Assembly (NCBI RefSeq): GCF_928381405.1
Contig: NZ_CAKMSB010000004.1
Location: 62,001 to 126,000, forward strand
DNA length: 64,000 nucleotides
Direction: 5' to 3'
DNA from: Rothia nasisuis
GTDB lineage: Bacteria > Actinomycetota > Actinomycetes > Actinomycetales > Micrococcaceae
Shown here piece by piece: positions 1-64,000 of this stretch. Below the pieces are notes generated by a model. That model was not told where the DNA came from. It saw nothing but the letters and a program-made list of their open reading frames with translations, and made no database searches. The translations under genes and the position numbers were made by a program. Every line of letters starts with the position of its first letter. Position 1 is the first letter of the stretch.

Positions 1-42
1 ATCCGCCCTGCCCAGGAATTGTGGGATGAGCTCGGGGTCTGA
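1..42 (+). CDS. C-terminal end of a RelB/Phd-type antitoxin (partial)
   Basis: The window opens inside a reading frame ending ...IRPAQELWDELGV and a TGA at 40-42. Two bases later a frame with RelE homology begins. A short hydrophobic/acidic antitoxin tail directly in front of a RelE toxin is the usual relBE layout, so this is most likely the antitoxin C-terminus. Only 13 codons are visible, so the family assignment rests on the neighbour. Confidence 0.5.
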   Translation: MRPAQELWDELGV

Positions 43-44
43 TT

Positions 45-307
45 GTGGTCTGGCAACTGGTGCTGGCAAAAGAGTTTGAATAATCGATGAGAAAGCTCGA
101 TCAGCCGGACATTCGTAGAATTAAGACTTACCTTGACCAGGTAGTTCAGCTAGATAATCCGAGGGCCCGGGGAAAGCGTTGACAGCTGACAAGGTTGGTT
201 TGTGGCGTTACCGTATAGGAAACTTTCGCGTACTCGTAAAATTTGAAGACCAGCAGATGCAGGTTATCGCTCTCGACGTTGGTCACCGCTCAGCAATTTA
301 CCGGTAG
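45..307 (+). pseudogene. RelE-family mRNA interferase toxin, broken by a stop and a frameshift
   Basis: Starting at a GTG (45), the translation reads VWQLVLAKEFE, then a TAA, then SMRKLDQPDIRRIK and YLDQVVQLDNPRARGK. Near 175-181 the frame must slip by one base to continue as ALTADKVGLWRYRIGNFR and end ...VGHRSAIYR with TAG at 305-307. Joined together this is a nearly full-length RelE/YafQ-like toxin of about 87 residues. Two independent lesions indicate real decay rather than one sequencing error. The antitoxin tail ends just upstream, so the module was a relBE pair whose toxin has been lost. Confidence 0.75.
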
Positions 308-336
308 CCCTCTGAGATCCTCTGGTGTTAACACAT

Positions 337-400
337 CACCCCGCCCTTTCTCTCTTCACCCTAGTGATTATCTCGGGGTGAAGAGAAAAAGGGCGGGGTG
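337..400. terminator. Long inverted repeat, probable bidirectional terminator
   Basis: The left arm (337-362) and right arm (375-400) are nearly perfect reverse complements: CACCCCGCCCTTT... against ...AAAGGGCGGGGTG. A 12-base loop separates them. It lies between the broken relE (plus) and the ABC ATPase gene (minus), i.e. between convergent 3' ends. Confidence 0.7.
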
Positions 401-449
401 AAGCAGGTGCAGTTGCGCCCAGGCCAGACCAGCCCTAACGCCGAGCGCC

Positions 450-1202
450 TTAGATCCGGTGGTAGTCCGTCATTTCGAAGATCTGCAAGAAGCGCTGGAT
501 GCGTTCGTTGTCGGAGGCGAAGAAGGCTTCGGGGGCACCGTTGTAGAGCACCTTGCCGCCGTCGAGGAAGACGATGCGGTCAGCAACCCGGCGGGCGAAA
601 GCCATGTTGTGGGTAACGACCACCAGGGAGCGTTTTTCGCGGGCCAGGTCGATGAGGACGCGAATGACCTCGGCTTCAAGCTCGGGATCGAGGGCGGAGG
701 TGGGCTCGTCAAAGAGCAGGTAGTCGGGGGCGACCGCCAGGGCGCGGGCAATGGCGACGCGCTGCTGCTGGCCGCCCGAAAGGTTATCGGGGTAGGCATC
801 CGCCTTATGCCCCAGCCCCACCTTTTCTAGGAGTTCGCGCGCGAGCTGGGCGGCGGCGTCCTTACCCATCTTGCCGCCCAGCACCGGGGCCAGGGCCACG
901 TTCTGCTCAGCGGTGTAGTGGGGGAAGAGGTTGAAGTTCTGGAAGACCATGGCCGAGTGCTTGCGGATGGTGCGTACCTGCTCGTCGGTGAGCCCGGCGG
1001 CGAAGTCCACCGAGTCACCCTCGATGGTCAGGACGCCGGACTCGGGGGTCTCGAGCAGGTTGAGGCAGCGCAGCAGGGTGGATTTGCCTGAGCCGGAGGG
1101 CCCCAGAATCACGGTGGTCTCGCCGTTGTCGAGGTCCAGGGAGACATCGCGCAAAATGGTGTTCTCGCCGAAGCTTTTGGTTAGATTCTGAAGGCTAAGC
1201 AT
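450..1202 (-). CDS. Polar amino-acid ABC transporter, ATP-binding protein
   Basis: This 250-residue ATPase energises the importer encoded with it. It carries a Walker A (GPSGSGKST), the signature LSGGQQQRVAIARAL, a Walker B ending LLFDEPTSALD and an H-loop VVTHNM, in the order of the GlnQ/HisP family. I place the start at the ATG at 1202 (MLSLQNLTKSFGE), because family members begin there. A longer frame to 1253 exists but would run 59 bases into the permease gene. With this start the gene overlaps the upstream permease stop by 8 bases, implying translational coupling. The preceding permease, binding protein and metB-like gene suggest a sulfur amino acid substrate; that is inference. Confidence 0.9.
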   Translation of the reverse strand: MLSLQNLTKSFGENTILRDVSLDLDNGETTVILGPSGSGKSTLLRCLNLLETPESGVLTIEGDSVDFAAGLTDEQVRTIRKHSAMVFQNFNLFPHYTAEQNVALAPVLGGKMGKDAAAQLARELLEKVGLGHKADAYPDNLSGGQQQRVAIARALAVAPDYLLFDEPTSALDPELEAEVIRVLIDLAREKRSLVVVTHNMAFARRVADRIVFLDGGKVLYNGAPEAFFASDNERIQRFLQIFEMTDYHRI

Positions 1203-1872
1203 GGGCGCTCCTGAGGTAGCGGCTGGTGCGGTTTTCGAGCGCACGCTGGGCAATGGAGAGAAGGGTGAAGATAACCAGATAGATCAGGGCGACCTCCAGG
1301 TACATGGCCAGAGGCTCGAAGGTGCGGGCGGCAACCTGCTTGCCGGCCTGAAAGAGGTCGACCATAGAGATGACCGAGACCAGGGAGGTGCCTTTGACCA
1401 GGTCAATCAGGTCGTTGCCCAGCGGGGGCAGGGCGATGCGGGTGGCCTGCGGAATGACGACGTGGCGCAGGGTCTGCCCCCGAGTGAAGTTGAGGGTGCG
1501 GGCGGCCTCAAACTGGCCGCGCGGTATCGAGGCGTAGGCTGAGCGGAAGGTCTCGGCCACATAAGCGCCGGTATTCAGGCTCAGCGCGATAATGGCGGCA
1601 GGCCAGGTATCGAGGGTGACGCCCACCCGGGGCAGCCCGTAAAAGACCAAGAAGAGCTGCACCAGAAGCGGGGTGCCGCGAAAGAACCACACAAAGGCTG
1701 TGGCCAGCCAGTTGAGCGGGTTGAACCGACTCAGGGTGCGGGCGGCGGTGGCCAGCAACCCCAGCACCAGCGCCAGGGCGAAGGCGATAAGGGTCAGCGG
1801 GATGGTCACCTGCACGGTGGCCAGCAGCAGTGAGGGCAATGATTGCCCCCAGAGTTCTAGGTAGCGGTCCAT
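1195..1872 (-). CDS. Polar amino-acid ABC transporter, permease
   Basis: The 225-residue membrane protein belongs to the His/Glu/Gln/Arg permease family. It starts MDRYLELWGQSLPSLL and has several hydrophobic segments. The typical GTPLLVQLFLVFYGLP stretch lies near residue 65-80, and the EAA-type coupling loop (EAARTLNFTRGQTLRHVVIPQA) lies near residue 120-145. It sits between the binding-protein gene (146 bases upstream, a GC-rich gap) and the ATPase gene, which overlaps its stop. It probably forms a homodimeric channel with that ATPase. Confidence 0.88.
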   Translation of the reverse strand: MDRYLELWGQSLPSLLLATVQVTIPLTLIAFALALVLGLLATAARTLSRFNPLNWLATAFVWFFRGTPLLVQLFLVFYGLPRVGVTLDTWPAAIIALSLNTGAYVAETFRSAYASIPRGQFEAARTLNFTRGQTLRHVVIPQATRIALPPLGNDLIDLVKGTSLVSVISMVDLFQAGKQVAARTFEPLAMYLEVALIYLVIFTLLSIAQRALENRTSRYLRSAHA

Positions 1873-2018
1873 GATAATTTACGGGTTGCTTTCAGGGATG
1901 AAGTGAGCGGGTGCGCACTCGCGAGCACTTATGAGCGAACGGAATCAGCCGAGCGGAGCGAGGCTAGGCCGAGGCCCAGCTATGCGGGCCCGGGTCGGTG
2001 GCGGCTAGCTGGTACCGG

Positions 2019-2840
2019 CTAGGCCTGGGGGCTCAGGTCGATGCCAACGTACTTTTCGTAGATGGCCTTGAAGTCGCCGTTCTCCAGGTGCTTGGCAATG
2101 GAGTCGTTGATGGCGGTCTGCAGGGTGGTGGCGCCCTTGGGCATCAGAATAGCTGACTCCGAGGCGTCACCGAGCACACCGTCGAGCAGGCGGATGGGGG
2201 CGTCCGGGTGCTGCTCGGTGTAGTAGGCAAAGGTGACGGCGTCGTTACCGCAGGCGTCCACGCGGCCGGTGAGGACCTGCTCAATGGCTTCGTCGAAGCC
2301 GGTGACGATGGTCATCTGGGCACCAGCTTCTTCCAGCAGGGTGCGGAAGTTGGAGGTCTCTGATGAGGCTGCGGTGGCGCCGCCATTGAGGTCTTCGATG
2401 GTTTGCAGCTCAGAGTCCTGCAAGACGGCGACCTTACCCTCTGAGGCGACGTAGGGGTTGGAGAAGTCGTACTTCTGCTTACGCTCTTCGGTGGGTGAGA
2501 CGTTGTTGATGACGATGTCGTAGCGGTCTGCGTCTACACCGGCGATCAGGGAGTCCCAGGGGGTTTCGGTGTATTCGGCGGTCACACCCAGGTCGGCAGC
2601 GATCAGGTCTCCGATTTCCTTTTCCATGCCAACGAGTTCGCCGGCTTCGTTGTGGTAGTTCCAGGGGGCGAAGGTGCCTTCGAAGCCGATGCGGATCTTA
2701 CCGGCGTCCTTAATGGCCTGCAGCTTATCGGCTGCTGAATTTGAGCTGCCGGTGTCAGATGAGCCGCAGGCGGCCAGTACCAGGGCGAGGGCTGAGACGC
2801 CAGCGGCTGAGAGGGCGGTACGGCGGGTGATGTTCTGCAT
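2019..2840 (-). CDS. Amino-acid ABC transporter substrate-binding lipoprotein
   Basis: The 273-residue protein begins MQNITRRTALSAAG and continues to a lipobox LAAC at about residue 22-25. This gives a twin-arginine-like lipoprotein signal, so it should be tethered to the outer face of the membrane. The mature part has the SBP_bac_3 pattern: IRIGFEGTFAPWNYHNEAGELVG near the start, a GVDADRYDIVINN segment, and a second lobe with VLTGRVDACGNDAVTFAY. The gene starts 29 bases after the metB-like gene ends. Cystine or methionine is a plausible ligand from context only. Confidence 0.88.
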   Translation of the reverse strand: MQNITRRTALSAAGVSALALVLAACGSSDTGSSNSAADKLQAIKDAGKIRIGFEGTFAPWNYHNEAGELVGMEKEIGDLIAADLGVTAEYTETPWDSLIAGVDADRYDIVINNVSPTEERKQKYDFSNPYVASEGKVAVLQDSELQTIEDLNGGATAASSETSNFRTLLEEAGAQMTIVTGFDEAIEQVLTGRVDACGNDAVTFAYYTEQHPDAPIRLLDGVLGDASESAILMPKGATTLQTAINDSIAKHLENGDFKAIYEKYVGIDLSPQA

Positions 2841-2869
2841 GGGTGTTCCTTTCGGCAGGGAGGGTGTTG

Positions 2870-4012
2870 TTAGTTTGAGGCGGCGTCGAGGGCGCCGATG
2901 ATGTCTGCGCGCAGGTCTTCTGCCTCTTCGATACCGACGGCGACGCGTACCAGGCGGGTGGTGAGGCCAGCGTCGTCACGGTCTTCTGGGGAGTAGGCAC
3001 CCTGGGTCATGGTGGTGGGCAGGCAGACCAGGGACTCAATGCCGCCCAGGGAGACGGCGAAGGTGAAGACCTTGAGGGAGTCAAGGAAGGCCTTGATGTC
3101 GTAGCCTTCTTTGACGGTGAAGGAGAAGAGGGCACCCTTGCCGGTGGCCTGTTCGGCCTGAATCTTTGCTTCTTGGGCGCTGTAGGAGCCGGGGAAGTAG
3201 ACGGTCTCAACGGCGGGGTGGGCGGCGACAGCCTCGATGATGGCTTGGGCGTTGGCCTGCTGGCGTTCCATGCGCAGGGCCAGGGTCTTGACGTTCTGTA
3301 GCAGGCGGTAGGAGTCGATGGGTGAGAGCACGCCGCCGGAGATTAGCTGGGCCTTGAAGAGCTTGTCGGCCAGATCTGCGCTGTTGGTGGTGGCGACGCC
3401 CGCGAGCAGGTCGCCGTGACCGGCCAGGTACTTGGTGGCTGACTGAACCACAATGTCTGCGCCCAGTTCTAGGGGCTTTTGCAGGTAGGGGGTCATGACG
3501 GTGTTATCGACGACCAGCAGGGCCCCGTGGCGGTGGGCCAGCTCGGCGACCTTCTTGATGTCGGTGACGCGCAGGGTGGGGTTGGAGGGGGTCTCAATGA
3601 AGACCATGCCCACGTTTTTACCCTCGAAGTGGGCGTCGGAGAGGGTGGTGAGGTCGTAGACCAGTTCGTGTGCGACTCCGCGCTTGGGCAGTTCGATGGT
3701 GGCGAAGCGGTAGTTGCCGCCGTAGACGGGCATGCCCATGAGTAGGGTCTGGCCGTGTTCCAGGATTCCCATGGCAGCGGCGGTGGCTGCCATGCCGGAG
3801 CCGTAGAGGAAGGCGTGCTCGGCGCCCTCGATGGCGGCGAGGGTGGTTTCTGCCTTGGAGCGGGTGGGGTTGCCGCCGCGCTGGTATTCGAAGGGGCCTT
3901 CGGTGCCGTCGGTGGGCTGGCCGAAGGTGGAGGCGGTGTAAATCGGAGGCACGACGGCCTGCTCTTCATTAGAGTGCACGGCGTGAATGGCGCGGGTGGT
4001 AAAGCCTACCAT
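2870..4012 (-). CDS. Cys/Met metabolism PLP enzyme (cystathionine gamma-synthase / gamma-lyase family)
   Basis: This 380-residue fold-type I PLP enzyme has the family hallmarks. The N-terminus MVGFTTRAIHAVHSNEEQ is followed by the substrate-loop EYQRGGNPTR and YGSGMAA, an ETPSNPT motif, and SATKYLAGHGDLLAG, in which the lysine after SAT binds PLP. It could make cystathionine from an activated homoserine or cleave cystathionine/methionine; sequence alone does not separate MetB from gamma-lyases. It is first in an operon with an amino-acid ABC importer, which points to sulfur amino acid salvage. AAAGGAAAA lies 5-6 bases before the ATG. Confidence 0.88.
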   Translation of the reverse strand: MVGFTTRAIHAVHSNEEQAVVPPIYTASTFGQPTDGTEGPFEYQRGGNPTRSKAETTLAAIEGAEHAFLYGSGMAATAAAMGILEHGQTLLMGMPVYGGNYRFATIELPKRGVAHELVYDLTTLSDAHFEGKNVGMVFIETPSNPTLRVTDIKKVAELAHRHGALLVVDNTVMTPYLQKPLELGADIVVQSATKYLAGHGDLLAGVATTNSADLADKLFKAQLISGGVLSPIDSYRLLQNVKTLALRMERQQANAQAIIEAVAAHPAVETVYFPGSYSAQEAKIQAEQATGKGALFSFTVKEGYDIKAFLDSLKVFTFAVSLGGIESLVCLPTTMTQGAYSPEDRDDAGLTTRLVRVAVGIEEAEDLRADIIGALDAASN

Positions 4013-4180
4013 GGTGTTTTCCTTTCGACTGCGCGGAGACGTATCGATACAGCCTATACCGGTGGCGCACGCAGCAGAGAATTAATGTTACGCCTTTATG
4101 ACGGCACCTGGGGCAGACCAGGTCTTGCGGCCAGGGGCACGCTCGTCGCCGCTCACGGGCGTCCTTGTACCGGGTACGAG

Positions 4181-4216
4181 CAAGCCCCGCACCTGGTGGC
4201 CAGGTTGCGGGGCTTG
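4181..4216 (-). terminator. Hairpin terminator downstream of the NlpC/P60 gene
   Basis: CAAGCCCCGCACCTGG and CAGGTTGCGGGGCTTG flank a 4-base loop, giving a strong GC stem 28 bases after the stop of the minus-strand peptidase gene. No long T-run follows on the minus strand, so efficiency is uncertain. Confidence 0.55.
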
Positions 4217-4243
4217 TTTCACGCGATGACGCTCAAGGCGGCT

Positions 4244-5068
4244 TTAGCTGTTGTAGCCAGCGGGTGATACGAAGATCGGTGCTGACGCGGTGGGCAGGTT
4301 GACCGAGAACACGCTGGTGCCCATGCCGTTCCAGCCGCCGTGTACGGCCTGGCCGTTACCGATGTAAACAGCGATGTGCTGCTGACCGAAGCCGTTGGAC
4401 TGGTAGAGAACCAGGTCGCCGGGCTGGGGGTTGGAGGTGACGGTACCCAGTGACATGTAGTCCATGGGCCAGCCGTGGAAGTTGATGCCTACGGCGCTCA
4501 GAGAGTTGGTTGCCAGCATGGTGCAGTCGGTCTGGGCGTTGATGGAGGCAGCGGCTTGAGCGGCAGCTACCACGGCGTCGCGCTTAGCCTGGTTGCCAAC
4601 GGCTGACAGGGTGGGCTCCGGAGCTACGGGCTCGGTGGCGGCCACTTCAACAATCTGAACTGCCTCTGACTGTACGGTGACTTCGGTTTCAGAAGCGGGA
4701 GCTACGAGGGGGGCCTCTTCTACGGGGGCCGCAGCGAAGGTCTCTTCGACCGGGGCTTCGACGACCACTTCTTCGACCGGGGCCTCAACGGCTACTTCTT
4801 CAACCGGGGTTTCTTCGACGATGGGGGCTTCTTCGATGACGGGGGTTTCTTCAACAGGCTTTTCAGGAGCCACCACGTAGGCGGGAACGCCCCAGATGCC
4901 GACCTTGCCTTCACCGGCAAGAGCAAAGGACTGGAGCACGGGCTCTGAAACGGCTGCACCGTTGTCTACGGTGGTCTGCGGGGCTTCATTTACTGTTGCG
5001 TTGGCTGCTGCGAGTGCAGCGCCGGAGAGAATGACACCTACCGCACCTACTGAGAGTGAACGACGCAA
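4244..5068 (-). CDS. Secreted NlpC/P60-family cell-wall peptidase
   Basis: I place the start at a TTG (5068) because GAAAGG sits 7 bases upstream and the protein then begins LRRSLSVGAVG, a classical signal peptide ending near AALAAAN. A longer frame reaching 5314 would add a 70-plus-residue non-signal N-terminus. The 274-residue product has three parts. After the signal comes a short linker. A low-complexity stretch of repeated VEETP/APVEE units spans about residues 65-140. A C-terminal NlpC/P60 domain has the catalytic Cys in TDCTMLATNSL, PQPGDLVLYQ and the catalytic His in QQHIAVYIGNG. It should cut peptidoglycan peptides outside the cell. Confidence 0.82.
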   Translation of the reverse strand: MRRSLSVGAVGVILSGAALAAANATVNEAPQTTVDNGAAVSEPVLQSFALAGEGKVGIWGVPAYVVAPEKPVEETPVIEEAPIVEETPVEEVAVEAPVEEVVVEAPVEETFAAAPVEEAPLVAPASETEVTVQSEAVQIVEVAATEPVAPEPTLSAVGNQAKRDAVVAAAQAAASINAQTDCTMLATNSLSAVGINFHGWPMDYMSLGTVTSNPQPGDLVLYQSNGFGQQHIAVYIGNGQAVHGGWNGMGTSVFSVNLPTASAPIFVSPAGYNS

Positions 5069-5192
5069 TGTTGTACCTTTCGTCTCTTCGTGAGATTTCG
5101 CAGCCGGGTTGCTGCTACTGCTGGGGGCCGTGTACGTGGGGTGTGGGCTCCCAGGCTTCGCTGGAGAAGCTGATTGGACTTTGAATAGCCTA

Positions 5193-5210
5193 TAACGATT
5201 TGGTAACGAT
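5193..5210. promoter_or_regulatory. Direct repeat resembling an MtrA response-regulator box
   Basis: TAACGATTTGG followed by TAACGAT gives two TAACG half-sites 11 bp apart, upstream of the secreted NlpC/P60 gene. OmpR-family regulators bind direct repeats with one helical turn spacing. Actinobacterial MtrA binds GTAAC-type half-sites and controls cell-wall peptidase genes. The assignment is by motif and context only. Confidence 0.4.
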
Positions 5211-5438
5211 GTATACCGAATCATCACAAAAAGTTGGTTTTTACGAACTGTGCCGCACCTCAAGGTACCCCCTGAGAACCCTGTGAAAGTACTGTTATTA
5301 CTGGTCAAAACCATATTTTAACCGGTGATTCACCAGCGAGTGAGGGGCGAAATATTTATCACACACCCTCGCGAAGGTCACGATTTGATTGAGATTTGAG
5401 TGATGCAGGCAACAGTTTAGGTGGGTGCTGCCCGCACT

Positions 5439-5502
5439 GCCCCGCCCTTCTGCGCTAAAGCCACCGACCTGGTGATGGGTGTTCGCCGCAGAAGGGCGGG
5501 GC
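5439..5502 (-). terminator. Inverted repeat terminator after the pirin gene
   Basis: GCCCCGCCCTTCTGCG (5439-5454) pairs with CGCAGAAGGGCGGGGC (5487-5502), a perfect 16-bp stem. It lies immediately downstream of the minus-strand pirin gene, which stops at 5526. Confidence 0.7.
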
Positions 5503-5525
5503 TGCGCCAAAAGGGCAGACTGCTG

Positions 5526-6701
5526 CTAGTCGCCGCGCTGCTTTAGGCGCGCGTTGGGCAGATCGGGCGCGGGGATGACCGAGGTGCGCGGGGGCTCCTC
5601 ATACTCACCGGGCAAAAGCACCACCCCACCAAAGCGGGGTGGGGCGGGGGCGGCATCCCGCTGCTCGCCCTCGGGTCTGCTACCTGCCCCGCTCTCAGGT
5701 TCACCCTGTGCCAGCGCCCCGCCGGTCACAATGCCGGTGCCGCTGGCACCTGCGGGCGCGGTGACGGCCTCAAAGGCCTCGGCCTGGGCGTTCCAGGCGG
5801 CGCGAGCCTCTACAACGTCTTCGTGAGAGCGGCCGATGAAGTTCCACCACATGGTGATTTTTTCGCCGAAGGGGGCTCCACCCAGCAGGATCAGGCGGGT
5901 AGCACCGATGGTCTCGATGGTGAGTTCTTCTGTGCCGGGTTCGATGTAGAGCATTTCATCGGCGGCCACGCGCTGGCCCTTAATAAGGAGGGCTCCGGTA
6001 TCGACCACAAACCCGTGCTCGAACTCGGGGTTGAGGGCCAGGGTGAGGGTGCGGCGCGGGGCGTCGTCTGCCGGGTTCTTGTCTGCCCGAGGGTCTGAGC
6101 CGGGAGCGCCCACTAGGATTTCTGCGCCCAGCAGGGGTGAGAAGGTGGTGACGGGGGACGAACCTGCCTTGGTTTCCCCATCGACGGTGACGCCCAGCTC
6201 CCCCAGGAAGACGCGGGCCTGCACTGTAGCCGGGGCGGACGCGTCCTGCCCGCTCCCCTGCTCATTCCCTTGCCTGCCGAAGGTGAGGGCTTTGGGCATG
6301 AAGTTTTCGAAGGCGGGGGTGGTGTTCATGTCTGTGTGGGGCAGGGCGATCCAGAGCTGGATGCCGTGCAGGACGCTGGTGGCCGGGGTGGAGTATTCGG
6401 AGTGGTTGATGCCGTAGCCGGCGGTCATGAGGTTGAGTTCGCCGGGGCGGACGTCGGCGACGGTGCCGAGGGAGTCTCGGTGTTCGATGGTGCCGGTGAA
6501 GATCCAGCTGGCGGTTTGCAGGCCGGTGTGGGGGTGCGGGGCGACGCGCATACCGCCGGTGAGGGCGACGTCGTCGGGGCCGTAGTGGTCGATGAAGCAC
6601 CAGGCGCCGACCATGCGGCGGTCGCGGGAGGGCAGTAGACGGCGGACGGTCATGGCGCGTAACCCACCCAGGGGCACGGGGCGAGGCTCAATGAGTTTCA
6701 T
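5526..6701 (-). CDS. Pirin family protein
   Basis: This 391-residue bicupin is longer than the usual 230-320 residue pirins because of a roughly 90-residue low-complexity tail rich in G, E and P. The N-terminal cupin shows the metal-site signature: GAWCFIDHYGPDDV, then HPHTGLQTASWIF with two histidines, HRDS, and ELNLMTAGYGINHSE with the last His/Glu ligands. It ends in a run of prolines and charged residues. Pirins are iron-binding cupins, some with quercetinase or regulatory roles; no specific role is visible here. It appears to be monocistronic. Confidence 0.85.
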   Translation of the reverse strand: MKLIEPRPVPLGGLRAMTVRRLLPSRDRRMVGAWCFIDHYGPDDVALTGGMRVAPHPHTGLQTASWIFTGTIEHRDSLGTVADVRPGELNLMTAGYGINHSEYSTPATSVLHGIQLWIALPHTDMNTTPAFENFMPKALTFGRQGNEQGSGQDASAPATVQARVFLGELGVTVDGETKAGSSPVTTFSPLLGAEILVGAPGSDPRADKNPADDAPRRTLTLALNPEFEHGFVVDTGALLIKGQRVAADEMLYIEPGTEELTIETIGATRLILLGGAPFGEKITMWWNFIGRSHEDVVEARAAWNAQAEAFEAVTAPAGASGTGIVTGGALAQGEPESGAGSRPEGEQRDAAPAPPRFGGVVLLPGEYEEPPRTSVIPAPDLPNARLKQRGD

Positions 6702-6794
6702 AGGTTTAGTCTATCTGAGACGGACGGGAATACTTTACTTGTGAAATATTTTTGAGGGGTGTCACGCTCTGAGGGAGCTATCGGTAAACCCGAA

Positions 6795-6845
6795 AATGAA
6801 AACTCCACCGGCAAACCAGTGGAGCATGCAGGTGGAGTTTTCATT
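6795..6845 (-). terminator. Terminator of the left cas operon
   Basis: AATGAAAACTCCACC (6795-6809) and GGTGGAGTTTTCATT (6831-6845) form a perfect 15-bp stem 43 bases after the cas5e stop. The loop contains a further CCAGTGGAG-type mini-hairpin. Confidence 0.7.
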
Positions 6846-6887
6846 CATACCAGGGCAGGATCCAGACATGCTCCGGCCAGGAAAGAG

Positions 6888-7595
6888 CTACGCCAGCACA
6901 GTTTTGCGACGTTTTAGCTGGGAACCGACGTCCTGGAGCCAGGCTTCACGGTGAGCGACTGTCGAGACCTCTGTTGTGTAAGGAGCCATCAACTGATTCT
7001 GCACAAACTCGTGGATAGTTACTCTTGCTTTTTCTTGGCCTCTCTTTGAAGCAATTGCAGGAAGCTGATAGAGCAATTCTGAGTTACCCACGCCCAGATA
7101 GAAGGGAAAAACAGCCGGGAAGGCTTTACGGCCCAGATAGGTAGAAAAGCGCGGGCTCCGCAGAGCCTGATCGATTTCTTCAGTGCGCCCTTCAGCAGTG
7201 ATTCTAACGATGAACTCGGTATCGGCTAGGTAGGTTCGATTCACGATAGATGTAACCCCGTTATCACCAGGGGTAAATACCGGCTTTTTCACACTGGTGG
7301 CACTTGCCCCTTGCATCTGCAATATGCGGCGACGAAATTTTTCCTCACCCGTACGCGGGTTGATGGTATGAAAATCGTCCACGATAGTAGAAAGGCGATC
7401 TTGCCTCACTGTGAACTGAATGTTCTCAAGCCATTCAGGGACTTCATCACGCTTGTACCCCATAGCTCCCGCAAGAAGACCTCGTAGACTGCGCGGGGAC
7501 GGGACCTCTTCAGTGCGGACGATGTTACCTGTTACCGCGGCTCCTGCCCAAGACTGCAGGGGCCCAGCAAGCCGGATATAGATGGAGTCACTCAT
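6888..7595 (-). CDS. cas5e: CRISPR type I-E Cascade subunit Cas5e
   Basis: This 235-residue Cas5 caps the 5' handle of crRNA in Cascade. It begins MSDSIYIRLAGPLQSWAG, the standard Cas5e opening, and contains SPRSLRGLLAGAMGYKRDE, an E. coli CasD-like element. The ATG at 7595 overlaps the cas7e stop as ATGA, so I prefer it to the in-frame codon four residues earlier. It is the last gene of the left operon; a strong terminator follows. In the common I-E layout cas6e would come next, but here cas6e lies across the divergent promoter. Confidence 0.92.
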   Translation of the reverse strand: MSDSIYIRLAGPLQSWAGAAVTGNIVRTEEVPSPRSLRGLLAGAMGYKRDEVPEWLENIQFTVRQDRLSTIVDDFHTINPRTGEEKFRRRILQMQGASATSVKKPVFTPGDNGVTSIVNRTYLADTEFIVRITAEGRTEEIDQALRSPRFSTYLGRKAFPAVFPFYLGVGNSELLYQLPAIASKRGQEKARVTIHEFVQNQLMAPYTTEVSTVAHREAWLQDVGSQLKRRKTVLA

Positions 7596-8656
7596 TGCTG
7601 GATCCATTCGACTACAGTATCGATGAACTCCTTAAGGGAGGTGGCTTTGAGGGCACCGAACTGGCCGTCGAGCCCCTCGTAAGTTCCGGTCAGCGCTTCA
7701 ACAGGGCCGAAATTATCGGAATCAAAGGTGCGGGCCTGACGGTACTGTTTGGCAAGGTGCTCAACAGTGGGGGCCAAGTAGCCGCCATCCTTACCATTGA
7801 GCACGGGAGTTTCAAAGTCATAGGCAGTGCGGTACTGCTGCTCCTCTGCAAGAACGAGGGCAGGCTGAATATAGGGAGCAGTGCTGTTTTCCTTGCCGCG
7901 GGGCAGACCGTAGATAATTGCGGTAATGAGATCGCGGAGGTTGCCTTCAGAACGTTCCTGGCCAAACCCAGTCCAGGATTCTTTGAGCTGGGCCTTATCG
8001 ATGCTGATGGTGCGATAGAAGATTCCATTGGTGTACTGGGCAACGCCAAGGAAAGTTGCACCGGTTTCGCCCTTACGCTCCTTCACATCATCTACAGTTG
8101 AGAAATAATCAGTTTCAATAGTAGCGGCGTGGGTTGTCACGCCAGGTGAGACGCTTAAAGCTGCCTCAGTGTTCTTCTTGGGAGCCTTAGCAAACATACG
8201 ACCAAAAGCTGCTATTGCAAGGGATCCGGTCTTGCCGTCCTCAATAAAGTCGGAATTGGTCTTACTCAGAACGGTTGTTGCCGCAGTAGTGATTTCTTCT
8301 TCACTCAACCAGGAAGAACGGGCTGGACCTCCTTTATCACTAATTTCCTTATCACTCCCCTTTGTGAGATTGCTAATAAGGGGTCTAATCGCTTTAGTGA
8401 GGGTATTTTCGTCCGCATTGGGGTCAATCTCCAGGGCTTTGGCAACCACTTCACTGACTAAATCACCAGATCGAACTGAGCGATCGAGAGAGGCATTTTC
8501 ATAGGCAACGCGGATACCACGTTTAACGGATTGAGATGAATGAAGGGCGCGCAGAGCACCACCAACGGTCACACGCTTGGGCGTTCCGTTATCATCCCGG
8601 TTGAGGTTAGAGTACGGTACGGAGGTCAGGATGCTAATAGTGAGATGGTTTGACAT
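7592..8656 (-). CDS. cas7e: CRISPR type I-E Cascade backbone subunit Cas7e (Cse4/CasC)
   Basis: The 354-residue protein polymerises along crRNA as the Cascade backbone. Family marks are MSNHLTISILTSVPYSNLNRDD-type N-terminus, GTPKRVTVGGALRALHSSQ with the RNA-binding basic residues, and TFLGVAQYTNGIFYRTISID in the middle. A small domain near residue 210-250 ends in YGLPRGKENSTAPY. Its stop overlaps the cas5e start, and it begins 12 bases after cse2 ends. Confidence 0.92.
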   Translation of the reverse strand: MSNHLTISILTSVPYSNLNRDDNGTPKRVTVGGALRALHSSQSVKRGIRVAYENASLDRSVRSGDLVSEVVAKALEIDPNADENTLTKAIRPLISNLTKGSDKEISDKGGPARSSWLSEEEITTAATTVLSKTNSDFIEDGKTGSLAIAAFGRMFAKAPKKNTEAALSVSPGVTTHAATIETDYFSTVDDVKERKGETGATFLGVAQYTNGIFYRTISIDKAQLKESWTGFGQERSEGNLRDLITAIIYGLPRGKENSTAPYIQPALVLAEEQQYRTAYDFETPVLNGKDGGYLAPTVEHLAKQYRQARTFDSDNFGPVEALTGTYEGLDGQFGALKATSLKEFIDTVVEWIQQ

Positions 8657-8668
8657 GGTCAGGTATCC

Positions 8669-9280
8669 TTACTGGTCGTCGGTCGGCGAGTTTTCCTCGG
8701 CCTGTGAATGGGTGTAGCTGAATGAAGAGTAGTAGTCTCGAAGCACCTGGCGGCGATTTTCTTGCGAGGCCGGAGATAGTCCATTACCCCAGTAAATGAT
8801 GGTTTTTGCTAGGTTGTATTTATCGAGGGCCGGTGGGTTTTGTAACCCATTAGCAAGAGCCAGTAATCGCCTAATGTTCAAGACAGCCTCTTCAAGCGGT
8901 TGGGTATGAAGATAAGCAAGACGCTGCCCCACAACATCAGGATCGTTAGGGTTGAGATATTTTCTAACACCTAGATGCATAGATAGCTGGTAACACCAGG
9001 AACCGAATGAGCGATACCCCGCCCCGTTGTCTCTATCGAATGTTGGAATATTCTTGTACTCCGCAAGCATCGCAGCAACTCTCAAGAGAGCCGTCTGTTG
9101 CTCTTGTGACTTAAAATCTGCCGTATAAGGCAATACATGGGGGTAGGCATAGTGTTCAGTGATAGGGCTATTTCCGCGACGCAAGGCAGAAATTTCTTTA
9201 GTATGGCCACCTTCTTGCCCTATCATCCAGTCAATCCTTTTGATGAGGTGGCACCAAACAGCTGGCTGACTATTCGCCAT
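8669..9280 (-). CDS. cse2: CRISPR type I-E small subunit Cse2 (Cas11/CasB)
   Basis: This 203-residue, mainly helical protein matches Cse2. It has an early RRGNSPITEHYAYPHVLPY segment and a central FGSWCYQLSMHLGV. A late ALANGLQNPPALDKYNLAKTIIYWG carries the family's characteristic basic helix. Two copies normally bridge the Cas7 filament and stabilise the R-loop. It overlaps cse1 by 11 bases. Confidence 0.88.
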   Translation of the reverse strand: MANSQPAVWCHLIKRIDWMIGQEGGHTKEISALRRGNSPITEHYAYPHVLPYTADFKSQEQQTALLRVAAMLAEYKNIPTFDRDNGAGYRSFGSWCYQLSMHLGVRKYLNPNDPDVVGQRLAYLHTQPLEEAVLNIRRLLALANGLQNPPALDKYNLAKTIIYWGNGLSPASQENRRQVLRDYYSSFSYTHSQAEENSPTDDQ

Positions 9281-10895
9281 CGGCTTCCTCCTGATTAGGG
9301 GTTTCGTTGATTATGTTCATGGCTTTTCTAATACGACGACTAAGATGACCCCGCACATACTCGATACGGGCGGCATCCTGATTTCGATAGGGAAGGACGG
9401 TAACATCGTAGGCTTCTATAGCGGCGTCAATAGCCTCTCGAAGGAGAGAATCCGGCAGGCTCCCACCGACCTCACTATCATGTTGGAGAAAGTTTTTATA
9501 AACAGGAGTGATGAACCGCCAATAGTTAGTAGATACATCTACCCGTAAGTTTGCAAGATTATCCAAAATATCTGGACGGCGATTTTTAAGATCCTTTTTC
9601 CGTTCCTCCGAACTCCATCTCCTAAAGGGTGAGCAAACAATGGAGTGTATCTTTTGCAATACATGTGCCTGCCTTTGAATCAGCAGCTGAACCCCCTGGG
9701 GCTGACCAAAGGACCAGAGCTCCGGATTAGGTATGTACACCTGAGACGCTCGAATAATAGAGGTTGTCGATGAACCTTGTATCTGATGCCGAATAAACGA
9801 TAGTCTAGACTCGCGCGAGGAATAGAAACAATCATCTCTCCGGTCTTGGGCTGCCAATCCTTTTTCTTCTGCAGCCCACTCAACAGCTAAATCTGTAGCA
9901 TCCCTACCTAAATCAAGCCGTTGATCTTTATATTCACCCATTTGGTTCTTCATATATAGATAAAAGGGATCATTGATATCGCGCTGGTCCCACCAATTCT
10001 TGCGTGCATCCTTATCCTGTCCCATAGTAGGTAAGTACCATTCGTCAGGTATACCACCGATACGCACGCCGACAAGACGATCATCATCCCATAAACAGGC
10101 CGCCGTATTGGAGCTCCAAGTACCTGCCCACAGGGGATGTTCCGTTCCATCATCCAGCAGAGCTGTAGCCCCCGTCCGGTCGCACCAGGCTGGTAAGGCA
10201 TGCCCCTGAACCCAGGTTTTAGGCAAAGATTGTAAAAGAGTTGCCAGCAGGCTCTTCTCTTCCCAGAAGATCTCTGTGGCGGTTTGGCCTGATTCAACGG
10301 CCCTAGCCCCAGGAGTGCCATTGGAACATTTTCTGCCTGCGTACACATTATTTCCCGCCATGGAATAGTGATAATGCACTGCCAAGCTCTGCACCGCTTC
10401 CACTATGCCAAAGCTACTTTTTTGCTTAGACGATAAGTTCCAGAAGTCCTCCGCAGCGCCTGGTATGACATTGGGATGAAGCTTCTTAACAGGTTTATTC
10501 CCTGGCTCTATGATTCGAGAAGTATCTCTAGACGATTCAGGTTCTAGAACCGGGCATTGCAGAAAAGGAAAGGAAGATGAGAACACATCTGCACCAGCCT
10601 CCAACTGCTTTATTCCCCGGTCCACAGCTGATTCACTCAGCCCCTGCTCAAAAATCCTTTTTACTAGCGTCCTTTCTCTCCGGGGTTCGTATCCTTCTTC
10701 ATAGCGCAGAACTACAGCGAGCACGTCTCGAAGAATTCGCGTCTGAGCCCCTAAAAGGTACCCAGGAATCTTTTTATCGAGTGCTGTCCCTTCTTGATGG
10801 GAAGACAGGAGAGCATCCCGTATAGTGATATTAGACACTCCCTCATCACCTTCAAGGCGAATCCAGGGAATGTCAGTCAGAGCATTGGATAGCAA
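9270..10895 (-). CDS. cse1: CRISPR type I-E large subunit Cse1 (Cas8e/CasA)
   Basis: Cse1 reads the PAM and recruits Cas3. The 541-residue frame starts at a TTG (10895), decided by a perfect AAGGAGG six to seven bases upstream and by the conserved opening LSNALTDIPWIRLEG. Later landmarks are FPFLQCPVLEP near residue 110, PAWCDRTGATALLDDGTEHPLWAG near 240, and a C-terminal helical bundle. Length is normal (500-560). It is first in the left operon cse1-cse2-cas7e-cas5e. Its promoter region is shared with the right operon. Confidence 0.92.
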   Translation of the reverse strand: MLSNALTDIPWIRLEGDEGVSNITIRDALLSSHQEGTALDKKIPGYLLGAQTRILRDVLAVVLRYEEGYEPRRERTLVKRIFEQGLSESAVDRGIKQLEAGADVFSSSFPFLQCPVLEPESSRDTSRIIEPGNKPVKKLHPNVIPGAAEDFWNLSSKQKSSFGIVEAVQSLAVHYHYSMAGNNVYAGRKCSNGTPGARAVESGQTATEIFWEEKSLLATLLQSLPKTWVQGHALPAWCDRTGATALLDDGTEHPLWAGTWSSNTAACLWDDDRLVGVRIGGIPDEWYLPTMGQDKDARKNWWDQRDINDPFYLYMKNQMGEYKDQRLDLGRDATDLAVEWAAEEKGLAAQDRRDDCFYSSRESRLSFIRHQIQGSSTTSIIRASQVYIPNPELWSFGQPQGVQLLIQRQAHVLQKIHSIVCSPFRRWSSEERKKDLKNRRPDILDNLANLRVDVSTNYWRFITPVYKNFLQHDSEVGGSLPDSLLREAIDAAIEAYDVTVLPYRNQDAARIEYVRGHLSRRIRKAMNIINETPNQEEADGE

Positions 10896-10972
10896 TGACT
10901 ACCTCCTTCGGTTTCTACATCTCCAGCGTAAATCATCAATCGGAACATTACAATTGTATGTCCTGAAAATTA

Positions 10973-11001
10973 TTGCACTTCTGTTGCCAGGAAAGTACAC
11001 T
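10973..11001 (+). promoter_or_regulatory. Candidate promoter for cas6e-cas3-cas1-cas2
   Basis: TTGCAC (10973-10978) and TACACT (10996-11001) are separated by exactly 17 bases, a good sigma-70/HrdB-type match. It reads towards cas6e and predicts a start near 11008, at the foot of the orphan repeat-like hairpin. The resulting 5' untranslated region would be about 145 nt. On the minus strand a TACAAT-like -10 at 10953-10958 could serve cse1, but no good -35 accompanies it. Confidence 0.5.
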
Positions 11002-11005
11002 GGGA

Positions 11006-11034
11006 ACAGATTCCCCCGCGGTTGCGGGGAAGGT
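11006..11034 (-). repeat. Orphan degenerate CRISPR-repeat-like element between the two cas operons
   Basis: Read on the minus strand this 29-mer matches the array repeat at 19 of 29 positions without gaps. The matches include CTTCCCCGC at repeat positions 3-11 and GCGGGGG at positions 16-22. The stem CCCCGC/GCGGGG and the 4-base loop length are identical to the array; only the loop differs (AACC instead of TCAG). Because the stem is a hairpin it also exists in plus-strand RNA, just after the predicted start of the cas6e operon. It could be an array remnant, a CreR-like guide element or a Cas6e-binding leader hairpin. Confidence 0.6.
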
Positions 11035-11153
11035 CTCGGACACTACAACTGTATTGAACTACCCCGCCACTAACCGAAAAATGCAGCAGGAACCCGAGGC
11101 AAGAGCAACTCTACCAGCAGCCTGCTGGTACAGCCTAGAGAAAGCAGTAAGCA

Positions 11154-11843
11154 GTGCCGCACGCCGTATTCCTCACCAAATATCCTGTCCATGAAGCCCT
11201 CATGGTGGCCCACCCTGGAAAACCGCAGCAAGGTTGGGATGTCAACTCCCCTATCTTCCGCCACCGTGCCACAATGCATCTTTTCCCTGAGTTAGCAGGT
11301 GACACACCACGTGCGAAATCAGGCATCCTCTTCCGACTCGATGCTGTTGCAGGTAGTGCCCCCTATTTTCTAATCCAGTCTGAAGTTGCACCAGCAGAAG
11401 GTCACCCCGTAGAGACAAAGCAAGTCTTGCTCCAGTCACCCCCAAGCGGAACGCACGTTTCCTTCCGGTTATCTGTTAACGCTGTTAAGAGGAAAGGGAG
11501 AGAAGAAGGAAGTAACCTCAAGAGAGGCCAGGGCATTACACAGATTCCTTTCGATGGAGATACTGAAGCAGATGAACGACTGCCCCGCATGAGCGATTGG
11601 CTGGCTAGCAAACTCTCCCCCGCCCTCAGCGAGGTCACTATCATGAATCACCAACGTCAAGTTTTAGGAGCTAACCGTGCAGGACGCGCTCAAGGCAGTC
11701 CTTTCGCAGTGCAGGTCGATACTATTGATGGATTCGCTCGCGTCACAAATCCAGCCCATCTCGAAGAGCTTCTTCTGAACGGGGTTGGCCGGGCAAAATC
11801 ATACGGTTGTGGCCTGCTCTCCATCCGCCCATTAGCAGATTAA
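11154..11843 (+). CDS. cas6e: CRISPR type I-E pre-crRNA endoribonuclease Cas6e (Cse3/CasE)
   Basis: The 229-residue protein starts at GTG (11154) as MPHAVFLTKYPVH, a normal Cas6e opening; no usable ATG is available upstream. FRHRATMHLFPEL places His37 where the catalytic histidine of Cse3 proteins lies. The C-terminus has the glycine-rich loop NGVGRAKSYGCGLLSI, which is diagnostic. It cuts the 61-nt repeat-spacer transcript at the base of the repeat stem and stays bound in Cascade. It heads the right operon, apart from the other Cascade genes. The ribosome site is weak (AGAGAAAG). Confidence 0.9.
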   Translation: MPHAVFLTKYPVHEALMVAHPGKPQQGWDVNSPIFRHRATMHLFPELAGDTPRAKSGILFRLDAVAGSAPYFLIQSEVAPAEGHPVETKQVLLQSPPSGTHVSFRLSVNAVKRKGREEGSNLKRGQGITQIPFDGDTEADERLPRMSDWLASKLSPALSEVTIMNHQRQVLGANRAGRAQGSPFAVQVDTIDGFARVTNPAHLEELLLNGVGRAKSYGCGLLSIRPLAD

Positions 11844-11861
11844 ACACGCCAAGGAGTAGTC

Positions 11862-14501
11862 GTGAAGAGTCACCCTTACCTATGGTCAAAGCAAAACGGT
11901 CTCAACCAAACCTATCCCCTCTTAGCCCACCTTCTTGATACTGCAACGGTAGCAAGGGTTCTTCACGACTACTGGCTCAGGCCAGGCCTGCAAACCCTTA
12001 TTGCTGAAGAGCTGGGGGACGCAAGCACAAAAATTATCCAGTGGATAGCTGGATCCCACGACATAGGTAAAGCATCTCCCATATTTCAGGCCCAGCCTCG
12101 CCGTAAAGGCCCTGAATGGGATCGGATACGCGAGTCAATATCTGTTCACGAGCCTGACTGTATCTTCCTTGACGAGAGAACGCTGGCCGATATCAATCGG
12201 AGCGGGTATAGATTTCTTGCACGACATGAGCAAGTTGGGGCTTTCTTCCTCACTCATGAGGAGTTGACGGATCGAAACGAATACACTTCTCATTTTTGGT
12301 CCGCCCTTCCAGTTTTAGGCCACCACGGCACTTTTACTTTCCCAGAACAAGGGAATAGCAAGGCATCCGACCTCGTGTTTCAGCAAGCTCTAGCGACTCT
12401 AAAGCTAGGATGGACTGACGCTCAAACTGACCTACTCGAAGTTCTCTCTGAAGCCCTTGGAATCTCACCTGATGATTTTCCTGAAGAAGTATCACCGACC
12501 GTCACCGTCCTACTTTCAGGACTCGTTATTCTCGCTGACCGTATTGCCTCAGGAACGGACTGGGTAGCACAAAACCAAGAACTTATAGCAGAAGGGAAAC
12601 TTTCCCTTGAAGAACCTGTAGCTTGGATCGAGACTTGCACTGACCGTGCCCTAGAACGCGTCAAAGATACTGTAGGCCTTTACCACGGTTGGGAAAATGC
12701 AGAAACAGCTCAATCCTCTATCCTAGGTAACTACGCGCCTAGACCTTTGCAACAAGAAGCGCTCACGGCAGGCGAAGGCATTTGGAATGCAATGGCACCA
12801 ACTGGCAATGGAAAAACTGAAGCAGCCCTGCTCCGGCACTCCCTCAAAGATGAACGGCTCGTTTTCCTTCTTCCCACCCAAGCCACAACTAACGCTCTCA
12901 TGCGACGCATCCAAAAGGCATATTCCACTACCCCTAACGTTGCCTCTCTAGCGCATGGGCTATCTTCCATCGAAGACTTCTATATCAGGCCCGTCACCGT
13001 TTTCTCAGATACCTGTAATGGTCAAGATAGTGGTGGCCTCTACCCCACCGAGTTCGTCAAATCAGGCGCTTCTCGCTTACTTGCGCCCGTTTGCGTTGGC
13101 ACCATCGATCAGCCACTCATGGCCTCTATCCCCATGAAATGGACTCACCTACGATTACTAGCACTCGCGAACGCCCATGTAGTCATCGATGAGATTCACA
13201 CTCTCGACCATTACCAAAGTGAACTACTAGTACCCCTATTAACCTGGCTAGGTCTCACTCGCACTCGGGTAACCTTTCTATCCGCGACTTTTCCTCAGTG
13301 GCAACGCGAGCGCTTCCTTACAGCGTATACGGGCCACAAACCAGAGCAGGAAGGGATTTTCCCTTCAGCCGAGTCAGCTGACGTCGAAAACTTCATGCCT
13401 AGCCAAACCGTACTTAGCGTTCCCACTTACACTATTGACTTTACTTTCGCAGAGCCTGACTACCCTGATTTGGAGTCAACTCATATTCAATGGGCTATCG
13501 AGCACCGACACGAATTTCCCTCAGCAAGACTGGGCATTATCTGTAATACGGTCAAAAGGGCTCAAGCCATTGCGCAGAAGCTATCAGACCTGGGTGAAAC
13601 GGTTATTTTGTTACACTCTCGCATGACTGCTGAACACCGCAAACGTAATGCTGAACTACTTGAACAAACAATCGGCTCTAATGGTCAAGGAACGGCACTA
13701 ACTGTTGTTGGTACCCAAACGATTGAGGCCTCTCTCGATATCGACCTTGATTTGCTCTCTACGGATCTCTGCCCCGCACCATCCTTGATTCAACGAGCAG
13801 GACGCGTATGGAGACGAGAAGATATCGACAGAAAGAATCGAATCCCTGGAATTACGAATTTACCGATTCAAGTTGTCAAACCCAGTACGCCTGAAACATG
13901 GATGCTTAAGCCGTACTACCCAGCTGAGCTCCAACGTACCTGGGGTTTTCTACAGGATAACCCTACCTTCGAATGTCCAACTATGAACCAAGACTTCGTA
14001 GATGCTGCCGCTGTAACCCTTGACTCTATTCTCACTTCAGAAGACCTAGATCAGTTCGCTGAAAACTCTGCTGCCCTTCGTAAAGGTAAAGATAAATCTG
14101 AGAAACTAGCCAATGCCCTGCACCCTCTAAGTACCATCAAAGAGTTTAGCGACATGACGGATAAAAATTTTAACGACTCAGATGATGGCGCCTTTACCCG
14201 CCTTATCAATAGCGAAATTCGTCAAGTTATTGTAGGTGGAAGTCCTGAGCAAATACCCGGTGCTTGGGAAGGAACTTTAGAAGATCTGTGCGCTCTCACC
14301 GCGCATGACCAAACAGAAATCCAAAAGGCACTACGGGCGTCCTTACCCATTGTTGTATCGAAAGATAATCGAGAGTACCTCAATTCCCTACCCTCGCTAG
14401 ATAGCTCTAAGACTCTTCTCAATCGTTACTACTACATGCAAATACCCCACAATAGTGTTTACGACCCTGTCCTTGGCTTTACAGGATCCGGTGAACAATG
14501 A
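11862..14501 (+). CDS. cas3: CRISPR-associated nuclease-helicase Cas3
   Basis: This 879-residue protein has both Cas3 modules fused. The HD nuclease lies in the first 270 residues, with GSHDIGK at about 64-70. The SF2 helicase follows, with Walker A APTGNGKTEAAL near 311, DEIHTLDHYQ near 443 and LSATFP near 475. Motif VI, LIQRAGRVWRR, lies near 645. It degrades the displaced strand after Cascade binding. GTG start with AAGGAG seven bases upstream, 18 bases after cas6e. In most I-E loci cas3 lies upstream of cse1; here it sits between cas6e and cas1. Confidence 0.95.
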   Translation: MKSHPYLWSKQNGLNQTYPLLAHLLDTATVARVLHDYWLRPGLQTLIAEELGDASTKIIQWIAGSHDIGKASPIFQAQPRRKGPEWDRIRESISVHEPDCIFLDERTLADINRSGYRFLARHEQVGAFFLTHEELTDRNEYTSHFWSALPVLGHHGTFTFPEQGNSKASDLVFQQALATLKLGWTDAQTDLLEVLSEALGISPDDFPEEVSPTVTVLLSGLVILADRIASGTDWVAQNQELIAEGKLSLEEPVAWIETCTDRALERVKDTVGLYHGWENAETAQSSILGNYAPRPLQQEALTAGEGIWNAMAPTGNGKTEAALLRHSLKDERLVFLLPTQATTNALMRRIQKAYSTTPNVASLAHGLSSIEDFYIRPVTVFSDTCNGQDSGGLYPTEFVKSGASRLLAPVCVGTIDQPLMASIPMKWTHLRLLALANAHVVIDEIHTLDHYQSELLVPLLTWLGLTRTRVTFLSATFPQWQRERFLTAYTGHKPEQEGIFPSAESADVENFMPSQTVLSVPTYTIDFTFAEPDYPDLESTHIQWAIEHRHEFPSARLGIICNTVKRAQAIAQKLSDLGETVILLHSRMTAEHRKRNAELLEQTIGSNGQGTALTVVGTQTIEASLDIDLDLLSTDLCPAPSLIQRAGRVWRREDIDRKNRIPGITNLPIQVVKPSTPETWMLKPYYPAELQRTWGFLQDNPTFECPTMNQDFVDAAAVTLDSILTSEDLDQFAENSAALRKGKDKSEKLANALHPLSTIKEFSDMTDKNFNDSDDGAFTRLINSEIRQVIVGGSPEQIPGAWEGTLEDLCALTAHDQTEIQKALRASLPIVVSKDNREYLNSLPSLDSSKTLLNRYYYMQIPHNSVYDPVLGFTGSGEQ

Positions 14502-15436
14502 GTTACTCAGAAGAAGCTCTCGCCTTCTCAACTATCCCCACTGACCATCAAGTCAGATTAGAAGACCGCGTGTCCTTCCTCTACCTTGAATATTGCGTCG
14601 TCAGACAAGATAAAACAGGAGTAATCGCATACGGCGGGGATACTGAAAAAGGAGCCATTGCAGGCAAAAGAGTTCAATTGCCTGTCAGCGGTCTCTCAGT
14701 GCTTATGCTTGGTCCTGGCACGAGTATCACCCAACCAGCTATTACTTCTTGCACCCGTGCCGGAACAACAGTCATGTTCACGGGTGGCGGTGGGGTCCCA
14801 GCCTACTCTCATGCAACTCCGCTGACCTCATCTGCTCGTTGGGCAATTGCCCAAGCGCGTCTCGTTTCACAAGAAAAGAATCAACGCACAGCGGCTCTCG
14901 TCCTATATAAAAAGCAACTTGGTATTGAACATATGCCCGGGGGAACTATTGCCACAATGCGCGGACTAGAGGGGAGAACTATCAGAAACCTCTACCGTGA
15001 CACAGCCAAGAAATACAAAATTACACGCTTCCGCAGGCAAGTCGATGCCGAGGATAATGTGAACATGGCGCTTAACATCGCTAACTCTATCTTGTACGGG
15101 TGCGCAGCAGCAGCCTGCGCAGCTATCGGAGTAAACCCAGCCCTTGGAATCATTCACCGAGGAGACGCCCGGTCTCTTCTTTTTGATCTTGCTGATCTTT
15201 ATAAACCTTCGCTATCAATTCCTGTTGCTTTTGCATGCCATAACAGCACTAATCTCGCTGAAGATGTTAGGACAGGAGTCCGAAAAGAACTTGTCAACCA
15301 GCAGGTCCTCAAGGGTATGCTCCAAACGTTAATGGAAGTACTTACACCGCACTTACCTCATAGGGATGATGATCGGCTTATTTCCGACCGGGGAGAAGAA
15401 GTTGAGGGGCATACCCAATACGGCGGTGAGCAGTAA
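14498..15436 (+). CDS. cas1: CRISPR adaptation integrase Cas1 (type I-E)
   Basis: The 312-residue Cas1 has the metal-binding catalytic residues in place: Glu158 in RGLEGRTIR, His220 in LGIIHRGDAR and Asp230/Asp233 in LLFDLADLYK. The N-terminal beta-domain contains FLYLEYCVV and the GLSVLMLGPGTSIT stretch of I-E Cas1 proteins. Its ATG overlaps the cas3 stop (ATGA), implying coupled translation. With Cas2 it inserts new spacers at the leader end of the adjacent array. Confidence 0.95.
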   Translation: MSYSEEALAFSTIPTDHQVRLEDRVSFLYLEYCVVRQDKTGVIAYGGDTEKGAIAGKRVQLPVSGLSVLMLGPGTSITQPAITSCTRAGTTVMFTGGGGVPAYSHATPLTSSARWAIAQARLVSQEKNQRTAALVLYKKQLGIEHMPGGTIATMRGLEGRTIRNLYRDTAKKYKITRFRRQVDAEDNVNMALNIANSILYGCAAAACAAIGVNPALGIIHRGDARSLLFDLADLYKPSLSIPVAFACHNSTNLAEDVRTGVRKELVNQQVLKGMLQTLMEVLTPHLPHRDDDRLISDRGEEVEGHTQYGGEQ

Positions 15437-15438
15437 AT

Positions 15439-15750
15439 ATGTTTGTGGTTCTGTCTGCAACAGCTATACCTGGACATCTGCGTGGATACCTCAGTAGATT
15501 TTTATCAGAGGCGGCGACCGGACTGTATGTTGGTAATGTATCAAAACGCGTACAAGAAAATCTGTGGGCCCGATGTGTACTTGCAGCGAAAGAAGGATCC
15601 TTCACGATGATTACCAGCGACCGGCAAGCAGAACAGGGATTCACTATTCAGTCAGTCGGAGTTCAGAGTCGCCCTGTCATTGAACTGGATGGACTTGCAC
15701 TGACTTACTTGCCGGTGCCTCGGAACAGCGAAAATTCAGGTTCTAGCTGA
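15439..15750 (+). CDS. cas2: CRISPR adaptation protein Cas2 (type I-E)
   Basis: This 103-residue protein opens MFVVLSATAIPGHLRGYLSRFL, the standard start of I-E Cas2 (Cas2e/CasF-like). It continues with GLYVGNVSKRVQENLWARC and a C-terminal tail used to dock Cas1. It starts 2 bases after cas1. Its stop codon lies only 21 bases before the first CRISPR repeat, so the array leader must overlap the end of this gene. Confidence 0.93.
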   Translation: MFVVLSATAIPGHLRGYLSRFLSEAATGLYVGNVSKRVQENLWARCVLAAKEGSFTMITSDRQAEQGFTIQSVGVQSRPVIELDGLALTYLPVPRNSENSGSS

Positions 15751-15756
15751 TAGAAT
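15748..15756 (+). promoter_or_regulatory. Candidate extended -10 promoter for the CRISPR array
   Basis: TGATAGAAT matches the extended -10 form TGnTATAAT. Its TGA is the cas2 stop codon. No good -35 is present at 17-18 bases. A start near 15763 would put the first repeat about 9 nt into the pre-crRNA. The repeat orientation and the decayed distal end both say that transcription enters from this side. Confidence 0.4.
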
Positions 15757-15771
15757 CGCAAGTCAGATAGT

Positions 15772-18700
15772 CTCTTCCCCGCTCAGGCGGGGGTATTTCC
15801 GATGAAATCATAATCCTCTGCCATTTCCATGGCTCTTCCCCGCTCAGGCGGGGGTATTTCCCTCTTCGTAATCGGGAGGGGTCAGGCCGGGCTCTCTTCC
15901 CCGCTCAGGCGGGGGTATTTCCCGGGATATCCGGGAATGGGAATGGCGCGAAGACTCTTCCCCGCTCAGGCGGGGGTATTTCCAATCTGCTCAGATGAAG
16001 CAAGGATAGGTTCTTCTCTTCCCCGCTCAGGCGGGGGTATTTCCAGGCAATCACAGCGGCGGAGTACGCCACCGCACTCTTCCCCGCTCAGGCGGGGGTA
16101 TTTCCGTTTTTTGCTCTTCTTTCTTGGCGTTCACCAGCTCTTCCCCGCTCAGGCGGGGGTATTTCCCGATATCCCCATCGGCATCGGTGAGAAGATGCCT
16201 CTTCCCCGCTCAGGCGGGGGTATTTCCTGGTAGCCCGCCAGAACGGCAAGTCCTACATCCTCTTCCCCGCTCAGGCGGGGGTATTTCCCATCATTTCAAA
16301 TGAAGCTACTGATATCCGTGCTCTTCCCCGCTCAGGCGGGGGTATTTCCCAGGTCACCGTGAAACATGGCTTACTGAATGTCTCTTCCCCGCTCAGGCGG
16401 GGGTATTTCCCTACAGGCGGCCCGCGCCGCGAACACCGTACCCTCTTCCCCGCTCAGGCGGGGGTATTTCCGGCCAGCGTGTATTTCCCTACTGGCGGGT
16501 CTACTCTTCCCCGCTCAGGCGGGGGTATTTCCGAACCGGTGGAGATACACGGTGTCGGCATTGACTCTTCCCCGCTCAGGCGGGGGTATTTCCTACAACC
16601 GCATCACCGGCGGGTACAACCTCTCCTCTTCCCCGCTCAGGCGGGGGTATTTCAGGGAACAACGAACAAAGGAAAAACCAAAATGTCTCTTCCCCGCTCA
16701 GGCGGGGGTATTTCCTGAGAGCTCCGCGCACCAGGTGGTTGGGTCGTCTCTTCCCCGCTCAGGCGGGGGTATTTCCCGCCACCAGCCAGGCGGCGGCCTA
16801 AAAACACACTCTTCCCCGCTCAGGCGGGGGTATTTCCATCACCCCAGACCTCACCGAGCGCAAAGACGCCTCTTCCCCGCTCAGGCGGGGGTATTTCCTG
16901 GTGGGTGAAGGTTGTGGCTTGGCGGGCTAGCTCTTCCCCGCTCAGGCGGGGGTATTTCCTTGCAGTAACATCGGGTGCATCGCGAACGCATCTCTTCCCC
17001 GCTCAGGCGGGGGTATTTCCATGCGCATGGCCGAGGCTGAGCAGAAGATGGACTCTTCCCCGCTCAGGCGGGGGTATTTCCGGCTTCAGTGAAGGCCTTA
17101 GCGGTAAGCATGCCTCTTCCCCGCTCAGGCGGGGGTATTTCCGTCAATCTCGCCACCGGTCTTCGCGCCGTAGGCTCTTCCCCGCTCAGGCGGGGGTATT
17201 TCCCACCAGCCGTTTTGGTTTTTCCATACGCGTGGCTCTTCCCCGCTCAGGCGGGGGTATTTCCGTATTCTTCATCCCAGTGGTTCCAGGGGTGGCCTCT
17301 TCCCCGCTCAGGCGGGGGTATTTCCGTTGTTGAAGTGCACTGGGCGCATCGAGAGATCTCTTCCCCGCTCAGGCGGGGGTATTTCTGAGGAATGGGCCAC
17401 CAGCGTAAAGCTTTCGCTCTCTTCCCCGCTCAGGCGGGGGTATTTCCGGCACGGACTATGACCCCGAACAGTTACTCATCTCTTCCCCGCTCAGGCGGGG
17501 GTATTTCCGGCACGGACTATGACCCCGAACAGTTACTCATCTCTTCCCCGCTCAGGCGGGGGTATTTCCGAGCACCCGCTGGTTGCTGGCCCTATCCATG
17601 ACTCTTCCCCGCTCAGGCGGGGGTATTTCCACGAATCAACCGCCTCCTGCGCCTCCGATTCCCTCTTCCCCGCTCAGGCGGGGGTATTTCCATCTGAGGC
17701 AGATATGACCGGCCTACTGCAGCCTCTTCCCCGCTCAGGCGGGGGTATTTCCTAGGCGACCCAACTCCCCATCCCATGAGAGGGCTCTTCCCCGCTCAGG
17801 CGGGGGTATTTCCTAGGTTTACTGCCCTTGTGAAGTAGCAGCTTCCTCTTCCCCGCTCAGGCGGGGGTATTTCCGGCATCAAGGCCGAATTCACACCCGG
17901 CCAGACCTCTTCCCCGCTCAGGCGGGGGTATTTCCAGTGTCTCATAACCCGCCGCCTGCGCCGCGCCCTCTTCCCCGCTCAGGCGGGGGTATTTCCGCTT
18001 TTTTCTCCGCCCTCGCCGACCAATTCAACTCTTCCCCGCTCAGGCGGGGGTATTTCCTGAGGTGAGAGTGATCGTTGCGGCTTCTTCCCCTCTTCCCCGC
18101 TCAGGCGGGGGTATTTCCCTCATCATCAGACCCCGGAGAAACCGAAGACGCTCTTCCCCGCTCAGGCGGGGGTATTTCCTGCCACATATGAGGATTTGCG
18201 GTCTGCCGATGCTCTTCCCCGCTCAGGCGGGGGTATTTCCTAGCAGTGTGAATAAAAACCAAGACCCACGTCCTCTTCCCCGCTCAGGCGGGGGTATTTC
18301 CCATGATGGCTAAGGGTGGCGCTTCTGAATCTACTCTTCCCCGCTCAGGCGGGGGTATTTCCACAAGTTCCGCACTGAGATCCTCTGCCAGTGGCTCTTC
18401 CCCGCTCAGGCGGGGGTATTTCCATCGATAGCGTTAGTGACATGGTTATGCCAGGCTCTTCCCCGCTCAGGCGGGGGTATTTCCCTGAAATTCGAGACCA
18501 TTCCGGCTCACTACATCTCTTCCCCGCTCAGGCGGGGGTATTTCCCAGTAAGCCCTGTTATGGAGAGACAGGTTACCCTCTTCCCCGCTCAGGCGGGGGT
18601 ATTTCCATCAACAGGTGATTTATCCCTATCCCACGACCCTCTTCCCCGCTCAGGCGGGGGTATTTCCAAAGTGACCTCACTCGCTATCTCGCCGTTCGTC

Positions 18701-19458
18701 TCTTCCCCGCTCAGGCGGGGGTATTTCCAGGCACTCGGCTATAACGGGGGTGTAGGTAGCCTCTTCCCCGCTCAGGCGGGGGTATTTCCTGATGCGCAAT
18801 CTTCGGCCAAGCCGTGGTCTCCTCTTCCCCGCTCAGGCGGGGGTATTTCCCTAGACCGCTCGTAGCCTGCTCCCTCGTCCTGCTCTTCCCCGCTCAGGCG
18901 GGGGTATTTCCTATGCGTAAGCTGATTGACCGCAAATCACTAGCTCTTCCCCGCTCAGGCGGGGGTATTTCGGCTACTAAAACTGTTCGATACCAGCAAA
19001 CTCTCTTCCCCGCTCAGGCGGGGGTATTTCCTTCCTTTGTAGTGATCGTTGAATCAAAAGGGTCTCTTCCCCGCTCAGGCGGGGGTATTTCCAGTTGAGC
19101 CGGTGTCAGCTGTTTCGGATGCGGCTCTTCCCCGCTCAGGCGGGGGTATTTCCTCGATACGGGATTCGCGCAAGGAATCTAGTGACTCTTCCCCGCTCAG
19201 GCGGGGGTATTTCCGGCCTAGTCCATAACCGGGGCTCTTCCCGGCCCTCTTCCCCGCTCAGGCGGGGGTATTTCCCTAGGGTTGAAGCGGGGTCATTCTC
19301 GCCGTCGCTCTTCCCCGCTCAGGCGGGGGTATTTCCCAAACCTACAGGCTGACCCGGCGTGAGTGGGTCTCTTCCCCGCTCAGGCGGGGGTATTTCCGTC
19401 ACCACTGGCAACTTCGCCAGTGTAGTAACCTCTTCCCCGCTCAGGCGGGGGTAGTTCT
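15772..19458 (+). CRISPR. Type I-E CRISPR array, 61 repeats and 60 spacers
   Basis: The repeat is 29 bp, starting CTCTTCCCCGC, then TCAG, then GCGGGGGTATTTCC; the 6-bp stem has a 4-base loop. I followed every unit. Repeats begin at 15772 and every 61 bp to 18944, then at 19003 (a 59-bp unit) and every 61 bp to 19430. Spacers are 32 nt except the one after 18944 (30 nt). Position 29 varies in three repeats (16626 A, 17358 T, 18944 G). Spacers 28 and 29 (17448-17479 and 17509-17540) are identical. The last repeat (19430) carries two changes (GTAGTTCT end). Repeat orientation, adjacency to cas2 and the decayed right end put the leader at the left. Confidence 0.98.
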
Positions 19459-19490
19459 GTTGGTAACCACCACCTATGAACTCGACTTAA

Positions 19491-19519
19491 CCATTCTCCG
19501 CAAAAGCGGAGGAACACCT
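19491..19519 (+). repeat. Decayed 62nd CRISPR repeat, in register with the array
   Basis: It begins exactly 61 bp after the last recognisable repeat (19430). It matches the consensus at 17 of 29 positions. The stem is kept as CTCCGC/GCGGAG: the C-to-T change at repeat position 7 is matched by G-to-A at position 20. A 32-nt old spacer (19459-19490) lies between. Nothing repeat-like is seen one period further on. Confidence 0.75.
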
Positions 19520-19582
19520 TAGCGATACCCTTATCTGTACCAGACGCAGTGGAAAAATGAGCTCAATGCTTTCAAGAAATAC

Positions 19583-19635
19583 CCATCTAAACCAGAAATG
19601 ACCACCTAGTTCGTGGTCATTTCTGATGTAGATGG
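19583..19635. terminator. Palindromic terminator repeat, copy A
   Basis: CCATCTA and AGATGG enclose a stem AGAAATGACCAC ... GTGGTCATTTCT around the centre CTAGTTC. It lies between the CRISPR array (plus) and the CoA-binding protein gene (minus). It shares the core AGAAAT...ACC(T)AGTTCGT...ATTTCTGAT with four other intergenic palindromes in this window. Confidence 0.65.
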
Positions 19636-19650
19636 TACCTGCGCCAGGGG

Positions 19651-20154
19651 CTAGGCCAGGACCTGCCGCTTGGACGAAATCACGCCGGTCACAAACCCAG
19701 CCAGGTGCAGGCCGCCGTGGAAGCGGGCGTGCTCAATCTTCACGCACCGGTCCATCACCACGTTCAGCCCGGCGTCCTCACCCAGCCGCGCAGCCTCCTC
19801 ATTCCAGGAGCCCAACTGCATCCACACGGTCTTCGCGCCCACCTCAATGGCCTCCTGCACCACACCGGGCAAATCCTCGTTGCGGCGGAAAATCTCCACC
19901 AGGTCAGGAGCCTCCGGCAAATCAGCCAGCGACGCATACACCTTCTGCCCCAGTACCTCCTTACCCTTAGCCGCCAAAATCGGGTTCACAAAATACAGGG
20001 TGTAGGGGCTCGACGACTGCAAATAGGTCGCCACAAAATAGGAAGAGCGCGAAATCTTGTCAGACATACCCACAATCGCAATGGACTTAGTCTCGTGCAG
20101 AATCTTCAGTCGCTCCGGTGCGCTGGGGCCTTCCCAGGTACGAATCTCAGTCAC
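19651..20154 (-). CDS. CoA-binding domain protein (YccU-like)
   Basis: The 167-residue protein has a CoA_binding Rossmann fold. ETKSIAIVGMSDKISRSSY is the nucleotide-binding turn near residue 22-40. It is followed by GKEVLGQKVYASLADLP, DLVEIFRRNEDLPGVVQEAI and AKTVWMQLGSWNEEAA. A CoA-binding domain gene placed just after an O-acetylhomoserine sulfhydrylase gene, here with a 3-base gap, suggests co-translation. The biochemical role of these stand-alone domains is not established. Confidence 0.82.
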   Translation of the reverse strand: MTEIRTWEGPSAPERLKILHETKSIAIVGMSDKISRSSYFVATYLQSSSPYTLYFVNPILAAKGKEVLGQKVYASLADLPEAPDLVEIFRRNEDLPGVVQEAIEVGAKTVWMQLGSWNEEAARLGEDAGLNVVMDRCVKIEHARFHGGLHLAGFVTGVISSKRQVLA

Positions 20155-20157
20155 GGC

Positions 20158-21687
20158 TTAGGCCTCCTTCTTGGGTGCAGGGATCTCGCAGGCAACAACA
20201 TCGGGAGAAGGCGCGGACGCCGGTGCGGACGTCCCAGCCCCCTCCCGCGCGGCGCGTTCGGCGGCGTGGGCGGTAGCATCCGCCTCCAGAGCTGCCTTCT
20301 GGGCAGCCGCCTCAGCCTCGGCAGCCTCGCGGCGGGCCACCAGCTCATCAGCGCTGGCAACGCCAACGACCTCACCGGCGTGGTTGCGGCCAGAGGCGAT
20401 AGTCAGGGCCTGGTCCAAATCCCAGATGATATCGACGGCATCTTCCAGACCCACCGAAATACGGATCAAATCTTCACCCACGCCACCGGCAGCCAGCTGC
20501 TCAGCGGTCAGCTGCTGATGAGTGGTTGAGGCAGGGTGCAGAATCAGGGTGCGGGCATCACCAATGTTAGCCAGGTGGGAGGCCAGCTGCAGGTTCTTGA
20601 TGAACTCGGCACCCACGTCTCGCCCGCCCGCCTTCTCAGTTCCGGCAACGCCGAAAGAGAATACCGACCCAACACCCAGCGGCAGCAGCTTCTGAGCCCG
20701 CTCATAGTGGGGGTGCTCGGGCAGGCCGGCGTAGTTAACGTAAGAGATACGGGCGTCCTCGTTCAGCCAGGCGACGACCTCCTTGGCGTTAGCCAGGTGG
20801 GCGTCCATACGCTGGGGCAGGGTCTCCACGCCCTGCAGCAGGTTGAAGGCTGCCTGGGCTGAGAGGGAGGGGCCAAAGTCGCGCAGCTGCTCCGATCGCA
20901 ACTTGGTGAGGAAGCCGTACTCGCCGAAGTTACCCCACCAGGAGATGTTGTTGTAGGAGGGAATCGGCTCGGTCATGGTGGGGAACTTGCCGTTGCCCCA
21001 GTTGAAGCGGCCCGACTCGACGACCACACCGCCCAGGGTGGTGCCGTGCCCGCCCAGGAACTTAGTGACCGAGTGAATCACGATGTCAGCGCCGTGTTCG
21101 ATGGGGCGAATCAGGTAGGGGGTAGAGAGGGTGGCGTCCACAACCAGGGGAATATCGTTCTCGTGGGCAACACGGGCCAGGCCCTCCAGATCAGCGACCT
21201 GACCCGAGGGGTTGGCGACGATTTCAGTGTAGAGGGCCTTGGTTTCAGGGCGAATCGCGGCGGCAAAGTCGGCCGGGTCGGTGCCGTCCACAAAGGTCGT
21301 GTCAATGCCGAAACGGCGCAGGGAAACATCCAGCTGGGTGATGGTGCCACCGTAGAGGTTGGATGAAGCAACAATATGATCCCCTGCCTGGCAGAGTGCC
21401 GCGAAGGTAATGAACTCAGCGGCCATACCCGAGGCGGTCGCCACCGCACCGATACCGCCTTCCAGCGAGGCAATACGCTCCTCTAGCGCCGCCACGGTGG
21501 GGTTACCCAGGCGGGAGTAAATGTTGCCGTACTTCTGCAGGGCAAAAAGGTTGGCGGCGTCGTCCGCGTCCTTAAAAACAAAGGAGGTGGACTGGTAGAT
21601 CGGAACCGCACGAGCACCGTGCTCGGCGTCGGGGGTGCCGCCCGCGTGCAGGGCGCGGGTGCGGAAGCCAAAAGTGTGTTCGGCCAT
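20158..21687 (-). CDS. metY: O-acetylhomoserine aminocarboxypropyltransferase (sulfhydrylase)
   Basis: MetY makes homocysteine from O-acetylhomoserine and sulfide. The 509-residue frame starts MAEHTFGFRTRALHAGG and shows the family blocks: PIYQSTSFVFKD, RLGNPTVAALEERIASLEGG, ANPSGQVADLE and HSVTKFLGGHGTTLGG with the PLP-lysine after SVT. It ends the catalytic part at RISVGLEDAVDIIWDLDQAL. Usual MetY proteins are about 430-445 residues. About 65 extra C-terminal residues here form an Ala/Glu-rich, probably helical segment and then a proline-rich tail. It is first in a two-gene operon with a CoA-binding protein. Confidence 0.92.
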   Translation of the reverse strand: MAEHTFGFRTRALHAGGTPDAEHGARAVPIYQSTSFVFKDADDAANLFALQKYGNIYSRLGNPTVAALEERIASLEGGIGAVATASGMAAEFITFAALCQAGDHIVASSNLYGGTITQLDVSLRRFGIDTTFVDGTDPADFAAAIRPETKALYTEIVANPSGQVADLEGLARVAHENDIPLVVDATLSTPYLIRPIEHGADIVIHSVTKFLGGHGTTLGGVVVESGRFNWGNGKFPTMTEPIPSYNNISWWGNFGEYGFLTKLRSEQLRDFGPSLSAQAAFNLLQGVETLPQRMDAHLANAKEVVAWLNEDARISYVNYAGLPEHPHYERAQKLLPLGVGSVFSFGVAGTEKAGGRDVGAEFIKNLQLASHLANIGDARTLILHPASTTHQQLTAEQLAAGGVGEDLIRISVGLEDAVDIIWDLDQALTIASGRNHAGEVVGVASADELVARREAAEAEAAAQKAALEADATAHAAERAAREGAGTSAPASAPSPDVVACEIPAPKKEA

Positions 21688-22042
21688 GAAAGCTCCTCAG
21701 GTAGGGTGAGACTTCTCTACCCTCCATAGTCGCCCATGCCCCCGCGGCGGCGGTAACTTATTTCACGGTGTGAACAGGTTACGCGGTTTTAACGGTAGGG
21801 ACGGTCGCCGCCTGCCCGGTTGCGCCCGACCCCCTGTACCGACCCTCTGTACCGCGCCCCGGTGCTGCACCCGACGCTGCGCCCGGTGCCCCCCCCAAAC
21901 ACGTCAGACCGTCAGGGGGTAAACGTGACCAAAACCCCCTGCTCCCACACAAGCAACTCATAGTCAAATCTGGGTAACTAAGGGAGAATAGAGGAAGTTT
22001 TGTCACCGGGCAGGCGCCCGCATCGTATGAGAAAGGGCACTC
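21688..22042. other. Divergent intergenic region between metY and dedA
   Basis: This 355-bp GC-rich gap holds the promoters of two divergent genes. I see no convincing ORF; the short minus-strand frame inside it is proline/glycine low-complexity. I found no riboswitch core upstream of metY. Confidence 0.4.
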
Positions 22043-22669
22043 GTGCTACAGAATATTATCGACTGGGTTATCTCTGTGATGGAGACTATTGGCTCGCCCG
22101 GCGTGGGCCTGGCGGTCTTTCTTGAAAATATCTTCCCGCCCATTCCTTCTGAGGTGATTCTACCTCTGGCCGGTTTCACCGCATCGCAGGGCTCTATCAA
22201 CGTAGTAGCGGCCTTTCTGTGGGCGACCGCCGGTTCACTGACCGGCGCCTACTTCCTCTACTACCTGGGTGCTGCTATCGGTGCTCACCGCCTGCGTAAG
22301 ATTGCGGCCTGGATGTGGCTGGTCAGGGTTGAGGACGTTGACGCCGCCCTGGCCTGGTTCGATAAGTACGGTAAGGTCTCTATTCTGATCGGCCGAGTGA
22401 TTCCCGGTATTCGTTCGCTGATTTCGATTCCTGCGGGTGTTGACCGCATGAACCCACTCTCCTTCGGCCTCTACACCCTGCTGGGTTCATCGGTCTGGAA
22501 CGCCCTGCTCATTTACTGCGGCTGGGTGCTGGGCGAGAACTGGCATGTGGTGGAAAACGTCATTAACCAGTACTCCAAGGTGGTCTACGCGATTGTTGCG
22601 CTGGCCTTAGTGGGCGTCCTTGTCTGGCTGGTGCGCCGAGCCCGCCAGGAGAAGCACGACGTAGCCTAA
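22043..22669 (+). CDS. DedA family membrane protein
   Basis: The 208-residue protein starts at GTG after GAGAAAGGG. It has the DedA signature: FLENIFPPIPSEVILPLAGF near residue 28-50, then a GAYFLYYLGAAIG helix, FDKYGKVSILIGRVIPGIRSLISIPAG with the conserved arginines, and two C-terminal membrane segments. DedA proteins are small-molecule/lipid scramblase-like exporters involved in undecaprenyl-phosphate recycling and envelope integrity. It appears monocistronic. Confidence 0.92.
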   Translation: MLQNIIDWVISVMETIGSPGVGLAVFLENIFPPIPSEVILPLAGFTASQGSINVVAAFLWATAGSLTGAYFLYYLGAAIGAHRLRKIAAWMWLVRVEDVDAALAWFDKYGKVSILIGRVIPGIRSLISIPAGVDRMNPLSFGLYTLLGSSVWNALLIYCGWVLGENWHVVENVINQYSKVVYAIVALALVGVLVWLVRRARQEKHDVA

Positions 22670-22688
22670 CAGGACACCCACGGCAGTA

Positions 22689-22749
22689 GGTACCATCTAA
22701 ATCAGAAATACCCACTAACTAGGTGGGTATTTCTGGTTTAAACGGTACC
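22689..22749. terminator. Palindromic terminator repeat, copy B
   Basis: GGTACCATCTAAATCAGAAA pairs with TTTCTGGTTTAAACGGTACC around CCCACTAACTAGGTGGG. It is a near-perfect 61-bp palindrome between the convergent dedA and RNase H-like genes. Same family as copies at 19583, 33226, 37962 and 39125. Confidence 0.75.
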
Positions 22750-22765
22750 TAGGGTAGGGGGCCCG

Positions 22766-23971
22766 CTACTTCCACAGGCGATTGCGGGCATGCACCACCG
22801 AGGGTCGAATCTGAATCCAGTCAGCGCAGGGCAGCCGCAGGGCTTTCTCACACCCAGAAAGAGCGGTGATAATGGCCTCGCACCGCTGGTTGAACTCAGA
22901 GACATGCCCCTTATCCACAATCTGCCCCGGAAAGTGGCGGTGCATCTTCGACACCGAATCTGACGACTCCTGCAACCCGTGCCCGGTATGGCCCGGAATA
23001 TGCTTGACCAACACGCGCCGCTCGCGAATCGCCTCGGTTAGCCGCTCCATCTCCCGGAGCACCTGCGGGTTCTGCACCCCCTCAGACGACCAGGTGTTAT
23101 ACACCCATCGGTTGTGCGCCAGGCGCAACACAAAGGTGAGAGCGCCCAGCGAGTCGGTATGAATAATCAGTTGCCGCCCGCCGTGGTAGAAGATGTTAAA
23201 GGCAGCCAGCATGGCCGAGAGTTCACCGGTCATAATGTTGGTGGCGTCGTAATGAGAATGGAAGAAGAAGCCGTCTTCGCTCACCCCGCCAATGCCCATA
23301 CGCCCGCCTTTCAGGTAGCGCCTATTGTTCGTCGCCCTGAAAGAACAGTCGGTGAACACGCTGTACTGCACCAGCTTCTCGACGGGCAGCTGGGCGGTAT
23401 TCCTCTCATACTCGTGGTGCGCCAGCCGTGACGCTTCGTCAAAGAAGTGGGGCATGAGCTCCCCGGCGGGTGAGCCGATGAGCTTCACGTGAATCTCGCC
23501 CAGCGAGTGTGACTCGTAGGGGTTCATCACCTTATCAATTGACCTGTACTCCATGAAATCACGAAAGGCCACAAACTTGCGGAAGAGTAGCTTCAGGTAG
23601 TGCTTATCGGCGGCGACGGTAATTAGGTTGGTTTTGTAGGCGTCGGGAATGACGTCCATGGCCGCGAGAATGGCGCGGCCGAGCATGTCAGTGTGCACGA
23701 CATCGCAGGAATCCATGAGGCTGTGGGTCAGCGACTCAGCAATGGGTTCGCTGTCGATGACCTCGCGGTCCCCGTTCTCACGCGAAATAAAGGCGAAAGA
23801 GGTCAGCCCCACGTGGCAGTTACCGGCGGCGTGCACCTGATCCATGACTACTACAATGACGGCCACGCCCTGGCCGGTAAAACCGGCCGGGTAGGAGCTA
23901 GTGTAGTCTGGCGGTTCCCACGTTAACTCTGTTCTCTTGATTTGTGCCGGAGTAATTTCCACATTATTCAT
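22766..23971 (-). CDS. Protein with an RNase H-like C-terminal domain and a probable degenerate N-terminal copy
   Basis: I do not recognise this 401-residue protein as a named family. The C-terminal half has the RNase H order of acidic residues: VFTDCSFRA (about 209), then MTGELSAMLAAFN (Glu), LIIHTDSLGAL (Asp) and HIPGHTGHGLQESSD (His/Asp). The N-terminal half has a similar layout: VVVMDQVHAAGN, a strand GLTSFAFIS, then LGRAILAAMDVIP and LITVAADKHYLKLL. There the Glu and the second Asp context are missing. This suggests an internal duplication with one inactive copy. It could process RNA-DNA hybrids; that is inference. Confidence 0.55.
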   Translation of the reverse strand: MNNVEITPAQIKRTELTWEPPDYTSSYPAGFTGQGVAVIVVVMDQVHAAGNCHVGLTSFAFISRENGDREVIDSEPIAESLTHSLMDSCDVVHTDMLGRAILAAMDVIPDAYKTNLITVAADKHYLKLLFRKFVAFRDFMEYRSIDKVMNPYESHSLGEIHVKLIGSPAGELMPHFFDEASRLAHHEYERNTAQLPVEKLVQYSVFTDCSFRATNNRRYLKGGRMGIGGVSEDGFFFHSHYDATNIMTGELSAMLAAFNIFYHGGRQLIIHTDSLGALTFVLRLAHNRWVYNTWSSEGVQNPQVLREMERLTEAIRERRVLVKHIPGHTGHGLQESSDSVSKMHRHFPGQIVDKGHVSEFNQRCEAIITALSGCEKALRLPCADWIQIRPSVVHARNRLWK

Positions 23972-24234
23972 CTCCTTAAGGGGTGTCGCAGTTGTTTTAC
24001 TTACTCTTTAAAGCTATACCAACTCCACGCCCTTTTGCCAACAGGTGAGGGGCATCGGGCACCTCCTCACTCTCTCGGTGAACGCCCACCGTCTTCACGG
24101 AGCGTCCACCCCTTACCTCATACCGCTTATCAGCCGGGTACTACCGCACGTCGCGAAAGTCTTGTTGGGGCTCCTGAGCATCTGTTCTACTGAAAGTGTC
24201 AGCCCTACTCACCTTCCTGCTGGAAAGGGAACCC

Positions 24235-24672
24235 ATGAAATTCACGCTCACTCTTGATCGAAAATTTCAAGAGACCCGTGTAGATGTCACAGCTCCGCAG
24301 CTCACCGCTGAAATAGAAGAATTACAGAACTATCTAGCGAGCAAATCCCTAGTTCCCCTTCTTGCCTACACGAAGGGTAATGCCGTGCCCTTGGATCTAA
24401 AGCAAACTCTCCGGTTCTATACCTCAGATAAAAATGTCTATGCCCATACGACTCACGGCATATTGCAGATCAAGCTTCGCATGAAAGAGCTTGAAACCAG
24501 GTTGCACACCAGTTTTATCCGAATCAATCAGGGCGAACTCATCAATATTCACTGGGTAGAGCGCTTCGACGTTTCGCTCTCTACCACTATCGGCGTAGTG
24601 CTAAAAGACGGTACCCGGTGTTTCGTTTCTAGGCGTTCGCTAGCCAGAGTCAAACAGGCCCTCGGCCTTTAA
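24235..24672 (+). CDS. LytTR-domain transcriptional regulator
   Basis: I use the ATG at 24235 because GGAAAGGG lies just upstream; an in-frame upstream codon at 24196 has no such site. The 145-residue protein lacks a receiver domain. Its C-terminal half is a LytTR DNA-binding domain: LRFYTSDKNVYAHTTHG, LKMKELE-like KLRMKELETRLHTSFIRINQG, the LINIHWVERF strand and a final KDGTRCFVSRRSLARVKQAL. It sits 17 bases before a DUF3021 gene. That pairing is common in Firmicutes, where the membrane protein probably modulates the regulator. The region is less GC-rich than its neighbours. Confidence 0.85.
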   Translation: MKFTLTLDRKFQETRVDVTAPQLTAEIEELQNYLASKSLVPLLAYTKGNAVPLDLKQTLRFYTSDKNVYAHTTHGILQIKLRMKELETRLHTSFIRINQGELINIHWVERFDVSLSTTIGVVLKDGTRCFVSRRSLARVKQALGL

Positions 24673-24689
24673 CCCACAGGAGAAGAATA

Positions 24690-25133
24690 ATGATTCGCAA
24701 AATCGCTATCGGTGCTCTTATCGGGCTTGTAATTGGTTGCACGATGGAGCTTTTACTGTCAGCTTTCGCCGGCAACTCGTACAGTCCGGGAGCTACTAGT
24801 TACCTCGACCAGTTCGATAACCAAAATATCGCCGTGCTTATACAACGCCTTATCTATTCCGGACTTGGCGCCATTCAGTATTGTGCGGCGGGCCTCTATA
24901 AAAGGGAAAGCTGGCCGTTGCCCTTCACATCCCTGGTGCATGCCCTCATCGTGCTTACCAGTGCCCTACTCGCTGGCGCTTATCTGCACTGGTTTCCGTT
25001 AACTCTCTCTGCTTTTGCGGTGTTTTTGCTTCAGGCGCTGCTGATATATGCCCTAGTTTGGGCCGTGACCTTCTGGATGGCAGTGAGCGAAATTCGCAGA
25101 GTTAACGCAGCTTTAGGAGAAGCAAACGCTTAA
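24690..25133 (+). CDS. DUF3021 family membrane protein
   Basis: The 147-residue protein has four predicted membrane segments: IAIGALIGLVIGCTMELLL, a second around AVLIQRLIYSGLGAIQY, ALIVLTSALLAGAYLHW and AFAVFLLQALLIYALVWAV. A short charged C-terminus (SEIRRVNAALGEANA) follows. Size, topology and its position directly after a LytTR regulator match the DUF3021 partner proteins. It ends at a strong terminator. Confidence 0.82.
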   Translation: MIRKIAIGALIGLVIGCTMELLLSAFAGNSYSPGATSYLDQFDNQNIAVLIQRLIYSGLGAIQYCAAGLYKRESWPLPFTSLVHALIVLTSALLAGAYLHWFPLTLSAFAVFLLQALLIYALVWAVTFWMAVSEIRRVNAALGEANA

Positions 25134-25134
25134 C

Positions 25135-25184
25135 CACAAGGACGCCCGCCCCGGCTTACGCGAGCCGGGGCGGGCGTCCTTGTG
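25135..25184. terminator. Bidirectional terminator between DUF3021 and ilvD
   Basis: CACAAGGACGCCCGCCCCGGCT and its reverse complement form a perfect 22-bp stem with a 6-base loop. It lies between convergent genes. Confidence 0.85.
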
Positions 25185-25204
25185 ATTTGAGAAAAGGCCG
25201 TAAT

Positions 25205-27043
25205 TTACTCGGGGACGATGCGTACGGCGCCCTTATCGGCGCTGGTCACCATAGAGGCGTAGGCGCGTAGGGCGCTAGAGACCTGGCGTTCACGGGGCTT
25301 GGTGGGCTTCCAGGGGGCAGGGCCCTTGGCGGCGCGGCGCTCAGCCAGAACCTCGTCGGGTACATTCACGCGCAGGATGCGGTTGTGAACATCGATCTCA
25401 ATCTCGTCACCGTGCTCGATCAGACCCACAGCGCCACCGGCAGCTGCCTCGGGAGAGATGTGGCCGATGGAGATACCGGAGGTGCCGCCCGAGAAGCGGC
25501 CGTCGGTAATCAGGGCGCACTTCTTACCCAGCCCCAGGCCCTTGAGGTAGGAGGTGGGGTAGAGCATCTCCTGCATGCCAGGACCGCCCTTGGGGCCCTC
25601 ATACTGAATGACGACAATGTCGCCTTCCTTCACGTTCTTCGACAGAATCTCGAAGACGGCCTCGTCCTGGGATTCCACCACAAAAGCCTTACCAACGAAA
25701 TGGAAGAGCTCTTCGTCGATACCGGCGCTCTTGATGATGGCGCCGTCCTCGGCGATGTTACCGTAGAGAACCGCCAGGCCGCCGTCCTTGGTGTAGGCGT
25801 GCTCGACAGCACGAATGCAGCCGGTTTCGGCATCGGTTTCGTGGGACTCGTACTTGTTGGCGGTGGAGAAGGCCTGGGTGGTGCGCACGCCGCCGGGAGC
25901 CGCCAGGAAGAGCTCCTTGGCGGTGTCGGTGGCGGCACCGGAGCGAATGTCCCAGTCAGAGAGCCACTGCTCCAGAGAGTCGGCGTGCACAGAGTGGACG
26001 TCGCGGTTCAGCAGACCGGCGCGATCCAGCTCGCCGAGCAGGGCGGGAATACCGCCGGCGCGGTGCACATGCTCAATGTGGTACTGGGTGGAGTTGGGGG
26101 CTACCTTAGCCAGGCAGGGCACCTTGCGGGAGATGGCGTCGATGTCGCGCAGGGTGAAGTCGACGCCTGCCTCGTGGGCAATAGCCAGGATGTGCAGGAC
26201 GGTGTTAGTGGAGCCGCCCATGGCAACGTCCAGGGCCATAGCGTTCTCGAAGGCTGCCTTGGTAGCGATGGAGCGGGGCAGGACGGACTCGTCGTCCTGC
26301 TCGTAGTAGCGCTTGGCCAGCTCAACAATCGTGGTGCCAGCTTCGAGGAAGAGCTGCTTGCGGGCAACCTGGGTGGCCAGGGTGGTGCCGTTACCGGGTA
26401 GGGCCAGGCCGATGGCCTCATTCAGGCAGTTCATGGAGTTTGCGGTGAACATACCGGCGCAGGAGCCACAGGTGGGGCAGGCATTCTTTTCGACCTGGGC
26501 TAGGGCGTCGTCGCTGACGCTGTCGTCCACGGCCATGACCATGGCATCCACCAGGTCTAGGCGGTGCTCCACCACACCCTCGATGCCTTCACCGGATTCC
26601 ATGGGCCCGCCGGAGACAAAGATGACGGGGATGTTCAGGCGCATGGCGGCCAGGAGCATGCCGGGGGTGATCTTGTCGCAGTTAGAGATACAGACCAGGG
26701 CGTCGGCTCGGTGGGCATTGACCATGTACTCGACCGAGTCGGCGATCAGGTCGCGGGAGGGCAGGGAGTAGAGCATACCGTCGTGGCCCATGGCGATGCC
26801 GTCGTCCACGGCGATGGTGTTAAATTCCTTGGCTACGCCGCCAGCTTCGCGAATGGCTCCGGCAACCAGTTCACCCATGTTTTTCAGGTGCACGTGGCCG
26901 GGCACGAACTGGGTGAAGGAGTTGGCGATAGCGATGATGGGCTTGCCGAAGTCGTCGTCGCCCATGCCGGTGGCGCGCCAAAGGGCGCGGGCACCTGCCA
27001 TGTTTCTGCCGTGGGTTGATGTGCGCGAGCGCAGTTCGGGCAT
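25205..27043 (-). CDS. ilvD: Dihydroxy-acid dehydratase
   Basis: IlvD is the Fe-S dehydratase of valine, leucine and isoleucine synthesis. I use the ATG at 27043 ([19 protein letters not shown]) because AGGGGAG sits 5-6 bases upstream; seven more codons precede it in frame. The 612-residue product has the cluster cysteines in [12 protein letters not shown] and [19 protein letters not shown], and the active-site serine region [20 protein letters not shown]. It appears monocistronic. No T-box or leader attenuator was recognised. Confidence 0.95.
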
Positions 27044-27157
27044 GGTCACTCCCCTGTGGGTCATAGAAAAGATAGGTGTGGGTACCTAGTCTACGCCTGT
27101 GCGAGGTGCCCGCCCCAGGGAGGGGTGGGGAATTCTCGGATGGTGAATACAGAGCCG

Positions 27158-27967
27158 CTAGGCCGCCAGCCCCTGCGCCTCCACTCGCGTCGCCACAGCA
27201 AAGATGCGACGGAAGGGCAAAATCGTGCCGACGGGCGTAGCCGGGTAGGCCTGACGCAGGGCAACACGGTAGCGCTCAATAAACTGCTCGCGGACGCCAT
27301 CGGGCAGAGAAGTCAGCACCGGCCGCGCCCCCGCTCCCGCCAGCCACTCATAGACCGGGTCCTCACCCTGAAGTACGTGCTGGTAGGTGGTCTCCCAGGC
27401 GTCCACGTACCACCCCTCACCGGCCAGGGCCTCAATGTAGGCCCCGGCCGGGGTAACTGAGTCAATCAGCTTGGTCGTGATGTAGGGGGCGAACTCCGGC
27501 TCAGCTGCAATCTCCCAGAGCAAGGCATGGGTGGGGGCCAGGAAGTTACCCGCCACCTGGAAGGCGAAGCTACCGCCGGGGGCCAGGGCCTCGGCAATGC
27601 GGGGCATGAGTTCAAGGTGGTTATCAATCCAGTGAAAAACCGCGTTCGAGACGATTAAATCGGGGCGCTCACCCCCTGCTTCAATGCCGTCGAGCCAGTC
27701 TTCGATGGTCTGCTGGCGGTATTCAACCTGGGGGTCAGTGTTGGCCGTGCGGGCAGCTTCAATCATGTCTGCGCTACCGTCGATCCCGACGATGCGGGCC
27801 TGGGGCCAGCGGTCGCGGAGCAGGGCGGTGCTCTTGCCGGGGCCACACCCGAGATCCACAATCACAGCGGGTGCGCCTTGGGGTACGTGGGCCAGCAGAT
27901 CGGCGAAGGGGCGGGTGCGTTCTGAGGCATAGCGCAGGTACTGGCTGGGGTTCCAGGTGGTGTTCAC
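27158..27967 (-). CDS. tam: Trans-aconitate 2-methyltransferase-like SAM methyltransferase
   Basis: The 269-residue class I methyltransferase begins MNTTWNPSQYLRYASERTRPF, the Tam opening. Its SAM-binding motif I is AVIVDLGCGPGKSTALL and the acidic loop is IVGIDGSADMIEAAR. LIVSNAVFHWIDNHLELMPR is motif IV. In the Tam family it methylates trans-aconitate, which inhibits aconitase. The exact substrate is inferred from overall similarity. It is monocistronic and divergent from treR. Confidence 0.82.
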   Translation of the reverse strand: MNTTWNPSQYLRYASERTRPFADLLAHVPQGAPAVIVDLGCGPGKSTALLRDRWPQARIVGIDGSADMIEAARTANTDPQVEYRQQTIEDWLDGIEAGGERPDLIVSNAVFHWIDNHLELMPRIAEALAPGGSFAFQVAGNFLAPTHALLWEIAAEPEFAPYITTKLIDSVTPAGAYIEALAGEGWYVDAWETTYQHVLQGEDPVYEWLAGAGARPVLTSLPDGVREQFIERYRVALRQAYPATPVGTILPFRRIFAVATRVEAQGLAA

Positions 27968-28110
27968 GGTCTGGGCGTTCCTTTCACGAACGGGGGAACG
28001 GGGAGCCCGATGCTTCCCGATGGTGACCTCACTGTATGTTAAGAGCTCAAGCCAATGGAAGCTTTATTTTCTGTGCCGTCATGTGGGGTAATATCCTCTA
28101 CTCCTCCCCC

Positions 28111-28177
28111 GTATGGATTACTGGGTTCTCATTTTGCGGCTTAACAACCCCACAAAATGAGAACCCAGTGGTCCATA
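28111..28177. repeat. 67-bp near-perfect inverted repeat between tam and treR
   Basis: The left arm 28111-28139 and right arm 28149-28177 are 29 bp each with about three mismatches. The core is CTGGGTTCTCATTTTG against CAAAATGAGAACCCAG, with a 9-base loop. It sits between divergently transcribed genes, where a simple shared terminator is not expected. It could be a miniature mobile element, an operator/attenuator ahead of treR or the terminator of an unseen small RNA. Confidence 0.6.
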
Positions 28178-28288
28178 CTCGCAAAGCCCGGGGGTGCCCC
28201 CTAGACTATAGGGAAACACAATCACAGTGTGAAACTCACTCCATCTCACACACGGTGCATCTACACCGGCCTACAGGAGGGGAACCAT

Positions 28289-29023
28289 ATGGGAAAGTTT
28301 GAACGTATCTACCACGACCTTGCACGTGACATCGACGAGGGTAAGTACAGCGTCGGCGACCTTCTGCCCAGTGAAAAAAAGCTGACAGAAAAATATAGCG
28401 TCTCCCGCGAAACCGCCCGAAAAGCCCTGGCAATACTGACCGACCGCGGTTACATTCAGCGCATCATGGGCAAGGGGTCATTGGTGATTGACCACAAGCG
28501 CTACTCCATTCCCGTTTCATCACTGGTCAGTTATAAGGAGTTTGCCGAGTCCGCCAGCCGTGACGCCCAGACCGAACTGATTGACCTCAAAGACGCCGTG
28601 CTGCCCCACGTACCTTTTCAGGCGCTGACCGACGGCACGGTGGAGCAGGTTCCCGTCACCCATATCATGCGTGTGCGCCACATGGACGGCGCACCAGCGA
28701 TTATCGACCATGACTACATCATCAAGAGTGTGGTTGAGCAGATTCCGCGCGAGGTCGCTGAAGACTCCCTCTACGACTACTTTGAGGGCGAGCTGGGTCT
28801 GAATATTGTATCGTCAGCCAAGCAGATTACTGTTGAGCAGGCAACCCCCAACGACGCCAAGTACCTGAACCTGCACGCCGGTGAGTATGTTGCGGTGACC
28901 ACGTCAATTACCGTTCTCGAGGACGGCACCGCCTTCCAGTACACCATTTCCCGCCACCGCGCTGATAAGTTCCGCTACCTGGACTTCGCCCATCGCCGCC
29001 AGGAAATTCCGGTTTCTGAATAA
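28289..29023 (+). CDS. treR: Trehalose operon repressor, GntR/UTRA family
   Basis: I place the start at ATG 28289 behind AGGAGGGG; a longer frame from 28229 lacks a site. The 244-residue protein has an N-terminal GntR winged helix (FERIYHDLARDIDEGKYSVGD, LLPSEKKLTEKYSVSRETARKAL). A C-terminal UTRA ligand domain carries VPVTHIMRVRHMDGAPAIIDHDYI. It matches Gram-positive TreR, which is released by trehalose-6-phosphate. It lies 160 bases ahead of treC and probably controls it. Confidence 0.87.
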   Translation: MGKFERIYHDLARDIDEGKYSVGDLLPSEKKLTEKYSVSRETARKALAILTDRGYIQRIMGKGSLVIDHKRYSIPVSSLVSYKEFAESASRDAQTELIDLKDAVLPHVPFQALTDGTVEQVPVTHIMRVRHMDGAPAIIDHDYIIKSVVEQIPREVAEDSLYDYFEGELGLNIVSSAKQITVEQATPNDAKYLNLHAGEYVAVTTSITVLEDGTAFQYTISRHRADKFRYLDFAHRRQEIPVSE

Positions 29024-29183
29024 AGTTCCAGATTGGTTGCAACACAGACCGAAAGACCTGTTAGACAGGTAAGGTATGGAGCGTACCCCCCTCTACTGGG
29101 GTGCGCTCATCTTTCGAGTGAGTAGCGCCCCTCCACGGCGACCGGCACCCCTGCGCACCGGCGTCCTACCCTTTGGAGCACCC

Positions 29184-30860
29184 GTGAGCTTTTACAGCAA
29201 GGTTATCTACCAGGTCTACCCCAAGTCCTTCTACGATTCGAGTGGTAACGGTATAGGCGACCTACGCGGCATAATCGAGAAGGTACCCTACATCGCTTCT
29301 CTGGGTGTCGACATGGTTTGGTTCAACCCCTTTTTCGTCTCCCCCCAGAACGATAACGGCTATGACATCGCCGACTATTACAGGGTTGACCCCGCTATGG
29401 GCAGTTTGGACGACGTTGACGAGCTCATCACGACCCTGGGGCAACACGGTATTGGGGTCATGTTCGATATGGTGTTCAACCACGTTTCCACCGAGCACGA
29501 GTGGTTCCAAAAAGCCCTGGCCGGCGACCGGTTCTACCAGGATTTCTTCTACCTGCGCCCCGCCCAGGCTGACGGCTCCCTACCCACCAACTGGGAGTCC
29601 AAGTTCGGAGGGCCGGCCTGGTCACAGTTTGGCGATACCGATCTTTACTACATGCACCTCTACGACGTGACCCAGGCAGATCTGAACTGGCACAACCCCG
29701 CCGTGCGCGCAGAGCTCTTTAAGGTGGTGAACTTCTGGAAGAACCGCGGGGTGCGCGGCTTCCGCTTCGACGTTTTGAACGTCATCGGTAAGGCCGAAGA
29801 ACTGCGGGACGCTGCCCCAGGCGAGAATGACAAGCTCATCTACACCGACACCGACCGCGTTCACCTCTGGGTGCAGGAGCTGCACCGGGCCACCTTTGGT
29901 GATACGGAGGGCACCGTGACCGTGGGTGAGATGTCATCGACCACCATCGAAAACAGCGTGCGCTACACCAACCCGGCTAACGAAGAGCTGGACATGGTTT
30001 TTTCCTTCCACCACCTCAAGGTGGACTATGACGGCACCGAGAAGTGGTCAGATACCCCCTTTGATTTTATGAAGCTCAAGGGTCTACTCACCGACTGGGC
30101 GGTGGGTATTCAGGCAGGGGGCGGCTGGCAGGCGTCCTTCTGGAATAACCACGACCAGCCCCGCGCCATCAACCGCTTTGGCGATGTGGAGCGCTACCGG
30201 GCCGAGTCCGCCACCATGCTGGCCGCCGCCGTGCACCTGACCCGCGGCACCCCCTACATCTACCAGGGCGAAGAAATCGGCATGGTTGACCCGGTCTACT
30301 CGTCGATGGACGACTACGTGGACGTTGAATCCCACAATGCCTTTGATATTCTGCGGGAGCGGGGCGTGAGCGAGGCCGAGGCCTTCCGTATTGTCACCAA
30401 GAAGTCCCGCGATAACTCCCGCACCCCCATACAGTGGGACGCTTCTGAGTTTGCCGGTTTCTCGCGGGTAAAGCCCTGGCTGATGCCCACTTCTCAGGGG
30501 CAGATTAACGTGGAGCGTGAAGAGGCTGAGGGCAGAATCTTGCCCTTCTACCGGGAGCTGGTGAGCCTGCGCCATACGATGCCGCTGATTGCTGAAGGGT
30601 CCTATGAGCCCTTTGCCCGCGAGCATGAGAGTGTCTACGGGTTTGTGCGCGATCATGAGGGCCAGCGCCTGCTGGTGCTCTGCAACTTCTATGGCCAGGA
30701 CGCCCCCGTGCAGCTCCCTGCGGAGTTTGCGGCAGGGTCGGTGCTTCTGTGTAATTACAAGGATAAGCCTGGCCTGGGGGATGCCCCTGACGCGGACGCC
30801 GCCAGCTCAGATACCCTCACCCTACGTCCCTATGAGGCGGTAGCGGTACTTGCTAGCTAG
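29184..30860 (+). CDS. treC: Alpha,alpha-phosphotrehalase (trehalose-6-phosphate hydrolase)
   Basis: TreC splits trehalose-6-phosphate to glucose and glucose-6-phosphate. I use the GTG at 29184 behind TTTGGAG, since the product then begins VSFYSKVIYQVYPKSFYDS like the family; an in-frame extension to 29076 is proline/arginine-rich and unlike it. The 558-residue GH13 protein has GFRFDVLNVIGK (nucleophile Asp near 190), VGEMSST (acid Glu near 252) and NNHDQPR (Asp near 325). No trehalose PTS gene lies beside it, so the phosphorylating transporter must be elsewhere. Confidence 0.9.
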   Translation: MSFYSKVIYQVYPKSFYDSSGNGIGDLRGIIEKVPYIASLGVDMVWFNPFFVSPQNDNGYDIADYYRVDPAMGSLDDVDELITTLGQHGIGVMFDMVFNHVSTEHEWFQKALAGDRFYQDFFYLRPAQADGSLPTNWESKFGGPAWSQFGDTDLYYMHLYDVTQADLNWHNPAVRAELFKVVNFWKNRGVRGFRFDVLNVIGKAEELRDAAPGENDKLIYTDTDRVHLWVQELHRATFGDTEGTVTVGEMSSTTIENSVRYTNPANEELDMVFSFHHLKVDYDGTEKWSDTPFDFMKLKGLLTDWAVGIQAGGGWQASFWNNHDQPRAINRFGDVERYRAESATMLAAAVHLTRGTPYIYQGEEIGMVDPVYSSMDDYVDVESHNAFDILRERGVSEAEAFRIVTKKSRDNSRTPIQWDASEFAGFSRVKPWLMPTSQGQINVEREEAEGRILPFYRELVSLRHTMPLIAEGSYEPFAREHESVYGFVRDHEGQRLLVLCNFYGQDAPVQLPAEFAAGSVLLCNYKDKPGLGDAPDADAASSDTLTLRPYEAVAVLAS

Positions 30861-30872
30861 CGACCCATAGAT

Positions 30873-30937
30873 AACTGTGGCACCCACCGCCACATGTGGC
30901 GGCGGCACCTGCACACGTGGCGGTGGGTGCCGCAGTT
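30873..30937. terminator. Terminator between treC and the TetR gene
   Basis: AACTGTGGCACCCACCGCCAC and GTGGCGGTGGGTGCCGCAGTT form a 21-bp stem with one mismatch between convergent genes. A smaller CACATGTGG palindrome overlaps the end of the left arm. Confidence 0.75.
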
Positions 30938-30956
30938 GTAGACTTACACCGCGAGG

Positions 30957-31490
30957 CTAACGCTCCTTCAGCTGCTCCACGACCTCCAACAGGGCGTCCA
31001 TATCGCCACTGAGAGCAAGGTTGGGGCGGGATTCGCTACTGGCCACCGCCGCGTTGTAGTAGAGCCCGTCCCCCATCAGCAAGATAGCTCGGGCCACCGC
31101 ATCGGAAGGCACCTCGGCCCGAATCATCTCAAACCAGCGCCCCTGAATCCTGTCATAGACCCCGGCAACCTTCTCAGCGGCGTCCTGACGCAGACGTGAA
31201 GCGGCCACAAAAACCCGGTCAAAGGGGGTGTCCTGGTAGACCGAGGTGCGCACGTAGTAGGCGCAGGCCCCATCCGGGTCATCTGCCATGGCCTTAAAGT
31301 CCTGCTCGGCGAGCGCCCAGGCCCGCTCCAGTAGCCCATCGACCAGGGCGGTTTTATCTGGGAAGTGGTAGAGCAGCCCGCCCTTCGACACCCCGGCACG
31401 GGAAGTAATGGCATTCAAGGACGCTGCCCGCTCCCCCTCTTCAATGAGTAGGGCTTCGTAGGCGTCGAGGATTTTTTCGCGAGCACTCAT
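30957..31490 (-). CDS. TetR family transcriptional repressor
   Basis: The 177-residue protein begins MSAREKILDAYEALLIEEG at ATG 31490, behind GGTGGGG. Its N-terminal helix-turn-helix is AITSRAGVSKGGLLYHFPDKTALVDGLL, the standard TetR module. The C-terminal part is a divergent ligand domain. It is divergent from an efflux MFS gene, and an inverted repeat lies over that gene's promoter. The simplest reading is that it represses the exporter until a substrate binds. Confidence 0.85.
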   Translation of the reverse strand: MSAREKILDAYEALLIEEGERAASLNAITSRAGVSKGGLLYHFPDKTALVDGLLERAWALAEQDFKAMADDPDGACAYYVRTSVYQDTPFDRVFVAASRLRQDAAEKVAGVYDRIQGRWFEMIRAEVPSDAVARAILLMGDGLYYNAAVASSESRPNLALSGDMDALLEVVEQLKER

Positions 31491-31515
31491 ATGCCCCACC
31501 CTACCGCCTCCCTAC

Positions 31516-31545
31516 TTGAAAACAAAACCGTCCATACGGTACAGT
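31516..31545 (+). promoter_or_regulatory. MFS promoter with overlapping TetR-type operator
   Basis: TTGAAA (31516-31521) and TACAGT (31540-31545) are 18 bases apart. Between them ACCGT (31527-31531) and ACGGT (31536-31540) form an inverted repeat with a 4-base gap. The operator therefore sits inside the spacer, where repressor binding would block polymerase. Confidence 0.5.
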
Positions 31546-31659
31546 AATAGGTGCGCTCCCGACGAGCACCCTGCTACCGATGAGCAGCCAGGCGCACCAC
31601 CGGCGTCCCGCCCGGTACCGCACCAACCCCAGGTAGCCCAACCGCACGAAAGAGCAGAC

Positions 31660-33195
31660 ATGCAACCCGCTACCGGCCAGATGAGAGCCGTCACCGAACA
31701 GACCACAGCCCCCTACCCCCGCCGCTGGGCGGCCCTGGCCGTCCTCATGCTGCCCGTACTCCTGGTCTCGGTCGATAACACCGTACTGGCCTTTGCCCTG
31801 CCCGAGATCTCGGCCCAGCTCTCCCCCAGCGGCACCCAGCTACTCTGGATCAATGACGTCTACCCGCTAATCCTCTCAGGCCTACTGATTCCCGCAGGCA
31901 GCCTGGGTGACCGCTATGGCCGCCGCACCATGCTACTACTGGGCGGTCTTGGCTTTACCGTTATCTCAGCGGCAGCAGCCTTCGCCCCCACCGCCGCCTG
32001 GCTGATTGTTGCCCGCGCCGGTATGGGTATCTTCGGAGCCATGCTCATGCCCGCAACGCTCTCGATTATCCGCAACATGTTCGCCGACGCCACCGAACGC
32101 CGCACCGCCATCGCCATCTGGGCCTCCGGATTCTCAGCCGGTGCCGCACTTGGCCCCATCCTCGGCGGCTTCCTACTGGAGCACTTCTACTGGGGCTCGG
32201 TCTTTCTCATGGCCGTCCCCGTGCTACTGCCCCTACTGGTATTAGGACCCTGGCTGATTCCAAATTCCAAGGACCCGGCCCCGGGCGCTATAGACCCGCT
32301 CAGCATCCTGCTCATCATGGCGACCATGACCCCCTTCGTCTACGCCATCAAACACTTTGCCCACGAGGGCTTTGACCTGCTCACAGTGCTCCTGCTGGTT
32401 ATCGCAGCCTCCGCCGGCTTCATTTTCACCCGCCGCCAGCTGGCACGCGCCAACCCCATGCTGGACGTCCGCCTCTTCACCAACAAACAGTTCACCGGCG
32501 CGGTACTGACCAACCTTATGGCCATCTTCTCGCTGGTCGGCTTCCTCTATTTCGCCTCCCAGCACCTGCAGCTGGTCAGCGGCCACTCCCCCTTCAGCGC
32601 CGCCCTCCTGTTGCTGCCGGGCCTGGTGCTGACCGTCATCGCGGGTCTGGTTGTCGTCTATATCGTCAAGGCGGTCAAGCCCTGGATTGTAATTTCAGGT
32701 GCTCTGCTCATGAACGCAGCCGCCTTCGCCCTGGTCTTCTTCACCGCCGATTCAGGCTCTGATACCGGTGTTCTGGTGGCCTTTGCCCTGCTGGGCGTGG
32801 GTATCGGCTTTGCTGAGACCCTGACCAACGACATCATCCTGGCTGCTGTTCCCCCGCATAAGGCGGGGGCGGCGTCCGCTATCTCGGAGACCGCCTACGA
32901 GACCGGTTCAGTCATGGGTACTGCGGTTCTGGGATCGATCCTGAACGCGGCCTACGTGGCCCACCTGGTCATTCCCGCTGGAATAAGCGGGCAGGACGCG
33001 GCTGCGGCAGCTGAGACGCTCGGCGCGGCAACCGAGGTTGCAGCTCGCACCGGTGGGGAGGAGGGTGCAGCCCTGCTCGAGTCGGCCCAGCACGCCTTCG
33101 ACTCGGGCGTGGTCTACACCTCGACTATCGGCATTGCCCTGATGCTGGTCTCGGCAGTCATGGTGGCCCGCACCCTGCGCGGGGTGAAGATGTAG
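31660..33195 (+). CDS. MFS multidrug exporter, DHA2 (14-helix) family
   Basis: I place the start at ATG 31660 with GAAAGAG upstream. The open frame before it back to 31516 runs through the promoter and reads as proline-rich filler. The 511-residue protein shows LMLPVLLVSVDNTVLAFALP (motif D1), PAGSLGDRYGRRTMLLLGG (motif A) and a GMGIFGAMLMPATLSIIRNMF (motif C-like) segment, with about 14 membrane helices. It resembles QacA/SmvA-type quaternary-ammonium exporters. The divergent TetR gene probably regulates it. Confidence 0.88.
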   Translation: MQPATGQMRAVTEQTTAPYPRRWAALAVLMLPVLLVSVDNTVLAFALPEISAQLSPSGTQLLWINDVYPLILSGLLIPAGSLGDRYGRRTMLLLGGLGFTVISAAAAFAPTAAWLIVARAGMGIFGAMLMPATLSIIRNMFADATERRTAIAIWASGFSAGAALGPILGGFLLEHFYWGSVFLMAVPVLLPLLVLGPWLIPNSKDPAPGAIDPLSILLIMATMTPFVYAIKHFAHEGFDLLTVLLLVIAASAGFIFTRRQLARANPMLDVRLFTNKQFTGAVLTNLMAIFSLVGFLYFASQHLQLVSGHSPFSAALLLLPGLVLTVIAGLVVVYIVKAVKPWIVISGALLMNAAAFALVFFTADSGSDTGVLVAFALLGVGIGFAETLTNDIILAAVPPHKAGAASAISETAYETGSVMGTAVLGSILNAAYVAHLVIPAGISGQDAAAAAETLGAATEVAARTGGEEGAALLESAQHAFDSGVVYTSTIGIALMLVSAVMVARTLRGVKM

Positions 33196-33225
33196 GGGCA
33201 CCCCTCACCCCTTCACTCAGGGGTA

Positions 33226-33282
33226 GGTACCATTTAAATCAGAAAAACCCACGAACTAGGTGGGTTTTTCTGATTTAAATGG
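33226..33282. terminator. Palindromic terminator repeat, copy C
   Basis: GGTACCATTTAAATCAGAAA pairs with TTTCTGATTTAAATGGT around ACCCACGAACTAGGTGGGT. It follows the MFS gene. Similarity to copy D continues about 40 bases past the palindrome (TCTTTTCCGAGAGCGGGGG here, TCTTTTTCGGGGAGAGGGGG there). Confidence 0.75.
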
Positions 33283-33477
33283 TCTTTTCCGAGAGCGGGG
33301 GCGGACGCACGTGCTCAGGCAAGCAGACAAAAGCAAGGACGGAAACGGCAAGGGCCCGGGCTGGACGCCCCGTAACCCGCCCGTCACCTACTGGCCGGGC
33401 AAAGTAAACCCACCCGCCGACGTCCGGCCACCGAAACGTCAACACCCGTTCACCTGAACCGGGCAAAGTTATCGCTT

Positions 33478-34425
33478 GTGACTGCACCATCGATTCCAGG
33501 TCTTGAGAACACAGACCTGAGCCGCCAGCCGCGCACCCGCCGCGTGCGCACCAGCGCCAAAACCGTGCTCATCGGCACCGCACTAGTGCTACCCAACCTG
33601 ATTCTGCTCCTGGTTTTCACCTACCGGCCGCTGATTGACAATATCCGGCTCTCCTTCTACAACTGGAACATTGCCTCCACCCGGCCAGCCACCTTCATAG
33701 GCCTCGATAACTACATAGAGTGGGCCACCAAGCCCGAGAGCTGGCAGATTGTGTGGCAGACCCTCATCTTCACAGTCTTCGCGGTTTTCGGGTCCATGGT
33801 GCTGGGTCTGGCTCTAGCCCTCTTGCTCGATAAGCCCCTCAAGGGCCGCAAGGCAGTACGCTCCCTGGTTTTCGCCCCCTACGTCATCTCGGGTGCAGCT
33901 ATCGGTGTAGCCTTTCAGTTCGTCTTCGACCCCGGCTACGGTCTGATTCAAGACCTGCTCGGCAAGATTGGCCTGGCCTCCCCTGCCTTCTACACCAGCC
34001 CCGGCTGGGCCATGTTCATGGTCACCGCGACCTACATCTGGAAGAACCTGGGCTACACCTTCGTCATCTACCTAGCCGCCCTACAAGGGCTGCGTAAAGA
34101 CCTAGACGAAGCCGCCGAGATAGACCGAACCCCGCGCGCCCGCAAGTTCTGGCGTGTCACCCTGCCCCAGTTGCGCCCCACTACCTTCTTTCTCTCCATC
34201 ACGGTGCTACTCAACTCCCTGCAGGTCTTTGACATCATCAACGTCATGACGGCAGGCGGCCCCCTGGGCACCTCCACCACCACCCTGGTCTACCAGGTCT
34301 ACCAGGAAACCTTCGTTAACTCCCGCGCGGGCTACGGCGCCGCGGTAGCCACCATCATGTTCCTGGCCGTACTCGTGATTACCGTCGTGCAGGTTCGTAT
34401 GCAGGAGAAAAACAATGACCGTTGA
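33478..34425 (+). CDS. ugpA: Carbohydrate/glycerol-phosphate ABC transporter permease (UgpA/MalF-like)
   Basis: The 315-residue membrane protein starts at GTG (33478) after a basic N-terminus of about 20 residues. It has six hydrophobic segments and the EAA loop LRKDLDEAAEIDRTPRARKFWRV near residue 205-225. ATFIGLDNYIEWAT near residue 65 is typical of the UgpA group. It is the first gene of a four-gene operon, and its stop overlaps the next permease by 11 bases. Confidence 0.87.
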   Translation: MTAPSIPGLENTDLSRQPRTRRVRTSAKTVLIGTALVLPNLILLLVFTYRPLIDNIRLSFYNWNIASTRPATFIGLDNYIEWATKPESWQIVWQTLIFTVFAVFGSMVLGLALALLLDKPLKGRKAVRSLVFAPYVISGAAIGVAFQFVFDPGYGLIQDLLGKIGLASPAFYTSPGWAMFMVTATYIWKNLGYTFVIYLAALQGLRKDLDEAAEIDRTPRARKFWRVTLPQLRPTTFFLSITVLLNSLQVFDIINVMTAGGPLGTSTTTLVYQVYQETFVNSRAGYGAAVATIMFLAVLVITVVQVRMQEKNNDR

Positions 34426-35359
34426 TACCGCTCACGCCCGCTCCCTGCCCGCGGCCAAGCCCGGTTCAGCCCTAGCGCAGCAGCAGCTGCAGGACGCCAG
34501 TGCCACCCGGGCGCGCCGGGCGGCGTCCGCGCCCGGCACCAAGACCACGGGCAAGATCTTAGGGTACGCAGGAATGATTCTGGCCGGGCTAGTCATCGCG
34601 GTTCCCATCTACTTCGTGGTCATCACCTCCCTGAAGCTACGCCCCGAGATTTACTCTGACCCCATCACCTGGATTCCCCAGATCCTCGCCCCCGAAAACT
34701 ACACCTACGTGTGGCAGACCCTGGACTTCTCGCAATACTTCGTCAACTCGGTCATCATCACCGTGACCCTGACCCTGGTAGAAGTCTCCCTAGGGGTGCT
34801 GAGCGCCTACGCCTTTGCCTTCTACCGGTTCCCGGGCTCAAACCTTCTCTTCTACCTGGTGCTGGGCACCCTGATGGTCCCCAACGAAATCACCATTATC
34901 TCCAACTATGCCCTGGTAGCCCAGCTGGGCTGGCGCGATACTTTCACCGGCATCATCGTCCCGCTGGCCGGGGTTGCCTTCGGTACCTTCCTCATGCGCA
35001 ATCACTTTCTCTCCCTGCCCACAGAAATCATTGAGGCAGCCCGGCTCGACGGCACCGGCTTCTTCCGCACCCTTTTCAAGGTGGTGCTCCCCATGAGCTG
35101 GCCAACCCTCATGGCCTTCATCCTGATTACCGCCGTCACCGAATGGAACCAGTACCTCTGGCCCTTCCTCATCTCAGACACCGGCCGGGTAGCGCCCCTG
35201 CAAATCGGCCTGACCATGCTCCAAGACAACGAGGGCCTGACCAACTGGGGCCCGGTCATGGCAGGCACCCTACTGGCCACCATCCCCATGATCGTGCTCT
35301 TCCTCTTCCTGCAACGCTCCATGATTAAGGGCCTCACCGCAGGCGCCGTCAAGGGTTAA
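34415..35359 (+). CDS. ugpE: Carbohydrate/glycerol-phosphate ABC transporter permease (UgpE/MalG-like)
   Basis: This 314-residue partner permease has a 45-residue Ala/Arg-rich cytoplasmic N-terminus, then membrane segments beginning ILGYAGMILAGLVIAVPIYF. The coupling loop is LPTEIIEAARLDGTGFFRTLFKVVLP near residue 205-230. It forms the heterodimeric channel with the preceding gene. PEIYSDPITWIPQI-type sequence follows the first helix, as in other UgpE proteins. Confidence 0.87.
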   Translation: MTVDTAHARSLPAAKPGSALAQQQLQDASATRARRAASAPGTKTTGKILGYAGMILAGLVIAVPIYFVVITSLKLRPEIYSDPITWIPQILAPENYTYVWQTLDFSQYFVNSVIITVTLTLVEVSLGVLSAYAFAFYRFPGSNLLFYLVLGTLMVPNEITIISNYALVAQLGWRDTFTGIIVPLAGVAFGTFLMRNHFLSLPTEIIEAARLDGTGFFRTLFKVVLPMSWPTLMAFILITAVTEWNQYLWPFLISDTGRVAPLQIGLTMLQDNEGLTNWGPVMAGTLLATIPMIVLFLFLQRSMIKGLTAGAVKG

Positions 35360-35446
35360 GCCTGTCAGGGCCTCACCGGCCCCACCTCACGCGACTGCCC
35401 GACCACCAACGTCCTACCCCACCCTCACACCCAAAGGAAAACCACC

Positions 35447-36748
35447 ATGAATATCACCCGCCGCTCCGCACTCTCCCTGGCAGGTCTGGCCGCCGCCACC
35501 GCAGCGCTCTCCGCCTGCGCGGGCACCGGCTCCGGCACCGCGTCCGCCCAGCAAGAAGGCAACGGCACCCTCCAGTTCTGGTCCAACCATCCCGGCTCCT
35601 CCCGCGACATCGAGCAGCAGCTCATTGACGCCTGGAACGCCGCCAACCCAGACACCCCCGCCGAACTCATCGACGGCGGCAAAAACTACGAGGAACTCGG
35701 CCAGAAATTCAATGCCGCCCTCTCAGGCGGCGAGCTGCCCGACGTCATCGTCGCCTCAGACGTCACCTGGTTCAACTTTGCCTTCACAGGTGCCACCACT
35801 CCCCTCAACGACCTCTGGGAGTCAGAGGGCATCGACACCTCCACCTACGTCGAGACCCTGCTGGCTGACTACACCTACGACGGCAAAAACTACGGTGTGC
35901 CCTACTCCCGCTCCACCCCTCTCATGTACTGGTACACCGCCGACCTCGAAAAAGCCGGCCTGCCCACCGATGGCACCGGCCCCGCCACCTGGCAGGAATT
36001 CGCCGAAACCTGGGCACCCAAACTCAAAGAAGCCACCGGCAAGCCCGCCCTGACCGTTGCCGACGGATCCAACTACCTGGACTGGTACTTCCAAGGCGCC
36101 TTCTGGACCTTCGGCGGCGCCTACTCCACCGAGTGGGACCTCAAATTCACCGACCCCAAAACCATCGAAGCAGGCACCTTCTTGCAGACCATGGTCAAGG
36201 ACGGCCTGATTTCCGTGGTCAAGGACTCCGCCAACGAATTCGGTATCGGCAACGCCTGCGGCCTACTCGAATCCACCGGCTCCCTGGGCGGCCTCAAGGA
36301 ATCAGCCACCGGCGACTTCATCACCACCTACCTGCCCGGCCCCAAGCCCGGCACCACCACCGGCGGCGCAGGCCTGGCCATTCCCGCCGGCATCTCAGAC
36401 GAACGCAAGAAAATCGCGGTCAAGTTCATTGACTTCATCACTAACACCGAAAACACCATCACCTTCACCCAGGCCACCGGCTACATGCCCGTACGTACCG
36501 ACGCCGCCGACGTGCCTGAGCAGGCCGCCTACATGGACGAAAACCCCAACGCCGCCACCGCCATCCGCCAGCTGAACGAAAACACCAAGTCACAAGACTA
36601 CGCCCGCGTCTTTATCAACGGCGGCGGCCAGGCTATCGGCGGGGCCCTCGACAAGATCGTGGCAGGCCAGGACGTAGAAACCGTCTTCACCGCCCTCCAG
36701 GAGGAGCTGCAGGCCACCTACGACCGTGATATCAAGCCCAACCTCTAG
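35447..36748 (+). CDS. ugpB: Extracellular solute-binding lipoprotein, UgpB-like
   Basis: The 433-residue protein begins MNITRRSALSLAGLAAAT and reaches a lipobox LSAC near residue 21-24, so it should be a twin-arginine-type lipoprotein. The mature part fits SBP_bac_1/UgpB: TLQFWSNHPGSS, a KFNAALSGGELPDVIVAS segment, YGVPYSRSTPLMYWYTADLEKAGLP and a C-terminal PVRTDAADV. Actinobacterial relatives bind glycerol-3-phosphate, glycerophosphocholine or sugars; the ligand cannot be read here. AAAGGAAAA precedes the ATG. Confidence 0.85.
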   Translation: MNITRRSALSLAGLAAATAALSACAGTGSGTASAQQEGNGTLQFWSNHPGSSRDIEQQLIDAWNAANPDTPAELIDGGKNYEELGQKFNAALSGGELPDVIVASDVTWFNFAFTGATTPLNDLWESEGIDTSTYVETLLADYTYDGKNYGVPYSRSTPLMYWYTADLEKAGLPTDGTGPATWQEFAETWAPKLKEATGKPALTVADGSNYLDWYFQGAFWTFGGAYSTEWDLKFTDPKTIEAGTFLQTMVKDGLISVVKDSANEFGIGNACGLLESTGSLGGLKESATGDFITTYLPGPKPGTTTGGAGLAIPAGISDERKKIAVKFIDFITNTENTITFTQATGYMPVRTDAADVPEQAAYMDENPNAATAIRQLNENTKSQDYARVFINGGGQAIGGALDKIVAGQDVETVFTALQEELQATYDRDIKPNL

Positions 36749-36802
36749 CCCAACGCACCGAACAGGCCCCCAGCTCACCCAGTACCCTCAGAAAGTCCCA
36801 CC

Positions 36803-37936
36803 ATGGTTGAAGTCCAGCTACAAGACATTTCCCGTATCTACGACCCCAAGCGGCCGCGTGCCGTCAACCGGGTCAACATCACCGTGCGCGACGGGGAATT
36901 CCTCACCCTGGTGGGGCCCTCAGGGTCAGGCAAATCTACCTGCCTGCGTATGCTGGCAGGGCTGGAACCCGTCAACGAGGGCACCATTCTGATTGACGGG
37001 GTAGACGTGACCGAAAAGCCCGCCCGTGACCGCGATGTGGCTATGGTTTTTCAGTCCTACGCCCTCTACCCCAACATGACCGCCCGGCAGAACATGGCCT
37101 TTGCCCTAGAAAACGCCAAGCTTCCCAAGGCTGAGATTGAAGAACGTGTAACCCGGGCCGCTCAGATTCTAGAGCTGGAACACCTGCTGGACGTCAAGCC
37201 CGCCAATATGTCAGGCGGGCAGCGCCAGCGCGTCTCGATGGGCCGGGCTATCGTGCGGGAACCCAAGGTCTTTCTCATGGACGAGCCCCTCTCTAACCTG
37301 GACGCCCGCCTGCGCGTCTCAACCCGCGCCCAAATCGCCCAACTGCAGCGGGAACTCGGCATCACCACCGTCTACGTCACCCACGACCAGACCGAGGCCA
37401 TGACCATGGGCGACCGCGTGGCTGTTCTCAAGGACGGCATTCTGCAGCAGGTGGACGAGCCCATGCACCTCTACCGCCACCCCGGCAACACCTTTGTAGC
37501 CGGTTTTATCGGTTCACCTGCTATGGCCCTGATTGATGCGGTGCCCGTGAGCCGGGAAACCGACGGGGTGCCCAGCACCCAGGCCCACGCGTCCCTAGGC
37601 CCGCTGTGCACCCTGCCTATTCCTGCTGAGTTCCAGGCGGTGCTCGGTGGCTCCGTGATTGTGGGCGTACGCCCCGAACACTGGGAGGTTGAGCACGTGG
37701 GTGCGGGTGAGCAGGTGCACGGGATTCGTGGCACGGTGGCGCACGTGGAACAGCTCGGTGCTGAGGCTTTTGCCTACGTGACGCCCCCGGCTAAGCTGGA
37801 GCTCCGCGCCCCCTCTATCGCTGTTCGTCTACTGGGCAAGCACGACGTGGCACCCGGTGACGAGCTGAGACTGATCCCTACCCGGGCGTCCTTCTTTGAC
37901 CCCGAAACCGAAATCAACCTGGAGTACCTGGTCTAG
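36803..37936 (+). CDS. ugpC: ABC transporter ATP-binding protein, UgpC/MsmK-like
   Basis: The 377-residue ATPase has Walker A GPSGSGKSTCLRML, MVFQSYALYPNMT (Q-loop), signature MSGGQRQRVSMGRAI, Walker B VFLMDEPLSNLD and an H-loop YVTHDQTEAMTMGD. A C-terminal TOBE regulatory domain of about 130 residues follows. The four genes permease-permease-binding protein-ATPase make a complete importer. The gene ends 26 bases before a palindromic terminator. Confidence 0.9.
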   Translation: MVEVQLQDISRIYDPKRPRAVNRVNITVRDGEFLTLVGPSGSGKSTCLRMLAGLEPVNEGTILIDGVDVTEKPARDRDVAMVFQSYALYPNMTARQNMAFALENAKLPKAEIEERVTRAAQILELEHLLDVKPANMSGGQRQRVSMGRAIVREPKVFLMDEPLSNLDARLRVSTRAQIAQLQRELGITTVYVTHDQTEAMTMGDRVAVLKDGILQQVDEPMHLYRHPGNTFVAGFIGSPAMALIDAVPVSRETDGVPSTQAHASLGPLCTLPIPAEFQAVLGGSVIVGVRPEHWEVEHVGAGEQVHGIRGTVAHVEQLGAEAFAYVTPPAKLELRAPSIAVRLLGKHDVAPGDELRLIPTRASFFDPETEINLEYLV

Positions 37937-37961
37937 CCCCTGGAGCAGGTCCCCTGGTCTA

Positions 37962-38019
37962 GGTACCATCTCAGTCAGAAATACCCACCTAGTTCGTGGG
38001 TATTTCTGATTTAAATGGT
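37962..38019. terminator. Palindromic terminator repeat, copy D
   Basis: GGTACCATCTCAGTCAGAAA pairs with TTTCTGATTTAAATGGT around TACCCACCTAGTTCGTGGGTA. It lies between convergent ugpC and corA. Copy E at the other side of corA is the same sequence in inverted orientation. Confidence 0.75.
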
Positions 38020-38082
38020 CTTTTTCGGGGAGAGGGGGACGGACGGACGCAGGCAGGCAAGACATGCAGGGCCTTTGGGCCG

Positions 38083-39095
38083 CTAGAGCCACTCCTTCTT
38101 CTTGAACACCACCCACAGCCCGAAGGACACAGCGACCATGAGTAGCAGGGATGCCGGGTAGCCGAAGACCCAGTGCAGCTCGGGCATCACCTCAAAGTTC
38201 ATGCCGTAAATCGAGCCGATAATAGTAGGCGCCACTAGGATTGCTGCCCAGGCCGAGATTCTCTTCATATCGTCGTTCTGCCGCTCAGCCACGATGGTTG
38301 AGTTAACGGCTAGGGCGTTCTCGAGCGATGAGCGCAGGTCGTCCACCCGGTCAATCACATGGATAACGTGGTCTTTCACGTCGCGGAAATGGCGGAGCAG
38401 TTCGAGCTGGCGCTCATCGACGGCCTCAGCCTGAATACGAATACGCCCCATCAGCAGGTCCAGCATCTGCCCACCGGTTTGACCGCTCGTTTGAAGTCGC
38501 TGACCTCATTCAACAGGCCGTAGACACGCTGGGAGATTTCGCTGGCTTCGGAGTTATCGGCAAAGAGAGCGTCCTCAATTTCGTCGCCGTCGTTTTCTAG
38601 GCCCTCAATGACGGGGAAGTAGCCGTCTACGAGCATGTCGAGTACCCGGTGCAGAAAGGCCAGCGGGTAGGCCTGCATGGTCGAGCTCTCCAGTGCGCTT
38701 GCAAAGACCCCGTCCATGGTGCGCTGGGTGGTGTCTACGGAGCGCAGGGCGTCTTTGACGAGCCAGATGACGAAGTTTTTACCCACGAACATGTGGGTTT
38801 CACCGAAACGGATCTCTTCGCTGTCGTCAAGATAAATCGCCGGGCGGAGCACCAGATAGTAGGTGTTGCCGTAGCGGTCGAGCTTGGAACGCTGGTGGCC
38901 CTGCTCAGAGTCTTCAACGGCGAGGGGGTGCAGATCAAAGAGGCCGGTGAGGGTGGTGAGATCGTCGCGAGAGGGTTCAACCAGGCCGATGTAGGCGCAA
39001 TCGGTGCCGGGGGTGAACGTCTGGGCGAGGCCGGTGAGGGAGTCGTAGCCGGTGACGACCCCGGTGGTGTGGTTGAGTGTGTTGAGCAAAGGCAT
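38083..39095 (-). pseudogene. corA: CorA-family magnesium/cobalt channel, one frameshift
   Basis: The N-terminal cytoplasmic domain reads from ATG 39095 (MPLLNTLNHTTGVVTGYD) to DFKRAVKPVG, then terminates quickly as RCWTC. The next frame continues at QMLDLLMGRIRIQAEAVDER, through the CorA pore motif YGMNFE and a final FGLWVVFKKKEWL. The break lies near 38470, in GTGGGCAGATG, where one base is missing. Joined, the protein is about 337 residues, normal for CorA. It is either a recent null allele or a sequencing error. It is flanked by inverted palindromic terminator repeats D and E. Confidence 0.8.
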
Positions 39096-39124
39096 GGTGT
39101 CTATCGTATCCCCTCTACAGAAAG

Positions 39125-39184
39125 GACCATTTAAATCAGAAATACCCACGAACTAGGTGGGTTTTTCTGAGTGAGATGGTACCT
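39125..39184. terminator. Palindromic terminator repeat, copy E
   Basis: GACCATTTAAATCAGAAATA pairs with the GGTTTTTCTGAGTGAGATGGTACC side around CCCACGAACTAGGTGGG. It separates the purA 3' end from the corA start on the minus strand. Read in reverse it matches copy D almost base for base. Confidence 0.75.
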
Positions 39185-39214
39185 ACTGGGGGGGGAGGGG
39201 CGCGGACGTCCGCC

Positions 39215-40510
39215 CTACTTCTCCTCGTCGATCAGGTCGCGTACCACAATGGTCTGCTCGCGGCCCGGGCCAACACCGATAGCCGAGATACGGCAGCCGG
39301 AAATCTCTTCCAGCTTCTCCAGGTAGAGCCGGGCGTTGACGGGCAGTTCATCGAGGGTCTTAGCCTCGGTGATGTCTTCGGTCCAGCCGTCGAAGTACTC
39401 GTAGATGGGCTTGGCGTGGTGGAAGTCCGACTGGGTCATGGGCATCTCGTCAAAGCGAACGCCGTCCACGTCGTAGGCCACACAGACGGGAATCTTCTCT
39501 AGGCCGGTCAGTACGTCTAGCTTGGTGATGAAGAGGTCAGTGAAGCCATTGATGCGCACGGCCTGACGGGCCAGCACCGCATCATACCAGCCGCAGCGGC
39601 GGGGGCGGCCGGTGTTCACACCGAACTCACCGCCGGTGGTGCGCAGGAATTCACCCATGTCATCAAAGAGTTCGGTGGGGAAGGGGCCGGCACCCACGCG
39701 GGTGGTGTAGGCCTTCTGAATACCGATGACGCGGGAGATACGGGTGGGGCCAACACCGGATCCAACGGAAGCGCCACCAGCGGTGGGGTTGGATGAGGTG
39801 ACGAAGGGGTAGGTACCGTGGTCAACGTCGAGGAAGGTAGCCTGGCCACCTTCCATGAGCAGGGTTTTACCCTCGTCTAGGGCCTTGTTGAGCAGCTGGG
39901 TCGATTCAACAATCATGGGGGCCAGCCGGTCGGCAAAGCCCAAGAAATACTCCACGATCTCTTCGACCTCAACGTGGCGGCGGTTGTAGACCTTGACCAG
40001 CAGTTCGTTCTTCTGGCGCAGGGCACCCTCTACCTTCTGGCGCAGGATGGACTCGTCTAGAACGTCTTGCACACGAATACCCAGGCGGCCAACCTTGTCC
40101 ATGTAGGTGGGGCCAATGCCGCGTCCGGTGGTGCCGATGGCGCGCTTACCCAGAAAGCGTTCGGTGACCTTGTCCATGGTCTGGTGGTAGGGCGCTACCA
40201 GGTGGGCGTTGGCTGAAATCTTGAGCTTAGAGGTATCTGCGCCGCGCGCTTCAAGGCCGTCAATTTCTTCGAAGAGGGCCTCGGGGTTCACAACCACGCC
40301 GTTGCCGATGACGGGTACAGCGTTTTCTGAGAGGATGCCTGCAGGTAGGAGCTTGAGCTCGAACTTCTGGCCGTTGACGACGACGGTGTGGCCTGCGTTG
40401 TTACCGCCGTTGGGCTTGACGACGTAGTCGACGCGGCCGCCGAGCAGGTCGGTTGCCTTGCCCTTACCTTCGTCGCCCCACTGGGCGCCTACAATCACAA
40501 TTGCTGGCAT
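39215..40510 (-). CDS. purA: Adenylosuccinate synthetase
   Basis: PurA joins IMP and aspartate using GTP, the first AMP-specific step. The 431-residue protein has the GTP loop [19 protein letters not shown] at the N-terminus, with the catalytic Asp of GDEGKG. The following [15 protein letters not shown] provides the catalytic His. [17 protein letters not shown] comes mid-protein and [13 protein letters not shown] later. Length is standard. A palindromic terminator follows the stop. Confidence 0.96.
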
Positions 40511-40796
40511 AAGTTGTACTCCTGAATAGGGTGGTCACCTGCCGGGTTTCACGGCGGTGGGGTGGGGCTGCGCGGCCTGTGCAGACGGCGCGGACGCAGG
40601 GCACACCGCTCTTAAGGATAGCAAGGGTGGTTTGTGTTTGGGTGGGGTGTTCCAGGTTTAGCGCTTCTAGCGGTAGAGGGTGCGCGGACGATGGTAGGGC
40701 AGCAAAAGAAAAAGTTTAGGGCGTTCAGGCGGTGAGAATCTTGAAACTATCAAGAAATAATCTGACATTTAGCCAGCTTGCTCCCAGATAGTCTTT

Positions 40797-41738
40797 ATGC
40801 TGTTGAGTATGAGCGAAAACCCATACACCCCTAGCCCGTCTTCCCCCAGCGCTGGCCAGTCGGGAGCACCTTCACCTTCTGCAGGATCCTACACCGCACC
40901 GGGCCAGCAACCCTATCACGACCCTTATGCCGTACCGCAGCACCCTAACGGTAAAAAGACTAAGAATGTGATTGGCTTAGTTGCTCTTGGCCTGGGCGTG
41001 CTCGGCTTCATCTTGGGTTGTATTCCCGGCATCATGTTCCTTGGCTGGTTCTTGCTGTTTGCAGCTTTTGTGACCGGTATTGTTGGTCTCTTCCAGAAGA
41101 ACAGGGAAAAGGTCACCTCGATTATCGCCATCGCGCTCTCGGTCATAGGGTCGATTGTCTCGGCTGTCGTCTTGTTCTTTGTTGTAGCTAATAGTGTGGC
41201 AAGTGACCCTGAGTTTAAGCAGGCGGTGGAGGATTTTGAGTCGGCAGTAGCTAGCCCTTCTGCCGTTGCGTCCGTTGATTCTGGGGCGTCCTCTTCAGAA
41301 CCTGCCGCTGAAGACTCTGCAGCAGCTCCTGGCTCAGCCGCTGCCATTGATGGTGTCTTGCAGTTCGGCGACACGGCAGAGTTTGAGGACGGTCTGCGTC
41401 TTACTGTGTCAGAGCTTCGCACCGATTATGTTCCTAGTGAATACGCTGCGCGTTTAGATGAGTCTTTAACGGATTATGTGGCTTTCACCGTGACGATTGA
41501 GAACGGCACAAGTACACCGTTTGAGCCTCTCTTCTATGCTGAAGGTAATTCAGGGGGCAAGGCTGTTGATCAGATTTTTGACTCTGAGCAGAATATTGGT
41601 TCAGCTCCTAGCAGCCGTATTCTGCCCGGTGAGTCTGTCACCTTTGATGTTGCCTTTGGTGTAGCTGATCCGACGAGCGTTACCCTTGATGTTTCTGCAG
41701 ATTTCGATCACGATGCCGTCCTGTACAGCAATAAGTAG
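40797..41738 (+). CDS. Membrane protein with DUF4190-like helices and a DUF4352-like extracellular domain
   Basis: The 313-residue protein has a Pro/Ser-rich N-terminus (NPYTPSPSSPSAGQS) and two hydrophobic helices (VIGLVALGLGVLGFILGCIPG and an IMFLGWFLLFAAFVTGIVGLF stretch). A third segment near residue 105-130 is followed by an Ala/Ser linker. The C-terminal Ig-like domain ends in DPTSVTLDVSADFDHD. The domain calls come from layout. An internal ATG at 40809 (MSENPYTP) is an equally good start; neither has a strong ribosome site. Function unknown; a surface lipoprotein-like sensor or envelope role is possible. Confidence 0.7.
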   Translation: MLLSMSENPYTPSPSSPSAGQSGAPSPSAGSYTAPGQQPYHDPYAVPQHPNGKKTKNVIGLVALGLGVLGFILGCIPGIMFLGWFLLFAAFVTGIVGLFQKNREKVTSIIAIALSVIGSIVSAVVLFFVVANSVASDPEFKQAVEDFESAVASPSAVASVDSGASSSEPAAEDSAAAPGSAAAIDGVLQFGDTAEFEDGLRLTVSELRTDYVPSEYAARLDESLTDYVAFTVTIENGTSTPFEPLFYAEGNSGGKAVDQIFDSEQNIGSAPSSRILPGESVTFDVAFGVADPTSVTLDVSADFDHDAVLYSNK

Positions 41739-41768
41739 GTTGTTCACCTAGTTGTTTCTACGCTAATG

Positions 41769-41815
41769 CAAGCCCCACTCGTTCTACCGCCCTGCGGTAG
41801 GGCGAGTGGGGCTTT
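41769..41815. terminator. Terminator after the DUF4190-like gene
   Basis: CAAGCCCCACTCG and CGAGTGGGGCTTTG enclose an inner CTACCGC/GCGGTAG hairpin, and T residues follow. It lies directly ahead of the phosphatase-like gene. Confidence 0.75.
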
Positions 41816-41854
41816 GTGTATGTAGAAGTTCTTGATGAACCCTATGATGGAGCT

Positions 41855-42280
41855 ATGAGTTCTATCCCCCACGTTCTTTTTATCTGCCAGTCCAATAAGG
41901 GCAAGTCTCAGATGGCTGAGGCCCTGATGAATCTCCATGCGCAAGGACGCGTGCGGGCGACGTCCGCAGGCACCAAGGCTGCGGTGGGCAGCGCGGTTAA
42001 CGCTGAATCTGCCGCCTCGCTGGCCCAAATCGGTGCAGATATGAGCAAGGGGACGCCCAAGTTTGCCAGCGCCGACGACCTGGCTACTGCCGACCGTATC
42101 CTTATTCTTGGTGGGGCCGCCCAGCTTGAGACCACGGATGAGGAGGTCCTGGCTAAGACCGAACGCTGGAATACCGTTGAGCCCTCCCACGAGGGAATTG
42201 AGGGGGCTGAGCGTATGAACCTGATTCGAGACGATATCGACGCCCGCGTCCGCGCCCTGCTGGCTGAGCTCACCGCCTAG
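41855..42280 (+). CDS. Low-molecular-weight phosphatase / arsenate reductase-like protein
   Basis: From ATG 41855 (GATGGAG upstream) the 141-residue protein begins SSIPHVLFICQSNKGKSQM. This is the LMW-PTP phosphate loop, but with Lys in place of the CX5R arginine. ATSAGTKAAVG follows, and the C-terminal ERMNLIRDDIDARVRALLAEL matches the family. The late catalytic DP pair is replaced by EPSHE. I believe this lysine form recurs in actinobacteria, so it may be a subfamily. Whether it acts on phosphotyrosine, arsenate or neither is unclear. Confidence 0.75.
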   Translation: MSSIPHVLFICQSNKGKSQMAEALMNLHAQGRVRATSAGTKAAVGSAVNAESAASLAQIGADMSKGTPKFASADDLATADRILILGGAAQLETTDEEVLAKTERWNTVEPSHEGIEGAERMNLIRDDIDARVRALLAELTA

Positions 42281-42296
42281 TTCGGTATAAAACGAC

Positions 42297-42345
42297 GCCC
42301 TTTCTCTCTTCCTTACGGTCAATAGCGCCGCAGGGAAGAGAGGGC
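42297..42345. terminator. Inverted repeat between phosphatase-like and aldo/keto reductase genes
   Basis: CCCTTTCTCTCTTCC pairs with GGAAGAGAGGGC, allowing a two-base bulge, between convergent genes. Confidence 0.5.
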
Positions 42346-42408
42346 TACCTTTGCTCGGCAGGCGGGGTGCGGTAGGCGGGGTGCGGACGCCCCGCCCGAC
42401 GCGCTGCC

Positions 42409-43395
42409 CTAGAAGAGCGCCACCTTGGGCGGTGCCGGGAAAATCTCGTCAAGCAGGGCGAGCTCGTCCGCGTCGAACCGGCGGACGATAGCCGCCGCGT
42501 TAGCGCGCACCTGGTCTTCGGTGGTGGCCCCGGCGATCACAGAGGCAACCGGCTCCTGCTGAGCCAGCCACGAGAAGGCAACCTGCACCTCGGTCAGTCC
42601 GCGCTTGGCGGCGAAAGCTGAGAAGGCCTCGAGCTGGTCCCAGTTGGCACCGTCCAAAATATCGGGCTTAAGACGGGTCAGTCGCCCGTCCGCCGGGGCA
42701 GAAGAGCGCGAGTACTTGCCCGTCAGCAGGCCGTTAGCCAGGGGGAAATAGGGCAGGACGCCCAGGCCAAAAGCCCGCGCTGCCGGCAAGACTTCAAGTT
42801 CAGCCCGGCGATCCAGCAGGTTGTAGTGGTTCTCGGCCGCAATGTAGCGGTGCCCCAGAGCCCGGCCCAGATGCTCGGCGTGGGCAATCTGCCAACCGGC
42901 GTAATTAGACGACCCGATGTAGCGCACCTTGCCCTGCTCAATCAGAGTGCCCAGGGCAGAAAGGGTCTCTTCCATCGGAGTAGCCGGGTCGGGGGTGTGG
43001 TGGAAGTAGAGGTCAATATAGTCTGTGCCCAGGCGGCTCAGGGAGGCCTCCACTGCCCGCAAGATGTACCGGCGGGAGCCCCGCACCCCGTGGTCGGTGC
43101 CGTTAGCACCGGCCATGTCCATGCCGAATTTAGAGACAATCACTATCTCGTCACGATCTATGCCGGTCTCGCGCAGGGCCTGCCCAAACATGGTTTCAGA
43201 GACGCCGGGTTCAGCCCCGTAAATATCGGCCACATCAAAGAGGGTGATTCCAGCTTCAACAGCGGCGGTGAGGACGGAGTTTGTCGCGGCCTGCGTCTCG
43301 GTGGCGGTTTTGGAGCGGCCCAGGTTGTTGCATCCCAGACCGACAGTAGAGACGGTCAGGCCGCTCTTTCCCAGTTGACGGTATTCAATAGTCAT
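42409..43395 (-). CDS. Aldo/keto reductase
   Basis: The 328-residue NADPH oxidoreductase has the family order. YRQLGKSGLTVSTVGLGCNNLG is at the N-terminus. The catalytic Asp/Tyr lie in LFDVADIYGAEPGVSE, with Lys in IVIVSKFG. DYIDLYFHHTPDP carries the active His. A late GASVIAGATTEDQVRANAAA-type stretch (VASVIAGATTEDQV) binds the cofactor. It resembles the YghZ/VanB-like branch. Substrate unknown. Confidence 0.88.
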   Translation of the reverse strand: MTIEYRQLGKSGLTVSTVGLGCNNLGRSKTATETQAATNSVLTAAVEAGITLFDVADIYGAEPGVSETMFGQALRETGIDRDEIVIVSKFGMDMAGANGTDHGVRGSRRYILRAVEASLSRLGTDYIDLYFHHTPDPATPMEETLSALGTLIEQGKVRYIGSSNYAGWQIAHAEHLGRALGHRYIAAENHYNLLDRRAELEVLPAARAFGLGVLPYFPLANGLLTGKYSRSSAPADGRLTRLKPDILDGANWDQLEAFSAFAAKRGLTEVQVAFSWLAQQEPVASVIAGATTEDQVRANAAAIVRRFDADELALLDEIFPAPPKVALF

Positions 43396-43492
43396 GACTC
43401 TAGCTTAGACCTTAGGCTTTACCCCTGATAGAGCCTGCTACAGTTTGTCTCTATACCGCAGGTATTCTGCCCTACAGGGAGAGAAGAGCCGG

Positions 43493-43522
43493 TGGCACCT
43501 GGGCCAGTATGCCCAGGTGCCA
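43493..43522 (-). terminator. Terminator downstream of the secreted protease gene
   Basis: TGGCACCTGGGC (43493-43504) pairs perfectly with GCCCAGGTGCCA (43511-43522) about 135 bases after the minus-strand protease stop. It lies in a 263-bp gap towards the convergently placed upstream end of the aldo/keto reductase gene. Nothing else was recognised in that gap. Confidence 0.5.
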
Positions 43523-43658
43523 TCGCCTATATATAGGTGTTGACCGGTGCCCGGCGGCAGTAGCATCACTCATTTCACTGTTGGCCCTTTCGGGTGTAAC
43601 CCTGAACGCTGTGGATGCCACTACCGGGGCCTTCAGTCTGCTAAGCCATAGCCTCTGC

Positions 43659-44447
43659 TCAAGCAGCGATGTCGTCAACCGACGGCACGTAGTCGGTAGA
43701 GGTAGACACGATACCGGTGGTCTCCTGAATCCAGGCAGCAGACTGGCTCAGTAGCGCATAGTTGGATTCAGCGTTGATGTTACCTCCCGGGGCAATGTCG
43801 CCGGTGGAACAAACGGCTACGATGCGTCCATCAATGAGCAGGGGACCACCGGAGTCACCCCGGTTAGCGGCGCCCGAGACCCCCTGCAGGTTGGCAGCCG
43901 GGCCGCCGTAGGCATCGGTTGAGTTACCGACGACACGAACTGTCGCCGAACGCAGGGTCGTGGTGGGCTGGTCCCAGGCCCCTAGGCCGTAGCCCATGAT
44001 GACGCCCGAGTCACCAGCTTGGGGGCTGTAACCGAGGTCAAGCTCGGGGTAGCTCGTGAGGGAGACAGGGCTATCAAGTTTGATGAGGGCGATATCTCCG
44101 CTGGGTGCGGAGTACAGGTTACTCGCACTGACAGCCGTACCGGGGTTGACCTGGTCGTTAGAGTGGTAAACCTTCATGTCATAGGCACCTTCAACGCAGT
44201 GCTTTGCAGTCAAAACCCACTCGGCATTGAGCTGCTCTCCTGTGCAACCGCTGGTGCCACTGCTCCCCTGAACGCTAAAGCGAAGCTGAACGGCCCAGGG
44301 GCTGGTTTCTTGCGATCCGCCAATAATCAAGGGGGGATTACCTGACTCTCTCTCAGCAGGTGAGTCAGCCAGTGCCGCTGTACTGAAGCTAAGTGAGAGG
44401 GCGCATGTTGCAACAAATGTGGTGCAAACCTTCTTGAGTGAAATCAT
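43659..44447 (-). CDS. Secreted trypsin-like serine protease (S1 family)
   Basis: The 262-residue protein has a signal peptide (MISLKKVCTTFVATCALSLS, cleavage near ALADS). After a short pro-segment comes the mature start LIIGGSQETSPWAVQL, like the IVGG activation site. The triad is His in VLTAKHCVEG, Asp in SGDIALIKLDSPV and Ser in NRGDSGGPLLIDG. Cysteines around TSGCTGEQ and KHC suggest a disulfide. It is exported and could act on host or competitor proteins. AAAGGTTCCTGACATG lies at the start. Confidence 0.9.
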   Translation of the reverse strand: MISLKKVCTTFVATCALSLSFSTAALADSPAERESGNPPLIIGGSQETSPWAVQLRFSVQGSSGTSGCTGEQLNAEWVLTAKHCVEGAYDMKVYHSNDQVNPGTAVSASNLYSAPSGDIALIKLDSPVSLTSYPELDLGYSPQAGDSGVIMGYGLGAWDQPTTTLRSATVRVVGNSTDAYGGPAANLQGVSGAANRGDSGGPLLIDGRIVAVCSTGDIAPGGNINAESNYALLSQSAAWIQETTGIVSTSTDYVPSVDDIAA

Positions 44448-44903
44448 GTCAGGAACCTTTCATGAGAAAGTAGCTGGGTCGGCCGCTCTAGGGTTTGAGT
44501 GCTAGCGTCGAGCGGCCTCCTTTACAAAACTCACTGATCAATCCCGGGTATATCCTTGAGTCACCCATCACCCTAGTAGAAGAAATAACTGATAGAAACC
44601 GGTTTATGTATTTTGATTGGGGCATATCTTTAGCGTGAAACTATCTCACCCTAAGATTCTGCGCCGAATCAGAGATAGCCACATCTCAAAAAATTTGGAA
44701 ACTTTTGAATACCCTGACCGTTCTCTTGCCATAGGCCGTATTTTCTACCAGCGCCGCCAAAACTTTCATCCTAAACAGCCCACCCTTTACCCGTAATATT
44801 GCTGTCACTTATCTCAACACACCCGACACAGAGTCAAAAAGCGACATAGAACGGCTTTGCCTTGCCAGCGCCCCAGCGGCGCTTTTAGTGTAGAACTATC
44901 AAA
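44448..44903. other. Intergenic region upstream of the metF riboswitch
   Basis: This 456-bp, fairly AT-rich stretch carries the promoters of the protease gene and of the metF leader. One small frame, GTG 44635 to TAA 44796 (53 codons, VKLSHPKILRRIRDS...), has no clear ribosome site or homology I recognise and is probably not a gene. No other feature seen. Confidence 0.35.
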
Positions 44904-44990
44904 TCTATCCAGAGCGACTGAGAGACCTAGCTCAAGGACGTCGCAGCAACCACCCCTGACGGGAAAGGTGCTCCCGCTAGGACCGATAGA
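44904..44990 (+). ncRNA. SAM-I (S-box) riboswitch upstream of metF-metE
   Basis: P1 is TCTATC (44904-44909) with GATAGA (44985-44990). P2 pairs GCGAC with GTCGC and encloses the CTGAGAGACC kink-turn-side sequence. The conserved CGCAGCAACC follows, then the P3 loop and the diagnostic AGGTGCTCCCGC. These elements are in S-box order within 90 nt. High SAM would be expected to shut off the downstream methionine-synthesis genes. A GC-rich stem-forming stretch at 45025-45060 (CTCCCGCC / GTGGGAG) may be the expression platform. Confidence 0.82.
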
Positions 44991-45096
44991 GTGCATCACC
45001 AACGGTCCACCCACCGTGTTGTGTGGCGCCCTCCCGCCACCAGTGGGAGCGGGCCCCGCATTCTTTCGGGTCACGTCCACGACCTGTAAGGAAACC

Positions 45097-46008
45097 ATGA
45101 GTACCCACATACCGGCGCTCTCATATGAACTCTTCCCACCGCGAAGTTCTGCCAGCTGCGAGAGTCTGCTGACGACCATCGACCAGTTGGCCCCCACTAA
45201 CCCCGACTACGTATCGGTCACCTACTCCGGCGACCGGGCCCGTAAACAGAAAACCCTGGCCCTGCTAGACCACCTGGTTCACGAAACCCGGCTCACTCCC
45301 CTGGCCCACCTCACCTGTGTGGGGCACAGCGCCGAGGAGCTGGAAGCCGCCGTGCGTCGCATACTGGCAATTGGCGTCCGCGGGTTTTTGGCCCTGCGCG
45401 GCGACCTGCCGCCGGGTAGCAAGCAGACCCCCGACATCCCTTTTGCCCGTTCCCTGGTTGACCTCATTCGCCGGGTGGAAACCCAGGATTTTGCCCACCT
45501 GGCGGCAGGACGAGTGGCGGTGGGGGTGGCTGCCTACCCCTCCCGGCACCCAGAATCCAGCTCAGAACTACAGGATATTGAAATTTTGCTCTCCAAAGAG
45601 CGGGCGGGGGCTGACTTCGCTATTACCCAGGTTTTCTTTGAGACCTCCCGCTATGAGTCCCTGGTTCAGCGGGCCCGGGCAGCGGGTGTAACTCTGCCCC
45701 TGATTCCCGGCATTATGCCGGTGACCAGCCTGCGCAGACTCACCACCCTCTGCTCGCTGGCGGGCCTGCCCGTGCCCCAGAGACTGGCCTATGACCTAGA
45801 AACTGCAAGCGGTGAAGCCGAACGGCACCATATCGGGGTGGAGTTCGGTGTGCGCCTGCTCCAAGAGTCTCTCGACGCCGGTGCCCCCGGCATCCACTTC
45901 TACACCTTCAACGAGCACGCAGCGGTGCTGGATGTACTCGAGCAGGTTGACCTGCCCCGCTACAAGAGCCGCTTTGAAAACCCCCTGGCAGAACTGACCT
46001 ACGCCTAA
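45097..46008 (+). CDS. metF: 5,10-methylenetetrahydrofolate reductase
   Basis: MetF makes 5-methyl-THF for methionine synthase. I place the start at ATG 45097 behind AAGGAAA; an open frame continues upstream through the riboswitch and is not credible. The 303-residue TIM-barrel flavoprotein shows ALSYELFPPRS, DYVSVTYSGD and LTPLAHLTCVGHSAEEL. GVRGFLALRGDLPPG is the usual FAD-side motif, and GADFAITQVFFETSRY follows. It lies under a SAM-I riboswitch and 37 bases before metE. Confidence 0.92.
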   Translation: MSTHIPALSYELFPPRSSASCESLLTTIDQLAPTNPDYVSVTYSGDRARKQKTLALLDHLVHETRLTPLAHLTCVGHSAEELEAAVRRILAIGVRGFLALRGDLPPGSKQTPDIPFARSLVDLIRRVETQDFAHLAAGRVAVGVAAYPSRHPESSSELQDIEILLSKERAGADFAITQVFFETSRYESLVQRARAAGVTLPLIPGIMPVTSLRRLTTLCSLAGLPVPQRLAYDLETASGEAERHHIGVEFGVRLLQESLDAGAPGIHFYTFNEHAAVLDVLEQVDLPRYKSRFENPLAELTYA

Positions 46009-46045
46009 AGGCATACGCCTACAGATCTCACAGAAAGACACCACC

Positions 46046-48376
46046 ATGACCACCGCTTTCCCCACCGCAACCATCACCGGCTACCCCCGCATCGGCGCCC
46101 GCCGCGAGCTCAAGCGCGCTGTTGAAGCCTACTGGGCGGGTAAGACCGATCAGAACGAGCTAGCGCAGACCGCCCAGCAGATCCAGCAACAGGCCTACCG
46201 CGCCCTCACCGAACGCGGCCTGACCGAAGACTACGCTATTCCCGCTGACTTTTCCTTCTACGACCAGATCCTCGACACCACCCGCCTCTTTACTGCCCTG
46301 CCCGCCCGCTTCGAATCGGTGCGCGATGAGCGCGGCCTCATTGACCTAGACGGCTACTTTGCCCTGGCTCGTGGCACCGAGCAGCTGCCCCCGCTAGAGC
46401 TGACCAAGTGGTTCGACACCAACTACCACTATCTGGTAGCAGAAATCGGCACCGCTACCGGGTTCACCCTCAACACCGAGGCGCTCGATGACCTGCTGGA
46501 CGCAGCTGAGGGGGCGGGGGCGTCCGCGCGGCCCAGCATCACCGGGCCCCTCACCTACCTGCTCCTAGCAAAGGCAGAGGACGGCTCCCCCGTCGGCTTC
46601 ACTCCTCTTGACCGTCTGGCAGACCTGCTGCCCCTCTACAGGGAGCTCCTGGCACACCTGGCCAACCGCGGGGTGAAGTGGGTACAGTTCAACGAACCCG
46701 CCCTGGGTGCTGACCAGACTGTGAGTGAGGCCGAGCTGGCGAAGCTCGTCGAGCAGACCTATGGGGAACTCACCAATCTCACTGACCGCCCTGCCCTGCT
46801 GGTCACCAGCCCCTACGGCAACCTGGCCGGTCTGCTGGAACCTTTGGCCCGCTCGGGTGTGGAGGCCCTGCACCTTGACCTGGTATCTACCGATTACGAT
46901 CAGGACGCCCTCGCCCGCCTCTTCAGCGGCGAATCGGTACCCCTGCTGGTGGCGGGTGTGGTTAACGGCCGTAATATCTGGCGTAATGACCTGGCAGCCT
47001 CCCTGGCTACCCTTCAGGCGGTGGGGGCGGCGTCCGTTTCTACCTCAACCTCACTCCAGCACGTTCCCTACGACCTGGATCTTGAAACCGGGCTGGATCA
47101 GAAGCTCACCAGCTGGCTGGCCTTTGCCCACCAGAAAGTGAGCGAAATTTCCCTGCTCGCTCGAGGGCTCGCCGAAGGCCCCGACGCTATCGCCACCGAA
47201 GTTGAGCAGGCCAGGGTAGCGCTGGCTGCCCGTGCCCAGTCCAGTGGGGTCAACGACCCCTGCATCCGCGAGCGCACCCTCTCCGTTACTCCCGAAAACT
47301 ACGAGCGCCCGTCCGCCCAGGTGCGCCAGCAGGCCCAGCAGGACCTGAACCTGCCCCTGCTACCGACCACCACTATCGGGTCTTTCCCGCAGACTAGCCA
47401 CATTCGCTCCCTGCGTGCGGACTACCGCAAGGGTGCCCTGACTAGGGACGAGCTCGATGCCCATCTGCGGGAGGAGATTCGCTGTGTCATCGACTTCCAG
47501 GAGCGTCTGGGTCTGGACGTCCTGGTGCATGGTGAGGCTGAGCGTAACGACATGGTGCAGTATTTTGCTGAGAACTTCGACGGGTTTGCCCCGACCGAGC
47601 ACGGTTGGGTGCAGTCGTACGGGTCGCGCTGTACCCGCCCCTCGATTCTGTGGGGCGATGTGAAGCGCAGCGGCACAGGTACCCGTGGTGAGGCCTTTAC
47701 CGTGCCGTGGATTAGCTTCGCACAGCAGCAGACCGGTAAGCCGGTCAAGGGTATGCTCACCGGCCCGGTCACCATTCTGGCCTGGTCCTTTGTACGCGAC
47801 GACCAGCCTCTTGAAGCGACCGCTACCCAGGTTGCCCTGGCATTGGCTGATGAGATCGCTGACCTTGAGGCCGCGGGTACCCGCATTATTCAGGTGGACG
47901 AGCCCGCCCTGCGCGAGCTACTACCCCTACGAGCTGAGGACCAGGCAGCCTACCTGGACTGGTCGGTGGGCGCCTTCCGCCTGGCGACCTCGCAGGTTGC
48001 TGACTCCACCCAGATTCACACCCACCTCTGTTACTCGGAGTTCAACGAGATCTTCGGGGCGATTGACGCCCTGAACGCCGATGTCACCTCGATTGAGGCG
48101 GCGCGCTCCCGCCTGGAGCTGCTGGCCGACGTACCCGAGAGCTTCGACCGCGGCATTGGGCCCGGCCTCTGGGACATTCACTCCCCGCGTGTGCCCTCAG
48201 CTGATGAGGTTCAGGCGCTTCTGACTACCGCGCTAGAGCACATTCCTGCCCGTCAGCTCTGGGTCAACCCCGACTGTGGCCTGAAGACCCGCGCCTACAA
48301 GGAGACCAAGGCCTCCATCGAGTCCCTGGTTGCCGCGACCGAGGCGGTACGGGCCAGCCTGACCGTAGCGGTCTAG
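46046..48376 (+). CDS. metE: Cobalamin-independent methionine synthase
   Basis: MetE transfers the methyl of 5-methyl-THF-triglutamate to homocysteine without B12. The 776-residue protein has the two-barrel layout. It opens TATITGYPRIGARRELKRAVE, and the second barrel begins LPTTTIGSFPQTSHIRSLRADYRKG near residue 435. Zinc ligands appear in IHTHLCYSEF (His, Cys), a Glu in the VDVLVHGEAERNDMV-type block, and Cys in VNPDCGLKTR. The metF-metE operon plus riboswitch is a self-contained methionine unit. Confidence 0.95.
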   Translation: MTTAFPTATITGYPRIGARRELKRAVEAYWAGKTDQNELAQTAQQIQQQAYRALTERGLTEDYAIPADFSFYDQILDTTRLFTALPARFESVRDERGLIDLDGYFALARGTEQLPPLELTKWFDTNYHYLVAEIGTATGFTLNTEALDDLLDAAEGAGASARPSITGPLTYLLLAKAEDGSPVGFTPLDRLADLLPLYRELLAHLANRGVKWVQFNEPALGADQTVSEAELAKLVEQTYGELTNLTDRPALLVTSPYGNLAGLLEPLARSGVEALHLDLVSTDYDQDALARLFSGESVPLLVAGVVNGRNIWRNDLAASLATLQAVGAASVSTSTSLQHVPYDLDLETGLDQKLTSWLAFAHQKVSEISLLARGLAEGPDAIATEVEQARVALAARAQSSGVNDPCIRERTLSVTPENYERPSAQVRQQAQQDLNLPLLPTTTIGSFPQTSHIRSLRADYRKGALTRDELDAHLREEIRCVIDFQERLGLDVLVHGEAERNDMVQYFAENFDGFAPTEHGWVQSYGSRCTRPSILWGDVKRSGTGTRGEAFTVPWISFAQQQTGKPVKGMLTGPVTILAWSFVRDDQPLEATATQVALALADEIADLEAAGTRIIQVDEPALRELLPLRAEDQAAYLDWSVGAFRLATSQVADSTQIHTHLCYSEFNEIFGAIDALNADVTSIEAARSRLELLADVPESFDRGIGPGLWDIHSPRVPSADEVQALLTTALEHIPARQLWVNPDCGLKTRAYKETKASIESLVAATEAVRASLTVAV

Positions 48377-48404
48377 GCCCCCCGGGGGGTTAGAGGTTCA
48401 GCAG

Positions 48405-48462
48405 AAGGACGCCGCCCCCGCCTTACCTGCCATCTGGCAGGAGGGTAGGGGGCGGCGTCCTT
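48405..48462. terminator. Terminator after metE
   Basis: AAGGACGCCGCCCCC and GGGGGCGGCGTCCTT flank an inner CCTGCCA/TGGCAGG hairpin. It separates metE from the convergent MFS gene. Confidence 0.85.
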
Positions 48463-48489
48463 GCATCTGTGAAGCGCAGGTGCGGCTTT

Positions 48490-48530
48490 AGTGAGCTGGG
48501 CTGATTCTAGTGAGCTGGGCTGATTCTAGT
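48490..48530. repeat. 19-bp tandem repeat over the 3' end of an MFS gene
   Basis: AGTGAGCTGGGCTGATTCT occurs twice in tandem and partly a third time. On the minus strand each unit ends in CACTAG, so the repeat copies the stop-codon context of the MFS gene (stop at 48526-48528). Confidence 0.7.
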
Positions 48531-50037
48531 GAGCCATTGGCGCAGAGCCAGCGGCCTGCTTACCCGCCGGCAGGAGCAGGGCCACCACAATAGAGGCCAG
48601 TGACATAAAGGCGGCCACCAGGAAGGCCAGGTGCACACCGGCCATATAGGCCTCGGTGCCGGTGCCACCGTGGGCAGCTGAACCGATACCCAGCAGGGCC
48701 ACGAAGAGGGCGGTCGCGGCGGCACCCGAAACCTGCTGGAAGGTGGTCATGGCCGAGGAACCGAAGGCGTGTAGCTCGTGGTCGAGAGAGCCCAGCCCCA
48801 GTGACATCATGGGGGTGTTAATGAGCGGCAGGGCAAAGGTCATAAGCATATAGGTGCCCACCAGATACCAGACCGGGGTGGTGGCGCTGAAGGTGCTCAT
48901 CAGCCAGATGGAGGCACTAAAGAGAAGGGCACCGGGAATCACCAGGGTGCGGGCACCGAAGCGGTCCGACAGGCGGCCGACGAAGGGGCTCAGTACTGCC
49001 ATCAGCACACCGCCGGGTAGCAGCATTAGGCCGGTCTGCAGGGCGCTCATGCCCAGCACATTTGCGGCGTAGAGGGGAATCAAAATTGCGCTTCCCAGCA
49101 TCACGCCCATGCCCAGGGAGGTCATAATGACGGTCAGGGTGAAGGGGCGGGCGCGGAAGATACGCAGATCCATGAAGGGCCCGCGGTCCTGTAGCTGAAT
49201 CTGGCGGCGGGCAAAGAGGGCCAGCAGAACCGCTGAGGCAGCCACAATAACCCAGGGGTTAACCGGCAGGTGGGCACCGCCGTGGGAGGAGTCGCCACCC
49301 ATGGATGACAGGCCCAGAACCAGGCCGCCGAAGCCCAGGGTGGAAAGCACGATGGAGAAGATATCGAGTTTCTGTGAGGTGCCTTCGGGCTTCTCAGCCG
49401 GAGCTAGGCGCAGACCGATGACCAGGGCAATGACGCCAATAGGCAGAATCAGCCAGAAGAGCCAGCGCCAGCTAGCGGCGTTCAGGATGATACCTGAGAC
49501 AGTCGGGCCAGCAGCGGGAGCAGCCGAGATGACCATGCCGATAATCCCCATGGCCTGACCAATCTTGCTGGGGGCAACCAGGCGCATCATAGTGGTCATC
49601 AGTAGCGGAATCATTACACCGGTACCGCCAGCCTGGAGCACGCGCCCAACCAACAGCAGAGCGATACCGGGGGCGGTAGCCGCCACCAGCGTCCCTACCG
49701 AGAAAAGGGCCATGGCCCCCACAAAGACCGTGCGGATGGAGTAGCGGGAGATGATGAAGCCGGAGGCCGGGGTCACCACGGCCATGGTCAGCATGAAGCC
49801 GGTGGAGGTCCACTGGGCTGTTGAGGCGCTGATGTTCAGATCTGCCATAATGTCGGGCAGGGCCACACCCAGCAGGGTCTCATTCAAAATCAGCACGAAG
49901 GCCGCAATCACCATAATGGCCAGGAGAAGGAGTTCCTGGCGCTCTAGCTTACGGGCGGCGGGCATTGATGCGGTGTGCGCAGCCGGTTCAGTAACCGGGT
50001 GAGCTCCGGTTCCGGGGTGTTTTTGTATAGAAGACAT
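48526..50037 (-). CDS. MFS exporter, DHA2 family (EmrB/QacA-like)
   Basis: The 503-residue protein has about 14 membrane segments. An N-terminal cytoplasmic tail of 30 residues comes first. Then come LILNETLLGVALPDIMADL (motif D1), SGFIISRYSIRTVFVGAM (motif A-like) and LLVGRVLQAGGTGVMIPLLMT (the motif B/C region). GILGMVISAAPAAGPTVSG-type motif C follows. It is probably a drug or metabolite proton antiporter. No regulator lies beside it. The stop codon context is repeated in tandem just downstream. Confidence 0.87.
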   Translation of the reverse strand: MSSIQKHPGTGAHPVTEPAAHTASMPAARKLERQELLLLAIMVIAAFVLILNETLLGVALPDIMADLNISASTAQWTSTGFMLTMAVVTPASGFIISRYSIRTVFVGAMALFSVGTLVAATAPGIALLLVGRVLQAGGTGVMIPLLMTTMMRLVAPSKIGQAMGIIGMVISAAPAAGPTVSGIILNAASWRWLFWLILPIGVIALVIGLRLAPAEKPEGTSQKLDIFSIVLSTLGFGGLVLGLSSMGGDSSHGGAHLPVNPWVIVAASAVLLALFARRQIQLQDRGPFMDLRIFRARPFTLTVIMTSLGMGVMLGSAILIPLYAANVLGMSALQTGLMLLPGGVLMAVLSPFVGRLSDRFGARTLVIPGALLFSASIWLMSTFSATTPVWYLVGTYMLMTFALPLINTPMMSLGLGSLDHELHAFGSSAMTTFQQVSGAAATALFVALLGIGSAAHGGTGTEAYMAGVHLAFLVAAFMSLASIVVALLLPAGKQAAGSAPMAH

Positions 50038-50216
50038 AGGTCATTAAGCCTACTCTTTGTAGTTCTACAGCAAAATAGCTGATTGCTCACAGACCCAGGT
50101 CACATTGGGTTTTATTAGGCAGGCTGCCGGGCAGTCAGAGCTTGATAGAGCGAGTGCTGATAGCCAAAAGGGGACCAGGTTCCCCCGATCCCCTTTCCGC
50201 AGCTTTTTGAAGTTGT

Positions 50217-51059
50217 CTACTGGGCGGCGCGCACAGCCACGAGAAGCTCACCCTTGTTCATGGTTGAGCGGCCGGGCACCTTTAAGCGCTTAGCCAGCTG
50301 GTAGAGCTCAGCGCGGGTGAGCTCTGCCAGGGGGCGCACCTCAGCCACCAGGAAGGGCTGGTCGCCGTCCTGCAACTCGGGTGCGGACGCCGCGTCCTCC
50401 TGGGCAGGGGCCTCAGCCAGAGGCTCGGTGGTGAGGTCCTCATCGAAGTCAGCGGGGTCAGCGCTGACAAAGGTCTCCTCGTAGAGCTCTTCGGCTTCTT
50501 CAGGTTCGTCAGCCTCTTCGGGGGCCAGCCCTTCGTCCTCACCGACCTCGGTCACAGCCTCGGGGGCATCCACCTCCAGGGCTTGCTGTTCACCCTCAAA
50601 CGCTTCAAGGTCACCGGGCTCCAGGCTCTCAGCGTCCAGGATCTGTTCGTAACCGGTAGCTTCTTCCTCACCTTCGGTTACATCGGCCAGAATCAGCTCA
50701 GCCTCACGCTGGGCGGCGCTCTTCTTCTTGTTATTGGCCTTCTTTTTCGAGTCCTTCTTGTCGGACTTCTTCTCTGCCTTTACTTTCTCGGCGCTCTTCT
50801 TGCCTTTACTCGCGGAGGAGACAGCGGCGTCCTTGCCCTTCTCTTTGCCCTTGGGGGTAGCCTGAGGCTTGTCAGCAATTTTTTCGTACCTCTTACCCAC
50901 CAGCTCGTACTTCTTTTCGAGCTTCTTCTGCGCTTTCTTGCGGGCCTTCTTCTGATCGCCGTGCTTCTCAAACGACTTGGCGTAAGCCTTGATATAGCGC
51001 TTCTGGGCCTTATCGCTGGAGCGCTTGAGTTCCTTGCTGAGTTCTGGCTTCTTGCCCAT
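50217..51059 (-). CDS. Lysine-rich / acidic protein with a C-terminal Rho_N (SAP)-like domain
   Basis: I do not recognise a named family. The 280-residue protein is sharply bipolar. Residues 1-120 are lysine-rich (RYIKAYAKSFEKHGDQKKAR, then K/D/S repeats) and begin with a helix reminiscent of ChaB. Residues 120-235 are acidic (E/A/P). Residues 240-280, LAELTRAELYQLAKRLKVPG then RSTMNKGELLVAVRAA, match the helix-extended-loop-helix of Rho N-terminal/SAP domains. That domain binds nucleic acid, so a nucleoid or RNA-binding role is possible. Its low complexity is similar to other actinobacterial Rho_N proteins. Confidence 0.65.
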   Translation of the reverse strand: MGKKPELSKELKRSSDKAQKRYIKAYAKSFEKHGDQKKARKKAQKKLEKKYELVGKRYEKIADKPQATPKGKEKGKDAAVSSASKGKKSAEKVKAEKKSDKKDSKKKANNKKKSAAQREAELILADVTEGEEEATGYEQILDAESLEPGDLEAFEGEQQALEVDAPEAVTEVGEDEGLAPEEADEPEEAEELYEETFVSADPADFDEDLTTEPLAEAPAQEDAASAPELQDGDQPFLVAEVRPLAELTRAELYQLAKRLKVPGRSTMNKGELLVAVRAAQ

Positions 51060-51177
51060 GGTTCACCTTCCAGTTATCAGTGTTCTTACTGTCTAAGCGT
51101 AGTCCCCGTCACGGCCTACCCCAAGCGCGCCGCGGCTTGATTGCGATCCCCGCACCCTATACATCCCATTAACACAA

Positions 51178-51198
51178 GTATATATTTAATGTATATAG
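51178..51198. promoter_or_regulatory. Palindromic operator/promoter of vapBC
   Basis: TATATATTTAATGTATATA is an AT-rich inverted repeat ending 4 bases before AGGAGG. It overlaps the only plausible -10 region. VapB-VapC complexes typically bind such palindromes to autoregulate. Confidence 0.5.
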
Positions 51199-51211
51199 CA
51201 GGAGGTTTCTC

Positions 51212-51448
51212 ATGACTCAGTCAACAGTTTTTATGAACAACAGGACCCAGGCAGTTCGACTGCCAGCAGACATGCGTTTTAGTGAAAACATCAAAAAAGT
51301 CAATGTACGCAAAGTAGGTTCAGAACGCATCATAGCCCCCGAGAACGCAGTGTGGGACAGCTTCTTCACCCCCGACGCCCCCACCGTGACAGATGACTTT
51401 ATGAGTTCCCGCCACGGTGGCACCCAGCCTGAGCGCGAGGAACTCTAA
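51212..51448 (+). CDS. vapB: VapB-type antitoxin (AbrB/SpoVT fold)
   Basis: The 78-residue protein begins MTQSTVFMNNRTQAVRLPAD, the standard VapB opening that forms the swapped-hairpin DNA-binding domain. It ends in a disordered toxin-binding tail (TDDFMSSRHGG, EREEL). AGGAGG lies 8 bases upstream. Its stop overlaps the vapC start by one base (TAATG). An AT palindrome upstream is the likely autoregulatory site. Confidence 0.9.
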   Translation: MTQSTVFMNNRTQAVRLPADMRFSENIKKVNVRKVGSERIIAPENAVWDSFFTPDAPTVTDDFMSSRHGGTQPEREEL

Positions 51449-51861
51449 TGCTGACCTACATGCTCGACACCAACATCGTAATCTATGTGATGAAAAGGCG
51501 CCCGCCCGAAATTCTCGATACTTTCAACCAGAACGCTAGCCGCTTATGCGTCAGCAGTATTACAGCAGCCGAACTGTTTTTTGGCGCAGCGAAAAGCGCT
51601 AAGCCAGAGCAAAATTTGCGCGTAGTCGAGGATTTTTTATCACGACTCACCATTCTGCCCTATGACTTAGACGCCGCAGCCCAGTTTGGCGATATCAAGG
51701 CGACCTTGCAGAGGGTAGGTCGAGTGATCGGTGAGAACGACCTTCACATCGCAGCCCATGCACGCAGCCGGGGGCTAGTGATAGTAACGAATAATGAGCG
51801 AGAATTCGAGCGGGTTGAGGCACTGCGCGTGGTGAACTGGGTAAAGCCGCTCACGCTCTGA
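51448..51861 (+). CDS. vapC: VapC-type PIN-domain ribonuclease toxin
   Basis: The 137-residue PIN protein has its acidic metal site in place. Asp7 is in MLDTNIVIYVMK, Glu42 in ITAAELFFGA and Asp97 in IGENDLHIAAHA, with a VTNNEREFERV motif near residue 110. VapC toxins cleave tRNA or rRNA; the target is not readable from sequence. Both genes of the pair look intact, unlike the relBE remnant at the window start. Confidence 0.92.
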   Translation: MLTYMLDTNIVIYVMKRRPPEILDTFNQNASRLCVSSITAAELFFGAAKSAKPEQNLRVVEDFLSRLTILPYDLDAAAQFGDIKATLQRVGRVIGENDLHIAAHARSRGLVIVTNNEREFERVEALRVVNWVKPLTL

Positions 51862-51917
51862 GCCGAACCTGGCGGCCCTACCTGACTGGTGACCTCCGCG
51901 CCCTTAAACTGGGTGAC

Positions 51918-53894
51918 ATGACTAACTCAGGTATCGACACTAGCTTCCTTGACCCCGCCACCAGCCCAGCCGACGACTTCTTCCGTCACGTCAACGGCAC
52001 CTGGTACGACTCCCACGTCATCCCCGCCGACCGCTCACGCGACGGCGGCATGTACTTCCTGCGCGATGCCGCCGAAGAGCACGTGCGTGAAATCGTTGAG
52101 AAGTTCGCCGCCGAGCAACCGTCCTCACGCATCGGAGCCCTCTACTCCTCCTTCATGAACACCGAGAAAATCGAGGCGGACGCCGCCGCCCCGCTGCTCG
52201 CCGAGGTGCAGCCGGTGCTGGAGGCAGCTACCCCCGACGATTTTGTGCGCGTCATGGCCGAACTTGACCGTCAGGGCCACGGCGGCCCCTTCGGCTGGTA
52301 CACCAGCATCGACGCTAAGGACCCCGAGAAGTACGTGCTCTACCTGGCGCAGACCGGCCTGGGCCTGCCCGATGAGTCCTACTATCGCGACGAGAAGTAC
52401 GCCGAACTGCGCGAAGCCTACGTTGCCCACATTGAGCGCATGTTTGAGCTGACCGGCCTAGCCGAAAACTTCGGGCTTGAACCGGCGGACGCCGCCCGCG
52501 CGGTTTTTACCCACGAAACCGAGATCGCCTCCCACCACTGGGATAACGTGCGCACCCGCGACGCCGACGCCCGCTACAACCCGGTAAACGCCGCCGAGCT
52601 GGACGAGAAATTCCCCGGCTTCCCCTTCACCACCTGGTTGGCCGGTATGGGTATTTCCACTGAGAAGGCCGGCACCGTTGTGGTCAATCAGCCCTCCTAC
52701 TTTGAGGCTGCCGCCCAGATGTGGGCCACCGCTCCCCTCTTCATCTGGAAGCTCTGGTACATCTGGCACATGGCCCACTCCCGCGCCCCCTACCTGAACC
52801 AGGCCATCGTTGAAGAGAACTTCGACTTCTACGGCCGTACCCTCTCGGGATCCGAAGAGCTGCGCGACCGCTGGAAGCGCGGCGTCGGCCTGGTCGAAAA
52901 CTCCCTGGGCGAAGAACTGGGCAAGGAATACGTGGCTATTCATTTCCCGCCCACCCACAAGGCCAAGATGCTGGAACTGGTGGACGACCTGCTGGAGGCT
53001 TACCGCCGTTCTATCACCGACCTGGACTGGATGACCGACGAAACCCGCTCCCGCGCCTTGGAGAAGCTCAGCAAGTTCGCCACCAAGATTGGTTACCCCG
53101 ATAAGTGGCGCGACTACTCCGCCCTGGAACTGACTGACGACCTCTTCGAGAACCTGCGCCGCTCGGGCGTCTTCGAGCACGAGTTCCAGATCAATCGCAT
53201 CAACGAGCCGGTTGATAAGACAGAGTGGCTCATGACCCCGCAGACCGTCAACGCCTACTACATGCCCCCGGCCAACGAAATCGTCTTCCCCGCAGCGATT
53301 CTGCAGGCCCCTTATTTTGATATGGACGCGGACGCCGCCGTCAACTACGGCGCTATCGGCGGCGTCATTGGCCACGAGATCGGCCACGGCTTTGACGACC
53401 AGGGCTCCAAGTACGACGGCACCGGTGCGCTCAACAACTGGTGGACCGACGCCGACCGCGAAGAGTTCACCGCCCGCACTAAGGCCCTGGTGGAGCAGTA
53501 CAACGGCTACACCCCCACCGGCCTGGACCCCGAGAAGTTCACCGTCAACGGGGAGCTGACCCTGGGTGAAAACATCGGTGACCTGGGCGGCCTCTCCATT
53601 GCGCTCAAGGCCTACCAGATTTACCTGGAACGCCAGGGCCTCACCCTTGAGACCGTCCCTGTCATCGATGGTCTGACCGCCACCCAGCGTGTCTTTGTCT
53701 CTTGGGCTCAGGGCTGGCGCATGAAGACCCGCCCGCAGACCGCCGAAATGTTCCTGGCTATTGACCCCCACTCCCCCGAGGAGTTCCGCGTCAACGGCGT
53801 GGTACGCAACATCGACGAGTTCTACACCGCCTTCGATGTACAGCCGGAGAACACCCTCTACCTGGCACCGGAGGAGCGCGTGCGCATCTGGTAG
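51918..53894 (+). CDS. pepO: M13 family zinc metalloendopeptidase (PepO)
   Basis: The 658-residue peptidase has the M13 (neprilysin-like) zinc motif GHEIGHGFDDQG near residue 485, with the third ligand in LTLGENIGDLGG near 552. NAYYMPPANEIVFPAAILQ precedes it, as in the family. No signal peptide is seen (MTNSGIDTSFLDPATSPADDFFRHVNGTW), so it should be cytoplasmic and digest peptides. The last 21 coding bases are part of a 53-bp sequence repeated 1.1 kb downstream, flanking an Abi gene. Confidence 0.93.
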   Translation: MTNSGIDTSFLDPATSPADDFFRHVNGTWYDSHVIPADRSRDGGMYFLRDAAEEHVREIVEKFAAEQPSSRIGALYSSFMNTEKIEADAAAPLLAEVQPVLEAATPDDFVRVMAELDRQGHGGPFGWYTSIDAKDPEKYVLYLAQTGLGLPDESYYRDEKYAELREAYVAHIERMFELTGLAENFGLEPADAARAVFTHETEIASHHWDNVRTRDADARYNPVNAAELDEKFPGFPFTTWLAGMGISTEKAGTVVVNQPSYFEAAAQMWATAPLFIWKLWYIWHMAHSRAPYLNQAIVEENFDFYGRTLSGSEELRDRWKRGVGLVENSLGEELGKEYVAIHFPPTHKAKMLELVDDLLEAYRRSITDLDWMTDETRSRALEKLSKFATKIGYPDKWRDYSALELTDDLFENLRRSGVFEHEFQINRINEPVDKTEWLMTPQTVNAYYMPPANEIVFPAAILQAPYFDMDADAAVNYGAIGGVIGHEIGHGFDDQGSKYDGTGALNNWWTDADREEFTARTKALVEQYNGYTPTGLDPEKFTVNGELTLGENIGDLGGLSIALKAYQIYLERQGLTLETVPVIDGLTATQRVFVSWAQGWRMKTRPQTAEMFLAIDPHSPEEFRVNGVVRNIDEFYTAFDVQPENTLYLAPEERVRIW

Positions 53895-53926
53895 GAAAAC
53901 TACACAAGACGCAGGGACAGCCGTCC
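53874..53926 (+). repeat. 53-bp direct repeat, left copy (pepO 3' end)
   Basis: It starts GAGCGCGTGCGCATCTGG, includes the pepO stop and ends GACAGCCGTCC. It is identical over 53 bases to 54979-55031. The copy runs into the right arm of the pepO terminator. Confidence 0.9.
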
Positions 53927-53933
53927 CTGCGTC
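53908..53933 (+). terminator. pepO terminator
   Basis: GACGCAGGGAC and GTCCCTGCGTC form a perfect 11-bp stem with an AGCC loop, 14 bases after the pepO stop. In the right direct-repeat copy the stem is cut after GTCC, so only this copy is whole. Confidence 0.75.
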
Positions 53934-54050
53934 CATGATAGTGACCTGTCTAGATGCTAATTCCTGGGAAAGCCCCCTGCGCCATCTCCCCTTATGGATA
54001 AGGCTCAATATATGATTGGGGCTTCCAAAAACTCTAAAGAAAAACAAGAC

Positions 54051-54075
54051 CAACCCACTATGCGTAGGTGGGTTG
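54051..54075. terminator. Hairpin upstream of the Abi gene
   Basis: CAACCCAC and GTGGGTTG form a short stem with a 9-base loop, preceded by an A-rich run. It could end a transcript coming from pepO or act as a bidirectional block. Confidence 0.4.
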
Positions 54076-54089
54076 AGGCATACAAAAAA

Positions 54090-54163
54090 CCCTCATGCGA
54101 TCGGCTGGCTCCAGGTCCAAATCTTAGCTAGCTAAACTAGCTACGCGATCTTATGCATGAGGG
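54090..54163. repeat. Inverted repeat overlapping the Abi start region
   Basis: CCCTCATGCGATCG at 54090-54103 pairs with CGATC (54146-54150) and GCATGAGGG (54155-54163), with a short bulge. In RNA this would fold the first candidate start codons of the Abi gene (54153, 54157) into a stem. Confidence 0.5.
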
Positions 54164-54188
54164 ACTACATGACCGATACTATATACAT

Positions 54189-54977
54189 ATGCCTCAAGAA
54201 GCAAGACCTCATCTCAGAACCTTGTCAGAGCAACATGTATCTGCTCAGCGGCTCAAGCCCTACCTGGAGCATAGTTACAATAACAGGGAACTTGCGATGC
54301 GTTTATACGAGCTGGACAGGCGATTATCTGCCGAGCTCTTCTACGAAATCGGAATTTTAGAGGTTGCCTTACGTAATTCCGTCGATCGCTACCTGACAGC
54401 GAAGTACGGAGACAGCTGGATAGCTAACCCAACGCTCCCAATGGATCAGCGTACAGCAGAAAACTTTCATGAAGCATGGGATTCTCTGCCTGCCAACCGG
54501 CGACAAGAAAGTATGGAAAACAATCCGAAGCTCAAGGGTCGCCTACTAGCTGCCTCGATGTTCCGAACATGGTCTAACTTCTTCGACAAGGGCGGAGCCA
54601 GCGGACACCCTGCCCCACGAGATAGAGCCGATCACGACATTATTTGGACAGAAGAGGCACTGAAAACAGTTTTTCCTGGGGCTGCCAAACTAGCTGGACG
54701 TTCAGGTGAAAAACTAAATCGCGACTGGGCATACCGACAGGTTAAAGAAGTTCATGTACTACGCAATAGGATTGCCCACCACGAATCACTCATCAACGGT
54801 TATCCCTTGCCCGGACAGGAAGAAACTGCTATCACGCCAGCTAAGAGATCAGCTGCCGACGGTCTAAAAGCCTGTAGAACTCTTGCAAAGATGATTGATA
54901 GGCACCTTGCCAAATTTATAGCCGAGAATTCAAGTGCCGACCAGTTCTTAAAGAATATCAATCAGGCGAAACCCTAG
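54189..54977 (+). CDS. Abi family (Abi_2-like) protein with HEPN RNase motif
   Basis: The 262-residue form starts at ATG 54189 (MPQEARPHLRTLSEQ); an in-frame ATG at 54153 would add 12 residues. Neither has a strong ribosome site. The sequence fits abortive-infection Abi proteins: SAQRLKPYLEHSYNN, RLYELDRRLSAELFYEIGILEVALRNSVDRYL, and VHVLRNRIAHHESL. The last contains the R-x(4-6)-H motif of HEPN ribonucleases. Such proteins can stop phage growth by degrading RNA on infection. The gene is clearly less GC-rich than its neighbours and sits between 53-bp direct repeats of the pepO end, so it was acquired. Confidence 0.8.
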   Translation: MPQEARPHLRTLSEQHVSAQRLKPYLEHSYNNRELAMRLYELDRRLSAELFYEIGILEVALRNSVDRYLTAKYGDSWIANPTLPMDQRTAENFHEAWDSLPANRRQESMENNPKLKGRLLAASMFRTWSNFFDKGGASGHPAPRDRADHDIIWTEEALKTVFPGAAKLAGRSGEKLNRDWAYRQVKEVHVLRNRIAHHESLINGYPLPGQEETAITPAKRSAADGLKACRTLAKMIDRHLAKFIAENSSADQFLKNINQAKP

Positions 54978-54978
54978 A

Positions 54979-55031
54979 GAGCGCGTGCGCATCTGGTAGG
55001 AAAACTACACAAGACGCAGGGACAGCCGTCC
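54979..55031 (+). repeat. 53-bp direct repeat, right copy
   Basis: Identical to 53874-53926. It starts one base after the Abi stop and carries the last pepO codons without the gene. Its terminator stem is truncated. Confidence 0.9.
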
Positions 55032-55054
55032 TTCCGCCTGATGGCCTTCTGAAC

Positions 55055-55112
55055 GCCCCTGCCCTAGGCTCAAGGTCTAAGACCCTTCTTGAACCGTCAG
55101 ACGGGCAGGGGC
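55055..55112 (-). terminator. Terminator downstream of hyuB
   Basis: GCCCCTGCCC (55055-55064) pairs with GGGCAGGGGC (55103-55112), and an inner TCAAG/CTTGA adds to the stem. It lies 50 bases after the minus-strand hyuB stop. Confidence 0.65.
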
Positions 55113-55161
55113 CAATCACAGTCCAGCTGAGTGCAACAGTATAAAAGTTAGCTACAAGGGC

Positions 55162-57132
55162 CTACTTCCACCCCTGCTGCGACCTACGGACCATCTGCTC
55201 ACGATGCTGGCGGGTTGATTCAGCAAGAAGCTCACCGGTACCCCAATCCAGAATCACACCGTACCGGCGAATCACATCAAGCATGGTCAGGTCGCCTGAG
55301 CGGTAGCGCTCAGCTACAGACTCAGCGTCTTCACTCAACCACCCGGCACGGTGGGCCCGAATGAATTCACGCTTCTGAGCCGTGGCAGCCCCATCAACAC
55401 TGAACTCATCAAGTTCGGCATCAATGACACTGATGACCACACCATAGTCAGCAGCTGCCCGATCAACCGAAACGTACCCGTCAATCACGTCCTCAAGCAC
55501 ATCTTCAGCCGGGCGATCCAGCGGGTCGCCAAACCCGCCGCCACCAGCCGAGGGCCGGTAGAAAGTATCACCAGAATGCACAGGTTCTGAGGAGAAAACC
55601 GAGCCCAAGAAACGCTCATCTTCAGACCCCTTATTCAGCCAGACCCCGTGAGGGATCGACGGTAACCCGCCCTCAATCCCCCAGGTGATAGACCGGGCAC
55701 GGTCACAACAGTAGCTCATCACGGTTGATTCAGCATCGGTGAGCGTACCGCCCTTTTCAATACCGCAACCACCGCGGTAACGGCCGGGGCCACCAGAATC
55801 TACACCTATTTGATGCATGGTGGTCAGCACCGGAGACAGGCGCTCCTGCCCTTCACAGGGCTGCACGGCAAGGCCCGGCCCAAAGACGGGGGCGGTTGCA
55901 CTCGCGCCGTCCTTGCTAGAACGCCCGCCCCAGCCACCGGCCATCCAGTCGTACCACATGAAGTAGGGCTTGGAGTCAAAGCGGGCATCCCGCCCGCCCA
56001 CAAGGAGGTACTCCAGGTTAAAGGCGCAGGCCATGGCGCGTTCTGGCATCACCTGCGACCAGAGTTCAAAGATGCCGTTCATGAGTTTTTCGTAGGGCCC
56101 CGAGCAGAAGCCGGTCACCGCGTAGGGCCAGCCAGCGTTGACCACAGTGCCTTCTTCACCGATTTCGGCGGTGACGGCCGCGTAGAAACCAGAGTTGAGC
56201 GGAACGTCGGGGAAGAAGGTTTTAGTGCCAGCGTAGATAGCTGAGAAGGTGGTGCCGTAACCGGAGTTGAGAAAGGTCTCCACCGCGTCGGCGCTACCTT
56301 CAAGGTCATAGTGGATTCCCTGGCCGTCAAGGGTGAGCTTGATGTTGATGGGGACGAGCCCTTCCGGCTTACCGGGGTCTAGGTCAAGGTAGTCCACGGT
56401 CTGCCAGGTCCCCTTGGGCAGGTCAACCAGACGGCGGCGGACTGTGCGCTCAACGTAGTCCTGGGTTTCTTGCATGGCGGTAACAACGGTGTCAGTGCCG
56501 TATTTTGCGACCAGGCGGTGGAGCTCGCGTTCACAGACTGCGGTAGCTTCAGACTGGGCGTGTAGGTCACCGAGGGCCTGTTCAGGTGCTCGGGTGTTAG
56601 CGACCAGTAGCTGGGCAACGTCGTGTAGAAAGACGCCCTGAGAGAAGACGCGCACCGGTGTGATGCGTAGTCCTTCACCAAAGTGCTCTGAAGCGGAAAC
56701 GTCAAAGGAGCCGGGTACTTTACCGCCGATATCTGCCCAGTGGCCCTTGTTTTGGGCAAAGGCTATGAGGCGGTCTTCTGAAAAAATTGGGCGGATGAAG
56801 GAGACATCGTTAAAGTGCGTGCCACCGCGGTAGGGGTCGTTGACGGCGAATACGTCACCTTCGTGGATGTCACTACCGAACTGTTCAATGACTGCCTTAG
56901 CCTGAAAATGTAGCGTTCCTACGTGCACGGCGATATCACCAGAGCCCTGCATGACGGTGTTACCGTCGGCATCGCAGAGGGCCGAGGAGAAGTCGCGGGA
57001 GTAGATAACGAACGAGTAGCAGGTGCGTAGAATCTGCTCGCTCATCAAATCAACGCTGGTGGCAAATGCGTTCTTGAGAACTTCAAAGGTGACCGGGTCA
57101 AGGTTGATGTCCCGCTTGGTTGCGGTGGTCAT
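55162..57132 (-). CDS. hyuB: Hydantoinase B / N-methylhydantoinase or 5-oxoprolinase B subunit
   Basis: The 656-residue protein matches HyuB: NLDPVTFEVLKNAFATSVDLM at the start, CYSFVIYSRDFSSALCDADG, VFAVNDPYRGGTHFNDVSFI, and late GGPGRYRGGCG and PSAGGGGFGDPLDR. It pairs with the HyuA ATPase subunit encoded 2 bases upstream to hydrolyse hydantoins, N-methylhydantoin or 5-oxoproline using ATP; the substrate is undecided. The GGP and GGGGFGDP blocks are characteristic of the B subunit. Confidence 0.9.
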   Translation of the reverse strand: MTTATKRDINLDPVTFEVLKNAFATSVDLMSEQILRTCYSFVIYSRDFSSALCDADGNTVMQGSGDIAVHVGTLHFQAKAVIEQFGSDIHEGDVFAVNDPYRGGTHFNDVSFIRPIFSEDRLIAFAQNKGHWADIGGKVPGSFDVSASEHFGEGLRITPVRVFSQGVFLHDVAQLLVANTRAPEQALGDLHAQSEATAVCERELHRLVAKYGTDTVVTAMQETQDYVERTVRRRLVDLPKGTWQTVDYLDLDPGKPEGLVPINIKLTLDGQGIHYDLEGSADAVETFLNSGYGTTFSAIYAGTKTFFPDVPLNSGFYAAVTAEIGEEGTVVNAGWPYAVTGFCSGPYEKLMNGIFELWSQVMPERAMACAFNLEYLLVGGRDARFDSKPYFMWYDWMAGGWGGRSSKDGASATAPVFGPGLAVQPCEGQERLSPVLTTMHQIGVDSGGPGRYRGGCGIEKGGTLTDAESTVMSYCCDRARSITWGIEGGLPSIPHGVWLNKGSEDERFLGSVFSSEPVHSGDTFYRPSAGGGGFGDPLDRPAEDVLEDVIDGYVSVDRAAADYGVVISVIDAELDEFSVDGAATAQKREFIRAHRAGWLSEDAESVAERYRSGDLTMLDVIRRYGVILDWGTGELLAESTRQHREQMVRRSQQGWK

Positions 57133-57134
57133 GG

Positions 57135-59171
57135 CTATGCCCCCTTCTTAATGTGGATTCGGATGTTGAACCATTCGTCTATTTCTGCGGTGGCGTAGGG
57201 AGGGACGACGGTGGTTGAATCGAGCTGGTTAATGATGGCAGGGCCTGCGAACTCGGTGCCAGCGGCGAGATCGTCGCGGTCGTATACAGGGGTCTGGTGC
57301 CACTGACCTGAGAAGTAGACAGGGCGCTGTTCAGGTGCCGGTGGAGGTGCCTGCTGGGTGAGCTCGGCGGGGCGGAAACTGGGCTTAGGCACCTTGCCAA
57401 TGGCTTTGAGGTGAAGCTGGTAGACCTCCACTGGTACGTCCTCTTGACGGAAGGCAAATTCACGTTCGTATTGTTCATGAAAGGTGCCCACTGCATCTTG
57501 GAGGGCACCGGGGCCAGAGCCAATATTGACCTGCAAAGAGCGCCACTGCCCCTGGTAGCGCATAGAGATTTTGCGCTGTAGCACGGCGTCCTCATCTGCT
57601 ACGCCCTCGTGGTGTAGCCGCTCGGTAGCCTCTGCCTCTAGCTGGGTGAAGGCCTCTTCAATAGCGCTTTCGTCTGCGCCCGAGACTAGCCCGGTAAACA
57701 TGTGGGCGAAATCGTGCTGGATATCGACAAGGAGGCAGCCCATAGCACTGGTCACTCCGGGGTTGGGCGGAACGATGACGGTGGGGATACCGAGTTCCCT
57801 GGCTACGTCGGCCCCGTGGAGGGCTCCTGCACCGCCGAAAGCTAGGAGGGCAAAATCTCGTGGATCGTAACCGCGGCGGATGGAGACCAGGCGGACGGCA
57901 TCTGCCATATTGGCGTTCGCTACTGAAACAATCGCCTCTGCTGCTTCTTCTGTTCCCATGGCAAGGGGTTCACCCACAACCCGGTTGATGGCTTCTTCGG
58001 CTAGGTCTGTGCGAAGTTGCTTAACGCCGCCGGCTAGCGAGGTTCCCAGGCGTCCGAGCACAAGGTTGGCATCGGTGTTCGTGGGATCCTGCCCGCCGGT
58101 GTTGTAGCAGGCCGGGCCGGGGTCTGCGCCAGCGGACTGGGGGCCGTTGCGCAGGGAGCCCGCGATGTCGATGTGGGCCAGTGAACCGCCCCCAGCGCCG
58201 ATGGTGAGAACTTCGATGGAGGGGAAGGTGATGGGGTGCCCGTACTCTACTTCCCACTGTTCCGAGACGCGCAGTTCGCCGTCGGCAACAAGAGCGATGT
58301 CTGTAGATGTGCCGCCCATATCAAGACTCACGGCATGGCTATAACCGCACTGCTGGGCGATATGCTTGGCTGAGATAGCGCCCGCAGCGATACCTGATGC
58401 GGCCAGGCGAACAGGGAACTTTTCAACCATGCGAGGGGTCATGGAGCCGCCGCCGGAGTGTAGCAGAAGCAGGTCTCCCCGGTAGCCGCCGTCCTTGAGC
58501 TCGCTATCGAGACGGTTCACGTAGCCAGATACGAGGGGGGCCAGAACCGCGTTCGCCACGGTGGTGTTGAAACGCGGGTACTCGAAGATTTCGGGGAGGA
58601 TTTCGGCTGAGGTTGAGATTGTTGCGTCTTCCAGTTCCTCTTCAAGGATTGCGCGCATGCGTAGTTCGTGGGCGGGATTGGCGTAGGAATTGAGGAAGCA
58701 CACGGCCACAGTTTTGACCCCCCGCTTTTTAAGGAGCTGAGCTAGGGCACGAGCTTCGCTTTCATCGAGGGGCGTGACCGTGTTGCCGTCAAAGTCGATG
58801 CGTTCGGTCACTTCAAAGCGGTCACGGCGGCGAATGTAGGGGCCGGTGACGTCGTTGTAGGCGTCCCAGAGGTCGTCCTTTGTGCCGTCGCGGATTTCAA
58901 GGACGTCGCGGAAGCCACGGGTAGTCACCATGGCGCCGGTGGCGAAGTTGCGGGTGATGAGGGCGTTGGTCGCTACGGTGGTGCCGTGGGAGAACTGGAC
59001 CACTTCGTTGAGGTTGATTTCGCCGCGTTCTACCCCGTTCATCACAGCGATCATGGGGTCGTGAGGGGTGGATGGCACCTTGGTGACGCGCATGGTCTGG
59101 GTATCGTCGTCGAAGATGCAGACATCGGTGAAGGTGCCGCCAACATCGACGGCTACTCGTGTTCGGGTCAT
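57135..59171 (-). CDS. hyuA: Hydantoinase A / N-methylhydantoinase or 5-oxoprolinase A subunit
   Basis: I use ATG 59171 (MTRTRVAVDVGGTFTDVCIFD) behind GGAGGAAAC; a further 21 in-frame codons upstream do not fit. The 678-residue subunit has the actin-like ATPase phosphate loop DVGGTFTDV, VVQFSHGTTVATNALI and AVSLDMGGTSTDIALV, and a GIPTVIVPPNPGVTSAMG block near residue 480. It runs into hyuB with a 2-base gap. A PucR-type regulator is divergent from it. Confidence 0.9.
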   Translation of the reverse strand: MTRTRVAVDVGGTFTDVCIFDDDTQTMRVTKVPSTPHDPMIAVMNGVERGEINLNEVVQFSHGTTVATNALITRNFATGAMVTTRGFRDVLEIRDGTKDDLWDAYNDVTGPYIRRRDRFEVTERIDFDGNTVTPLDESEARALAQLLKKRGVKTVAVCFLNSYANPAHELRMRAILEEELEDATISTSAEILPEIFEYPRFNTTVANAVLAPLVSGYVNRLDSELKDGGYRGDLLLLHSGGGSMTPRMVEKFPVRLAASGIAAGAISAKHIAQQCGYSHAVSLDMGGTSTDIALVADGELRVSEQWEVEYGHPITFPSIEVLTIGAGGGSLAHIDIAGSLRNGPQSAGADPGPACYNTGGQDPTNTDANLVLGRLGTSLAGGVKQLRTDLAEEAINRVVGEPLAMGTEEAAEAIVSVANANMADAVRLVSIRRGYDPRDFALLAFGGAGALHGADVARELGIPTVIVPPNPGVTSAMGCLLVDIQHDFAHMFTGLVSGADESAIEEAFTQLEAEATERLHHEGVADEDAVLQRKISMRYQGQWRSLQVNIGSGPGALQDAVGTFHEQYEREFAFRQEDVPVEVYQLHLKAIGKVPKPSFRPAELTQQAPPPAPEQRPVYFSGQWHQTPVYDRDDLAAGTEFAGPAIINQLDSTTVVPPYATAEIDEWFNIRIHIKKGA

Positions 59172-59356
59172 GGGGTTTCCTCCAGAGATTGGGCCTGTTA
59201 GGTAGGTCTCAGTGTATGCACGCCCAACCGGCATCTCCTATGGGAAATTTACAAAGTTAGAGGGATTTGTTTGGAGTTTTTACTGCATTTAGTGACCTGG
59301 GCAACTTTATGCTGGGAGGTAGGGCACACTACCGCCGCACCTGTGAAAGGACGCCC

Positions 59357-60586
59357 ATGACCACCCCTCACGACACCAACAACTCCTCGCATTCCCTCCA
59401 GCAACGTCTGCACATCACCAACCAGCTCCTTGAAGCGCTGGCTAGCCACAAGCCCCTCACCAGCCTGGCTCAGCGCATGAGCAGCCTGTGTGGCGGGGCT
59501 GCTTTCATGTACCGTTCCGATGCCCGGCTCATTGCCTCCGCTGGCACGGCTCCTTCACGGCTTATCTGGCAGGAAGTGCAAAGGGACGGAACCCGAGACC
59601 GTACGGTCAGGGCAGAAATCGGCAGGTGGCACATGATAGCCCGCAGGGTCTCTCTGCACGGCGGCATGCACCTCATCGCCCTAGCCTCACACAGCTCATC
59701 AAAACTGGAAGCTGTTGCTGTTCCCATGCTTGATACGGCCGAAAAACTCTTAAGTGCTGTCTACGGGATAAGCTTTGAGGCCCTCCAGGAAAACCGGCGG
59801 GATCGAGAGCGCATACTTCTTCAGCTTCTGACCGGTATTCAGCCTGGCCAGGAACACAGCTACTGGGCAGTGATGGAAAAGTTCTGGTTTACACCCTATG
59901 AACGAATTCGCGTCCTCGACATCGCTAACTTTTCCGGTGAAAATATCACCGATAGTCAGCTTTCCCTACTCAGTCAACGAGCCCAGGGCAGTAAGCTGCC
60001 CCTGCTGATACGCGCTCAAATGGCCGGGAGCGATACCCCTGAATCAGCGGCAGCAATCGTTCCCGACTCTGACCTGGCTGAGAGCTGGATCGCGGACATG
60101 AATGATCACTTTCTGGTGGGGTTGAGCGAGCCCTTCACCGGGCTGGCGGGGGTACACCGCAGGTACCGTGAAGCAGAGACAGCCCTTCATATTGCCAAGG
60201 GGTTGGCGCACCGGGCCGGGGCCTGTGCCGAAGTTCCCCCGGTTTTTCTTGATCGGGTTGACCTCACCAGCTGGGTGCTATCGCAGGTCAACGAATCTAA
60301 ACTGGCTGAGAGGTCGCAGGTTACTCTTGAGGCTCTCCATCGTGCAGGGGTGTACGAGACGGTGCTCATGTTTCTAGCCTGCAACCAAAATGTGCCTGAA
60401 ACAGCCAACCGGTTATTTATTCACCCCAATACAGTGCGCTACCGTCTCGCCCGGGCCGAGGAGGCCCTCGGGGGCCGCTTGACGAGCCCCTTCACTCTCT
60501 CAAACCTTACCCTCTGCATGCACCCCCAACTGGTTGCACTCATCACTGAGCTGACCGAATCCACCCGAGCGGGGCAGGGGGACTGA
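59357..60586 (+). CDS. PucR/CdaR-family transcriptional regulator
   Basis: The ATG at 59357 lies behind AAAGGA; an extended frame to 59267 has no ribosome site. The 409-residue protein ends in the PucR C-terminal helix-turn-helix. Its sequence is VLMFLACNQNVPETANRLF, then IHPNTVRYRLARAEEALG. It is preceded by a GGDEF-like/GAF-type middle region. PucR relatives control purine, hydantoin or glycerate catabolism. It is divergent from hyuAB with a 185-bp gap and probably regulates that operon; the effector is unknown. Confidence 0.85.
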   Translation: MTTPHDTNNSSHSLQQRLHITNQLLEALASHKPLTSLAQRMSSLCGGAAFMYRSDARLIASAGTAPSRLIWQEVQRDGTRDRTVRAEIGRWHMIARRVSLHGGMHLIALASHSSSKLEAVAVPMLDTAEKLLSAVYGISFEALQENRRDRERILLQLLTGIQPGQEHSYWAVMEKFWFTPYERIRVLDIANFSGENITDSQLSLLSQRAQGSKLPLLIRAQMAGSDTPESAAAIVPDSDLAESWIADMNDHFLVGLSEPFTGLAGVHRRYREAETALHIAKGLAHRAGACAEVPPVFLDRVDLTSWVLSQVNESKLAERSQVTLEALHRAGVYETVLMFLACNQNVPETANRLFIHPNTVRYRLARAEEALGGRLTSPFTLSNLTLCMHPQLVALITELTESTRAGQGD

Positions 60587-60616
60587 ATGCGGCGTCCTTA
60601 CCCCCCCATTAAGGAA

Positions 60617-60672
60617 TTACCGAATCTTTCACCGGCCGCTTGATACAGCACGGACGGTGAAAGATTCGGTAA
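60617..60672. terminator. Terminator between the PucR gene and the DUF4870-like gene
   Basis: TTACCGAATCTTTCACC (60617-60633) pairs perfectly with GGTGAAAGATTCGGTAA (60656-60672) between convergent genes. Confidence 0.8.
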
Positions 60673-60697
60673 GACAGGCCACCGGCCAGGAACGGCT

Positions 60698-61390
60698 CTA
60701 CTTGAGCACCTTCATCGCCAAGGGGTAGTTGAAGACCTCACCACTGTTGGCTTTGACGGCGGCGATGATGTGGATGACGATTAGGGCCACCCACACAGCC
60801 AGCAGAATAATCCAGGTAAATATCGCCGCGATGCCGAAGGTCGCGAAGGTTATTATCCAAGTCACCACGTTAACCAGCCACATGGTAAATGAGAAGTTGA
60901 AGGCACCGGCCGCTGCAACCCGCACGAAGCCATAACCGGGCTTGTCCTTGTAGATTAACCAGAAAATGAAGGGGCCGATAAAGTTTGCAAAAGATGCCGT
61001 CAGCACCAGCCCTAACAGGCCCGAAAGGTGGGCGAAGAGGGCCATGCTCCTCGCATCAGAAGGAATCGGGTTGCCGTAGGCATCATAGGCCTGTTGTGCG
61101 TACGGCCCAGCCCCGGTACCCGGCTGTTGCCAGCTCGCTTGGTGAGAGGGGTGCCCAGTGTTCTGCCACTGCTGGCTGTTCCCCTGGTGATTGGCGTTCC
61201 CCTCGGAGGAGGTGCCTGCACCCCAGGAGCCCGGGCGGGCACCTGCACCCTGCGAATCTCCGGCGTCCGGCTGGCCTTGGGTAGGCTGACCTTGGGCAGA
61301 TTGCCCTTGGTCGGGCTGCTGGGTAGCGCCGGGCTGGTTCTGATCGGACCGACCATAGTGGCCGTAGGGGTTCTGGTTCTGTTCGCTCAT
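60698..61390 (-). CDS. DUF4870-like membrane protein with Gln/Gly-rich N-terminus
   Basis: From ATG 61390 (MSEQNQNPYGHYGRS) the 230-residue protein has about 110 residues of Q/G/P-rich repeats (PDQGQSAQGQPTQGQP). The membrane domain then begins SMALFAHLSGLLGLVLTASF, followed by FIGPFIFWLIYKDKPGYGF and two more helices. This layout matches the DUF4870/TIC20-like small membrane proteins of actinobacteria. Function unknown. Seven in-frame codons upstream are unlikely to be used. Confidence 0.8.
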   Translation of the reverse strand: MSEQNQNPYGHYGRSDQNQPGATQQPDQGQSAQGQPTQGQPDAGDSQGAGARPGSWGAGTSSEGNANHQGNSQQWQNTGHPSHQASWQQPGTGAGPYAQQAYDAYGNPIPSDARSMALFAHLSGLLGLVLTASFANFIGPFIFWLIYKDKPGYGFVRVAAAGAFNFSFTMWLVNVVTWIITFATFGIAAIFTWIILLAVWVALIVIHIIAAVKANSGEVFNYPLAMKVLK

Positions 61391-61580
61391 GGTGGGTGCG
61401 CGTCCTCTCACAGCAGGTTAGGTTTCCATATACCACTCTAACCAGATGTACCTGCAAAGGTGAACGCACCGGCCCTTATAACCACACATTTATTTCTCAC
61501 AACATACGCCGTGTTTGAGCGCCCCGCCGCAGACCTTCCCGGGCTAGAGCCTCTAACGCGCCGAAGGGTACCATAGGGGT

Positions 61581-62402
61581 ATGCGCGAACTACAGGCTCA
61601 CATCATTAAAGAACTCGGTGTTAAACCCACCATTGACCCGGCAGAAGAGGTGCGCAAGCGCGTGCAGTTCTTAGTCGACTACCTCAAAGCCACTGGCACT
61701 CGCGGTTTCGTGCTGGGCATCTCAGGCGGGGTTGATTCCACCCTGGCCGGGCGCCTGTGCCAGCTGGCTGTTGAAGAGCTTGAGTTAGAGGGTATCCAGG
61801 CTGAGTTTCTTGCCGTGCGTCTGCCCTACAAGGTTCAGGCTGACGAGGACGACGCCCAGGCAGCTTTGCGTTTCATCATGCCGCAGCAGACCGTCACCTA
61901 TAACATCGCCGCCGCTGTGGGCGGCTTCGAGTCTGCTTTTGCCGAGGCCACCGGCCGCAATATCTCCGACTTCAATAAGGGCAACGTCAAGGCCCGCGCC
62001 CGCATGATTGCCCAGTACGCCCTGGCCGGTGAAAAGAACCTGCTGGTGGTGGGTACCGACCACGGGGCTGAGGCCGTGACCGGCTTTTTCACCAAGTTCG
62101 GCGACGGCGCGGCGGACGTCATGCCCCTCTTTGGTCTCAACAAGCGGCAGAACCGCGCCCTGCTCAAGGTACTGGGTGCTGAAAAGAGGCTCTGGGAGAA
62201 GGAACCCACCGCTGACCTGCTGGATGGCAAGCCGGGCCGCACTGACGAGGACGAGCTCGGTATTACCTACGACCAGATTGACGACTACCTGGAGGGCCGC
62301 CAGATAGATGAGACTGCGACCGGAAACATCGAGGGCAAGTTCCTGCGCACCCGCCACAAGCGCACCACCCCCGTCACGGTTTTCGATTCCTGGTACAAGT
62401 AG
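61581..62402 (+). CDS. nadE: Ammonia-dependent NAD(+) synthetase
   Basis: NadE completes NAD synthesis by amidating the nicotinate form. The 273-residue protein has the ATP-pyrophosphatase loop [14 protein letters not shown] near residue 47-60. [17 protein letters not shown]-type sequence ([13 protein letters not shown]) follows, then [21 protein letters not shown] and a conserved C-terminus [15 protein letters not shown]. No glutaminase domain is attached, so it uses ammonia. The gene is monocistronic. Confidence 0.95.
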
Positions 62403-62483
62403 TAGGTAGAGACGAGGGGTGGTTCCCTTGCGGTAACTTACCCCCCTTGAAAGTACCTATATACCTGCCCTTATCCTTTTTTC

Positions 62484-63485
62484 ATGAATAACAACATGAA
62501 AATCATAGCTATGACAGAGTCTTTTCCGATTGATGTGGATGAGGCACTTATTGAAACTACCGCGCCCCTTCCAACCGTGACTTCGAAAGACTTGCTGGTC
62601 AAAGTACATGCTGTCTCGGTCAACCCCGTTGACGCAAAAGTCAGGGCGGGGGCAGGCCATCAAGATACCCCAAAAATTCTTGGGTGGGATGCTGCCGGCC
62701 GGGTCGAAGCTGTTGGCGAAGACGTGCAGGGCTTCTCAGTGGGCGACGACGTGTTCTACGCTGGTGACTTGACCCGACAGGGTAGCAACGCTGAATATCA
62801 GACGGTTGATTATCGTATTGTTGCCAAGAAACCCTCGTCAATGAATTATGCAGATGCAGCAGCGCTCCCCCTTACATCTATCACCGCTTGGGAAACCCTG
62901 TTTGACCATATGAACCTCGGAGCTGACTCAACCGGTAATCTTCTGGTGGTTGGTGGCGCTGGAGGTGTTGGGTCAATGATTATCCAGCTGGCCAAGGCTA
63001 AGACTTCACTGACCGTGATTGCCTCAGCCTCACGCCCAGAATCAACAGAGTGGTGCAGGAGCCTGGGGGCAGACCATGTAGTTGACCATACTCAGGGCTT
63101 AAGTTCGCAGGTTCAAGAGCTGGGCGGGGCGGATTTTGTGTTCTCAGCATTTACAGCCGGTGCTGAGGAGGAACTGGCCAATGCGATGAACCCACAAAGT
63201 CATCTCGTCCTGATTGATGACCCCGAAGCCTTTAACATAGGAGCCTTTAAGGCTAAATCTATTACTGTAACCCCAGAATTTATGTTTACTCGGTCAATGT
63301 TTGAGACTCCTGATATGAGCTACCAGTCGGAGCTCCTGACAGAAGTGGCGCAGATGGTTGACGGTGAGGTATTGAAAGGAACAGCAACCGAATATCTGCG
63401 CGGGCTCAGCACAGAAACCTTTCGCGTAGCTCATCAAAAAATTGAATCTTCAAGGACAATTGGCAAGATCGTAGTTTCCTTCTAA
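62484..63485 (+). CDS. Zinc-binding-type alcohol dehydrogenase / quinone oxidoreductase (MDR family)
   Basis: The 333-residue MDR protein starts MNNNMKIIAMTESFPIDVDEA. It has a GroES-like N-terminal half (VKVHAVSVNPVDAKVRAG, ILGWDAAGRVEAVGEDV). The Rossmann half has LLVVGGAGGVGSMIIQLAK (NADPH motif) near residue 152-170. It belongs to the zinc-less quinone-reductase branch often called ZADH1-type. Its base composition is lower in GC than nearby genes. The convergent HxlR gene downstream may regulate it, since such pairs are common. Confidence 0.85.
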   Translation: MNNNMKIIAMTESFPIDVDEALIETTAPLPTVTSKDLLVKVHAVSVNPVDAKVRAGAGHQDTPKILGWDAAGRVEAVGEDVQGFSVGDDVFYAGDLTRQGSNAEYQTVDYRIVAKKPSSMNYADAAALPLTSITAWETLFDHMNLGADSTGNLLVVGGAGGVGSMIIQLAKAKTSLTVIASASRPESTEWCRSLGADHVVDHTQGLSSQVQELGGADFVFSAFTAGAEEELANAMNPQSHLVLIDDPEAFNIGAFKAKSITVTPEFMFTRSMFETPDMSYQSELLTEVAQMVDGEVLKGTATEYLRGLSTETFRVAHQKIESSRTIGKIVVSF

Positions 63486-63505
63486 GAACCTATAGATTCT
63501 TTTCT

Positions 63506-63546
63506 CAGTAACCCGGGTTAGCACTCATTGCGGGGCCGGGTTACTG
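63506..63546. terminator. Terminator between the MDR dehydrogenase and HxlR genes
   Basis: CAGTAACCCGG (63506-63516) pairs perfectly with CCGGGTTACTG (63536-63546). A TATTTTT run follows on the plus strand. Confidence 0.8.
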
Positions 63547-63592
63547 ACTATTTTTGAGCAAGCCCCAGTTGTTGCTGGACCGCTTACCAGCA

Positions 63593-63976
63593 CTATCCTT
63601 TAGCTTCTAGAGAGTCATCATAAGCCTGTTGTGCTGCGATGACTTCGCTCTTATGGCTTTCAGACCAGCTACGAAGGACTTCTAGTGGCTCTATCAAGGT
63701 TTTGCCTAAGTCCGTTATCTCGTACTGAACAGTTACAGGGACGGTAGGGAAAACGGTTCGACGCACGATACCATCACGCTCCAGGGAACGAAGAGTTTGT
63801 GTGAGCATCTTTTGGGTAACGCCGTCAACGCTACGGCGAAGCTCAGAAAAGCGTTTTGGGCCACTCTGGAGGCACCCAATGACGAGTGCGGTCCACTTGT
63901 CAGCTATACGGCTGAGGATATAGCGACAGGGGCAGTTTCGGTCATAAACGTCGGCTTTGCTCTCACAGTTCCTCAC
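63593..63976 (-). CDS. HxlR-family winged-helix regulator
   Basis: The 127-residue protein begins at GTG as MRNCESKADVYDRNCPCRYIL, with cysteines that are common in the redox-responsive HxlR group. The core is ADKWTALVIGCLQSGPKRFSEL and the recognition helix follows in VTQKMLTQTLRSLERDGIV. It ends FSLEPLEVL-like (LIEPLEVLRSWSESHK). It is convergent with an MDR oxidoreductase and probably responds to electrophiles or quinones; that link is inference. Confidence 0.88.
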   Translation of the reverse strand: MRNCESKADVYDRNCPCRYILSRIADKWTALVIGCLQSGPKRFSELRRSVDGVTQKMLTQTLRSLERDGIVRRTVFPTVPVTVQYEITDLGKTLIEPLEVLRSWSESHKSEVIAAQQAYDDSLEAKG

Positions 63977-64000
63977 ACACCCGAAATATACCCTCCGCCC

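Follow-up and report, generated by a model that had tools for sequence, protein, structure and literature searches.

A putative creR gene between cse1 and cas6e of a type I-E CRISPR-Cas locus in Rothia nasisuis

The regulator CreR was reportedly described by Liu et al. in 2023 in Cell Host Microbe. CreR, a cas-regulating RNA, is presented as an autorepressor in types I-B, I-E, and V-A (PMC13131331), and its repression is described as being relieved by competing crRNAs and anti-CRISPR proteins (PMC12737573). For CreA of the CreTA systems, a seed consisting of guide positions 1-5 and 7-11 has been reported (PMC8501985), and accounts of type I-B include short guides that repress without interference (PMC10989794, PMC10551041).

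The window, i.e., the whole analysed stretch of 64,000 bp of the R. nasisuis genome, contains a type I-E locus in which the cse1 operon is divergent from cas6e, with a gap of 258 bp between them. The minus strand of this gap carries a module that consists of a degenerate repeat (psiR1), a 20-nt spacer, and a second degenerate repeat (psiR2), in this order. Judged from its sequence, the module is very probably a creR gene, a one-spacer mini-CRISPR whose predicted expression and processing would lead to repression of the Cascade operon via the cse1 promoter. The features of the locus are as follows.

10895 down to 6888, minus strand: Cascade operon cse1-cse2-cas7-cas5
9270..10895, minus strand: cse1 (cas8e), first gene of the Cascade operon (Pfam PF09481)
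10925..10953, minus strand: predicted cse1 promoter TTGTAA-17-TACGCT, found by eye (4 and 3 of 6 consensus bases)
10944..10959, minus strand: guide target before cse1, 13/16 match beside the PAM
10960..10962, minus strand: PAM GAC (GTC on the plus strand), in line with the AC PAM derived from array protospacers
10973..11001, plus strand: predicted cas6e promoter TTGCAC (10973-10978)-17-TACACT (10996-11001), read from the sequence
11006..11034, minus strand: psiR2, second degenerate repeat, a hairpin with 19/29 identity to the array repeat
11035..11054, minus strand: spacer (guide) of 20 nt, ATACAGTTGTAGTGTCCGAG, identified by its target match before cse1
11055..11098, minus strand: psiR1, first degenerate repeat, identified by alignment with the relatives G030, G008, and G009, by its fold, and by the survey finder
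11108..11113, minus strand: weak candidate -10 element of creR, TAGAGT, putative
11154..11843, plus strand: cas6e, crRNA-processing nuclease (Pfam PF08798, TIGR01907)
11862..15750, plus strand: cas3, cas1, and cas2, assigned by profile searches
15772..19458, plus strand: CRISPR array with 61 repeats and 60 spacers of 32 nt

The Cse1 protein itself had no match in an NCBIfam search. The array repeat has the sequence CTCTTCCCCGCTCAGGCGGGGGTATTTCC, with the repeat end GTATTTCC, and the last repeat of the array has a divergent end (GTAGTTCT). With Rfam at gathering thresholds, the only match in the window was a SAM riboswitch (RF00162, 44902-44992, 56.5 bits). Downstream of the array, a hairpin-like element occurs in two 68-nt copies (19583-19650 and 22693-22760) with 74% identity.

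A preliminary description had drawn attention to a 29-bp element on the minus strand (ACCTTCCCCGCAACCGCGGGGGAATCTGT), here named psiR2. Its gapless identity to the array repeat at 19 of 29 positions was reproduced, as were the shared stem CCCCGC/GCGGGG, the equal loop length of 4 nt, and the location between cse1 and cas6e, about 4.7 kb from the array start at 15772. The statement that only the loop differs was wrong, since the 10 mismatches are distributed over the loop (4) and the flanks (6). The element is real, yet it is one half of a larger module, whose second degenerate repeat and spacer, located 5′ of it, had gone unmentioned. It folds with -14.9 kcal/mol (z -2.8), and its six-pair stem is present in all seven copies tabulated (the window and six relatives; G030, which has a longer loop, was left out of this table), with a compensatory stem change in G009. 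In the guide RNA, psiR2 would form the 3′ handle hairpin. A weak terminator-like site (minus strand, 11017-11002; 0.5 such sites expected in the scan) overlaps psiR2. A repeat identity of 19/29 on its own is at the chance level for 60 kb, because 30 of 40 random sequences of 60 kb generated by a Markov model contained a match of at least 19/29; outside the array, the window has three further places with 19-20/29. Within a 258-bp gap such identity is rarer (19 was reached in 13 of 5000 random gaps). It is the co-evolution of guide and target that carries the case.

The first degenerate repeat is composed of the 5′ arm TTCCTGC (11092-11086), an expanded loop, and the 3′ arm GCGGG, followed by an 8-nt 5′ handle (GTAGTTCA, 11062-11055) that agrees with the array repeat at six of eight positions. 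It is strongly degenerate, and cutting at this site may be doubtful. The predicted fold of psiR1 has -10.9 kcal/mol, and that of the full window transcript (11098-11006) has -32.7 kcal/mol with both hairpins present; a 70-nt piece devoid of the psiR1 5′ arm folded no better than shuffled sequences (z -0.27). Alignment of the region with related genomes, as the preliminary description had proposed, revealed conserved psiR hairpins with compensatory stem changes. At psiR1, the arrangement TTCCTGC-loop-GCGGGG is found in the window, G030, and G008, and G009 has the hairpin CCCCGC-5-GCGGGG with six pairs in register. Compensatory changes in the psiR1 stem occur in G470 (CCCCAT/ATGGGG), G496 (CCCCAA/TTGGGG), and G396 (CTCCGC/GCGGAG), and in G613 the stem is kept with a G-T pair. 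According to the fold, the stretch CTCGG upstream of psiR1 (11094-11098) can pair with CCGAG (11035-11039) at the unmatched 3′ end of the guide; G008 has GCTCC and GGAGC at these sites, possibly a compensatory outer helix. TTCCTGC had also been considered as the creR promoter, with the start site at the handle, but this assignment was dropped in favour of the psiR1 5′ arm, which fits the alignment and the folds better. At 14-15 nt before TTCCTGC, G030 and G008 contain TAAAGT and TAAGGT, respectively, as found by eye. The candidate creR -10 element of the window is overlapped by the inverted repeat TACCAGCAG-C-CTGCTGGTA (11112-11130), a possible operator that was not seen in G030 by eye.

The preliminary description had suggested searching the 30 bases beyond the repeat for a match to the cas promoters. 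A guide was indeed found, but 5′ of the element and between the two repeats. It pairs with its target, which reads GAC (the PAM) followed by ATACAATTGTAATGTT and is located 95 nt beyond the spacer, at guide positions 1-5, 7-11, and 13-15, with mismatches at positions 6, 12, and 16. In the 2.7-Mb genome, the only exact match to the pattern of PAM and seed is the one before cse1, and the spacer itself is the only other place within two mismatches; the reversed pattern, used as a control, likewise had two places within two mismatches. The -35 element of the predicted cse1 promoter falls inside the guide target, and at the corresponding place G030 has TTGTGA-17-TATTCT. The plus-strand promoter TTGCAC-17-TACACT of the preliminary description is present, but with 3 and 4 of 6 consensus bases it can hardly be called good. 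A consensus promoter scan of positions 10850-11250 reported none, the proposed cse1, cas6e, and creR promoters all failing.

The PAM was derived from the arrays of the window, G008, and G009, which were searched against 35 Rothia genomes and phage records; spacers of these three and of G030 were matched to 24 loci hand-picked from the results. An AC PAM was found for 9 of the 16 distinct array spacers whose best site matched at no fewer than 26 of 32 positions (at least 26/32), and for 8 of 10 spacers at a threshold of at least 30/32; one of the tallied spacers, G008 spacer 25, is located in repetitive sequence. The remaining spacers had CAA, CGC, GAG (three spacers), AGT, and TCC/TGC. Among the window's own six spacers with a protospacer, a single one, an exact 32/32 match, has an AC PAM (TAC), and in the phage records the window array had only weak protospacers (26-27/32; PAMs AGT, TCC, and TGC). 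The G008 array had matches in five phage records, the G009 array in none. The array protospacers thus support an AC PAM independently, although poorly for the window's own spacers. Published type I-E PAMs include AAC in Bifidobacterium and AC in Corynebacterium (PMC8482600). In G009, a short repeat-like stretch at C7:187092-187306 is possibly a second small array.

A genus-wide search detected a Cas6e match in 20 of 35 Rothia genomes. Four of these, including the window, have the window's Cas6e type (53-100% identity; 27-41% in the other 16), and all four contain the module, each with a different guide. When each guide was compared with its own promoter under the requirement of an AC PAM and with all positions counted, 13 (window), 13 (G030), 12 (G008), and 13 (G009) of 16 positions matched, whereas the 12 swapped pairs of the 4x4 swap test scored 4-7/16 with the PAM and 8-9 without it. 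With the PAM required, the own scores were reached by none of 224 array spacers and by 0-2 of 3000 shuffled guides. Without it, again with all positions counted, 4, 0, and 1 of 3000 shuffles reached the scores of the window, G030, and G009, respectively; for the G008 score of 12, the numbers were 17 of 3000 for shuffles and 2 of 224 for array spacers. All these values have to be read in the light of the fact that the AC PAM, the scoring length of 16 nt, and the skipped positions were picked after the matches had been seen.

In a wider comparison, 17 loci were analysed against the window's cas6e, cse1, and cas3. Eleven of them (G030, G008, G009, G613, G470, G496, G396, G685, G583, G302, and G426) have a cas6e with 34-79% identity and form a clade of 12 genomes with the window; the other six are at 25-29%. 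A family-level Cas6e search added one relative below 1e-10, G302, in which cse1 is not divergent from cas6e. Within the clade, the eight genomes with divergent cse1 and cas6e and a long gap (four Rothia and four more distant) all carry the module, their guides all differ, and each guide has its match ahead of the cse1 of the same genome, next to an AC PAM. G685 and G583 (the latter has no array and is outside the survey described below) have the same divergent layout with a gap of less than about 90 nt, too short to accommodate the module, which is therefore not essential. G302 and G426 have a different gene order, and the survey finder obtained no module match in them. The reading of the module as a CreR-like guide, one of several offered in the preliminary description, is thus strongly supported by the guide, the PAM, the seed pattern, the promoter target, and the co-evolution in relatives.

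Four other explanations were weighed against these observations. It is very unlikely that the module is a CreTA-type addiction module, in which the guide would repress a toxic RNA gene and not cse1. The anatomy of the guide is CreA-like in having two psiRs, with the psiR1 handle and the first part of psiR2 best kept, and a seed at positions 1-5 and 7-11. The layout, however, leaves 110 nt from psiR2 to the cse1 start, a stretch that includes the target, and the predicted start site precedes the cse1 start codon by about 23 nt, so that a toxin gene would not fit; the cse1 start is likewise close behind the target in the other seven genomes (by eye). Still less probable is a Cas6e feedback leader, i.e., a hairpin at the start of the cas6e mRNA that would bind, or be cut by, Cas6e, as the preliminary description had also considered. 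The repeat likeness resides on the minus strand (19/29), the cas6e-sense strand reaching 15/29 at best, and neither the guide-target match nor its co-evolution would be explained, even though the palindromic psiR2 stem allows the sense strand to fold as well (-13.1 kcal/mol) and the hairpin begins just past the predicted cas6e -10 element. Two operator sites of a protein regulator would account for the palindromic TACAATTGTA in the window target and for the near-palindrome TACARTTGTA common to target and spacer, but the guides of the other genomes differ in sequence, and the matches in all eight clade genomes run in the same direction with a fixed register of handle and PAM; this possibility is rated as low as the feedback leader. 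The degeneracy of the repeats could point to a dead remnant of an old array, also raised in the preliminary description, but this has hardly any likelihood left, as eight genomes each keep a different guide matched to their own pre-cse1 stretch with PAM and seed spacing, and compensatory changes maintain the psiR stems.

The occurrence of CreR-like modules was further assessed in the whole order, in which 66 of 396 genomes contain Cas6e. Eighty regions (67 from the order search, with G499 left out, 12 from other Rothia, and G302) were combined with the four Rothia loci, and an array was detectable in 75 of these 84. To be reported by the finder, which made no assumption on genes, a locus had to combine a repeat-like hairpin and a handle-like stretch with a seed match next to AC or AG; three of the 75 loci (L155, L165, and L195) were passed over owing to repeat orientation. 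The finder returned 24 loci, whereas 100 shuffles gave 1.1 on average and at most 4. Without the PAM requirement there were 33 loci (mean 7.3 over 20 shuffles), the commonest PAMs being AAC (10), AAG (4), GAC (3), and GCG (3). Seven of the 24 (L127, L130, L136, L149, L154, L169, and L194) were removed by eye for low complexity, a non-hairpin structure, or odd placement, and L133, L138, L142, L173, and L184, plausible in earlier versions of the finder, are outside the 24. The remaining 17 loci, not all of which are independent (L144 and L153 share one guide), all pair at guide positions 1-5, 7, 8, and 11; position 9 pairs in 14, position 10 in 16, position 6 in 2, and positions 12 and 16 in 6 each. 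Their PAMs are AAC (8), GAC (4), AAG (4), and TAC (1), and their guides have 15 nt (2), 20 nt (8), 21 nt (3), or 31-33 nt (4). The filter itself contained the PAM and positions 1-5, 7-11, and 13-15, which leaves only the lengths and positions 6, 12, and 16 as free results; the clustering of lengths near 20 and 32 nt was noticed afterwards, so that its binomial value is post hoc. A second, distant type I-E system of the genus likewise has CreR-like modules, with the PAM AAG or AAC; the loci concerned are L144, L150, L153, and L183, which belong to other Rothia or to type I-E systems of the same order.

If the module is a creR gene, its transcript would arise from the minus strand between cas6e and cse1 and be cut by Cas6e at the hairpins of psiR1 and psiR2. 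The product would be a crRNA-like RNA about 49 nt long, consisting of an 8-nt handle, the 20-nt guide, and a 21-nt 3′ handle. Cascade loaded with CreR would bind the -35 region of the cse1 promoter beside the PAM GAC via guide positions 1-5, 7-11, and 13-15 and block RNA polymerase. The match is presumably too partial to recruit Cas3 for cleavage, and it is therefore proposed that repression of the Cascade operon would scale with the amount of free Cascade. Relief would come from array crRNAs or anti-CRISPR proteins drawing Cascade off CreR. The guide probably holds immunity at a low level until the need arises. Interference by E. coli Cascade is reportedly still possible with shortened spacers, going by the title of Kuznedelov et al. 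2016, which makes the partial match, and not the guide length, the likelier reason why cleavage would not occur here. One Cas7 subunit covers 6 nt. Tentatively, the actinobacterial type I-E CreR guides could be length-quantised (about 15, 20-21, and 31-33 nt) with increments close to this value, many of them loading a dedicated smaller Cascade as the repressor form; this complex, a purpose-built repressor with two Cas7 subunits fewer, is an equally speculative part of the same idea. The idea is weakened by the shortened E. coli spacers, as length alone may not prevent cleavage.

These results add eight related type I-E loci whose CRISPR effector is apparently directed to the promoter of its own genes. 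Which bases are needed (1-5, 7-11, and mostly 13-15) and which are free (6 and 12) is suggested by how guide and target co-vary in nature, and autorepression becomes testable outside the usual model systems. The question is also raised whether 20-nt guides are a natural route to binding without cleavage.

Among the known systems, as far as the cited sources describe them, the Rothia module resembles Racr (RNA anti-CRISPRs) in having a repeat-like element outside arrays (PMC10651486). Racr are described as solitary repeats of viral genomes, whereas the Rothia element is flanked by core cas genes and includes a guide with a target. The likeness to CreA of CreTA comprises the order psiR1-spacer-psiR2, the more degenerate psiR1, and the seed at 1-5 and 7-11 (PMC8501985, PMC9458426). 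Unlike in CreTA, where a toxin RNA gene follows the targeted promoter, the Rothia target precedes cse1, which follows directly and leaves no room for such a gene. CreR is described as an off-array crRNA-like gene at the cas locus with a partial match to a cas promoter, type I-E being among the reported types (PMC13131331, PMC12737573, PMC12948488). The Rothia module is likewise an off-array mini-CRISPR at the cas locus, with degenerate repeats around one spacer, and its guide is partly complementary, in PAM and seed, to the promoter of its own cas operon as predicted by eye. This comparison sets a module known from sequence alone beside published CreR as described in reviews. Features of the Rothia module beside CreR are the expanded loop of psiR1, the 20-nt guide as opposed to 32-nt array spacers, and the position antisense to the cas6e leader in a divergent locus. 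In the literature library searched, no title listed dealt with CreR in Rothia, although this does not prove absence. Guides that regulate their own system have been described before in other organisms, and the Rothia module looks like a new and well-conserved example of them.
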